From assembly GCF_003473485.1 (NCBI RefSeq), contig NC_053045.1:36554494-36618493 (forward strand): 64,000 nt of DNA. Reading direction: 5' to 3'. Each line of letters starts with the position of its first letter. Within the stretch, counting starts at the first letter, position 1. The notes beneath the pieces were generated by a model. It was not told the origin of the DNA. It searched no databases and saw only the letters and a list, made by a program, of their open reading frames with translations. Shown piece after piece: positions 1 to 64,000 of this stretch. Made by a program: the position numbers and the translations under genes. Source of the DNA: Medicago truncatula (taxonomy: Eukaryota; Streptophyta; Magnoliopsida; Fabales; Fabaceae).

Positions 1-24
1 AAGAAACATTTTTTTTCCCTTCAG

Positions 25-2577
25 ATTACCTGATGGTTCGTTAATGGATATTACCAAAGTTTATCCTTTGGATGCTGTTTTTGACAATCTTGAGGATGTT
101 CCAGAAGATGTAAACAATAGATGCCTCATTTCATTTTTTTAAATAAAGACATGAAGTACATGTATGGCATAATTTTTTCCTCATACTGATTTTTTATATT
201 GGGAAATTTGTTTAGATAAAAACAAACAAGCGCTATGCTGGATCCAGCAAATGGACAGTTCAGGTATATAATTTTTTTTATTCTTGGTCAAAATGCTCTT
301 TTGGCCACTGTCATGAGTATTATACTTATGGGAGAACTGAAATAGTGTATTACAAGTTTAGGTGAAATTTGTAATTAGTTATTTTTCTGCTAGATATTGA
401 TTTCAGCAGACTTTTATAGGCTTTAATTTAATGGGACTGGGACCATGGTGCTAGTCTGGTGTCACATCCTATATTGGTTATTGATATCTAGAACCATGTA
501 GACAAGAGCCCCAAAAACTCACTTAAGAAACAACTTTCTTCCATCTTTTCAATTGAATGATAAACAGTGAATTAGAAATGTATTTTAATACATTCCTCCT
601 CATACTTTTTAGTTGCTCTTAAATGTTGATGCGCCACTTTCTTATATATTGCAACTGTATTTTAAGGCTAAAATGTAATAAATTTGATATTTGATTTATG
701 AGTAGTTGCATTGAAATAATTTGTTTTATACCACGTTGGGCTTTATAACAGTTTTCAAGTCTTGACTATGAATTTTACACAACACCTTCAACTACTCGTC
801 TTCAAGCCCAAATCTTTCCATTCTCAAGGAAGAGAGATGATTCGTTACTAAGTAATAAATGATTTTCATTTGGGTAATTAAGCATAGGGTATTTTCTTTC
901 CGGGTTTTGAAGAATCCATGAACTCTAATGAAATATTAATCTTAGTGTTGCTTATAAATATGAACCGGTTCTCGAGCTCTTTTGGCTATCTACTGAATCC
1001 ATAAGACTAGCCTTGCTATATATCTTATGTTTGTCACTCACTTTTCAGGAAGTTGCTGAATCCGTTAAGGAAGACTTTGGCAGCATAGACATCCTTGTCC
1101 ACTCTCTTGCCAATGGACCAGAGGTACCGTAAATAGAGTATTAAGCATCCGAGTTTCTTTATGACTTTGTACTCCAGCTTTATTAAGCAATTAACTTTGT
1201 TATAGGTGACCAAACCACTGCTGGAGACATCTCGGAAAGGATATCTTGCTGCAATATCTGCATCTAGTTACTCCTATGTTTCTTTACTCAAGCATTTTCT
1301 TCCAATCATTAACCCAGGCATGTACCTTATCTAATAATGCTTCCATTCTATTGCTTTTGTTTGCGTAATCTTTATGAGGTTTGGGTAATCTTCACCTCTT
1401 GAGTTAGCTTTTGAGACTGAGTTAGGCTGGCCTAGTCAAATTCTAATACGGTGTTAGAGCCTGTTCTATGTCTGTTATTGGGCTAGTTACAAACTTCACA
1501 CCCTACATGTCCAACCCTGGGTGTGACAGATATGTGTCGAGATCCTATGTTTTCTAGAGATATGGCCAAAGTATTTTTTATTAGCTTTGAGCAATCGTCA
1601 CCCCTTGAGCTAGCTTTTGGGGTTGATTTAGTCCTAGTCAACAATCTAATTAACAAATTTTGTTTATCATTCTATCTTACCTGTCTGATGTATTTGTAGG
1701 TGGATCTTCAATTTCTCTCACATACATCGCATCAGAGAGGATCATTCCTGGGTATGTTGATTATGCTTATAAAGCCCTTATAATTCTATACAACATCAAA
1801 TTTAAATTGACTGTATTTATGAACTAAATGATGATACAGATACGGTGGTGGCATGAGTTCTGCAAAAGCTGCATTAGAAAGTGATACACGAGTAAGCTTC
1901 AAACTTACCGTCTCACATTTATTTTTAATTGTTGGCTTCTTCCCTGTCACTGGGATTTTTAAATTACAGCTCAATTCATGATTTTTCAGGTGCTTGCTTT
2001 TGAAGCTGGTAGAAAGCGCAAAATTAGAGTCAACACTATATCTGCTGGTACCTTGTGACTTCTCTTTTTATCATGACTTAATTCCTTCCTACATTTAAAT
2101 CAAATGAAGTGATATTTTACAGTTTTTTTTTTAATAGACACCTCATACATTTCGGTTGAAGTTAATTGTTGTTGTTTACATGTTCGTGAATTTAGTTCTT
2201 GTGGTTAACTCGTGTCTCTTGCTTCCAGGTCCACTAAGAAGTCGTGCTGCAAAAGCAATTGGATTCATTGATATGATGATTGATTACTCAATAGCCAATG
2301 CACCTCTACAGAAAGAGCTATCAGCAGGTAACATTTCCATCAGAATTGTTCCTTGGAACATAACTAGTTCACCTCAATCTTTTGATTATTTGCACAACTG
2401 AGTCAATTTTCATATGTAACAGAGGAGGTGGGCAACGCAGCTGCTTTCTTATCATCACCTTTAGCATCGGCTATCACAGGTACCGTTCTATATGTTGACA
2501 ATGGTTTGAATGCTATGGGCGTTGGAGTTGACAGTCCTATATTTAGTGATCTGGACATTCCCAAGGAGCAGCATTAA
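25..2577 (+). CDS. ENR1: Enoyl-[acyl-carrier-protein] reductase (NADH), plastid; 3' part of the gene
   Basis: Reduces trans-2-enoyl-ACP with NADH in the last step of each plastid fatty-acid elongation cycle (FabI-type SDR). Exons visible: 25-109, 216-263, 1049-1123, 1206-1317, 1700-1751, 1840-1891, 1990-2047, 2229-2327 and 2423-2577 (TAA). Together they give 244 residues in one frame. The 5' exons (transit peptide, dinucleotide-binding start) lie left of the window. Recognised by [27 protein letters not shown], the [11 protein letters not shown]-like segment (here [12 protein letters not shown]) and [13 protein letters not shown], which carries the Tyr and Lys of the active site, followed by [10 protein letters not shown]. 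The gene is convergent with the endoglucanase. Oddities: intron 1206-1317/1700 starts with GC rather than GT, and PLRSRAAKA has Arg where I recall Gly in Arabidopsis. Family identity is very secure. Confidence 0.95.
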
Positions 2578-2736
2578 TTACCAAGTCTCACCCCAACTTA
2601 GACAGTGTAGTCTCCACTTAGAGTATTTGCTTTGCTTTTTTGTAGGCTATTTTTCTCAGATTTTGTCTTGTAGACTTTAGACCTTTCTATGTATCTGTTA
2701 TATGCTCAGAAGAGCAGGTCATACAATCGTGAATGT

Positions 2737-2742
2737 AATAAA
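2737..2742 (+). promoter_or_regulatory. Poly(A) signal of the enoyl-ACP reductase gene
   Basis: AATAAA lies 160 bases after the stop codon, within a T-rich 3' UTR. It fits a plant near-upstream element. No transcript end was checked. Confidence 0.5.
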
Positions 2743-3160
2743 AATGTTAGATCTATGGTTTTATGGTCTAGATTGCATGACCGCGGAGTCCAAATTCTGT
2801 ACATTGCTTGAAGTTTGAAAGAAATTAATCCCTTAGTAGGGTGGGAGAGACTTTTCATACTTCAAAGAGTTTAATGACTGATAATTGGTTGAGGAATTGA
2901 AGAAATGCTGCCCCCTATTTCATAATATTTAATTTTTAATAATGAAAATTTCATACATTTGATTGCTTGTGGTTTTCTTTTGGTTTCTGAGGGGTCAATA
3001 GGGAAGGATCATTGAAAAATAACATTACATGTATAAGGAGTAGACTTTGATTGACAAGTCGGTATTACAAATTTACATTCATGAAGCGACAGAAGTTTAA
3101 CTGTCAAATTACTCATGTGCAAAAAAGAGGCACTTTACTCATGTCAAATTACTAAAATGA

Positions 3161-6845
<3,685 letters not shown>

Positions 6846-6930
6846 TTAATTACTTTGCAACCTGAATGGAATTCAGAAAATGTGACTAGTATAAAGTATG
6901 ATTTGCCTTATGCATCATACATTGCTATCT

Positions 6931-6937
6931 ATTTATA
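6931..6937 (-). promoter_or_regulatory. TATA box of the GH9 endoglucanase
   Basis: TATAAAT on the minus strand, about 95 bases upstream of the ATG at 6836. This is a normal plant spacing once a short 5' UTR is allowed for. Confidence 0.5.
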
Positions 6938-6939
6938 AG

Positions 6940-8300
6940 ATTTTGTTATGTAATGTAACAAGCATATGAAAGAAATAAAGAGTATGTAAGTGTGTGGTAG
7001 CCATCACGTTGGGGTTGACATTAGGAAGTTAAAAGAGGTTCCCACGTTTTGACGTGCCAATGTGTAAACTGAATTCTCTATCGTGCATAATGTTTTTTGA
7101 TTATCATAGTATAAATAAAGTCCATGTCAACATTCTTCAAAAAAAAAAAAAACATATTTTTTTATTTTCAATTTCAGGGAGCAAATTTAATAACTATTTT
7201 GATTTATTTGAATGTGTATCATAGTATGACAAAGATACACAATTTTAGAAGAAAGTAAGAGATTAATTTCTATACATCAACTGCGTAAAACTTTTTTATA
7301 CGTATATTCAATCAAATCACACCATGTCACTTTTATAGATCAATTTCTAAAATATCTCTACAAATTTTATACATGATGCGATGATAAAACGAGTATAAAG
7401 AAAAGGGAATTTAAATTTAATTTAATATATAAGAATGAAAAAAAAAACATAAAAAAAAAACATTGCAGATTGGTGCTTCTGCTTTTGCCGGCAATAATAA
7501 TAGGTAGGACAATATTTTAAAGGGGTCTAACTACTTGGCTTTTAACACTTCTGGGGAGTTTTTTTGTTTTGTTTTTGTTTTGAAGGGAACTTCTGGGTAT
7601 TTAATTCTCATAAGTTTACTAGGTGAATATAGGTGCCTTTCTATTAATTGTCTCCCCAAAAAAGATAAATATACCATCTTTGCACATCAATATATGACAT
7701 ATTTCTAAAATAAATTGAAAAGGGGATTCTTTTTATTAATTAAAATTACACTAATTACTATTTTACAACCATCTACGAGAGGTTGTCAAAAAAAGAAAAG
7801 AAAAATCTACGAAAAAAATTCAAACTCTGTATTTTAAGTTCACAAAACTAAATTTTTACCACTCTACTATCACCTTATCTGTTTTTTCTTTTTTGACAAT
7901 GAACACTTCAAGTGTATTATTTAATCAGAATATGACATTATTTAATTAGGTAATCGAATAAAATAAATGATTAAATATTACTATATATAACAAGGCGCCA
8001 AGTTGGTGTAAGGGTTTTTGAGGGGTCATAGAGGGAGTAGGGGTGAGTGAGGGGAGGTGGTTTGAAGAAGGGTTGACGAGAAGAGTTGATAACATGACCA
8101 CAATCTCTTTCTAGAATGATTCTTGGCCAGGAGGCCCTTTGCGTTCTAGATTCTGCCGCCACTTTGATCTTTATGTTGATAGAAATATTTCAGTAGCATA
8201 TATGTGGAGGTTAGTTTGGGGAGTTGAAGGTCAATGGTGGATGTGGAGGTGGAGGAGGAGACTCTTTGTTTGAGAAGAGGAGCAAGTTTTATTTTTGATT
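6940..8300. other. AT-rich intergenic stretch, endoglucanase promoter side
   Basis: Poly(A/T) runs, no sustained reading frame, and only the endoglucanase upstream region. A G-rich patch near 8020-8290 leads into the LINE relic, but no domain could be read in it. Confidence 0.5.
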
Positions 8301-8327
8301 AAGTTGTTCTGAGGAGCAAGTTTTGTA

Positions 8328-9260
8328 GTGTTGTTCTTTGCTGAAATTTTTTTGTTGCAAAATAATATGACAGATAAATGGATTTGGAAACATGATACTC
8401 ATGAAGGCTATTCGGTTAAAGGTGTTTACCATATTGTGAATCAAAATAAGCAGCAAGACCATGCCCCATTTACGGAGTTAATTTGGAACAAAACAATGTC
8501 TTTAAAGTGTCTCTTCTTGCGTGGAGAACTTTACATAAGAGGATTCCGAGACCAAAGGCAATTTGGCTCGTCGTGAGAGGTTGTTAATTCATGCTCTTTG
8601 TTGTGTTTTGGTGGTTGCAGGAAAGGAAGAACATACAAATCTTTTGTTCTGTTCTTCCGGTTGATGTCTGCATGAATGCCATTTGGTGGTTCTCATCTGT
8701 TCAGGAGTGATATTCATCATTATTTTTTAGGTGTTCCGGTTGTCTTGTCTTTGGGTCATTTGGAAGGAAAGAAACTTGCATATCTTTTCCAACAATGAAT
8801 TGTATCTTGATCACTTTCTTGATAAGATTAAGCTTCATTCTTGGTGGTGGTTGAAAGCACAAAACCCAATTTATTTTGTTAAGGAGTGATATTCGTCATT
8901 GTTTTCAGATGTTCTGGTTGTCTTGTCTTTGAGTCATTTGAAAGGAGAGAAACTGACATATCTTTTCTAATAATGAATTGTCTATTGATCACTTTCTTGA
9001 TAAGATTAAGCTTCATTCTTGGTGGTGGTTGAAAGCACAAAACCCAATTTATTTTCTGGATTTTAGCTCTTGGTGGTCTAACCCGACTATTTGTAATTTG
9101 TATGGGTTATTCCATATCTTATAGCAGTTTTGTTAACTTGCTATTTTTTGTTTATTCGGTTGTCTGAAATTTGACTTTGCCAAGTCCATTTTAGGCGCAC
9201 CTTGTACTTAAATGGTTGTCACCATTTTTAATATATTTCTGTTGGCTTCTTATAGAAATT
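8328..9260 (+). mobile_element. LINE (non-LTR retrotransposon) 3' relic, zf-RVT region and tail
   Basis: From about 8370 the frame reads WIWKHDTHEGYSVKGVYH, the start of the zinc-binding domain that follows the reverse transcriptase in plant L1-type LINEs. Near 8508 the matching continuation (KVSLLAWRTLHKRIP) is in another frame, so a frameshift is present. Further on, WVIWKERNLHIFSNNE and DKIKLHSWWWLKA are the usual LINE C-terminal tail. That tail occurs twice in tandem (8703-8877 and 8882-9055). Nothing upstream encodes the endonuclease or the RT core, so this is a 5'-truncated dead copy. Confidence 0.75.
8703..9055. repeat. Tandem duplication of the LINE tail, two units of about 175 bp
   Basis: Both units start AGGAGTGATATTC and end CAAAACCCAATTTATTTT (8703-8877, 8882-9055). 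They differ by scattered substitutions, so the duplication is not recent. Confidence 0.85.
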
Positions 9261-9446
9261 GATTATGGATATATTTATCAGAAATTTTGATCCGGGTAGA
9301 CTTGTAAAATCCAACCCACATTAGACCAATGTAAAATAAGATAAAGGCCCATGATTTCGGTCGAGATGATCTTAACCTAGGCCGAGAGAAATTCTTTCCC
9401 ATCCTTAAAATTTCTCAGTAGACTAGTCAAATACGATGATGAGCAT

Positions 9447-9950
9447 CCAAAACTTCAAAGATTTGCAATACGTGTGCTAAGCTTGAATTGCAGCTCATCC
9501 AAATCTGAAAGAAATTGGAGTGCATTTGAGATGATAAGTTTCTTTCAAATTTAAGTTGTGAAAATAGTCTACCAAATTGCTATATACTAATGTAGTTTGT
9601 GTCTATTAGGTGCATAAAAAGAGAATAAATAGGCTGAAGCAAAAAACCATGAATGATGTTGTGTTAGTGACGACTAATTCTAAATTGGCAAAGAAGAAGA
9701 AAGCTAGAAATATGGTAGAATATAGCCTTGATGACATTGAAACCGATGATGAATGATAAATGTTCACTTCAAAATTAAATTTGGTATTTTGGAGATTTGG
9801 AGGGAGGAACCCGAAATAAAAGAGATAATGGAGTTGCAACTATTGCTGAAAATGACTTGGAGATTCACAAACTATGAAGAATTTGGAGGACTTGGAGATG
9901 AAGAAATTATGAAAGATGTCGGGCTTGATCATAATGTTTTGTTGAACTAG
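9447..9950 (+). mobile_element. hAT transposase C-terminal relic (dimerisation region)
   Basis: Codons from about 9455 read FAIRVLSLNCSSSKSERNWS, the plant hAT dimerisation motif in which SERNWS is diagnostic. After an intron-like gap ending TATTAG at 9610, the frame resumes with KKRINRLKQKTMNDVV and an acidic end, ETDDE, before a stop near 9756. The intron donor seems lost and only this C-terminal piece is present. The rest of the element was not recognised. 9757-9950 is an AT-rich continuation with no readable domain. Confidence 0.7.
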
Positions 9951-9959
9951 TTTTTTTTT

Positions 9960-10533
9960 TTTTAATTTTTTTTAATGATGTTTAAGAAATTGATGTTTTT
10001 TTATTATGAAATTTCTTAGATGATGCTTAAGACAATGAAAATTATGATTAATGAAAGTTTTTTTTTTAATGAAAAGTTTTTTTTCTTAGTTTCTTTTATT
10101 ATTTTGTCTATTAGATGTGGGATATTACGATCTTTATTACGATCCTATGATCTACGCTTTTTCTATACCATCAATTTTTAGTGGGATTTCGATTTTGGCA
10201 ACCATACTCTAGAGTAATATTTGAATGCATCATAGTCTAGTGCAATATTTTAAATGCCCATGGAGAATGACTAAACTAAGTCGGATAAATGAGGACTTCT
10301 GGACGTGACACAACCAAGAGCTAATATAAAAAAGGGAATTATAAAAGGCAATCTCAAATTCTCAATTGATTTTATTTGACACTATGAACATACCAAAATG
10401 TATTTTTTATGAGTTAAATACACTCATCTTTTTCGATAACAGAAGTTTCAAGCAATGTTCTCATAGCTATAAAATTCTATATACAAAACAATTGGCAATT
10501 GATTTCTTGTTAATCAAGAATGAAATTGTATAA
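9960..10533. other. AT-rich spacer and PrxA 3' flank
   Basis: Poly(T) and ATT-rich DNA without a gene. The part from about 10330 resembles the 3' flank of PrxB (around 15330-15610), showing that the duplication included downstream DNA. Confidence 0.5.
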
Positions 10534-11727
10534 TTAGTTGACTGCACTGCATATGCTTCTTATGACTCCAGCCGATCCGGTTAAGGGTTCAATATCTCCC
10601 ATCTTTATCATAGCAGTTGCAAAGTCGGATTTGAAAGTTGTAGGATTGTTGCTGTATTCTGAAACAAAAGAATTTGTAGACCCTCCACTGAATAAAACTT
10701 GATCTGATTGAAGAAGACCCTTCTTTTGAATTAAATTTTTAAAGTAATTGTTGTCAAATGAATTTGGTGTGACTAAGTCTAGGGCTGCCAACTTTTGATC
10801 GTTTGAGGTGGTACTGGAAGATGGACAACCACGTTGGCGAGTGCTAGCAAATCCAGCATCTATGTCACTTGCATTGTTGTATATTCTGCCACGAAATGTG
10901 AAGCATTGAGCTTGTCCGATTGTGTGTGCACCTAAATTCAAATAAAATTGACCAATATTAATTTTCATGTAGGCAAATGTTACACAAAATTAGTCATACA
11001 GACAAATATAAAAATATTCATGTTTGAAACAAATGAACTAGTAATGAAAATTTACCGGATAGAGTAACCATCTCTTTGGGGGAGAGATTTTTTTTACTAA
11101 AATGAGATATAAGAGTTGTAAGATCGTCTGTAAATAACGGAAGGTCGGTATTGGCCAAACTTTTGCTTGCTGTTGTAGAGTCTCTTCTTCCAAGTTTTAC
11201 TGTCCATGACGGGCCACCTACCGCGAATGATGCATCACGTGCTGCCACAGCAAGTATGTCCGCGCAAGACACAACTCCGGGACAAACTTTCTCAACCTCA
11301 GATTTTGCTTTATCAATGATTTCAAATCCTCTTACTGAGTTAACATTTGGACGTGCACTCTTTTCGCTCTCGATTGTGGAACTATCATCCAACAAAATTG
11401 ATGCATCACAACCCTGCAAATTAATTCAGAATTAGCAAATTATATATTACATGCATGCATGCATGCAAGTGTGTGTGCATATTGAATTAGAAACCTAAAT
11501 ATGAGTGTAGTAATTACCTGCACAAAACAATCATGAAAGTGAAGACGAATGAGAGATGCAGCCATACGACGCTCCTTAGAGATTGCAGTACGAATCGAAG
11601 TTCTGATGGTGCTTAGTGCATTAGGGCAAGTACTGTCATAAAATGTAGAAGATAATTGGGCATCACATGATATTGTGCCTAGCAGCACCAATGTTACAAC
11701 AAAACTAGTGATCATTCTATAAGCCAT
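10534..11727 (-). CDS. Class III secretory peroxidase (PrxA), with one intron missing
   Basis: Haem peroxidase of the apoplast, acting on phenolics with H2O2. Exons: 11727-11518, 11413-11056 and 10931-10534, giving 966 nt and 321 residues. The start is ATG 11727; the codon upstream in frame is TTG. Residues 1 to about 24 form a signal peptide, and the mature protein would begin [12 protein letters not shown]. Distal haem site: [15 protein letters not shown] (Arg, His). Proximal His: [11 protein letters not shown]. All eight disulphide Cys are present (TCP, HDC, GCD, VCP, SCAD, QAQC, RGCP, SICS). PrxB and PrxC have an intron between ARDASFA and VGGPSW; here those codons are joined without any insertion or deletion. 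Tandem with PrxB and very similar to it, including intron sequence. Confidence 0.95.
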
Positions 11728-11830
11728 TGAACTACGCAAATTGTAATAAGAGTATTGTTGTTAAGAGAATGAAAATGGTTGAAGAGATGATGATATTGGT
11801 TGATGGAGAAGAGGGTGTGAGTTGTAATCA

Positions 11831-11837
11831 ATTTATA
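11831..11837 (-). promoter_or_regulatory. TATA box of PrxA
   Basis: TATAAAT on the minus strand, followed by the leader CTCTTCTCCATCAACCAATA that also occurs in PrxB and PrxC. It lies about 105 bases upstream of the ATG. Confidence 0.65.
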
Positions 11838-11850
11838 GAGTTAGAAGAAT

Positions 11851-11890
11851 GTTTCATGGTCACTATTGTCCGCTGCAAGTTGCAACGCGT
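11851..11890 (-). promoter_or_regulatory. Conserved upstream block shared by PrxA and PrxC
   Basis: On the minus strand it reads GCGTTGCAACTTGCAGCGG, then after a short gap TAGTGACCATGAAA. It sits just upstream of the TATA box. The same block precedes PrxC (18823-18864) but is absent from the equivalent place in PrxB. Conservation suggests a binding site; the factor is unknown. Confidence 0.55.
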
Positions 11891-11999
11891 AGTTGCTAAT
11901 TAAAGCTTCAGAATCAGAAGGATTAATAAATAACCCTTTCCCTTTTCAATATATATTTTAGTGACCAGTTCGTTCTCTTTAATTTGGTTGACAATGCTA

Positions 12000-13786
12000 G
12001 TTCATCACAGACACTTGTTTTTTGGTTAGATAGCCATATACTTTTCAACATGTTTCGTTTTTGGTTTTTCTTTGAATATTTCTTAAAAAACAACTACATG
12101 TGTGTATATATTAAAGAGTCAAAGTTACTTATATTTTTTTTTTTTTGAAATAGAGTCAAAATTTATTATTGAATACTATAGCGTTCACACGGGAATCCAT
12201 CATTTTATTACGTTAATGCGTATAAATTACGGATAGTAGTTTTTAGAAAATTTTGATTTTGTTCAAATTTTAGGTATAAATACTTTGCACTTTCATATTG
12301 GAACAAACTATAATTACCTTGTTCAAAAAAACAAACAAACTACATTTATATTTCTTAATGATACCAACAATATAACAACTATAATATAAATCCTTATCTT
12401 TTTTAATGTCGACATAAAAAATATACCATTTAAATATGCATATTTCTTTAGGAGTATAATCGAAAGTAGAAATGGGGTCTAACATGAAAATATTTTTCTA
12501 TTCTTCCCCTTCTCTTTTGTGAGCCGTCACCAAAATCCTAGTTTCTTCTCCTTCATCCATCATAGAAGGGTGATTTAGGGTCAATTTTTGACCCAAAATC
12601 ACCCCTCTAACTCGTTTTTCTCTTTCCCTTTTTATTGAAATAAATGATTTTCGCATCTATTTCATTTTTTCTTTCGTGATTTCTTTGTCTTAGTGCGACG
12701 TTGTTTTGTTCGTCGTTGATGTAGTATCAATAGTAAGTAAGTTTTAATATCGTTTCTACAGGGATTAATGCGATATTATAAGCCGTTCAACAATTGTTAT
12801 CGTTCTAAGTTAGGGTTTTTAAAATTGTTTGTTTCGAAAAACCTAATCGGACTATAATGCGGTAAATAAACTAGAGTTAAACAGAGACTTAAAACTGCTG
12901 GGATTAGACTTCACTAACCAAACGTCACATATATTCTCATAATTAGACGTATAGATTCTAGCTATCAATCAATATTACCACGTATCACTCGACAGACATC
13001 GTTTATATCTTAATAATGTCGTGAGTTCAATCGTATTGTTTAATTGACGATTTCTCGGCCTATTAAACAATACAATAACATTAAGACTTGATATAAGATG
13101 TGGTTATCAAAACCTAAAACCATTTCTAGTATTTAGGGTTTAATAGAAGTTTATCCTAAATCTTGATTCAAAAAGTACTTTTCAATAACAATTCAAATCA
13201 TAAGTTAAACAATCCATATATATAGGTTTTGCTAGAAGCCACCCATGAAGGTGTCTTTTAACAATCCATACCTCAAGGTGTGATTTTCACTTTTTAGTTA
13301 TAACTTTGCTAAAAAACATCTTCATAAAAATTAGTTAATAACTTACTAAAAGACACCTTCATAAAATTCACTTTTAACTCCTTTGTGCTATCCTTTGAAA
13401 TAAGCAATCTCAAATTGCATACATAGCTACATTTAGCTCATCATTAAGGGCACAACGGACTCCCAAATTAACAACAAAGCAATCAAGGTTGATTGCATTC
13501 TCTGAATATATCCCAACGAATTGTCGGAGGCCTTCTTAAAATCGACCTTAAAAAGAATAACCTCTTTCTTCCTCCTTTACTCATCGTTCACAACTTCATT
13601 TGCGATAAAAATGGCATTAAGAATTTGTCGGACCTTGCCAAAAGTTGATTGAGTATATGATGTCTAGGAATATGCGTTTATCTTAGTTTTTTTTTCCTCT
13701 TGTTTTCCTCTTTTGGGCCCATGGCCATCTTTTGTACCAAAAAATAGACTAATGAACCAAAATACTAATGAGATTATACTAGTTTT
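12000..13786. other. Intergenic DNA between PrxA and PrxB, no gene seen
   Basis: 12000-12500 is AT-rich and partly PrxA upstream sequence. 12500-13200 has ordinary base composition but no sustained reading frame; it may be old transposon sequence that I could not assign. 13245-13362 holds a hairpin-forming inverted repeat. No RNA gene was recognised. Confidence 0.5.
13245..13362. repeat. Short inverted repeat, 16-bp perfect arms
   Basis: ATGAAGGTGTCTTTTA at 13245-13260 is the exact reverse complement of 13347-13362, with 86 bases between. Arm similarity fades outside this. Probably a small MITE or a fragment of one. Confidence 0.6.
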
Positions 13787-13790
13787 TAAT

Positions 13791-15036
13791 AGGTTTAATA
13801 GGTCATTTGATCCCTTAAATAATTTTCAGTTTTCATTTTGGTCCCATAAGTATTAAAACTTATGTTTTGGTACTTTAATTATGTCTCCGTCGGTCAAATA
13901 AATTTCGTCTGTCAAATAAATTCAACTATGTTCATCTATCTCCTTCCTTCATCTTCTTCTTCATCTCCATACCATCTTCATCATCAATCTTCATCAAATT
14001 CAGAAGAAGAAAAAAAACTCAAACAACAACAACATCCAAATCACTAAACTTCTTCAAAAACACATTCAAACTCATAAAAGAAAGGAAAAAAAATCAGATT
14101 TTTTCCTTATGAATTAAAGAATTCAGAAAGAGGCAAACATACCCAACATCAATAACAACAACAATCAACAATCATTCCATCGACCATAAATTTGCACAAT
14201 TCTTCACAAATCAATTACGCAACAACATCATCAATTTTTCCCAAATTAATGCAATGGAAACATAAAAAAAAAAAGGATTAAAACCAATCTGCAAAATCAA
14301 ACGAAAAATTGGGGAAAGAAGTAAAGGGAGTTTCTGGATCTAAAGCTGAATTGGGGAATGAAGCTGAACCTGTATATGTTATTTTCTGAAAATTTTGTTG
14401 AATGAATGCCATATGTATGTCTTTCTTTGTACCCATTCATTTAGAATAGAAGGCCATGAACCACTTTTCAGGCGCGGTAGTGAATTGTCGGCGACCGGCT
14501 ACCACATGGTGGCCGGAAAACATGAGAAAAGGAGGTGGTTTGGAATTTTCAACATCTCCAATCTAAGCAATAAAATAGTGGGTTTTGTAGAGGAAAGTTA
14601 AAGGAATTCAATGGTGGTGGTAGAATTTTGAAAGAATATAGAACGAATAAGAAACGATTGCTGAAAGTTGGTGGTGGTGGTGGTTTGGGGAAGAAGAAGA
14701 AGAAGCGTGTTGTGTTGTTCCAGAAAGAAAGATGAAACAATGGAAGACAAAGTTAGATGTTTTTGATTCACCGTAAGATCCGGTAGACATGCATGATCTA
14801 ACGGTACTCTTTTAATAAAAAAGATCAAACAGTTTATATTAAAATAATTAATAGGATCTATGATGAATCACTCTTAAAGTTGGTTCACCATATAGACATT
14901 TAGGGTTAAATTTAACGGGCAAAATTTATTTGACCAACGAAGACACAATTAAAGGACCAAAACATGAGTTTTATTATTTATGGGACCAAAATGAAAGCTG
15001 GAAATTATTTAAGGGACCAAATAACCTATTAAACCT
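13791..15036. mobile_element. Non-autonomous DNA transposon with long terminal inverted repeats
   Basis: The left end starts AGGTTTAATAGGTCATTTG and the right end, reverse complemented, starts AGGTTTAATAGGTTATTTG. Similarity runs for about 130 bases per arm (13791 to about 13922, and about 14905 to 15036), including the phrases for GGTCCCATAA and GGTCAAATAAATTT. The 1.0-kb interior encodes no transposase. It has a pyrimidine-rich left half with CTT/CAT repeats, a purine-rich right half with GAAGAAGAAG, and one less AT-rich patch near 14455-14540. No clear target-site duplication was found, so the superfamily is open. The long TIRs would fit a Mutator-like element. Confidence 0.7.
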
Positions 15037-15615
15037 TTTCATTTTTTTGAAGGAATCATATTTTAATTCTTGTTGAACAAAGAGTAATTTCGAAAAAAAA
15101 GAATAGGACGCGTAAGTAACATATTGGGTGGAAAAAGTAATAGCCAAAGTTTAAAATTTAAAGTGCCTAGATTGATAAGTTTAATGGCTTTCATTTTATC
15201 TGGATCAATTTTGTTATAGGGACAGAGTTATATTAAGAGTCTTTCTAGTGAATGCTATAGAGAATGACTATGACGCACACATGAAATAAAATAAAGCGAC
15301 AAAGGTGAGAGGTAATTCAAAAGAAAAATAGAAGGCAATCTATATTGTTTTTTTTTTCTTTTGACACAACAATCTACGTTGATGAACAAACCAGAATGAT
15401 ATTCTTTATGAGTTAATTCATACCTTGCCTTTTTTTTTTATAACACAAGCCTCAAGCAATGTTGTTGACATAACCATAAAATTGTACACACAAGAACGAA
15501 AATATATACAAAAGATTTAATTTAATAAAGAAATTGAAAACGATACACAATATACATATTGATAACTATATTCGACAATTGATTGATGTTGATGATCAAG
15601 GAAGAATTTGTATGA
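15037..15615. other. Spacer and PrxB 3' flank
   Basis: AT-rich, no gene. The part near PrxB resembles the PrxA 3' flank. Confidence 0.5.
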
Positions 15616-16894
<1,279 letters not shown>

Positions 16895-17042
16895 CAATGT
16901 TAATTACTATATATCAGTTCAATAATTTGTTTTAACTTGGCACACAAGATAATCAAAGAAAAAAAGATGATATTTACGAGAATGAGTATGAAAGTGAAGA
17001 GATGATATTGGTTGATGGAGAAGAGGGTACGAGTTCTCATCA

Positions 17043-17049
17043 ATTTATA
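17043..17049 (-). promoter_or_regulatory. TATA box of PrxB
   Basis: TATAAAT on the minus strand in the same leader context as PrxA and PrxC (CTCTTCTCCATCAACCAATA downstream). Upstream is a run of ATGCATGC and then sequence matching the distal promoters of the other two genes, but the GCGTTGCAACTTGCAGCGG block is missing. Confidence 0.6.
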
Positions 17050-17059
17050 GCATGCATGC

Positions 17060-18822
17060 ATGTATATTGCAATGCTCTTCAACCCTTTCTCTATTGACAA
17101 TTGATTATTGCGACCAATTCTCCTTTTGGTTTGACAAAGTACAATTTAATATTGTTGCCAGTTCATCACAATATTCGTCTTCGTTTTGGTTGACTTTTTT
17201 TATAATAATATATAATTTTCAACATTTTTCTTTGAATAGTATTTTTTTTTGTTGAGGCGACTTTGATATTACTTTTTTTTTTTAAGGGAAAATTTCAATG
17301 CATTTTATTTGATAACAAGTAACAAATATATCACTCCACATCAATAAACTGTGGGAGCTAATATGCATACAATGAGGTTTCTTGTGCTAAGGCGTGAGTG
17401 ATTCCATTTACTTTCCTCCAATTCAACTTAACTTTATAGTTATGAAAACAAGTGCTAAATAATTAAATTAATAATGCTTCCAAATTTGCCAATATATTTT
17501 AAGATTAACGTATCAAATTCAATCTCAAAAAAGTTACAATAATTTTATCTATATAATTAAATAGACATAAAAAAAATAAAAACAAACAATAGCTATTTAA
17601 TAAAAAATTAAATTCCTTGAAAAAAAATTAAATTAAACTCGACAACACTTTAAAGAGTCAAATTGATGTTTATAAAATAAGAGTCAAATTTATCTATAAT
17701 TGATATTATATGTGTTTTCAATGTAAATAACTACGTCTTTACAAGAAAGTCATTGTTCATTTTATTTTTGAGTTTTGTCTTTACGGTTTCAACCCTAGCA
17801 AATATCTCTTTATAGATGTTTAATACTCCTTTTGTTACTATATATAAACACCCTTTTATTAAAGGCAATTGATGCTTATATATAAGAACGAAAGAAATAT
17901 ATTTTTTGATAGAAATTGTTTAAGATATCAGAAATGTCAAAATAAAATAAGACGAAAAAAAATCTATCAAACAAGAGTTAATATTTTGAGTATCATATTT
18001 CTCACAGTTTTTTTTATCAAATAAACTTATTTTAAATAGCCAATTAAGTATTTTCCTACGTATAAACACTCAAACATAAAATATACTTACTTGGTCATAG
18101 CATAGCATCGCCCCTACTACATGACAAATTCACGGGTGCCTTTCTTTTTTTGACCAGAGGGATAATCTGTATTTGATTGTGACATATTTTCACATTTGCA
18201 TAAATACTAAATAGTAGTATTTTTCCACTAATTATAAAGACATTATTTTATAAGTGTATAAGATAAAATAGACACTCTTACAAGGGATATATACAGAGCT
18301 TTCACCCACCACGTGAATATGTTTCGTCGTCTTCTATTATTGTATGGTTGAGTCAAAATCCTCTCATTTTTTGCATATCAAAATTTTAGAAATATAAAAA
18401 TAATTTGATTTTTGGTGGACCAATCATCATACATGCTTTAAAAAAAAAAACTCTTCAAAACTAATTCCATTCTATTCTGCTTCAAAATTTTAGAATATGA
18501 AATTTGTTCCGCGCATCATGAAATATCTAAACAATAGAATAAATTCTGTATTTTATTCTATTTTGCTCCAATTTATTATGTTTCATTCCATTCTATTTCA
18601 TCCATCCGAACATAACGGTTATAAGTTTAAATCTTTGTTAACGTTGACTCTTCGTAATATACAAGAAAAAAAAGAAATATTCAAATTAGGAAAATATTGA
18701 AAAGTACTAAAACATAAGTGTCCATGATGAACTGGCATTGTTAACCAAAGGAGAACTGGTCACTATAATATATTGTCAAAACCAAAATATTAAAGCTTTC
18801 ATCTAAATTTATCATCAATGAA
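17060..18822. other. Shared upstream region between divergent PrxB and PrxC
   Basis: Very AT-rich, no reading frame of note. Near each gene the sequence GTGATGAACTGGCA or its close match TGATGAACTGGCATTG is found, followed by a GGTCACTA-type stretch, which marks the conserved distal promoter of this peroxidase family. The central part has no recognisable feature. Confidence 0.5.
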
Positions 18823-18864
18823 CCGCGTTGCAACTTGCAGCGGCCATCATTAGTGACCATGAAA
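18823..18864 (+). promoter_or_regulatory. Conserved upstream block of PrxC
   Basis: CGCGTTGCAACTTGCAGCGG followed by TAGTGACCATGAAA, matching the block upstream of PrxA in the same place relative to the TATA box. Confidence 0.55.
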
Positions 18865-18907
18865 TATTCTCAATATTCTCATACAACAAACACATATGTA
18901 TGCATTC

Positions 18908-18914
18908 TATAAAT
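18908..18914 (+). promoter_or_regulatory. TATA box of PrxC
   Basis: TATAAAT followed by CTCTTCTCCATCAACCAATA, the leader shared by the three peroxidases. The ATG is about 195 bases further on, so the 5' UTR is longer than in PrxA. Confidence 0.6.
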
Positions 18915-19090
18915 TCATGAGAACTCAAATCCTCTTCTCCATCAACCAATATCATTAATTTCTTCAACATTCTCATTCTCATCAATCTCGTTAACAACAA
19001 TAATATTACCTTTTTTCTTCCATTATCTGTGTATCAAGTAAAAGAAAATAATTAATTATATTCAACTCATATAATAAAGTAATATATTAA

Positions 19091-20376
<1,286 letters not shown>

Positions 20377-20786
20377 TTTTACAAAATTCTTTCTTCATCA
20401 GCATGCATCATTTGTTTGCCAATTGCTATTAATGGTGTCTGTTAGTCTCTTTCATCATTAAATTAATTCTTTTATACATTTGCGTTCCTTTTTCTACAAT
20501 TGTACGGTGTTTATATAAAGATTTATTATCAATTCATTTTATTGTATATGTGTTAGCTATTTCATAGTGATCAATAAATTGTAATATATCTTGTCAAAAA
20601 AAAAAAAAATTGTAATATATTTCTGTTAATGTTTTTCTCCTCTAAATTGAACATTCCATCTTGAGTACGAAGTCATGAAATTGCTTGCGCAAAATTTACT
20701 ACATTCATGACTCCATGCCGACAATACCATAAATTCTGTTGGATTCTCAATCTTATAACAAACAACGTAAGCAAAAATTATAGGAA
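20377..20786. other. PrxC 3' flank
   Basis: AT-rich 3' UTR and spacer up to the retrotransposon target site. Several AATAAA-like words, no gene. Confidence 0.5.
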
Positions 20787-20791
20787 GTGAC

Positions 20792-20970
20792 TGTTGAGAT
20801 ATTGTTTTATTCTTGCTGCTTAATTTAAGGGATTTAGTTCATGTAAAATAGGAAAGGTGTAAATATGAGATTTCCTATTTTCTATTCCTAATTATAGGCT
20901 ATATAATTCTTGTACATGTTCAATAAAACATATATCAATCAGAGAAAAAATATTCTTCTGAAATCAAACT
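20792..20970 (+). repeat. 5' LTR of the intact copia element
   Basis: 179 bp, short for copia. Contains GGCTATATAATTC (TATA-like) and ATAAAACATAT (poly(A)-like), consistent with U3-R-U5 order. Same sequence as 25368-25546. Confidence 0.92.
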
Positions 20971-21001
20971 TGGTACCAGAGCTAGGTCTAAACCTAGTGC
21001 C

Positions 21002-24000
21002 ATGAGCAAATCAGATTCCGAAGATGTTGAAATTGAAACATCAAAAAGGAATCATGAAATCTCTACCACTAAGTCTGCTCCTGCTCCAATTATTATTCAG
21101 TCAGAAAGTTCAACCTTCAATGCAGGGATTATACTCAATGAAACGAATTATGACATGTGGTCTCAGATTATGGAGATGCATCTTGCCGAAAAGGAAAAGC
21201 TATCATTTGTTCGTGGTAACACTCAACCCCCCACAAAAAAAGATGATGGATACGAGAAGTGGTACACCGACAATCAGAAAGTTAAACGGTGGCTGCTGAT
21301 GTCTATGTCTCCAGATATTATGAAGCGGTATATTCGCCTAAAAACTGCCCGAGATATTTGGAAAGCTTTATCAAAGGCCTTTTATGATGGAGCAGATGAA
21401 TTGCAAGTTTTCACATTGAATCAAAGGGCTTTCTCTTCCAAACAGAATGGAAAATCAGTTTCTGTTTATTATGGAGAATTGGTTGAAATTTTCAACGAAC
21501 TGGATCATCGGGACAAGGTGATTATGGAATGTGAAAAAGATGTTGCAGCTTATCACAAGTCAGTTCAGCGACAACGAGTGCACATATTCCTTGCTGGTTT
21601 GGATGGTGAATTCGAACAGATCCGTGGTGAAATCTTGCGCAAAGATCCGGTTCCTGAGTTAGAAGAATGCTACTCAATGGTCCGCCGCGAGTTTGTTCGA
21701 CAAACAACAATGAGTGGAGAATTTGAGAAGCTTGAGGCTTCAGCCATGGTGAGCAGGAACAAAACAAACCAAAATGTTTTTTCTCAAAAACAAGATCGGA
21801 CAAGGAGCAACAAGTCCAACCTTAAGTGCACTCATTGTAATCAATCTAGTCATACTAGAGATCGTTGTTTTGAGCTTGTAGGATATCCAGAATGGTGGGA
21901 TCATAACCGTGACCAGCGAAAGAAGCATCCAGACAGAAATTCCGCTGCTGCAATTGTAGAAACAAATACTGATCTGGAAGATGCTGCTGGGAAAAGCTCG
22001 GCTTTGATAACAACAGGAGGTAATGGTGGTAAGGTTTTAAATTCAGTTGCCTTTGTTTCTAATAGTACATGGATAATTGATTCCGGAGCCACCGATCATA
22101 TGACTTTTGATTCTAGACAAATCTCACCTCTAACACCTTCCTCGCAAAAATTTATTTCCACCGCTAATGGTTCCTCGGCACCTGTTATTGGGGAAGGGGA
22201 TGTATCTCTGACTGATACTTTGAACTTAAATTCTGTTTTAGTTGTCCCATCTTTAGCATACAAACTTTTGTCAGTTTCTAAAATTACTACTGCTTTATCT
22301 TGTGTTGTGATTTTTTGGCCTGAATATTGTGTTTTTAAGGACATCCAAACGAAGCGGACGATTGGTTATGGTACTAGACAAGGGAATCTGTATTACCTGA
22401 ACTTGGAGCCGCATAGCTCAACTCAATTACAACAAGCCTTGACAACAGACAGTATTGAAGAAAAAGGGAGAAAATCAGAGATTTGGCTATGGCATCGACG
22501 TTTGGGGCATGCTTCCTTTGGATACCTTAGAAAATTAATGCCTAATTTATTTAAAAACTTTGATGTTTCAAGTTTCAAGTGTGATGTTTGTGAACTTGCA
22601 AAGAGTCACCGTGCTTCATTTCCATTAAGCATGAATAAAAGTTCAATTCCTTTTATGGTTTTACACTCTGATGTTTGGGGTCCATCAAAGGTGGCTACCT
22701 TAGGTGGATCCCGATGGTTTGTTACTTTTATTGACAATTGTACTAGAATGACTTGGGTATGTTTAATGAAATCCAAAAGTGAGGTTAATTTGTTGTTTCA
22801 AAAATTTCATAAAATGATATGTACGCAATATAATGTCAAGGTGCGAGTTCTACGTAGTGACAATGGGGGGGAATATTTAAGTTCTGAATTTAGGCAGTAC
22901 TTAGAAGCACAAGGAATCGTTCACCAAACTACTTGTCCCGACACACCCCAACAAAATGGAGTAGCTGAAAGAAAAAATCGTCATTTATTGGAAGTTGTCC
23001 GTGCTTTATTGATAGAATCTCATATGCCTCTGTCGTATTGGGGTGAAGCCCTTACCTCAGCAGTATATTTGATTAATAGGGTTCCTTCTAGCACTATTGC
23101 TTTTCAAACACCATTACAGGCCCTTGCTGAAGCAGTTATTGCACCGGCTGTCCCAAACTTGACTCCTCATGTATTTGGTTGTGTAGCATATGTGCACCTT
23201 CATAAGCATCAACGAAGCAAACTAACTCCTCGCGCATTGAGATGTGTCTTTCTAGGATATGCTGCCGATAAAAAAGGATACCGATGCTATCATCCTTCAA
23301 CTAAGAGAATGTTTATTACATTAGATGTTGTTTTCCATGAAAACTCTATTTTTTTTTCCTCTGAGTCAGACCTTCAGGGGGAAAAACAAAAAGAAGTTCT
23401 AACTCTAGATCATGATACTCACGTACAAGAGGAAATAGAACTAACACCACAAGAAGTGGTAGGAAGTATTAGTGATGATAATCAAGAAATGGGAATAGAG
23501 GTTCCAATACTCTCTGAGATATCAACAACATCACAAGATCTTCATGAAGAAATGGGTAATGAAGTAATAGGTAATGAAGAAGCACCACCCGAAGAAATTG
23601 TCGTACCAAACCAATCGTTAGTTGAGGATGCCCTTGATCTAGTTTCTGAACCATCCAGAAAGCAACTTCCACCACGACAAAATAGAGGTATCCCTAAATC
23701 TAGTTATGAACCTGAAATTTCTAGTAAAGCTAGATATCCTTTGAACCATTATGTTTCTAACCATCGTTTGTCAGAATCAAACCGGTCATTTGCAAATCAA
23801 TTATCTGTTGTATCTATTCCTAACAATGTGCAGGAAGCCTTATTAGATCCAAGGTGGACAACAGCTATGAATGAGGAGATGAAGTCCTTAATTAAGAATA
23901 ATACTTGGGAACTCGTTGACATTCCAGCAGGAAAGAAAATAGTTGGATGTCGATGGGTTTATACAGTTAAATACAATGCTGATGGTACCATAGAGCGCTT

Positions 24001-25360
24001 CAAAGCAAGGTTGGTGGCTAAGGGATATACCCAAACGTACGGAGTTGATTATACAGACACATTTGCACCTGTAGCTAAAGTAAATACAATTCGAGTTTTG
24101 TTATCTCTAGCAGCAAACATGGATTGGCCATTACAACAATTCGATGTGAAGAATGCATTTCTTCATGGAGAATTGACTGAAGAAGTCTACATGGAACTTC
24201 CTCCGGGGTGCAAGACACCAGAAGCATATGATAAAAGTGTGTGTAAGTTAAAGAAGGCGCTATATGGGCTAAAACAATCTCCAAGAGCCTGGTTTGGAAG
24301 GTTCACAAAATCTATGAAAGAGTTTGGCTATAGTCAAAGTAATGTAGACCACACTTTATTCATAAAGAAGCATCAAGGTAAAATCACTGCACTTATTGTT
24401 TATGTTGATGACATGGTAGTTACTGGGAATGATGACGAAGAAAGAAAAGCTCTTCAAACCTACTTATCTAAGGAATTTGAAATGAAAGATCTTGGCCCCT
24501 TAAAATATTTCCTTGGTATTGAAGTATCTAGATCAACTAAGGGAATATTTTTGTCTCAAAGAAAATATACTTTAGATTTGTTGGAGGAAACCGGTATGTC
24601 AGCTTGTCAACCAATTGATACACCTCTTGATGGAGGACTGAAATTGTTCTTTGAACCTGATCAAGTTCCAGTCGATAAACGGAGATATCAGAGACTTGTA
24701 GGAAGGTTAATGTATCTAGCACATACAAGACCAGACCTTGCTTATGCATTGAGTGTCATAAGTCAATTTATGCATAATCCGGGAGAGCAACACATAAGTG
24801 CAGTCATGCGTATTCTAAGATATTTGAAATCAGCTCCAGGAAAGGGAATTTTGTTTGCAAAAAATGAAAATCAGCAAAATGTGAGAGTATATACGGATGC
24901 CGATTGGGCTGGATCTATAGATGATAGAAGATCTACTTCAGGTTACTTCACCTTTGTAGGAGGTAACCTTGTTACATGGAGAAGCAAAAAACAGAATGTC
25001 GTTGCACGCTCAAGTGCAGAAGCCGAATTTAGAGGAATGGCACTCGGGTTATGTGAAGCCTTATGGTTAAAACTACTACTTTCAGATTTGGGATATCCAC
25101 CGAAACTACCAATTCTGCTATATTGTGACAATAAAGCTGCATGTGACATAGCTCATAATCCGGTTCAACATGATCGCACTAAGCATGTGGAAGTAGACAG
25201 ATTTTTCATCAAGGAGAAATTGGATGAAAAGATATTGGAGTTACCTATGATTCGTTCAGAGGATCAATTGGCCGATATTCTAACTAAAGCAGTTTCAAGT
25301 CAAGTGTTTTCAAAGGTTGTGAGCAAGTTGGGCATGTGGGATATCTATGCACCAACTTGA
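21002..25360 (+). CDS. Copia gag-pol polyprotein, 1452 residues, uninterrupted
   Basis: Order of parts: gag (NYDMWSQIMEMHLAE near residue 50), zinc knuckle CTHCNQSSHTRDRC from residue 276, aspartic protease WIIDSGATDHMT (Asp 359), GAG-pre-integrase (LWHRRLGHAS), integrase with the D-D-35-E triad (D557 in HSDVWGP, D620 in RSDNGGEY, E656 in NGVAERKNR), reverse transcriptase (YVDDM from 1134) and RNase H (YTDADWAG, Asp 1299, and SSAEAEF). Gag and pol share one frame with no stop or shift, as in plant copia elements. All catalytic motifs are present, so the element may be autonomous. Nothing shows that it is expressed. Confidence 0.96.
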   Translation: MSKSDSEDVEIETSKRNHEISTTKSAPAPIIIQSESSTFNAGIILNETNYDMWSQIMEMHLAEKEKLSFVRGNTQPPTKKDDGYEKWYTDNQKVKRWLLMSMSPDIMKRYIRLKTARDIWKALSKAFYDGADELQVFTLNQRAFSSKQNGKSVSVYYGELVEIFNELDHRDKVIMECEKDVAAYHKSVQRQRVHIFLAGLDGEFEQIRGEILRKDPVPELEECYSMVRREFVRQTTMSGEFEKLEASAMVSRNKTNQNVFSQKQDRTRSNKSNLKCTHCNQSSHTRDRCFELVGYPEWWDHNRDQRKKHPDRNSAAAIVETNTDLEDAAGKSSALITTGGNGGKVLNSVAFVSNSTWIIDSGATDHMTFDSRQISPLTPSSQKFISTANGSSAPVIGEGDVSLTDTLNLNSVLVVPSLAYKLLSVSKITTALSCVVIFWPEYCVFKDIQTKRTIGYGTRQGNLYYLNLEPHSSTQLQQALTTDSIEEKGRKSEIWLWHRRLGHASFGYLRKLMPNLFKNFDVSSFKCDVCELAKSHRASFPLSMNKSSIPFMVLHSDVWGPSKVATLGGSRWFVTFIDNCTRMTWVCLMKSKSEVNLLFQKFHKMICTQYNVKVRVLRSDNGGEYLSSEFRQYLEAQGIVHQTTCPDTPQQNGVAERKNRHLLEVVRALLIESHMPLSYWGEALTSAVYLINRVPSSTIAFQTPLQALAEAVIAPAVPNLTPHVFGCVAYVHLHKHQRSKLTPRALRCVFLGYAADKKGYRCYHPSTKRMFITLDVVFHENSIFFSSESDLQGEKQKEVLTLDHDTHVQEEIELTPQEVVGSISDDNQEMGIEVPILSEISTTSQDLHEEMGNEVIGNEEAPPEEIVVPNQSLVEDALDLVSEPSRKQLPPRQNRGIPKSSYEPEISSKARYPLNHYVSNHRLSESNRSFANQLSVVSIPNNVQEALLDPRWTTAMNEEMKSLIKNNTWELVDIPAGKKIVGCRWVYTVKYNADGTIERFKARLVAKGYTQTYGVDYTDTFAPVAKVNTIRVLLSLAANMDWPLQQFDVKNAFLHGELTEEVYMELPPGCKTPEAYDKSVCKLKKALYGLKQSPRAWFGRFTKSMKEFGYSQSNVDHTLFIKKHQGKITALIVYVDDMVVTGNDDEERKALQTYLSKEFEMKDLGPLKYFLGIEVSRSTKGIFLSQRKYTLDLLEETGMSACQPIDTPLDGGLKLFFEPDQVPVDKRRYQRLVGRLMYLAHTRPDLAYALSVISQFMHNPGEQHISAVMRILRYLKSAPGKGILFAKNENQQNVRVYTDADWAGSIDDRRSTSGYFTFVGGNLVTWRSKKQNVVARSSAEAEFRGMALGLCEALWLKLLLSDLGYPPKLPILLYCDNKAACDIAHNPVQHDRTKHVEVDRFFIKEKLDEKILELPMIRSEDQLADILTKAVSSQVFSKVVSKLGMWDIYAPT

Positions 25361-25367
25361 GGGGGAC

Positions 25368-25546
25368 TGTTGAGATATTGTTTTATTCTTGCTGCTTAAT
25401 TTAAGGGATTTAGTTCATGTAAAATAGGAAAGGTGTAAATATGAGATTTCCTATTTTCTATTCCTAATTATAGGCTATATAATTCTTGTACATGTTCAAT
25501 AAAACATATATCAATCAGAGAAAAAATATTCTTCTGAAATCAAACT
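25368..25546 (+). repeat. 3' LTR of the intact copia element
   Basis: Identical to the 5' LTR over all 179 bp. Preceded by the polypurine tract and followed by the GTGAC duplication. Confidence 0.92.
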
Positions 25547-25551
25547 GTGAC

Positions 25552-26104
25552 GTGACATATTTGAATAAAAAAAAATTATTATTATTATTTTTATCATTAC
25601 TAAATATTTAAAATTAAATAAATACTTACTATTGTGTGTTCTATTTTATGTGGGACCCCCACATTCTATTTTTTTAATTCACACCGCACTAGATCAAAGT
25701 TTTATTATTACTTGATATTTAATCTTCCGACGTTTCAATTTTCTACCAACTTAACAATAATGTTCCAATATTATCAAATCACATGGAGTATGCTATCTCC
25801 AAAAATTTGTTGGACTATGAAAGTTTCAATCACTTGCCTCATACCTGGATAAAAAAAACCAAAACCTATCAGTCCTCAATCTAATATGGATCATGCTAAG
25901 GTTTTTAGTGATCTCTTGCATCACATGGAGTCAAAGATTTTTTGTTTTGTTTTATACTTATATCTATATACTCACATTTTCTACTCATATGTGCGTGTTG
26001 CATTTCTATACACTAACAATTCGTAAAAGCTTAATTGTGACCTCTATTCAAAGCAAGAAATTTATAATTATGGGGAAAAAACTCATAATTAATACTTGAA
26101 GCCT
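25552..26104. other. AT-rich spacer before the RBR cluster
   Basis: Starts with TTATTATTATT repeats. No gene or element recognised. Confidence 0.5.
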
Positions 26105-26600
26105 AATTGAATATGATCAAAAAACTCAATCTTAGCATTTTCATCCTCGGGAAGATAGTATTCATATACATAACTCCATCTCATAACTCTTCGACATTCA
26201 ATTACCTGTTTCCATGCATCCTTAAAATTAAGATAAGTTGAAGAGCCTTTTTTCTTGCAATTTCATTGTTAGCCCAACCATGATATCCAAATAACTTTTT
26301 TCGTAGTTTCGTAGCACTTCATTTCCAAATATCTCTTGAAATTCCTGAACTTGTTGTAAGCGATTGGAACCGTTGCAAATACACGGAGAGTGGAGACATA
26401 ACCAGCAAAATTGGAACCCACATTTGCATGTCATATGATTCAGGACATGGTTTTGTGTTGGCAACAATCCAACCACTAGTAGTGATCTTAAATTCGGAAC
26501 TAATATTTTTCATCCATTTAGCAACAGTTTCACAATCCACAGGTGTATGAGCTTCTTCATCACAATTCTAACAAAAACTATGATAACAATGACATGTAAC
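26105..26600 (-). pseudogene. Decayed RBR (Ariadne-type) ubiquitin ligase fragment
   Basis: Closest to the intact neighbour at 27231-28604. It starts mid-IBR: SFC, then a stop (TAG at 26578-26580) where the neighbour has Trp, then NCDEEAHTPVDCETVAKWMK. After TKPCP about a dozen residues are missing at roughly 26431-26445, including the RING2 catalytic Cys, and the frame changes before HMTCKCGFQFCWLC. Further on, part of the Ariadne region is lost and shifted again (VQEFQEIFGNE, later WSYVYEYYLPEDENAKIEFFDHIQ). Similarity ends at about 26105. The upstream half is replaced by a LINE fragment. It cannot make an active ligase. Confidence 0.85.
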
Positions 26601-26607
26601 ATCACCA

Positions 26608-26823
26608 CTACAATCCATAAATTTTTTGTTTCCACACCGCCATTGCAAAATCACATGATTTAAACAAGTGATCATCCACCTCTCTTACCGACTGACCACA
26701 TGCACGACAATTCCACCCCCATTCCCAAATTGACCAAATTCCTTCTTGTAGGAAGACGTCGAAGCAACAATTGCCACGAGAATGCCATAACCTTTGAAAG
26801 TTCATATAACGAAAAAATGGCAT
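26608..26823 (-). mobile_element. LINE fragment (zf-RVT domain) abutting the RBR pseudogene
   Basis: Minus-strand frame with WNCRACGQSVREVDDHLF and CDFAMAVWKQK, the Cys-x2-Cys...His...Cys pattern of the zinc-binding domain following LINE reverse transcriptases. Only this piece is seen. It occupies the place where the RING1 half of the RBR copy should be. Confidence 0.7.
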
Positions 26824-26879
26824 AACAACATTAGATTCAAGATCACTAAATGCAAGATATCAAAGAACCAGTCAAAGAG

Positions 26880-27230
26880 TTTTAACATTGTTGCATTTCT
26901 AGAATTTGAATTCGAGACATTTTAGTTAAATAGATAGAGACTCGTGTCATCTCATTCAAGCGGTCTTGAATAATTCAAGTAACTTTAATATTAAACCAGT
27001 TAAAGAGTTCAAATAGATTACCTACAAATGACAATATTATTGCAAATCTACAAAATTCATCAACTTAAAATTCAAAAGTAAAACAATGGTAAACAATAAA
27101 AATAAAAACATGTATGTGGATCAAAGTAATGTTTGAACCTAATTCAATGACAGGCCATGGTTGGTAGAGCCAAAATTGTTATCTCTACATACTTCACATG
27201 GTCATGTATCAATTTCACTTGACTCCCTTT
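26880..27230. repeat. 3' flank of the intact RBR gene, duplicated at about 29985-30370
   Basis: Shared phrases include GAGACATT(T/C)TAGTTAAA, GACTCGTGTCAT and AATTCAAAAGTAAA-type runs, in the same order in both places. Non-coding. It shows that the gene and its downstream DNA were duplicated together. Confidence 0.7.
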
Positions 27231-28604
27231 TTAAACCGCAGCATAGTTTTTCACACACACTACCTCTAAACCGTTATCTAGTTCTTTTACCAAATTCATG
27301 AAATAACTTTTAGCCACCCGAGCCCTAGTGGTTAGCTTCGTCCGAAAATCACAAAATTCTTCCTCGGACCCATTATGTAGAAGTTGCTTTCTTAATCCAT
27401 TTTCTGCAAAATGATGAAGCCTATCCAAAACAACTTGAGCTATGCTTTGGATGTGATCAAAAAACTCAATCTTAGCATTTTCATCCTCGGGAAGATAGTA
27501 TCCATATACATAACTCCATCTGAGAATTCTTCTGCATTCAACTATGTGTTTCAATGCATCCTTTACCATGAAATTACCGAAATTAGTTCCAGACTTTTTT
27601 CTTGAAATTTCATTGTTTGCCCAACCTTGATGGTAGTAAGTGTACCTATCCAAATGATTTTTTGCATGGTTTCTTTGCATTTCATCTCCAAATAACTCTT
27701 GAAATTCCTGAACTTGCGCGCAATTGACACCATCACGACAATTAGAGAAATCGCGGAGACATAGCCAGCAAAATTGGATCCCACATTTGCATGACATATG
27801 ATTACATCCATTGTTTTTCTCAATTGGTGTCTTACATTTAGGGCATCTTTTTGTGTTAGCAATAATCCAGCCATTAGTAGTGATCTTAAATTCAGAACTC
27901 GTCTTCTTCATCCATTTAGCAACAATTTCACAATCAACAGGTGTGTGAGCTTCTTCACCACAATTCCAACAAAAGCTATGATAACAAAGACATGTAACAT
28001 CATAATTTATTCTAGAACTACTTGAACCGTGATGATATGGTAATTCATAACTTATAGCATTACAACAATCTGGAGCAGGACACCACTTCAATTTCATGTT
28101 ATTGTTGTTTTCAACATAAGAACGAAAGAAAAATTGATCGTATTTAATCTTTCTTGACTCACTTGCTAATTGTTGAATCATGTCTTCATCTACAGCTGCA
28201 TTACAAGAAGGCTCAGGGCATTTGAGTTTGAAGCAGTTATGATCATCGATATGGGTATCAACGTATTGATTCCAGCAATTGATGCAAAATGAATGACGAC
28301 ACCATGATGATCTAATCGCTTCGCTAGAAAAGATTTCTAAGCAAATACCACAAATGAGAGTATGTGATGAGTAGGCAAGCCCTAATTCTATGTGGGTTTC
28401 GTTCGATAAGCCTATGGCATTTCGAACTTTTTGTTGGTTATCAAACCATGATTCTGAAGCTTGAGTGACATTCCAATTGTAATGGGAGAGTAAAAGACAT
28501 GCAACTGGTCTTGATACAAAGAGAATTGATGAAAGATGATTGATGTCAGCATCTTGAAGGCGCTTTATGTCAGATTCACTCAAAACATAAAAGTGTTGTT
28601 CCAT
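27231..28604 (-). CDS. RBR E3 ubiquitin ligase, Ariadne type, intronless and intact
   Basis: Transfers ubiquitin through a RING2 Cys after loading from an E2 on RING1. It is one frame of 457 residues from ATG 28604. An N-terminal UBA-like part (to about residue 70) contains LLLSHYNWNVTQA. RING1 has C85, C88, C102, H104, C107, C110, C129 and C134. IBR has C175, C180, C205, C207, C212, C215, H220 and C225. RING2 starts at C254/C257, with the active-site Cys C267 in NNGCNHM and C272, C274, C279 and C282 after it. The Ariadne region (about 340-450) carries the helical ECRRILRWSYVYGYYLPEDE. The lack of introns may mean an ancient retrocopy, as in many plant ARI genes. Expected in cytosol or nucleus; substrate unknown. 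Confidence 0.93.
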   Translation of the reverse strand: MEQHFYVLSESDIKRLQDADINHLSSILFVSRPVACLLLSHYNWNVTQASESWFDNQQKVRNAIGLSNETHIELGLAYSSHTLICGICLEIFSSEAIRSSWCRHSFCINCWNQYVDTHIDDHNCFKLKCPEPSCNAAVDEDMIQQLASESRKIKYDQFFFRSYVENNNNMKLKWCPAPDCCNAISYELPYHHGSSSSRINYDVTCLCYHSFCWNCGEEAHTPVDCEIVAKWMKKTSSEFKITTNGWIIANTKRCPKCKTPIEKNNGCNHMSCKCGIQFCWLCLRDFSNCRDGVNCAQVQEFQELFGDEMQRNHAKNHLDRYTYYHQGWANNEISRKKSGTNFGNFMVKDALKHIVECRRILRWSYVYGYYLPEDENAKIEFFDHIQSIAQVVLDRLHHFAENGLRKQLLHNGSEEEFCDFRTKLTTRARVAKSYFMNLVKELDNGLEVVCVKNYAAV

Positions 28605-29984
28605 GTAGCAGAGGATTCAAAATGGGAGAAAAATAGTAGTAACAATGAGTGTAATTTTAGGATTTTGGATCTCCTTCACATTTTCTCTACATCTCTCTCT
28701 TAATCTCAATCTCTCTCTTCATTGAAAAAATAGTACCTTTGTGTATAAACATAGGATCATTGAGTAAATAACGGGAATAATAAGCTTGATTGTGATCTTA
28801 AATTCATTGACTATTAGTATTGCTTTTACTGGTTTATCCTTTAATTAAGACAACAAATTTAAATTAGTTTTATTTCTACAAAAATGAAAATGATATTCAA
28901 CATCGTTAAAAAAATAAAATGGATGAATCTAAGAACAAATTCACAGCATCTAAGTTAATAGCAAACAACGGCAATACATAAAAATAATATGATAAAATCA
29001 AAGCGTTCATATTATCTACACCTTTCGATCTGCAAGGTTGACGCTAAAGTCATTAATTGAACATTGATTCTCTCTATAGGCTATATATGTCTCAACAACA
29101 TCATGTCGACCTCATATCCTTCTTCAGAGAGCACGGTGTCAAACAAATTTCAATTCATGAGAAAGTCTTACATGATTAAGTTAGGAAGGTCTGATTATTG
29201 ATTTTTTTAGGATGCTACTCTGTAGCAACCATAGCTCCTTCTCAAACTCGAACACAAGCCATCTTTAACGTTGTACAGAAGATGATCTCGTAGTGTTATT
29301 CATGCAATATACCTTTCTCAGTGCATGCCACCCTCATGTTTCATCCATGTAAAAAAGTTATATTGTCTAATTATGTAAGCATTTGCACTTTGTATTTTGC
29401 ATTGGTTGCAAATAGCTAGAAGGGTTAATTTAATGAGCACCAATTCTTGATTGTTTCTCAAGAAATGTTTCATGCATAACTTAAAAGAAATGTTTCATGT
29501 TCCATCCTGTTTATTTTTTCTATCAATTACTGTAATCATTATTCGTTGCTTACATAAGTAAAAGATACATAGTACTGGTGAATTATTTGTTTCCTTAGAG
29601 TTAGACATAATGAAATGATTCATTTTTATTAAAGTAAACTTTCTAATGAGTAAAAAAAATCTTTAGAATTGTGCATAAATAGAGCAATAATTGTCAATGG
29701 GTTGGTGTATATAGAATTGATGAAAATTCGCATCTCTGTTTAATACTCTATACGAGAGTAATGACTTAAGTCTTGCACTTGTTCTTCTATCTTTCTCATT
29801 ATTGCTTCGGTTATGTACTAAGAAACACCATCTTGAGTTTCCTTCTATCAATTTTACCTTTCAAATTGTTTTGTGCAATATCATATTGTAATGTTCCCTT
29901 TGAATCAATAATTAAATATACAATCCTCCATCTATTATAGTCCTCAATTGGGAAAACTCTTGCACTATCACAAAAGAAGTTAAA
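28605..29984. other. Upstream region of the intact RBR gene and spacer
   Basis: A CT-rich leader (CTCTCTCTTAATCTCAATC near 28690) suits a 5' UTR or core promoter. The rest is AT-rich with no gene recognised. Confidence 0.5.
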
Positions 29985-30370
29985 AGAGTTTTAAATTTGT
30001 TCAATTTATAGAATTTGAGACATTCTAGTTAAACCGAACAAGACTCGTGTCATTCTCATCTCGTTCAAATACTCTTGAATAATGCAAATAACATTAACCC
30101 TTTCGTATGCAGTTGACAAAACTATATTAAACCAATCAAAGATGAGTTGAAGTAGATACAAATGAAAATAATTACCTGTTGAAGATCTACAAAAATCATC
30201 AAATTGAAATTTAAAAGTAAAGCAGTGAGATATGTTAAAAAAAAAATTGCCTAAGGATCAAAATACAGTTTGAACCAAATACACAATGACAAACCATGAA
30301 AAGTTGTTCTTCAAGTATCATTATCTGATTGTTCAACCATAATATCCATAATGTTGATTCTGCTTCACCT

Positions 30371-30802
30371 TCAAGTATTCAGCTTCTTATATGAGTTGTC
30401 ACCAATTTCACTTAACACCCTTTTCACACCAGTGTAGTTTTTCACACACACAACATCTAAACCATTCTCTAATCCACTAACCAAATTCATAAAATAACTT
30501 TTAGCCACCCTAGTGAGGGTGGTTAGCTTCACCTGAAAATCACAAAATTCTTCCTCTGACCCATCGTTTAGAACCTTTCTTAATTCACTTTCTGCACAAT
30601 GACGAAGGCGCTCCAAAGCAACCTGAGCTATGCTTTCTATGTGCTCAAAAAACTCAATCTTAGCATTTTCATTCTCAGGAAGATAGTATCCATATACATA
30701 AGCCCATTTGAGAACTCTTCTACATTCAACCAATTGTTTCAATGCATCCTTTATGAAATCAAAATAAGTTTCTGACTTTACCCATGATATACCAACTCTC
30801 TT
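30371..30802 (-). pseudogene. C-terminal (Ariadne region) half of the split RBR gene
   Basis: Continues the frame of the N-terminal half at 36283-37419 once the retrotransposon and one TATAT copy are removed. The codon after Ile379 of that half is AAG at 30802. It reads KRVGISWVKSETYFDF and then DALKQLVECRRVLKWAYVYGYY, ending at a stop at 30371-30373: 143 codons plus stop. No internal stop or shift, so decay since the insertion is small. The frame is also open backwards into the LTR to an ATG at 30859, giving a chimeric frame of 162 residues. Confidence 0.9.
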
Positions 30803-30807
30803 TATAT

Positions 30808-31526
30808 TGTTGGGCTCGACGAGCTTAACGCAAGTGTAAATTAAAATTCCAAAATCCAAAAGAGACTGGATCTTGCAGCGCAGCGGTAGCGATAAAAAAA
30901 ATTAACACCAATATTTAACGTGAAAAACCCTCTAATACCGAGGGAAAAACCACGGGACAAACTCCGAAAAATATTCCACTATATTAAAGAATATTACAAT
31001 ATTCTCTCCACTCTCTCACACACACAAGAGATACAATATAGTGTTTCCCGTGAGACCTACTTCTATTCTAATGCTATTATTTTATAGCACCTAGAAGTTA
31101 TAGAGATGATACCCACCCGGTGTATTTTTCCCACACTCTCTGGATTTACTCAACACTCTATTTTTCCTCTCACACACTTCTACACACACAGAAGCTTTGT
31201 ATTTTCACTTCTGCTTCGATGCTTTCCTTCAATTCCATTGCCTCTATTTATAGGGGAAATGAGCCGTAAGAGTTGGATTTGGTTCACACACTCTTACACC
31301 AAAAGTCATGACATTCAGAGTGTGAAACTTGAAATGAATTGCAAGCCTTCACACTTTTCTGCACAGCAAGCTATGCCTAGCCATGTCTCTCCACCGTAAG
31401 CTATACCATAGCTTTCCTATTTGTAGAAAAATGCATCCTTGCATTAAATAGGTAGAAGACTATTTACAATTACTTGTAGTAATTGTCTTTGGCTGGAAAC
31501 AATACCCACACGTGGTGGGGCCAACA
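30808..31526 (-). repeat. 3' LTR of the RBR-disrupting copia element
   Basis: 719 bp. Its U5 end abuts the C-terminal half of the RBR gene and supplies an in-frame ATG (30859) with 19 codons before the native sequence. Confidence 0.93.
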
Positions 31527-31568
31527 ATTCTCCCCCTCCAGCCAAAGGGAGATATCATCGCAATTCAT

Positions 31569-34500
31569 TCACCTGCGATCCATGCCGAACAACTCGGCAC
31601 AAAGTTGAAGCTTTTCACGTGCTACAACTTTCGTCAACATATTCGCGGGATTTTTATCGGTGTGAATCTTTTCCAACATAAATTGTTGTTCTTCCGCTGC
31701 TTGACGCAGCCAATGATATCTGACATCAATATGCTTTGTACGAGAGTGGTACATCGCATTCTTACTCAAATCCAAAGCGCTTTGACTATCGCAATGGATA
31801 ACGTACCTTTCCTGCTTCATTCCCAATTGATCAAGAAATCTTTTTAGCCAAAGCATTTCCTTCCCTGCTTCAGCCATGGCAATATATTCTGCCTCGGTTG
31901 TTGATAAGGCTACACATTTTTGCAATTTAGATTGCCAAGATACAGCTCCCCCTGCAAAAGTAAACACAATTCCTGAAGTAGACTTTCTACCATCCAGGTC
32001 ACCTGCCATATCAGCATCTGTGTAGGCTTTCAAAATCGAATTTGATCCTCCAAAGCATAAGCACTTATTAGAGCTTCCTTTCAGATACCTCAAGATCCAC
32101 TTCACAGCTTCCCAATGTTCTTTTCCCGGATTGGAAAGAAACCTGCTAACAACTCCAACTGCATGAGCAATATCTGGCCTGGTGCAAACCATTGCATACA
32201 TCAAACTCCCAACTGCTGAGGAGTAAGGTATTGCAACCATAGCTTCTTTTTCATCTTGACTAGTAGGACAACTCACTCTGCTGAGTTTAAAGTGATTGGC
32301 TAACGGCGTGCTAACTGGTTTAGCACCCTTCATGTTGAATCTTTCTAGAACCCGGTCCACATACTGTTGTTGTGACAACCATAGCTTTCTAGCTTTTCGG
32401 TCTCGCAAAATCTTCATGCCTAAGATTTGCTTTGCAGGGCCTAGATTTTTCATGTCAAAGGATTTTGACAATTCCTTCTTCAAATCACCAATCATATCCT
32501 CGTCTTGCCCCACTATCAACATATCATCTACATATAACAGAATGATGATGAATTTGTTACCTCGAAATGTTTTGACATATACACAATGATCTGCATCTGT
32601 CTTGGTATATTCATGACTCATCATGAACGAGTCAAATTTCTTATACCATTGTCTTGGTGCTTGTTTTAATCCATACAAGCTCTTCTTCAATTTGCAAACC
32701 AAGTGCTCCTTTCGAGTCTTCTTAAATCCTTCTGGTTGAACCATGTAGATCTCTTCATCTAAATCTCCATGAAGAAATGCAGTCTTTACATCCATTTGTT
32801 CAAGCTCCAAATCCAAGCTAGCAACTAATCCGAGTATAACTCGAATTGAACTCATCTTAACAACTGGAGAGAAGATTTCATCAAAATCTATTCCTCGCTT
32901 TTGTCCAAAACCTTTTACGACTAAGCGAGCTTTGTACTTCACTAGCTTGTCACCATCTTTCTTGAGCTTGAACACCCATTTATTCTTCAAGGCTTTTCTG
33001 CCTTCAGGAAGTTTCACAAGTTCATAAGTATCATTTTTCTGCAATGAATCCATCTCTTCTTGCATTGCTTTCATCCATTGGATTTTATCCTTATGAGTTT
33101 GAACTTCATCGAAACTTTCCGGCTCCCCCTCATCAGTGATGAGGATGTACTCCGAACTAGGGTACCTGGTAGATGGATGATGATCTCTGCTTAATCTCCT
33201 GAGATGAGATGTTGTGGATTGCTCTCCATCTTGAACATCTTCATCATCACCATCTTCAACTACTGGCTCACCATCAACCCCAGGGTCTTCATCAAGATCT
33301 CCCCCTTCTGTGGCAACTCTTACAGGAGGAGTGGTAAGTGTAAGATCAACCTTACCATAACGTTTAGGTGTTTCTAGAATAGCAGAATCTGACATAGTTT
33401 CTTGCTTATGAAACACTACATCTCTGCTTCTAATAATTCTTCTCTTCTCTGGATCCCATAACCTGTAGCCAAATTCCTCATCTCCATAGCCCACAAATAT
33501 GCAAGGAATGGCTTTATCATCAAGTTTTTGTCTATGCTCCTTATTTACATGAGCAAAGGCTTTGCATCCAAATACCTTCAGGTGAGAGTAACTTATATCA
33601 TGTCCGGACCATACTCTCTCAGGAATATCAAAGCCCAAAGGAACAGATGGAGATCTGTTAATCAGGTAGCATGTGGTTTGAACAGCTTCTCCCCAAAATG
33701 GCTTTGGCAGCTTAGCCATTTTCAGCATACATCTCACTTTCTCCATAATGGTTCTGTTGATTCTTTCAGCTACACCATTATGTTGTGGGGTGCCAGGAAC
33801 CGTCTTCTCATGTCTGATGCCGTGCTCAGAACAATAACTTTTAAATTCATGGGAAGTATATTCACCCCCATTATCCGAACGAAGACACTTCAAAGATTTA
33901 CCAGTCGATCTCTCCACCATCGCATGAAACCTTTTGAAGTACTGAAACACCCGATCCTTACTTTTAAGGAAGTACACCCACACCTTTCTTGAAGCATCAT
34001 CAATAAACGTCACAAAATATCTGCTACCACCAAGAGTCTCCACTTCCATGGGTCCACACACATCAGAATACACCATATCCAATTTATTACCTTTCAGCTT
34101 TGAAGTTCTGCTGAAAGAAACTCTATGTTGCTTGCCAAACAAACAATAATCACAAGGATTCAACTTAGTACCTTTGCCAGACGGAATGAGGGACTTCCTT
34201 GACAAAATTTGCAATCCTTTTTCACTTAAATGAGCCAGCCTTTTATGCCACAAATCTGGCAAAGCAACATTCTCGACCGCATTCAAGCCATCTTTGATCA
34301 GCTTGACTTGAGTTTTGTAAAGCGTCGAATACACGGCGCCTCTAGCAATCATCAACGATCCTTTGGTAAGTTTCCATTTTCCATCACCAAAGTTGTTTTG
34401 AAATCCGGCTAAATCAAGAGCATGGACAGAGATTAGATTTAGACGCAAATCTGGCACATGTCGCACGTCCTTCAGTGTTAGTGTAAAATCGGTATTGGTT

Positions 34501-34586
34501 TGAACACACACATCACCAATTCCAACAATATCTGCAATGCTATTATTGCCCATCTTTACTTTGCCAAAGTCTCCTACTTTGTACAT
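31569..34586 (-). pseudogene. Copia pol region (integrase, RT, RNase H), cut off from gag and the protease active site
   Basis: Open for 1005 residues from about 34586. It contains GAG-pre-integrase (LWHKRLAHLS), integrase (YSDVCGP, RSDNGGEY, NGVAERINR), reverse transcriptase (AFLHGDLDEEIYM, YVDDM) and RNase H (YTDADMAG, TTEAEYIA). Just upstream the codons lead through the protease Asp-Ser-Ala motif, but a TAA stands where this family normally has a sense codon before Trp-Val-Ile-Asp-Ser (about 34645). The pol frame is therefore not continuous with gag. Confidence 0.9.
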
Positions 34587-34711
34587 CGTAAAGAATTCTT
34601 TATTGGAAGTAGCGTGATAAGAAGCTGCTGAGTCAATGACCCATTAAACACATGAATCTGCAAGATGACATTCTTCTTCTTCAACAGAAAGCAACACCAC
34701 TTCCCCATCAA

Positions 34712-35515
34712 CTACTGGGGTTGTGGTATTTTCATCTTCGTCTGGTCTTTGATTCCTCCGGTCCTTCTTTTCTTTGTTCTTCCAAGATTTGCAATTTCTT
34801 TTGATGTGACCTTCTTCGCCGCAGTGAAAACACTTGAACTTTCTTCGAGGTTGAGATTGTGATCTGTCTTGGATTTATTGGATCTCCCCCCGCTCTTGCT
34901 TCTGCCTCTGTTCTCCGTGACAAGGGCCTGAGAGCTACTTGATCCCATGTCTTTTCTTCTTGTTTCTTCATTGAACATACTATCTTTTACCTGGGACAAA
35001 GTGAGCGCTCCATCTGGAGCAGAGTTGCTTAATGACACCACCAAAGTCTCCCAACTTTCTGGCAAAGAACTCAAAAGTAATAGTGCTTGTAATTCATCAT
35101 CCAGCACCAACTTCATGGCAACCAATTGGTTTACCAAGTCTTGAAAGTCACTCAAGTGCTCGGCAACTGATCTTCCCTCCCGATACTTTAGATTCACCAA
35201 CTTTCTAATAGCGAAAGTTTTGTTTTGTGCGTTCTTTCTTTGATACATCTTTTCGATGTTCTTCCACAGAGTCTGGGCATTTGTCTCTGTGGCCACATGG
35301 TGGAATACACTAAGATCCACCCACTGCCTAATCAGACTAACAGCCTTCCGATGAGACTTTTTCCAGTCTTCATCCGTAACCTTATCTGGCTTTGTGTCTC
35401 CCTTTTCTACAGGATCATACATATCCTTGTAGTAAAGTATATCCTCCATTTTTGGCTTCCAAATGGAGTAGTTTGTAGAAGTGAGTTTAATCATCGTACC
35501 AGTGTTCTCCTCCAT
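34712..35515 (-). pseudogene. Copia gag with a frameshift before the zinc knuckle
   Basis: Starts at ATG 35515 (MEENTGTMIKLTSTNYSIW) with typical UBN2-type gag sequence (VSLIRQWVDLSVFHHVATET). Near 34866 the frame shifts, so the CCHC zinc knuckle (CFHCGEEGHIKRNC at about 34791-34832) is read out of frame and the protein ends at 34712 with an unrelated tail. The gag is thus truncated and lacks its nucleic-acid-binding motif. Confidence 0.88.
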
Positions 35516-35563
35516 TTAATTTACACTATACTCTCGAGCTCCAATCGGAGCTCTGATACCACT

Positions 35564-36282
35564 TGTTGGGCTCGACGAGCTTAACGCAAGTGTAAATTAA
35601 AATTCCAAAATCCAAAAGAGACTGGATCTTGCAGCGCAGCGGTAGCGATAAAAAAAATGAACACCAATATTTAACGTGAAAAACCCTCTAATACCGAGGG
35701 AAAAACCACGGGACAAACTCCGAAAAATATTCCACTATATTAAAGAATATTACAATATTCTCTCCACTCTCTCACACACACAAGAGATACAATATAGTGT
35801 TTCCCGTGAGACCTACTTCTATTCTAATGCTATTATTTTATAGCACCTAGAAGTTATAGAGATGATACCCACCCGGTGTATTTTTCCCACACTCTCTGGA
35901 TTTACTCAACACTCTATTTTTCCTCTCACACACTTCTACACACACAGAAGCTTTGTATTTTCACTTCTGCTTCGATGCTTTCCTTCAATTCCATTGCCTC
36001 TATTTATAGGGGAAATGAGCCGTAAGAGTTGGATTTGGTTCACACACTCTTACACCAAAAGTCATGACATTCAGAGTGTGAAACTTGAAATGAATTGCAA
36101 GCCTTCACACTTTTCTGCACAGCAAGCTATGCCTAGCCATGTCTCTCCACCGTAAGCTATACCATAGCTTTCCTATTTGTAGAAAAATGCATCCTTGCAT
36201 TAAATAGGTAGAAGACTATTTACAATTACTTGTAGTAATTGTCTTTGGCTGGAAACAATACCCACACGTGGTGGGGCCAACA
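35564..36282 (-). repeat. 5' LTR of the RBR-disrupting copia element
   Basis: 719 bp, one base different from the partner LTR. It faces the RBR N-terminal half; host transcripts entering it may be polyadenylated there. Confidence 0.93.
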
Positions 36283-37419
36283 TATATATGCAGTACTATT
36301 CATCTCAATCAAATTTTGAAGAGCCTTTTTTCTTAAAATTTCATAGTAAGTGTACTTATCCAAACAATTTTTTGCATTGGTTCTTAGCATTTCATCATCA
36401 TATATCTCTTGATGAGAATGCCAAACTTGTACATTATTTAAAGTGCCGCTGCAACCATTTTTTATACATATAGACATATCACGGAGGCATAACCAGCAGA
36501 AGGAAAACTTACATAATCTGCACCTCATGTGTCTGCACCCTTGGTTTTTCTCAATAGCTATTTTGCAATTAGGACATGGTTTTGTGTTAGCAATAATCCA
36601 ACTATTATTTGTAACCTCAGAATCAGAACTAATCTTTCTCCTCCATTTAACAAAAGTTTCACAATCCACGGGTGTATGAGCTTCTTCACCACAATTCCAA
36701 CAAAAGCTATGATAACAATGACATGTAACATCATTATTAAATCTAGGGCTAGACTCTGATAATAATTGATCATGACTTATAGCATAACAACAACAATTTG
36801 GAGCAGGACACCACTTCAATTTCCTATCACTGTTGTTTTCCACGTAAGACCGAAAGAAAAATTGATCATATTTAATCTTTCTTGACTTACTTGCAAGTTG
36901 ATGAATCATGTCTTGATCAACAGCTGCATTACAAGAAGGTTGAGGGCATCTAAGTTTGAAACAGTTAAGATCATCGATGTTTATATCGACATATTGATTC
37001 CAGCAGTTGATGCAAAATGGATGACCACACCATGATGACTTGATTTTATCACTAGCAAAGGTTTCAAAACAGATATGACACATGGTGAGAGTTTGTGATG
37101 AGTTTGGAAACCCTAATTCTAAGTGGGGTTGGTTGGACAGGCCTATGGTTTTTTGAACTTTTTGTGGGTTATCAAACCATGATTCCAAAGCTTGAGGGAC
37201 ATTCCAATTGTAGTTGGTGAGTAAAAGACATGCAGTAGATCTTGATGTGGAGAGAACTGATAAAATGTGATTGATGCCATTGTTTTGAAGATGCTTTATG
37301 TCGGATTCATTCAAGACTGAGAAGTGATTGTCATCTTCAGCAATGGGTGAGTAATCATCGTCGTCGTCAACAATGGAGGAGTAATCGTCGTCGTTTTCCA
37401 TGCGTGATGGTAAGCTCAT
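36226..37419 (-). pseudogene. N-terminal half of the split RBR gene; encodes a truncated RBR module
   Basis: From ATG 37419 it is open for 397 residues. 379 are native (to Ile379 at 36283); the last 18 are LTR-encoded. RING1: C114, C117, C131, H133, C136 and C139. IBR is complete (WCPAPNC to TPVDC). RING2 has C282, C285 and the active-site C295 in NQGCRHM, then FCWLC. The N-terminus carries Asp-rich repeats (DDDDDYSPIAEDD). The whole catalytic RBR module survives, but the Ariadne region, which in human ARIH1 masks the active Cys, is severed by the copia element. Whether the truncated protein is made is unknown. Confidence 0.9.
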
Positions 37420-38321
37420 GGTTGGAAATGGAAATGGAAATTAGGGTATTATTTAGGGATTAGGGTTACATTTGTTGTGTGCGAGGGGACGTGTGGAAAT
37501 TTGATGGATTTTCATTGGATGGTCAACTAAAATTGTTTTACATTTTTGTGTTTCACGCTTTCATTTTTGAGGAAAAAAAAGGTTTGATCAAGGATAGTTC
37601 TATCAAGAATCAAAATTAAGTTTTTTTTTTGAGCAATTTATCGTCTAAAGAAGTTCATCAACCATTTCAGTTTGATTAAAATTAATTTATAGTACATATC
37701 TTTTAAATTATTTTTTAAAATAAATAATTATAAGACAATTAATTTAAGTTAAATATGTTTTTGTTCATAAGTTAAATAAATTATCAACATTATTTTAATC
37801 CTTAAAAAAAACTCCTTCAACTATTCATATCATACATTAAATGAGAATTAAAAAAAAAAAGAAACAAAAGTGAAAAGGGAAAACTAAATTCTTAAAAAGG
37901 ACAAACCAATAAAACATTGGCAAATAAAACATATTAAAAATACGATAAAGTTTCATTAAACGTAAACGTAATTAGATGGTATGAACTATTAGCTCTCAAT
38001 TTAGCAAGAAGGTTAGCACAAAAAAATTTATCCATAAAATAAGATAAATAATTTTGAGTTGAGTTAGAAAGCAACGGAATAGAATTAAATTATAAATAAT
38101 TGAGTTATCCCTATCAAATACAAAAATGGACATGTAATAAAATATAGATATAAGTAAAATTAAAATGTAAACAAAACAAAAAAATGAAAGTATTGAAATG
38201 GTTGGAAGTTTATGATCCACTAATAATGTGATGAAGTAAAATCACCCGCGAAGACGTACGTTATTTGGGATAAGGCAGATAGATACATTTCCATACACAC
38301 ACTTCATTCCTTCCTTTCCCA
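37420..38321. other. Divergent promoter region between the split RBR gene and HCF136
   Basis: AT-rich with poly(T) and poly(A) runs, no gene. GATAAGG at 38269-38275, an I-box-like light-response word, lies about 50 bases upstream of the HCF136 ATG, and GACGTACG with an ACGT core is near 38253. Confidence 0.5.
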
Positions 38322-41300
38322 ATGGCGACGCTGCAATTCACATTCTCAGACTCAACTACCACACTATGCAGACCGTTATCTCAATTACCTTCTTCTAAAT
38401 CCACCATCATTCATTCTCCGAGACCTCGAAGCTTCGTTGTTAAAGCTTCTCTCGAACCTTCCAGAACCAGAAGACAGTTCATTGCAGAAACCACTGCTAT
38501 ATCAGTGCTGCTTCCTTCTCAGTTGGCCAAATCCGAAGAAACTCTTTCTGAATGGGAAAGAGTTTATCTTCCTATCGATCCTGGTGTTGTTCTTCTTGAT
38601 ATCGCTTTTGTTCCTCAAGATCCTAATCATGGTGATAATCATTTCATTCTCTTGCTTTTTTTTGTTTTGTTTAACTTCATAATTGTGATTTGGAGCTGAA
38701 ACTTCAAATTGATTTTGCCTACATTGTATGACTGGAATTAACTTATCTGAGCTTATTTATGAGTATAAGCACTTTTGAAGAGCTTATGGAAACAATTTAT
38801 GACATATCCATAAGCTCTTTTCAGCTTATTTTCATAAGTTCTCTAGGATAGCTTATTCGAAAATAGTATGGCTTTAATTTATCTTTTGTTACAGAAATAT
38901 TTTATATATATTGATAAAAAAAAATAAAAACATACGCACTTATATGATAAGCGCCTATGCTATACTCGATTAAACTGTTTATCCAATAGAAATGATAACA
39001 ACTATTTTTTTGTGTTGGATTGAATAAAGTGCACTAATTTCTGCATCAAATTTGTTTCTAATGTAGAAGGATGCAAACATAAATTACTTCTCTTTAAAAC
39101 GTAATTAAATTTTACAAAATTTAGGTACTATTTGGATAAACACCTTAACTGAGCTCTTATAGCATAAGTGCTTATGTATACACTACCTGTTTTGATAAGC
39201 CACTTATTTTGCAGCTTATAACATAAGTGCTTATCACATTAGCGCTTATCATATAAGTTCTTATGAATAGGCTATTTCTTTAGTCAAAGATAAAAAAAGT
39301 GAAACTGCTTTCGAAAGAGCTATAAGTTGTTTTCATAAGCTATAATGAAGAGCTTATGAAAATAAGCCAAAAACAACTTATGAAAATGTCATTAGCTGTT
39401 TTCATAAGTTCTCCAAACAATCTCACAAGTGTTTATGCTAGTAGATAAACTTAAATAAGTCAATCCAAACAGACCCATATTTCTATGAAAAAAGATAAAA
39501 TAAAGCCAAACTGTTTTTATAGGCTATCTTGGAGAGCTTATGGAAATAAGGTGAAAATATCTAATGGACATGTCATAAGTTGGTATTCTTAAGCTCTTCG
39601 AAACAGTCTTACAAATGCTTATGTCATTAGATAAGCTCAAATAAGCCAATTTGAACAAACCCTATTTCTATTCCAAATCATGTTTACGAAATGCTTGTGT
39701 AATTAGTCTGTTTTTGTTGTAAAATGGAAACGGATTTGTCCTGGTAGGTTTTCTTCTGGGGACGAGGCAAACCCTTTTGGAGACTAAAGATGGAGGAAGA
39801 ACTTGGGCTCCACGTTCTATACCATCTGCAGAAGATGAAGATTTTAACTATAGGTTTAATTCTATCAGCTTCAAAGGGAAAGAAGGATGGATCGTAGGAA
39901 AACCTGCAATTCTGTTGTACACTCCTGATGCTGGAGAGAGTTGGGAAAGGATACCACTCAGTGCTGAACTTCCTGGCGATATGGTATACATGCTTCATCC
40001 AAATCCAATGCTTGTTTCTACCACTACAAATACTATTTAATTTTATTAGGAGGAGGAGGAGGAGGAGGAGGAGGAGTATTGGTGGCAGTAGTTTTTTTAA
40101 GGACATAGCTTTTGCGTTGAGTTGGAAAATTTACTCTAATTTTTGCGTCAAACTTGCTTTCAGATTTAAAATCCAAATATTAATCGCATGAATCAATTCA
40201 ACTGTACAAAAGTAACTGTTGGAACATATGCAACAACATTAACTCTACTCAAAAAGCATGTTCATCAAATGCTCACATAAGTTGTTAAATGTGCAGGTAT
40301 ACATAAAGGCAACTAATGAGAAGAGTGCGGAAATGGTGACTGATGAAGGTGCAATATATGTTACCTCAAACAGAGGATACAATTGGAAGGCTGCTGTTCA
40401 GGAATCGGTGTCGGCTACTCTTAATAGGTGAGTTTCCGAGAGACAAAAAATAAAACTTCATTTGATGTAACTGTCTGAGAATGCATAATGTATATGGATG
40501 GATGGATCCATAATGCCATTTAAGGAATGTGACTCTTTCAAGCTAGGAAGTGAACTAAGCCAATACAAGAGTAGCAATATGAAAAGTCGTATTAATACAT
40601 TTGGAAGTAGGGTGGTCTTTTATGATGCTATTAATGAACAAATTCAACTTCTTATTTATATGTTTAGTAATCTCTTTTGACGCGCTATCTTTCATACTTT
40701 CTACACTGCAAATATTTTATTTCAGTTTTATACATGACATTTATCTAGCTATGTTGCCTCTTCAGAACAGTTTCTAGTGGTATTAGTGGTGCAAGTTATT
40801 ACACTGGAACTTTCAATACTGTCAATCGATCTCCCGATGGAAGGTATGTTGCAGTCTCAAGTCGTGGCAACTTCTACATGACCTGGGAGCCTGGTCAGGT
40901 GAGGCTTTTACTTTGTGATGGCTTTTGCTTTTGCTTCTATTTGATTGGTAGTTTTACTTTTGGTATGCCTGTGGTCTATCTAAGTGTACAGGAATATTGT
41001 TACACTTACATCATTGTTGCACGTTGAAACAAAATAGTTTGATACATTAAATATATTCTTAGGAGTATTAACACTTTGGTTAAAACTCAATATATACTAA
41101 ATTTTAGCACAATGGATGCCAAGAATCTTCTTGTACATCCACTACTTTTAAGAAAACATTTTGGTTTCTTCTTTGTTTGATTTCATCCAGGCGATATCAT
41201 TGATTGGATAGACCTCCTGAAGAAAAATTCTGCTAACATACAAAATTATAAAAGATCCTCTCTTTTGCTTTTTGCACTGATTAAACCTGTACTTTCTTCC

Positions 41301-43726
41301 TCAATGTGCCATGATGTGTTTAGCTCATCCTTGTAATATATGTCTTAATGTCTCGAATAGTTGGCTTTGGTAGATTATGAGTTTTCCATTTAGCCATAGA
41401 TGTCATTTTGGTTGGTGTTTCTTCTGTACTAATAGTAATAGTGCTTAATTACATGTTTATTTCATTTTTAGGCATACTGGCAGCCACATAACAGAGCAGT
41501 TGCCAGAAGAATCCAGAACATGGGATGGAGAGCTGATGGTGGTCTCTGGCTTCTTGTTCGTGGAGGTAGTCTTTTTCTCAGCAAAGGCACAGGGGTAATT
41601 AATTCCGAGAATATCATTCTAGTGTACCCATATGATACTAGTGGTCTTCCTTATCACTCATTCCCTTCTGGATAGTTTTCTTTTTTATAAAGTTTTCCTT
41701 TTCACTCATTTCAAAGTCTTTCTGGTTATACTTTTTAGTTACGTCTTTCATTCAGTAAAAGTTTTGTCACGCTTTCCACAGGGATATTTCCATCTCTATC
41801 TCCATATTGCACATTCACACACTACTTTATTTACTCTCCTTATCTTGTTTGATAATAGGTCAGCTTCTGTCTTTGTTCAAACGTCTTTCTTTATTGCATT
41901 CTCTTCCCTTGTGCTGTCCACTATTCATTTTGGTTTATTTGTCTCTAAAAATGTATTGTACTTATCTACATTCACGATTCAACTGCCCCATAATGTTTTA
42001 CATCTTGTAGAAATAGGGAGAAGTGAAAAAGGATTAAAAGGGAATCCCTTTCTTAGAAAATGTACAAGTGCAGAGCCCTTTCACTTCTATCATTATTTTA
42101 CCACATATATAATAAATCTCAAAATTGGTCCATTAAATTCTTTTTGGTCAATCTTTACTGACTTCATACACTTTTTTCTTGCCACTGATTACATCCTCAA
42201 TTTTGTTTTTTAAAATTTAGTTGCATAATTTTGAGAACAGAAGGTATTTCATTGTTGCAGATAACTGAAGAATTTGAGGAAATTCCTGTTCAAAGCCGAG
42301 GGTTCGGCATTCTTGATGTCGGGTATCGTTCAACGGTAAATTTTACTGCATTCAGAGAATTGCTATATTAAGGAAAATGTTGTTTTGCTGGAAAAGTTTA
42401 ACATAGAAAGTTATACAAATGAATTTGAGTGAGTTTGTTTAAGTGGGGGTGTGCAGTTACTACAAAATAACTTTTACATAAACCTCACTCATGTATTATT
42501 ATATATTTCCCCTTTTCGTATTAACATTCATAACAATTTCTTCTTGCTAAACTACACCGCTGCTTTGTTGAATCAACAATTTCTTGCTTGTATCAGTCTT
42601 AAAAAAAACATTCGCAATATGACTAATGCCTCTGCAGTTCCTTCAATACGACTATTATTAGTTTCAAATTTTGAGAATAATGTTGAAAACATTTGCAAAA
42701 TTATGAATACAGGACGAGGCTTGGGCAGCAGGTGGCAGTGGTATTCTCTTGAGAACCAATAATGGTGGCAAGTCATGGATCCGTGACAAAGCTGCTGACA
42801 ACATTGCTGCAAATTTATACTCAGTAAAGTGAGTATAACTATTTCTAGACTCTACTTTTATGTAACTGTACTTAATTATGCGTGTACACTTTAAAACCTC
42901 TAATTTACTTGGTAGAGCTCTCGTCCCAACCAAACCAGGTTCCTCATGTTGTTGATATATTCTCCACTTATATTGTTCCATCGGTTTTGTATTACTCCTT
43001 TCCTATTCTCAAGAGATGCTAATAGAACCAACCGATAATATTTGTAGAATATAATAAGTTGTGTATTTGTGTAAAACTGGAGGAGATAGCACCTGTATCA
43101 TGGAAATAAGTATGGACTAAATATAAAATGGATGGAGATGATCTCCTTGGAGAAATGAAAATGGTCACCTCAGTAAGAGTGCCTCCTTTACTGAGATAGG
43201 GATAATTATACACCCAGCGACCAAAATTTCCACTAAACGGATCAGATACCCTTTGTGTTCTGTTACACTCCTCTAAATACCTCCTCTTTGTCTCTCTGTT
43301 AATGATTTCCTCACCTTTCTCCAATTCTAACCTGCTAGCTGTCCATATCGTTGCTCCTTCCCGTTCCTTTTTCTCTTTCCTCCACATCTGCAGCCATTAG
43401 TCCCTTTCTCCGTTGATACACACATGCCTTTGCTCTTTAGGCCCAATACCACTACTTTCCTTTCCTTTTTTCCCCTTCCTATAAACATGCACCATAGGCC
43501 TATCAGATGCAATTATCGGAAATAATACTTTATCCGTTATATTGTTAGCACAGGATGAAAAAACTTCCACACGTAAAAAATAAACATGAGATTATGAAGG
43601 TCAGAGTTTGTAGAACTTTTATTGGTAATAAATCTTGTAAATGGTTTTACTTGCTGCAGGTTCATTGACGACAAGAAGGGATTTGTATTGGGAAATGATG
43701 GAGTCTTGCTTCGCTACCTTGGATAG
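38322..43726 (+). CDS. HCF136: Photosystem II stability/assembly factor HCF136
   Basis: Lumenal beta-propeller protein needed for early PSII reaction-centre assembly. Exons: 38322-38631, 39748-39983, 40297-40427, 40766-40898, 41472-41594, 42261-42335, 42713-42828 and 43660-43726 (TAG), totalling 1191 nt and 396 residues, close to the usual length. The N-terminus is a bipartite transit peptide: a Ser-rich stroma-targeting part, then the twin arginines R50-R51 (TRRQFIAE) before a hydrophobic stretch, consistent with Tat export to the lumen. The body has the repeated propeller phrases [39 protein letters not shown] and [12 protein letters not shown]. All splice sites are GT-AG. Large introns 1 and 5 hold MITE-like repeats and AT-rich DNA. 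The gene looks intact. Confidence 0.95.
38735..39663. repeat. Three adjoining copies of a dispersed MITE-like repeat in HCF136 intron 1
   Basis: Copies lie near 38735-38990, 39124-39476 and 39480-39663. They share words such as GATAAGTGCTTAT, TAAGCTCTC, GACATGTCATAAG, AAGATAAAATAAA and an end AAATAAG(C/T)CAAT...AAACA. Each is imperfectly palindromic. The same family occurs at 5835-6111 and 47190-47619. Confidence 0.7.
40048..40076 (+). repeat. (GGA)n microsatellite in HCF136 intron 2
   Basis: About nine GGA units, a few bases after the exon 2 donor region. Likely variable in length. Confidence 0.8.
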
Positions 43727-43742
43727 AGCTTTAATTTAGCAT

Positions 43743-44358
43743 GGTAAATAACAGTCTCCTGTTTCTAGCTGATATAAGTTATCTTTCAATGACACAGTAG
43801 TTTCAGCTGCATCATTTAACTGTCTGTATAGTTTTATGATTGTTTTGTGATATAGAATGAGAAAGTGTTGTGTTTTTCTTTTTTAAATTCTTATTTTTGC
43901 TATTAATTGCAACAACAAAAAATCAGTATTTCGTAAGTGAAACTAATTAAGAATTATTTTCATTGTTTGAAAACACGACAAAATGAAAATAATATGATAC
44001 TTATGTAATTATTGGTTGAAACAAGAAATGATAAAAGTAAGCATTTATTTTTCTTCAAATCATACTGAAACTAAAAATGCCTGGAAAGAAACTCCTCGTT
44101 TTTCTGATTTACATGGAGAGAAAGAAAGAGAAGAAACAAGATGAAGAAAAGAACAAAATTAGGGAAGAATAAGTGTATAATTGCTTATATGTGCTGATCC
44201 TCCCTGGGAACTAATGCAAGCATGTTTTGGCAAGGACAAATAGAGTCAGGATTCCTCTCATACAATTAAACTAAAAGTGGGGATAGATCCAAGTTAGAAC
44301 ACTGGTTTAAGGTGATCTTTAAGGTTTTAATTTTTCAATGAAATATGGAATTTTGCAG
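43743..44358 (+). other. Possible intron in the HCF136 3' UTR
   Basis: GTAAAT at 43743 soon after the stop, and a pyrimidine-poor but plausible acceptor ATTTTGCAG ending at 44358. The following 200 bases lead to weak poly(A) words. Read from splice-site words only. Confidence 0.35.
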
Positions 44359-44638
44359 GTTTGTCAACTCGATTGCAATTTTGTAGCAGCAGATTAAATA
44401 TCCATGCTTAGTATTGAAGAGAGCTATTGGATCAAATCAATTCCTTGATGTCATACTGAAAAATGTGAGGAGATGTGGAAACATTCTTAATCACTATGAA
44501 TAGAGCTGTATTATGTAAATTTAACATTGTAATTGCCATGCTACTATTGCATTTAAATGAAAAGTGCTACACCTGTTGTAATGTAGAAGCCTAGTGCATA
44601 GCTTCAACGACTAGTATAAGATCAGATGCACCATCTAT

Positions 44639-44763
44639 AGGCGAGTTATCCCACGCATCACTTGTAAGTGGTGCATGAATCGAAGACGCCAAAAGGGCAT
44701 ATTGTAAACATTCAAAAAAGTTAAACTGTACAACATACAAGTAATGCATGAGATAACTCACCT
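44639..44763. mobile_element. 125-bp hairpin MITE
   Basis: The left end AGGCGAGTTATCCCACGCAT and the reverse complement of the right end AGGTGAGTTATCTCATGCAT match over about 27 bases. Non-coding, no clear duplication. Confidence 0.6.
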
Positions 44764-46480
44764 AAGTACTTCACCAATGTATCAAAACACTTGCTTTGCA
44801 TACCAGGAAGCACAGCCTATAGCAATTTTCCCAAACCTCCAAAATAACCTTCAATTCAATCTTGAATCGTTCGCTTGACAAGCAAACTGATTGATAACAC
44901 TAGATAGTATGCATTCTTAAAGTTTGGGGTTCAGAAGCAAAAGTTTTATAACTACCGTAAATACATATTTATAGTAGCTATTTTGGAAATCAATACAAAC
45001 CCAAACAAAGTATTTTCAACGTAAGACATGAAACTAACAATTTTTTAACTGTATACGATTCTTTAAGATTTACATATTTAACATTGTTCATGTTCAAAGT
45101 AAATAGTCATTAACAGTTAAACTAGTTTTTCCTTTCTTCATTGTAAATGAGATGGTTTACAGTAAATGTCGCTGTAAATTGTCTCAATTAGGATAGAAAA
45201 AATGGAATATGAACTTGTGGAGAACAAGAGGAAGAGAAGCAACCCACAAGCGGAAGGAAAAGGATGAAAAGTATGACCAAGCTACTAAAACAAGCGCCCA
45301 GGCTTCAAATAAAAAACTTTTAACAAAGGAAAAAAGGCCTGCATATGAAATAATTTGAGAATGAGAGAAAGATGTGGCCGTCCTTAATGCAGAGTCTGAG
45401 TCAGGAGGAATGGTCGTTAGTGGACACCTTCAGCTCAAAAACAAGAAGCAAGGGATTAAGCTGCCCGAAAGTCCATTCCCCTAACTCTAACTTGTTAAAT
45501 AATGAACAACGTCACTGACTTGTTTCCTTATAAATTCAACACAAAATTTGGGGAGAGGAGTATGAAAAAGATATTGACAAACCTTAGTTATAGCTCTGAA
45601 ATACGAGACATCCTCCTAATGCTTATGAAGGTTTTCCTGCCACTTAGAATTCAACTCAAAATTTACATTATCTAGTTAGATGGTGTAAATTGTACCGCAT
45701 AGGGCATTCCGCGCCTCTATCCCTTGATCTACTTTTATTTGATAGGCAATTCTTACATGAGCCAAATGGATTTTTCATAGTAGATTGCAATCCCCGACAA
45801 CGCGGAAATGACTTGTACTCAACAAATTACTCGAGCAAAAATGGTGAGTCCTCTTGACGGAGTAGTTACCTTGCTTGTCAACCATCCCAAGCCCTTTGAT
45901 TTCCTTAACTAAGGCCAAAAGTGAAACTTGCAACATAGAATTTGCAGTATGTTCATCAAGTAAAATCCTAATGAGCTCGTTCTACCATTCATTATCGTCG
46001 TCGTATCAACTATGATACATGCAACTTTTGAATCAAGGGATGCATCATCAAAGAGGTTTGAGGTTAGTACCATCAGAAACCAATTTCCTTTCCATACAGG
46101 TATACGTTGCACCCGTGTTAATACTCAACACTTTTGCAAACATGGTTGTGATTATGCTTAGTATGGCGCAAAAAAAAACCATCATTGGGAACATATTTAG
46201 CTTTGAATAAACAAGTAATTAATAAGATCCTTTGGATTAGTTAAAAGCTTCCACTCTTGCATAGCTAACATTGCCATATTCAAAGCTTATAAGCTTCTAA
46301 ATTTCATTCCATCTTGCTTCCTCGTAGCTAGTTTATCCTACACAAGCAGCGACATATCCAGAAAATTTGAGTAGTGTAAGCAACATATATATAAATTTGT
46401 ATCAATAAATATAAATATCATTTGAGATAATAGTCATTTTTATCCTTAAATATGTAAAGAAACAATTTTAAAATATTACT
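44764..46480. other. Intergenic stretch between HCF136 and PPAN
   Basis: No sustained coding frame and no known element recognised. Moderately AT-rich. Confidence 0.5.
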
Positions 46481-46734
46481 TGATTGTTCAAACCTTCTTC
46501 ATCCCGTTTTATGGGTCGGGTACGATGCTTGAATCCAAAACCATTCAACCATGACCCGGCCCGTGGATACTTCAAATATTTCCCATTCTCTCCTATACGC
46601 AAACGAAACCTAGCAGTTAGCACTACCAGCCGCAAACCAATCCTCTCTCTTTTTCTCTGCCGTAACTCGCCACCGTCTCTCTCTCCCTCTCCGGCACCGT
46701 TGATAATCTCCGTTACATTCCTCCTCAAACAACC

Positions 46735-49700
46735 ATGGTAAGCTTAAGCTTCTTTACTCTCTCTTTGTTCTCTATTACCACTTTGTTACTTTAGAGTTTA
46801 GAACACTTCAATTTTCGATTTTTGAACTGGGTATTGTTTTTCTTACAATTTTATCTCAAACCCAACAAAAAAATTCAAACTTGTGCGTTTTTTTTTAATG
46901 TTGTTGCATTGAGCTTGAAAATTTATACCTGCCATGTTTTTGTTGTGAATTAAACAGAGGAAGAATCAAAAAGGGTTTAGAAGACCTGTTATCATCAAGA
47001 AGAATAACAAGCAACCAGAGGCTCAACCTAGTATTGATCCCATTACTGGAAAGAAGATACCGAAAAGTTTTGTTTTTTCAAGAGGGAAATTGCCTGTTCC
47101 TCTTAAACAGCTTCAGATGGATCTTAGGAAGTTGATGCTTCCTTATACTGCTCTCAGTCTCAAGGTTAATATCTTCCTTTTAATGTTTGTTGTTCTTTGA
47201 TATAAGTGCTTATGTATAAGTTATTTATATAACAAAAGATAAAATAATGTTAAACTGTGTTTTCATGTAAGTTATAAACTATAGCTTGTGAAAATATAAG
47301 CTAAAAACAACTTATAGGTCCTTTACATAAATTCTTCCAAGCTGTCTCACAAGTGCTTATGCAAGTAGGTAAGCTCAAATGAGTTACGGCTATGTTTGGA
47401 TAAACAACTTAAGTTAAGCGCTCAGCATATAAGTTTTTCTATAACAAAAAATTGAATAAAATTCAACTGTTCTTGTATAAGCTACAAACTGTTTTCGTAA
47501 GCTGTCCTTGATAACTTACGAAAATAAGCTGAAAACAACTTAGACATGTCATAAGCTCGTTTCGTAAGCTCTCCGTGCGAATGCTGCTAGATAAGCTTAA
47601 ATAAGCCAATTGAAACAGGCTCTGTTGTCAAAGCGGAAATGCGGCGCGGCGCGGCCACCCCAAAAATTGGTGCGGCACTTAGCGGGTCGCATAGCAGGCG
47701 CTGTTTTGTGGCACGGACACTAATATATTTAATACTAAAAGACCATATTGTTCAAAAAGAAATACTAAAATACCTTAAACATTACTTAAAATTCATGAAG
47801 TATTCATAATTCATGAAGTTAACGTTTCAAAATTACAAAATTACCCTTAAAACGGTTTAAAGTAATAGGCAAGCCCGTCTTTCTGCATGGTGTGTGTGTG
47901 TGTAGAGGCCGCTTTGGCAGCATTGACTCCACTCCACACTGCTGAATAGCGGGCCGCTTTGACTCTGTCGCGGCTTGGAGCGGTGGGCTGATTTTTTCCG
48001 CTTCGCTATAGCGGGTGGCGCGGCTGCTATTGACAACAGAGGAAACAGGTTCTGGGTGTATCTCATTTGCATTGCTTTGCAGACAATGAAATGTTATGTT
48101 GTGGTGAGTGGTTTAGTTATTTATGAGCCTGTATTAAATCGAACTCATAGGTGGATTAAGGTGGTTTCATGAGTTTGAAGACTTTTGGAGTGACTAATGA
48201 ACTTTTGTAAAACAATGTTTTTCGGAGAATGCTGTGACAGTGAGTGCTGTATTAATTTCAGGGATTTTTGTGAAGGTGATGTGCTGCCTTATTTAGATTG
48301 ATTGTTCCTTGCCTTACTATAGTCCTAGTTTGGATTAGTTTATAACTTACGAGAGTTTCTCAACTAAAATAATTTTCTGTTTCTTACTCTTGAAATGTCG
48401 TTATAAACTTATTATAGATGTTCAAAGACAATTTGAATTACAGAGCTTTTAAAAAAGTTGAAATGTAGAAACTTATTTCAACATACATAAGAGGCTATTG
48501 GTAAAACATTATCACACATCTTACACGATTCTTTAATATATCTTTTATCATAAGTGCTTATTGAGAAGCTTATCAAACTGACCCTTAATGTTTCCTAATT
48601 TCTTAAATTTAGAGAATTTCTATGCAAATGAACTAAATGGGAAAAAATTACTGTTACGCAGAGTTTAAGATTTGAATAAGGTATAGCATGTTGAAATTTA
48701 CCCAGAGAAATTGACTTTCATAGGGATTTTTAGTATGCCATATAATACATTTTTAGCCAATTTCAATCACGTGACAAGGTGGCTTGTATGCTAGTGTTGA
48801 CTATATACTCTCATGTCTCCTATTTTGCAGGAAAAGAAACGGAATAATCTGAGAGACTTTCTGAATGTTGCTGGACCCATGGGTGTCACACATTTCCTTA
48901 TATTGTCAAAAACTAAAACTTCTCCTTACTTGAGGGTTGCAACTACCCCACAAGGACCTACTCTTACATTTAAGATACAAGAATACGCACTGGCTGCTGA
49001 TATTGCTCAATCTCAATTGCATCCTCGATGCCCTAAAGATCTTTTTAAAAATTCTGCATTGGTAAAGTATTTCTTTATGCTTATCAACATTATAATTTAG
49101 ATAATGACAAACAGAATGTCAGAAGAAATTATCACTAGATTTGCTAATGAAATGCGAGAAAGGGATTATGTATTATATTTTTAACCTTTTATTCCTATCG
49201 TGATGAAGAAAGAAGGGATAGTCATTAGTTAAGACTGCTAAATGGGTGTCCTGTTAATTTTTATCACATCAAACAGATAAATCTCTTCAATGTCTTTGTG
49301 ATGTCCATTTTTGTGTTATTATCAGCTTCTCATGTGACTTAACTGCTCTTCAAGTGATAGTATTTAAATGGGGAATATATCCCGTTTGCAATCAGTTGAG
49401 ACTGGCATTAAAATATGTAATTATCCACCATGTATGAATTATGATCTAGTAACCATTAGTAGTTAATAGTTATCTAACGTGATGTTGGCATGTTTTTATT
49501 TTACCAGATTGTGCTTTCTGGATTTGTCAGTGGTGATTTACCTCTACGGCTTACAACGAACATGTTCCAGAACATTTTTCCAACAATTGACGTTAAAACT
49601 GTGAGTTGTACAGACAAAAACACTTTAAAGACTTGCTTGACATCCAAGTCCATCTTCTAATGCCGCAGTATATTTCAGGTTAAACTCTCGTCTTGCCAAA

Positions 49701-51800
49701 GGATTGTGTTGCTTAATTACAACAAAGAGACTAAGCTCATTGATTTTCGGCATTATTCAATTAGATTACAACCTATAGGTGTTTCAAAGCGAATTAGAAA
49801 ACTTGTTCAAAGCCATCAGGTTCCTGATCTAAGGAATCTTCAAGACGTGAGTGATTTTGTCACCAAGTAAGATACTTGCCCATTTACATAAGCTTTCATT
49901 TTTTTTATGAATATGAACTTGAAGATAGAGCTAATGTAATCCATTTCTGTCATTTGCATTGCACCCATGTTATCCTTCATAAAGTAAGCAAAGTTTGTTA
50001 TTTCATAGTATCAAGATGTGTAATGAAGAGTGTCGTATATAATATAACATGCTCTTTGTTCATCATCCTTTTTTTTATTGGTTGTAACTTGTAACTCTTG
50101 GTTTTTCTAAGGGTGTGTTTGGATTAGTGGGAAATGGGACAGGATTCCACCATTGTTTGCATTATTATTAATTAGTAGGTTAGAACTTAAAATATCAGCC
50201 TGATTTAAAAAGGAAGATATATTTGCTTAAAGTTTTAGCATGCAATCAACATTCGTATTTCTATGTCTGTAGCAGCTATAAACATATAAATAAAGCCCAA
50301 AGTCATTCAGAAGTAAACAAAAATTTATTTATACAAAATAATTAACCATTGCTTATGCTTCTTTTTTATTTTATTCTTATTTTTTCACTTGTGATTTGTA
50401 AGAGCTGGTTATGGATCAGAAAGTGAAGCAGATGATGAGGCAGCAACAGTGACTTTGTCTAGTAATCTTGGTAGAGTTAACCGTGCTTCTACAAAAAGTG
50501 CTGTCAGACTTCAAGAGATTGGTCCAAGGATGACTCTTCAACTAGTTAGGATTGAGAAGGGACTGTGTTCTGGTGAAGTCCTCTTCGACGAATTTGGTAC
50601 ATCATCCGATACTTTTTCCTCAAGTAATTTTACTTCATTTTCATTGAGAAATTTATGAAGTATCATGTCACTATCATCTTTTACTGTATCAGGCATATAT
50701 GTCTGAAGTTTTGTTTGAGCCATTTTTGAACGATTGTGCAAATATGTTTATTAAATTCAACTTCTTCATCATAAAAGGATAAAAAAAAAAAGTATCAGAA
50801 ATCAACCAATGACTGTTAACTTTTTTCTTGCTAAGCATTAATGTTGAGTTATGAGATAAATATACTTGATATCTTGAATCTCTACTTCAGCACCCAATCC
50901 ATGTGTATTATTTCGTTCAACGTGTTTTCTTGATTCTGGTAGAAAGCAATCATAAAAACTTCACTCTTGTTATCTTTCTGGCAGTAGAGATTGACTACCC
51001 TTTCTGATCGCATATCCTTGTAAAACTCCATTAAGTTTCTTGACATCTTTTAAGTTCATCCAGTGGCGGAGCCAGAAATATTGTTGAGCCTGGGCAAAAT
51101 ATTTCCAGAATATATATTAAACAGTTTTAAAATAATAGCAAAATTGTGAATTGGTGTAGTGGTATGTTTTGTTAAAACTAACATGGAGAACCGCGGTTCA
51201 AATCCCTACAGGACCTCTTTTTTTGAATAAAAATATTTTTAATATTATAGAAAATAAAAAGGTAGTCTTACCATGGATCGAACCCACGCCGTAGCGGGGT
51301 CTGGTAGCACGCCTAACCACTGCAACACAATGTAACATATGATATGTGACGGATAATATGATAATTATAGGTACGTTGAGGACTGCTGTGGCACCTATAG
51401 GTCTCCTACGAGATCCGGGACAGAGCCCGGGCGTGTGCCCAGGCTAGCTGGGTGGTAAAACCGCCCGAGTTCATCCTTATTCTTTTCTTTCCTCTTCTTT
51501 AATCATTTCATAATTCCGAAGTCATTATATTGTGATTTTAAGTTCCCAAGTCTTGTTTTCTGAATGAAATACATGTTCTTTGCGCAACACCCCTCCCTCT
51601 CATTTCTTTTGTATCTGAACTGATTAGCTAACATTTATAATGTTCTGCCTTGTCCAGCAACAGGAAAACCTGGTGACAAAGGAAAAACTGATGATAAGAT
51701 CGACAATGATGACGAAGATTTAGAAGGTAGTGAAGATGATGATGATCAAGATGGAGAAGAAGATCCCAATGATGATGAAGATGGTGAAGAGCTTGATTAG
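46735..51800 (+). CDS. PPAN: PETER PAN-like (SSF1/2 type) Brix-domain ribosome biogenesis protein
   Basis: Nucleolar factor for 60S subunit assembly (yeast Ssf1/Ssf2, Arabidopsis PETER PAN). Exons: 46735-46737 (the ATG alone), 46958-47164, 48831-49061, 49508-49600, 49679-49866, 50403-50596 and 51658-51800 (TAG), totalling 1059 nt and 352 residues, near the family length. Recognised by the basic start RKNQKGFRRPVIIKK, IPKSFVFSRGKLPVPLKQLQ, the Brix core with DFLNVAGPMGVTHFLILS and YLRVATTPQGPTLTFKI, then HYSIRLQPIGVSKRIRKLV and LQEIGPRMTLQLVRIEKG. The C-terminus is a long Asp/Glu tail, common in nucleolar proteins. Intron 2 carries nested MITEs; intron 6 carries a hAT-like MITE. Nothing is broken. 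Confidence 0.93.
47190..47619. repeat. Two copies of the dispersed MITE-like repeat in PPAN intron 2
   Basis: About 47190-47390 and 47391-47619, with the same ATAAGTGCTTAT, AAGATAAAATAA, CTCACAAGTGCTTATG and AAATAAGCCAAT words as in HCF136 intron 1. The last bases serve as target for the element at 47620. Confidence 0.65.
47620..48041. mobile_element. GC-rich hAT-like MITE (422 bp) with 8-bp target duplication
   Basis: Ends CTCTGTTGTCAA and TTGACAACAGAG are perfect 12-bp inverted repeats. They are flanked by GAAACAGG at 47612-47619 and 48042-48049, the 8-bp duplication typical of hAT insertions. Both sub-terminal regions are rich in GCGGCGCGGCG-like sequence, far above local GC content. No coding capacity. 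It is inserted in the end of another repeat copy. Confidence 0.8.
51061..51467. mobile_element. hAT-like MITE in PPAN intron 6, with tRNA-like boxes on both strands
   Basis: Starts CAGTGGCGGAGCC and ends ACCGCCCG. Flanked by AGTTCATC at 51053-51060 and 51468-51475, an 8-bp duplication. Inside, TGGTGTAGTGG (51152) and GGTTCAAATCC (51195-51205) resemble pol III A and B boxes. On the other strand, CAGTGGTTAGG near 51312-51322 and GGGTTCGATCC (51285-51275) form a second A/B pair. No full tRNA cloverleaf could be read. Confidence 0.75.
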
Positions 51801-52870
51801 GAACATAGTGGCAATCCTCAACACTACAAAGATGAAAGGTACCACCGGAAAGTTTTCGTTGTTCATTCCGGTGGCTGCTGCTACAATTTGTTTGTTCTTG
51901 TTAAATTATACAAATTTTGAGTCAGCTATAAAAGATTGTGACTTTTCTTTTCCGCCGAAAAATCTAGTATGTTTGTTTTAGATCTCTCTCAGCCTTATAT
52001 GAAACAAATTTAAATGTGAAGTTAAAAACCACCAGCACATCTGCACTATATATTGAGTAATGCCAAAAAATCACTATTGATTCTGTTGTAGCCAGGAATG
52101 TTGATTTTGATTAATAGAATCGTATACCTATCCAGAAGCATGAAAATTCTGGTAGAGGAACTGGATTTATTGACACTGATTGTGGCCTGATTTCTAGTTT
52201 CAAATGCTTTTATGGTACCTTATAACATGAGTGAAGCACACGGGTGCTTAATTTCTACCTGGTTTACTTTGCATCTTAAACAGGCTAATATTGGAAAATT
52301 TGCATCTTAGACGGTGTTTGGTTTATTGGAAAATCACATTTATTTTGCATTGGGATGCAGGAAATTAAATAATAAACACAAGCAAACTTTAACAAAATTA
52401 AATAATAAACTTAAAATTAAGAATTTGCAAACACCGTCTAAAACTCACAATTATTGGGTCCCGAATTCATCTTGCTGACTCGTGGAGAAGTTTTAAATTA
52501 AGCTAACAAGATTTTTCGTTGATTTTACTAATTTATTAATGAGTACAAATACTATTACAAAAACTAAAGGGAAGTTAAAATATATATTTATTTTATGCAC
52601 AGAGATGTTTGTCATTGCTTCTTACCATAATCTTGCGAAATTGCTTCGTAAAAGTTCAATGGCAATACATTAATATATATGCTAGATAAATTTCTCACAA
52701 TTAAACTAATTTTGTCCTGGAATTGGATTTGGCATTTGGTCATCCCAGAAAATCATAAGCATTTTTTTTGTTAAGACAAACTAGTCTACTAACTAAAGAG
52801 AATCGAACATAAGACTTTAAAAGTAGTACACTTCAAGGTCACAAGTCAACTCAAATGAAACATTGTTATT
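51801..52870. other. PPAN 3' UTR and spacer
   Basis: No gene. Contains the small palindromic element at 52307-52441. Confidence 0.5.
52307..52441. mobile_element. 135-bp MITE with 14-bp perfect inverted ends
   Basis: TTAGACGGTGTTTG at 52307-52320 is the exact reverse complement of 52428-52441. AT-rich non-coding centre. Confidence 0.65.
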
Positions 52871-52879
52871 GGCTTGTTA

Positions 52880-54055
52880 TACATGATTTCCTTCCAACTG
52901 ATGAATCACTTCAGAAACTTCCGTCATCTTACAACAGACACTACTTACCAATGTTGTGCAGCTAAGAAAAATGGAATTCATGCTATACTCTTCATGATTT
53001 ACCCGCGTGATTTCCACTGCAGCTACATGATCCTTATTAATAGTGACATGTTGGGAAATTTGGAGGAATAGGAATGAGGAGATATTTCAAAATAAATAAA
53101 CTCACGTAGGCGGGGATGCTAATGACATTTTCTTCATTTCACTCAAACATGGTGCAGACTCTTGGTAACACAATACTTCTCTCTATTATGTGGCATGTTA
53201 GAATTCCACCAATGGGAGGATGTACTTCAAAGATGCTTACTTATTTCAAAAGCCTCTGTTGGGTCACGCATATATGAAACAACCTCCAAACCAATAGAGA
53301 TTGTTGTTGGACACGATAACCTGCATATTGTGGTTGAGATTTATAATAAATTTTGGTCACTGCAATGCAAAAATATTTATGGTATCCCTGGTTGAAAATC
53401 ATACCAAGGCATGTACTGATTCTAACATGCATGATTTGAGATTTTAAGAGCTATCTTTGGCTAGGTTCACGCGCTTAATAGTCTTTGTATCAACCCCCAA
53501 TCCTTAACTGTGTCAAGTGTAATATTTATGGTTTTGCCAAGGGTTTTCCTGCAACTTGTGGAAGGATTATTTAAGTAGCTTTGCGGTCAATTTGCATATC
53601 AATACTTCCTATAAAGTTGAGCTTCATGGTCAGATGCATGCTATTGAGATATATCTTATAAGAAGAATTGGAGGAGACTTTGGTTAGACCGACTCTCAAC
53701 TTGTTACTATTGTTCCTTGGTACCTAAGAAATAGATGGATGAATTGCCTGCCATTGTCATAAGTTAACAAATTTGTTTTTATTGGCCTTCAACATAATAA
53801 TGGTCTAATTTGGATGTCATAAAGGATTAAGCTTTTCTAGATTTATATTTTGTTAATGTGTTGATCTTTATCAAGAGTTCTCTACCTTGTTTGCCCTATA
53901 CTCTTCTTTTTTTGAGAGGTTTAATCCCTCTGAATTTTGATGACAAGTTTTTTTTGTTGATTTCCTTTGATTATTTTGGCTTGGGTTTTTGTCAAGTCCC
54001 CCAAGTGTCCTTGTATCATTCTTTTTATTTTAAGAATATATCTCAAGTGTAGCAA
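52880..54055 (+). mobile_element. LINE 3' relic with zinc-binding and RNase H-like remains
   Basis: Pieces in order: a CAAKKNGIHAILF-like zinc-domain scrap (about 52960), WEIWRNRNEEIFQNK (about 53050), the start of an RNase H-like fold CVKCNIYGFAKGFPATCG (about 53512), ELHGQMHAIE (about 53620), TDSQLVT and VPWYLRNRWMNC (53690-53750), and a T-rich tail. The first catalytic Asp of RNase H is replaced (NIYG where NTDG is usual), and a TAG interrupts before TDSQLV. Dead copy. Confidence 0.72.
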
Positions 54056-56091
54056 TTTTTATGCAGCAGTTAAGGGATACTAACATTATTGAAATGTCTT
54101 AGTTTATTTTGCCTTTGCTCACTCTATGTTGTTTAAAAAATATATATAAGTAAATAATTTGTTACATGCTTAATCATTGCACGTTCAATAATAATAGCTT
54201 TTTTAATTTATACTTTTTAAAAGAAAAAAAACAAGGCTCGGATTTAACACATTCAAAACTAATTAATTCTCTAAAATAAAAATTAATTTCTAGCATAACT
54301 TTTTTAATTTATTTATGTCAGCATACAATGCAAAAATTGAAATTAAACATTCATATCTTTACCGTAAATCTTGGAGCAGAAGTTCCCCACTTAACCCATG
54401 AGCTCATAGATGAGATGGTAAAGAATCGCTTGCGATTTAACCAAAGACTCTGGGTTCAAATTCAAACCAAAAAATATAACATAATATCTCTTGAAGAGTT
54501 TTATTATTCATTGCGATTCCATCCGACTCCTGGATAAGTCTCATGCAAAAGGTAGTTGGTTCCACTTTTGGTCTTGCATTTAAATCCACGCACAATAGTA
54601 TCCTGCCAAATATCCTCAAAAACCTTCCCAACAATTTGAAGAGTATCTTTCATTAGCTCTGTCCCTTATTTCTGTGGTGTCTATCAGACTGTATCTTCTT
54701 CGTGATTAGGAATATACAAATAATGGCCACGGAAACTTATCCGATATTATCAAGTAAATTCCGTTAATTTTTTTACTCACATAATTAAGTAAATTCCGTT
54801 ATTTATGATATCTAAACTATCTTAGCACCTAAATCGTATTTATTTTCATCTAACGGAACTATATATTAACCAATTTCAACGCTAAAAAAAAAATAAAAAA
54901 AAATAATCTAAATTTGACTAAAAATAAACATGGAATTTTTTTGAAAGAAGATAAACATGGAATTAGAAGTGCATCGTTTGTTCCTCACCGAATACGAAAG
55001 AAATATTAATACTTGCTCAACAATTTTAACAAAAAAATAAATAAATAATCCTAGCTAATTTAACTTCTTATTTCTTGTTAAATGCACCTTTCAAATTAAA
55101 CCACATCATTACATTAGTTGCCAATCACTTAACTCTACTTTATTGCTTAAAGTTTTTTTTTTTTTACAACTACTTAAAACAATCTTTAACATGCATGTTT
55201 TGCCACTTCTTAAACCTACGTAATAAATTTCAATGATGATAGCGATTTCAAGGGAAATGATAACATGTGTTAAAGATGGAAATTATCTATTGGTAATTTA
55301 GCCAATTTATTTCTCAAGTTTGACAATTTGTGAAATCCTTAACATATGCTCTTATTTTAATAATAATTCAAAATACAACTATTGACACTAACTGGCCAGG
55401 AAACGCTTTAAAAAGTTAGATATGAAAAATCAGTTTTCAAATTCACAACCTAATTGGAATTTCCCTTAAAAAAAAAAAAAACTTATTATAATTTAATGAA
55501 AGATGATTAATTTGAGGGTATGATTTAGGAATTAGCTCTCCCCATACCCATTATTCCACTTTACTTGCTTATGAATCAATTTTATGCAGATACTACTACT
55601 GATTCCAAAAGGTGTTTTAGAATAGACGAATTAGGGAGGATCCAGAAAATAATTTTTACAAAGCACTGCATCGAACACACAAAAAACTGCAACAAGTTTG
55701 AGTTATGAAAGCACACTGAAATAGATTGAAATGTTAGTCTCCTAAAGAGAAAAATATTAAAACGGAAAACAACAATAAAATGTGATAATCAGAATCAATA
55801 CCAACAAATCAAAAGGAAATAACTAACAAACCAATGATTGATATAAAGGGACACAAGAATGCGAAAGAACATGTTATAATCTCATGGGACATTAAAATAT
55901 ATCTATATTTTACCTTTTCATTAGAAGAAAAATGAGACATACAACCATAAAGAGTATGCAAGTAGGTAACAGCTATACACCCTAAAACATGTCAAAAACA
56001 TACACGAACAAGATGATGCCTATCATCAAAATAAATTCAGATAAGACAACTAGTGTATATAATATGCAGAATTGCTCTCCCTACATACGTA
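54056..56091. other. Gene-free AT-rich DNA
   Basis: Poly(A) and poly(T) runs throughout. A weak tRNA-like stretch near 54400-54460 is discussed among the rejected items. No gene seen. Confidence 0.5.
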
Positions 56092-56208
56092 CTCCTACCG
56101 TAACAATATAAGCGAAAGTGATCAAAGAAAGTTGATGTATTTGGTCTTTGTACCAAATACATCAATTCTCTTTGACTCACTTTTGCTTATATTTTGTTAG
56201 AGAGGGAG
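56092..56208. mobile_element. Stowaway-like MITE, 117-bp near-perfect hairpin
   Basis: The left end CTCCTACCGTAACAATATAAGC and the reverse complement of the right end CTCCCTCTCTAACAAAATATAAGC match. The whole element folds on itself through ACCAAATACATCAA. TA flanks both sides, as for Tc1/mariner-derived Stowaway elements. Confidence 0.75.
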
Positions 56209-56865
56209 TATATCGTATGGCACTTTCTTGTATCAGATATTTTGTTTATGTAGATAGGAGCACATTATGCTCTGATTGATCGACAAACTAAACGCATACT
56301 GATATGGCATTCCAAAATAGAAGGCAGTGTTACTTCTTTCCTTTTATAAAGTAGTATAAAGTTAAGAAAGGCATAAATAATCCTCACATATATCGGCAAA
56401 AAGACCGATTCCCCGGGCAATTTAAATGTCTGGAGCAAGTATGTACCACTAAATCCATCAATTGAAGACAGTGAAGTTAACAAATAATTGAAGTTAATGT
56501 GATGATCTAGAAAATGACCATAAGGTGTTTTAAATGTAAGACGTCGTTGAAAACTTGGCTCGTACAAACAAAAAAAAGCCTAAGAAATGAACTCAAAGAA
56601 AGTTTCCAGAAATAAGAAAAATGTCTTGGGACCCTTTTACTTTTAGTTTCAGGGGAAATGAAAACGTAAAACAAGCCAAGTAAATGGGCCCTAATCTTTC
56701 GAAACTTTCATTGTCATCAATAAAATCTGTCTCAGCCTATTTAATCATTGACCCCCATACCAGGACAAATAATTTCATAAACAGTATATATGTTCTCTAA
56801 TCAATAAGATTTCTTTTTTTATAGAAGCATCAAGCTTTCTCTAGTGTGGTAAAATCCAAAGGAAA

Positions 56866-57018
56866 ATGCTAACTTGTACTTGAAGGCCATATGTTAAGGA
56901 ACCAATAAGTAGAAATTGTCTTAAAAGTTGTGCATTCAATTTCTTAAAAGTATGAAATTGCTTTTAAACACACAATTTCTACTTTTAGGTTCCTTAACAT
57001 GTGCCCTCTAGTTAGCAT
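56866..57018. mobile_element. 153-bp hairpin MITE
   Basis: ATGCTAACT at the left end and AGTTAGCAT at the right are inverted. The arms continue as ATGTTAAGGAACC and AGTAGAAATTGT with their complements. Non-coding. Confidence 0.7.
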
Positions 57019-58999
57019 GACCCATATCCAAAATATTGAACCTCTCCTCCAGCTTTGAGAGTCGGAAAAGAAGACACTATCATCATAATGAGCAAGGATA
57101 AAAACACATGACAAGATATGACAGATCATGCCTTAGCTCTCAATGCAAGGCACCATAAATATCATAATTTTAAGTGTATAACCAAAGAAGATTTCTGTAG
57201 CTAAAACTTTCCTATTACTAATTTAATTTCTTCAGAAAGAACTCAGGAAAACAAGGAATTCTAACTTATGCATTACACCGTACAGGAAAGCAACCTAAAA
57301 ATCGTAATGTACAATAAATATTTCTATGGAATTTGTTTTACCGGAGTTCTTGATACATTATGTATAGGTGCCCTTGCATACTAATTGAAGTCAGTAACTA
57401 TAGCATTGTCTGTTCTGAAATTGCATGACTATTTACCTCAATTATCAGCAGTCTTTCAATGTGATGAGTTTGCCTTATTCTGAGTTATATCATTCAATGC
57501 ATGACCAAGAGTTCAACATCTTTTCTTGTTTTGTCAAAACCTGAAATCATCAAGCGATTCAGAATTCCTCGTCAAAAACATAGAAAGGTTAACAACAAAA
57601 CAAATCATTGCATATGCTCGTACCCAAGAAGTGGATTGAAAATCATTACAAAGTACCACACATGCCATAAGTATAAAAATAGGGAACACTTGGTGCACTG
57701 TCATCATTAGGACAGTGACTTCTAAATATTACAGCAGAGCAAGGCAAGGAAAAAAGGTGCATATATATTTCCTTTTATGTCAAAAGCATTAGAGGGAAAA
57801 ACCATTATTCGTGACCATAATTATGAAATTCTAGCATACTAGTCCATTGTGCGTGTCAAGGGTTAAAAACATAAACCATGAAGAAAAACAGCTGAACAAC
57901 AAACAAGGGACACCATAAACTCAAGCTATCTTATCAAAATGTGCTTGTAGAAGTAATCAATAAAACTACAGAAATGAAGACCACACTGGCATTTCCATAG
58001 TTTGTATGAACGCTTAACGTTCATACATTTTTTATGTTTATAAAACAAAAGCACATATAGTGTAAGCTCTCAAAAACTAGTTCTTTTTACCTTCAAAAAT
58101 TATTTCCAAAAAATAAAATGAAAAATTGAATGGACGACACCTATTTTATGTAACTTTTATCACTAAATTCAATAATAAAATTTGGATGGGAAAACTAAGA
58201 AAGAATAAATTTATAATTTGCACCGTCTCCTTTAACAAATTTTGCATCAGTCCATGCTTGCCTGCTACTATCTTACTCGTTGTTGATAACTTCAAAAATG
58301 AATTGCGCTTAACTTTTAAACAGAGATTACACGCAGTTTAATTACTACCAAAGAAATTAAGCATTTTAAAAAGGTAAGGATGATACGAGTCAAGAAAAGC
58401 CTTCAATAATATAAAGTTTACAACAATTCCAATATAAATGACCATTTCATACAAAATTCAAAAAAAATCAATAGAAACCAAAGCTAAAATGTCATTAACT
58501 TGCAGTCGATGATATTGTATTTTAGCTGTAGATCATGTAAAGATTGGACATTGGAAAATATTTTCCAAAAATTATTCTGGATATTGCCCAAGCTTATGTG
58601 ATAATAGTTACCCAAAGGTGGGATCCAGGATTTGGGAGAGAAGAGACCAATTATTTAGTTGAGAATATGATCTTCAAGCAACACAACTCAAGATTACATC
58701 ACTTCATGAATCACTAATTTTTTTCATTTCTTAGTAATTTGGGCGAAAATATTAGCATCCCCAAAAGAGTTCCAGAATTTGCTTCATGTATAATTTATAA
58801 AGAAAGGTTACAGCATATAAATACTCAAGTCGCTAAAAACAAAATTAACATGCAACCGACAATAAGAACAAAATTTGAACAAAAAAACCTAACCAATAAA
58901 ATTAACATTAATTTTTTATTAGTTAAAATTGAATCCTTCAAACAGATTTCTTTATAGACGTTGTGTAATAATTACAAGGGATGGGAAACAGATAAACTA
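57019..58999. other. Gene-free AT-rich DNA
   Basis: No sustained coding frame, RNA gene or clear transposon end was seen. Confidence 0.5.
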
Positions 59000-59202
59000 A
59001 CCAAGTCAGTAACATGGGCCTAAACATGGAAGCCAATGTTTCTGGGATACATTGTCAGGAAAAATACAATATACACAATCCTGCCAAAAGCCTCCCCAAG
59101 TTTTCAAAATTCTCTTCACAGGTAAGTTGTATGTACTACACAGCCAAATCAAACTTTGCAGTACAATAAATAGCCGTGCATGTTCATCCATCGGCAACAA
59201 CA
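59000..59202 (-). other. Possible spliced 3' UTR exon of the HUA2-like gene
   Basis: Less AT-rich than its surroundings. On the minus strand it is preceded by a good acceptor, TTACCTTTCAG (ending at 59203), and the HUA2-like last coding exon is followed by a donor-like AAGTACGT soon after its TGA. No coding meaning. Inferred from splice words only. Confidence 0.35.
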
Positions 59203-59524
59203 CTGAAAGGTAACAGTCATAAATCAATAATTAAGAAAGAAAGAAAGAAAAAAAAAAAACATTAAAAATATCTTTTCTGACTAAAAAATGACAAAAGCAT
59301 ACTACAGGTAAGTAGAACATTAAACTGTTTATTATAAAAGAAATTCAGTCCATATACCAGATGATATTACTATCAAAATCACATGTCACCATGTAAATAA
59401 TTAACCTACACAAGCTTGACCTCTGGGAAAGCTCCATTAAAGGGATTCCTACCGTCACAAACACAATGACTAATATCCTTAAGCTTTCAGTTTTGCAGAC
59501 CGTAACTTAAGCCTCACAAAAGCA

Positions 59525-59954
59525 GTGTGTAAGATGAGGGTTTCCCAAGCTTTGTAAGCTTTATTTAGGTTATATTTCTAAGCGAAGTGAGGCTTGGACT
59601 TTTCTCCAATACACCTTTGTCACACGGTGGGCTATTAAGCCTGGTTTATTAACAATATAACCCACTTGGGTTGTCCTGGTGGTACTGACTTGGGATCTGG
59701 GAGTGTGCTCCTCCTGGAGGTCTTAGGTTCGATTCTCTCTGGTGCCAATTTGGGTGGGCTAATTTAGCTTCTTCAAAAAAAATATAAGTGGCCTAACAAT
59801 GGATATAAGATAAGCTCTGATATAATATTAGTTTTTGGGCCTAAATCAACCCTAAAAAAATAGCTTATAAAGTGACGAGTGCCCCAAATTTGTACACTCG
59901 ATTTAGGCTATATCTCTAAGATATATGATGTGAGACTTGGCTTTTTCTCTAATA
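59525..59954. repeat. Pair of direct repeats flanking a SINE
   Basis: 59525-59613 and 59868-59954 share the order GTGA(G)..., TTTAGG(T/C)TATAT(T/C)TCTAAG and GTGAG(G/A)CTTGG, then TTCTC(C/T)AATA. They may be two copies of a MITE or the ends of one element that later received the SINE at 59661. Confidence 0.5.
59661..59780 (+). mobile_element. SINE with pol III boxes, A-rich tail and target duplication
   Basis: An A-box-like segment, TTGTCCTGGTGGTACT (59671-59686), and B box AGGTTCGATTC (59725-59735), then an unrelated body and an A run. AATATAA flanks both sides (59654-59660 and 59781-59787). About 120 bp, tRNA-derived plant SINE structure. Confidence 0.75.
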
Positions 59955-60152
59955 GAAGATGAAGTCTAAAATTTCCAAGCTGAAGTCAATTATTTTAAAT
60001 GTCCTAACACGCAAAAAAAAAAATGACCGCCTAGTAACTTACAGTACAGCAAAAAAAGTTACAACATCATTGCAAAAAGCAATCCTCCCATAAACATATC
60101 CAAGCTGAGGAGAGAGAAAACGTACTTAATTTTAATAAGACTCCAATTAACT

Positions 60153-63100
60153 TCAAGTGGGTCTCCAACTAACAGTAGTAATGTCTGGCCTGCCAGGCAA
60201 CATCTGAGGAACACCATGTCCTGGAAGAAGGGAACAATGAGATTTATTAGATCCATAATTCATAAAACTAATTTCTTAACAGCTAAAGATCAATACAGCG
60301 AAGAAAAGCAAAGAATAAAACAAGCAATGAAAAAATTAATTAAAGGTCACCTGGTACTGGTGCACTAGGTAGGGTGCTTGAAACTGCTCGATGAAAACCT
60401 ACATTGCTTAATGGAGGCCTTTCAAGTGGTGGTCGGAAACCTTCATTGCCATTATAAAAAAAAGTTATGAATGACATTCAGAACGTAATACAAAGATTTT
60501 AAGGTAATCAGCAACAAAAATAAATAAATAGTAAAACTAAAAAAATATAAGGAAAAGAACCTCCACAAGCTGGAAAATAGATTAACATACCTTCTTGCCC
60601 AAAGGGAGGGCCTGTAGGATTTATCCCTCTCCATACAACATTTTGATGTTGATTGTTTGTCGATGACATTCTCCTTTGCTCATCACTAACAAATTGCCTT
60701 AGGTTATCTGGAAGAGATGGTAAAGGAAATGGAGGATGGAATGTATGTGGAAGGTGTTGCTGAACTGTCTGATTTGTATATGAAAACTGATTTGATGGAT
60801 TTTGGGGTGGGGCAGGATGTGTATGTCTCTGAACATATGGGGTGTTACCCTGCTGATACTGATGGTTAGGTTGATGAACTTGGGCATTTATATACAAATC
60901 ATTCTGTCCGTATTCTAATTGTCTACTGAAGTCATGAGGTACATTCTGCTGATACCCCAACTTTGGGGATGACTGATAGGACTGAGGTGGCATTAATGAT
61001 TGGGAGACATGTGAAGGCCGAGCCAGTCCAGACGATTGAGGAACCAATGATACTGGTGGGGCTGAGGATGGTAAAGAAAGAGGCAATGGTTGCAATATTG
61101 GAGGTGGTGGTGGTGGTGGGGGAGGAGATGGAGATGATGGAGGAGGAGGTGGAGGTGGTGAAGAAGGCAAAGGTGGGGTTGGAGGAGGTGAATCAAGAGG
61201 TAATGGAATGGAACCCTCAGGAGTAGCCAATATGTCTTCTGCAATATCTGAAGTTGGGTCTAAATTCCTATTTGAGCTCTGAAGAAGCATATCAGTTTCG
61301 ACAGAACTGTCCAAATATACAGGTTTCTCATCCTTTGGGTGACCTGAAACATCTTCCATTTCTAGCTCACCATCCACATCCTCCAAGATACAATGGCGCT
61401 TGTCATTTGGGGTCACAGTGTCGGTTTCTGATCCTCCAAACTTGGGTGTGGGATCTACTGGAGATGTACCATACATATCTGTACATGAATTGATTGGTAA
61501 ATCTTCTTCGTCCTCATCTTCATCAAATGCATGGCAAGACAAAAAGCCAGGCAGCTGAAATGTTGCATTACTGATACAACACACATGAATACAACAAGAA
61601 TCAGATATCCAAATTACATTTTTTAACAAATAAAGTGGTAATAGAAAAGAAAACAAGAAATACACAGAAAAGCTTGGTAACATGGCCAATATAATCCTTA
61701 AAAAAAAAAAAAACATGGCCAATATAATAAATGTTGTATATCATGGCATCAGGCATTCTATTTGACAGTTGATTATTTGCTCCTGTTCATGTTGTTTCAA
61801 TATTTTGTTCAGAATACTGCTTAACTGTAATAGGAGAGTATAATAGGTCAGCAATCAGTCGGAACTTGTCTCGTCTAAAAAAATAGTGAACTCCAAAAGG
61901 AGTCGCTATTCATAGCAATTTAGATAACATAAATTACTTTGCTGCATCATTTCAGAATTGAGAAATTACTATTTCTCCTGGGTTTGAACAAGGATAAACT
62001 AATTGTGCAAAATTGACCAGCAACTCATGATAGGAAAAACATGAATTTATGGAATCAACCTAAAAAATTGATGGAACAAGTACCAGACCTTCCATATTCA
62101 TCAACAAGCATGCCTTCCATTTCTCTAATTGGGTCATCCACAGATCGCTCAGCACGAGATGGACGTCTGAAGGAAAAGCTAACTGTGATATCATCATTTG
62201 AAACCCCAATTTCATCCATGTAATGGCGAATAACGGACTCAGGCAAAATTTTCCTCTCAAGCCACAACCTCAAAACCTGCAAACCACCCAAAATAGAAAA
62301 TATACATATTCAAACAAAATTTAATTTCAATGAATGAGGTAAAGTTGTAGTCAAGGTCAAGTAATGCTGTAATTGTCATTCATAAAACATGATCACATAG
62401 GGCCCAATTTGAGGAAAAGAACCATGAAGCTGTTTGCAATGCTGGATGAATTTGATGTTTTCCCCATAAACCTCCCTTCCCCTGACATTGGTGTTATTTG
62501 CATTTCAATTCAGAAAAGTAGCCCATTTATTTATTTCTAAGTGGTGATGACCCAACTTCCCTTGGAATAAGTTGTTTAAGATGCAGCATTAATCTAATGT
62601 TATCATCTTTACTTTGAATCATCGTCCATGTTTGTTCTAAAAATATTTTGAAGATTGAAGTGGCAAATTCAGTGGTGATGGGTGATTTTCACACTATAGA
62701 CATGGTGAATTTAATCGCAGTGGAACGCCAACATCAATTTCAATCAGAGACAAGGTTTTGAATAAATGAAACAACGGCCTCTCTCTAGGGCTCTTGTGCA
62801 TGTTTCCCGGCACTTTCCTCCACTAATATGCAAAGAAACTAACTGGCTAGCTTTGTTGCATTATTTGTATTTATTTTCTTTCTTGTTTTTTTTTAGGATT
62901 TCAATGCATTCTAATCCTCCTCCTATTTCTACTCTGCCTCATTCCCTTAATACAATATCTTTTGTTGTTGATAAAAAAAAAAAAAAAAAAAAAACTGACC
63001 TTGTGACATTGACGACGATTTTCACGGGCACTAGCTCCAGGGGGAGCAGCAGCACCTAGAAGACGTGGCAGCGCTGCTTGAACTGTAGGGATGTAAGAAG

Positions 63101-63364
63101 CTCCAGCAATTCCTAAAAAACCCTTCAATTAGTGAGACAGATGCCGCAATGAAAAAAAATACCTAAACTTGCAATTGTGAGCTGGGAAAAGAAGTAGAAA
63201 CAAAAACACCAATAATAAATGCTAATAGAAAGGGATTATCTCACTCTTCACCTACCTTTTTGACTATGTGAACACTGGGTGATAGAATCAACAAGAAAAA
63301 ACAAATCCACTTTGCGATGAAAACTAGTTTCATTTTCCAATTTCCGAATGAGAAGTTCAACAAC
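60153..63364 (-). CDS. HUA2-like / ENHANCER OF AG-4 protein, C-terminal part
   Basis: Nuclear pre-mRNA processing factor family acting on MADS-box flowering regulators. Exons visible, minus strand: 63364-63256, 63112-63000, 62276-62089, 61570-60591, 60440-60351 and 60220-60153 (TGA), totalling 1548 nt and 515 residues in one frame. The 5' exons, including any PWWP domain, lie beyond 64000. The first three exons form the CID/RPR domain (VVELLIRKLENETSFHRK, VDLFFLVDSITQCSHSQKG, AALPRLLGAAAPPGASAREN, VLRLWLERKILPESVIRHY). Then come an acidic stretch (DEDEDEEDLP), DKRHCILEDVDGELEMEDVSG, long proline runs ([20 protein letters not shown]) and a Gln/His/Pro-rich region, ending GHGVPQMLPGRPDITTV. HUA2 and its HULK paralogues cannot be told apart from this part. 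Confidence 0.92.
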
Positions 63365-64000
63365 CTGAACATAAGGACTTCGAAGTAAGTCCAACATAGG
63401 TACATTGACCATAAAATTAACATAATCATCAAAATTAGTAGCAAAAGTATAACATCTTAAAATCAATAATCACATTCCAAAGAATGATCTCTAACTAAAT
63501 ATGAAGCAAACAGAGAGAAGATGCATGTCTTATCTTCGATGGATTCTCGATGCTCCTACTCAAGGATTGTTAACAACTTAATACGACAAATAAAAGCTCC
63601 TTATGATAATAATAGTAGCAAGAAATTAATGTAAAAACACACAAGTAAACTAATAGTAGAAGTATACAACTTACAACACATTAGTAACAAAATAATGTTC
63701 TACAACCTTCATTATCAGTAAATATGAGGTTCACCTCCCCTCGATAAAACTGGCAATGCTGGTTAGGAAATCCCATCTAGTTTCACACTTCCAACTTCTT
63801 ACATATCACATCAATGTATTTTCAACTTAATGTCGGTTTTGACATATTTTTGGGTATGTGCACTAAAACAATACATCTTTTCCTACTAGATGGGATTGGC
63901 TGTCGATCAGCCAACAACATTGAGTCTTGTCATGTATTAAGGTCAAAGGTAGTTCATTAACCTCTGACTCTTTCTTAATATTGTCCTACAGTTTTCCTTG
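63365..64000. other. Intron or upstream part of the HUA2-like gene, no exon recognised
   Basis: AT-rich, no segment resembling the preceding CID exon. Presumably an intron continuing past the window edge. Confidence 0.5.

Follow-up and report, generated by a model that had tools for sequence, protein, structure and literature searches.

A recent copia insertion within the predicted Ariadne domain of a tandem RBR ligase gene of Medicago truncatula, probably a loss-of-function allele

Analysis of a 64,000-nucleotide stretch of the Medicago truncatula genome (the window, C4:36554494-36618493) revealed a copia element at 30808-36282 on the minus strand inside gene A, a single-exon Ariadne/RBR gene spanning 37419 to 30371 on the same strand, such that gene and element share one reading direction. 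The insertion cut the reading frame and separated most of the Ariadne domain from the RBR module. It is probably a recent event in a tandem Ariadne-type gene that acts mainly through loss of function and is tolerated via paralogues, with a null or near-null allele being more likely than a deregulated fragment. The insertion clearly broke the gene in an ordinary way and adds another example to a familiar type of event, and no prior report of it was found in the open-licence literature among the matches listed. Gene A is one of three tandem copies (A, B, and C), an array that had been overlooked when the DNA was previously described. The gene, its tandem copies, and the element comprise the following features:

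36283-37419, minus strand: N-terminal part of gene A, codons 1-379, with acidic N-terminus, UBA-like domain, RING1, IBR, RING2, and the start of the Ariadne region
36283-36287: target-site duplication TATAT, right copy
36226-36282, minus strand: LTR-derived end of the truncated frame, 18 codons and stop
35564-36282, minus strand: 5' LTR of the copia element, 719 bp
34712-35515, minus strand: copia gag frame, 267 aa (Retrotran_gag_2, E 5.2e-39)
31569-34586, minus strand: copia pol frame with pre-integrase, integrase, and reverse transcriptase (RVT_2)
30808-31526, minus strand: 3' LTR of the copia element, 719 bp, differing from the 5' LTR at one position
30803-30807: target-site duplication TATAT, left copy
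30371-30802, minus strand: C-terminal part of gene A, codons 380-522 and stop, with the remainder of the diverged Ariadne region
27231-28604, minus strand: gene B, open tandem paralogue of 457 codons, 62% identical to A over 486 columns (E=0.0)
about 26047-26622, minus strand: copy C, a decayed fragment of the same gene with homology spread over three frames

Excision of 30803-36282 brought ATA (Ile379, ending at 36283) against AAG at 30802 in the same frame, and the rejoined gene A comprised 522 codons with no internal stops. Joining the flanks therefore reproduced the in-frame junction and the stop-free length that had been claimed in a sequence-only reading of this DNA. The rejoined frame is not a product of chance because paralogue B aligned with it on either side of the junction and phmmer aligned the joined protein to human ARIH1 across the junction (E about 1e-48). 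Of the five phmmer alignments shown, four started at query residue 28 and reached residue 446 or 450, and the fifth was to ARIH2; a chance open frame was ruled out by this homology together with the neutral simulations given below. The present frame of gene A contains 397 codons, made up of 379 from the gene and 18 from the LTR with the stop ending at 36226, and it thus terminates in the LTR where the same reading had placed its end. No in-frame ATG was identified near the start of the C-terminal part.

The element displayed the attributes of the Ty1/copia group, including LTR termini of TG..CA on each strand, a 5-bp target duplication, and copia-type domains in the order gag, integrase, and reverse transcriptase, with integrase upstream of reverse transcriptase. 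The sole mismatch between the two LTRs was at 30903/35659. On the minus strand, the 5' LTR was directly followed by TGGTATCAGAGC, which we take to be a primer-binding-type stretch, and a G-rich tract was positioned just before the 3' LTR. The domain search recovered the pol frame as three separate pieces. The gag and pol frames were separated and in different reading frames, and a single uninterrupted gag-pol frame was absent; autonomous copia elements usually carry gag and pol in one frame, a property not required for family membership, and this copy may be non-autonomous. The LTR contained a TATA-like box at position 275 and AATAAT at position 446, with the polyadenylation-type signal AATAAA being absent from it. 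Misplacement of the element during assembly is extremely improbable, given that both the 5-bp duplication at canonical LTR ends and the in-frame junction are exact. The presence of another haplotype with an empty site in this assembly was rejected, as one of eight matches spanned the whole N-terminal query and this match was the window itself.

At substitution rates of 1.3e-8 and 6.5e-9 per site per year, one difference in 719 positions corresponded to 53,000 years (Poisson range 1,400-298,000) and 107,000 years (Poisson range 2,700-596,000), respectively. The near identity of the LTRs and the TATAT duplication bore out the earlier description of a young copia element splitting an RBR gene. 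Its age looks ordinary for M. truncatula, since a survey of this species that dated 526 full-length LTR elements placed 90% of them within the last 0.52 million years and gives an LTR element half-life of 0.26 million years (PMC2533021). An LTR search of the genome scored 37 candidates and yielded 50 matches. Two further copies of the family with both LTRs were compared and had 5/708 and 6/708 LTR differences, and the search hints at additional, more broken LTR pairs beyond those compared. Among the LTRs compared at full length, the nearest was a single LTR on C1, bordered by CTAAC at either end, that differed in 9 of 718 aligned columns plus 34 gap columns. The alignment between L043 and the window LTR (222 mismatches in 419 columns and 591 gap columns) was left out as an orientation artefact.

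A single family LTR at C2:8580893-8581609 (L042) had TGCATATATA just upstream and a 5-bp duplication identical to that of the window insertion. A common site for the two was rejected, with the 10 identical bases of TGCATATATA and the same duplication accompanied by flanks that otherwise gave short matches at chance level, and the recurrence of TGCATATATA perhaps reflects a target preference. Furthermore, six of the 50 LTR matches started at LTR position 304-307, and some of these loci also matched roughly the first 60 bases separately. Taken with the TATA-like box at position 275, these match starts suggest that subfamilies of the LTR have R-U5 in common and have exchanged most of U3.

Gene A is an Ariadne-type RBR E3 ligase gene with predicted ligase activity. 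Pfam matches included IBR (62.8 bits, cut-off 24.3), IBR_1 (41.4 bits, cut-off 27), and the UBA-like domain PF21235 (28.7 bits, cut-off 26.9); RING1 models scored below cut-off and the C3HC4 pattern of RING1 was present. The part retained upstream of the insertion contained a RING1-IBR-RING2 module with the RBR Cys/His ligand pattern, preceded by an acidic N-terminus with 12 Asp/Glu in the first 32 residues. The candidate active Cys295 (GCRHMRC) aligned with the Cys of GCNHMVC in ARIH1, which is presumably Cys357. A C357S mutant reported for HHARI is in line with this assignment (PMC3817463). Retention of the ligands and of candidate Cys295 upheld the view that RING1, IBR, RING2, and the active Cys stay in the N-terminal frame.

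The break point was shifted relative to the sequence-only reading, which had placed it between the RBR module and the Ariadne region. By hand count on the 557-residue chain, Ile379/Lys380 corresponded to about ARIH1 438/439, a few residues past F430/E431, and these two residues with E503 constitute a structure-based ARIH1 mutant (PMC3817463). The Pfam Ariadne profile PF19422 scored 18.2 bits with the joined protein (from query residue 349, profile 11-136) and 21.5 bits with the C-terminal part of gene A alone (profile 59-138), both below the cut-off of 23.5. The PF19422 matches on either side of the junction, taken with the ARIH1 alignment, place the insertion within the predicted Ariadne domain, and by our reading of that alignment the cut appears to follow the first helix of the domain.

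The position of gene A as one of three tandem copies means that the related open copy B remains, with its start codon 2204 bp downstream of the 3' end of the copia element. Homology between A and B continued beyond their stop codons (families D9 and D12-D15), identifying them as DNA-level tandem duplicates. Gene B had no acidic N-terminus, was missing about 21 alignment columns within the Ariadne region, stopped earlier, and gave no Pfam Ariadne match at E 0.01. A TAA flagged inside the B match was dismissed, the match reaching window position 27228 and thus beyond the B stop at 27231-27233. Searching the genome (429.9 Mb, 42 contigs) with the joined protein produced at least 44 matches, and among the matches listed, the top three loci outside the array were an intronless C5 copy and two C3 relatives (33.04 and 33.06 Mb). 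Each C3 relative had one intron, as judged by splice signals alone, and A and B were without introns; both C3 relatives aligned through the Ariadne domain and matched PF19422 with 38.3 and 39.2 bits (above the cut-off of 23.5). The intronless Ariadne copy at C5:43972705-43973637 carried two in-frame stops and appears to have arisen from a C3-type gene as a retrocopy. In addition, a short piece of A/B-type IBR region was identified at C4:46389945-46390193 within a 204-codon open stretch.

Gene A had evolved under constraint before the insertion. NG86 comparison of A and B over 447 codons gave a Ks of 0.47 and a Ka/Ks of 0.41 (bootstrap 0.30-0.54), with regional Ka/Ks of 0.25 (0.16-0.38) in the RBR, 0.56 (0.29-1.29) for codons up to 112, 1.35 (0.66-3.60) for codons 326-379, and 0.44 (0.23-0.83) from codon 380 onward. 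A second estimate was obtained with a custom-written maximum likelihood pairwise codon model and likelihood-ratio comparison to omega=1, yielding omega values of 0.37 overall (2dlnL 35.6), 0.21 in the RBR (2dlnL 42.3), and 0.36 after codon 380 (2dlnL 7.7). This model did not reject omega=1 for codons 1-112 alone (omega 0.66, 2dlnL 0.93) or for codons 326-379 alone (omega 1.36, 2dlnL 0.33). The signal is mostly pairwise and the constraint therefore common to A and B. A three-taxon branch test over 437 codons, in which one of the C3 relatives served as outgroup, gave omega 0.26 on A and 0.52 on B. Omega=1 was rejected for the A branch (2dlnL 5.28) and was not rejected for the B branch (2dlnL 1.04); equal omega on A and B was not rejected (2dlnL 0.74), and restriction to the RBR rejected omega=1 for neither A (2dlnL 0.73) nor B (2dlnL 2.78). 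This branch test is weak because the outgroup branch was saturated and a single optimiser start was used. At the 369 sites where both C3 proteins agree, 18 unique changes were counted in A and 34 in B (chi-square 4.9), with no significant difference in relative-rate tests split by region. If anything, A seems better preserved than B, in which the acidic N-terminus is missing along with a portion of the Ariadne region.

Neutral drift on the A branch would be expected to introduce about 10-15 stops, and none was seen; three branch lengths were simulated 2000 times each under neutrality, and the frame did not stay open in any run. The omega values and the absence of stops therefore indicate that the element struck a still-constrained copy in a segment without constraint, in agreement with the previous claim that an intact gene was hit. 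It could be argued that the array was already of little use, as a pseudogene-like lineage in which the insertion had no consequence, and such a history would fit the decay of copy C, the unconstrained codons 326-379 around the insertion (omega 1.36), the in-frame deletions and missing Pfam Ariadne match of B, and the stops in the related single-exon C5 copy. This history is unlikely for a gene that was open over 522 codons with an A-B omega of 0.21-0.25 in the RBR (0.37-0.41 overall), where neutral decay would have left the stops estimated above. Since the insertion itself, 0.05 stops are expected, and the open N-terminal frame of today is therefore uninformative on present function.

The favored course of events begins with the recent insertion of a copia element from a low-copy family into gene A of the tandem single-exon array, with element and gene oriented alike. 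Transcripts from the gene A promoter would then enter the 5' LTR and terminate within it, or be silenced along with the element, and host silencing of the element may take gene A along with it. Termination by the LTR near AATAAT at position 446 would produce a 3' UTR of some 400 bases. The 397-codon product, without most of the Ariadne domain, would be made little or not at all, and the insertion would be tolerated because paralogues remain in the form of B and the two-exon pair elsewhere in the genome.

A stable LTR-terminated transcript could alternatively give rise to a deregulated truncation, the outcome raised in the sequence-only reading. Such a product would be an RBR with acidic N-terminus and UBA-like domain that would act independently of its usual trigger once released from Ariadne inhibition. 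The retained RBR Cys/His ligand pattern and Cys295 would be compatible with such activity, Ariadne-deleted HHARI is reported to be artificially activated and to react with Ub-VME (PMC3817463), and a truncated HpARI allele is a candidate at the Hypericum apospory locus (PMC3904995, PMC7553744, PMC3747320). However, HHARI Ariadne mutants were less abundant in cells (PMC3817463), and A and B share a Cys at RING2 position 318, which is His in both C3 relatives. A deregulated product is rather improbable. Still harder to credit is an array encoding two complementary, differently regulated halves, with truncated A as an open "RBR without Ariadne lid" ligase and B as a form with a shortened Ariadne region and without the acidic N-terminus. 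Truncated A would in this case retain its acidic N-terminus and UBA-like domain, which in HHARI/TRIAD1 are required for cullin binding (PMC3817463).

The disrupted gene A can be compared with several known systems, described here as in the excerpted text of the cited sources. In soybean, LTRs and a target duplication likewise mark a copia element inside the RBR gene GmARA54, although this element is intronic and reported as sparing the splice site whereas the element in gene A cuts the coding frame (PMC3904995). Another truncated plant Ariadne allele is that of HpARI (ARIADNE7-like) at the Hypericum perforatum HAPPY locus; pistil expression and linkage to a trait are described for the apomictic HpARI allele, while gene A is described here at the sequence level, and the excerpted texts contained no statement of a transposon as the cause of the HpARI truncation (PMC3904995, PMC7553744, PMC3747320). 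The delta-ARI form of HHARI/ARIH1 resembles truncated A in retaining the RBR with the Ariadne domain wholly or mostly lost, but it is an engineered human protein (PMC3817463), and truncated A arose naturally and still carries the beginning of the Ariadne region as well as 18 LTR codons. Intronless Arabidopsis AtARI3/4/6, given as retroposed copies, are single-exon like A and B (PMC3904995), and two of 16 Arabidopsis Ariadne members are called pseudogenes (PMC4503874). Unlike AtARI3/4/6, A and B are DNA-level tandem duplicates that had been under purifying selection. The locus thus offers a clean, recent natural truncation of a once-selected E3 ligase copy beside an open paralogue, and it would permit a direct test in the plant of whether loss of the Ariadne domain creates a null or an over-active allele. 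If null, the insertion would be an ordinary step in tandem-duplicate turnover.

Additional searches returned no Rfam matches at the gathering threshold and no tRNAs. With the N-terminal part of gene A as query, a viral-contig search gave one stretch that fit the pattern and this was not confirmed as a relative (0/1). Structure models of B and truncated A built from 7-row alignments had mean pLDDT of 40.8 and 44.9, respectively, and were too poor to use. Elsewhere in the window, a second copia element was identified at 20789-25546 on the plus strand with identical 182-bp repeats, one uninterrupted 1452-codon frame, and GTGAC adjoining both ends. About 0.5 kb separates its end from copy C, and B and C are thus bracketed by two young copia elements. 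Beside copy C, the minus strand at about 26630-26700 translated to CGQSVREVDDHLFKSCDFAMAVW, which in our view is reminiscent of the zinc-finger end found in reverse transcriptases of plant LINEs. A 404-codon open frame with a TTG start at 60508-61722 (minus strand) had no Pfam match at 0.01. An open frame at 38322-38699 on the plus strand, head to head with gene A at a distance of 902 bp, also had no Pfam match, and in our view recalls the N-terminus of the chloroplast photosystem II assembly factor HCF136.
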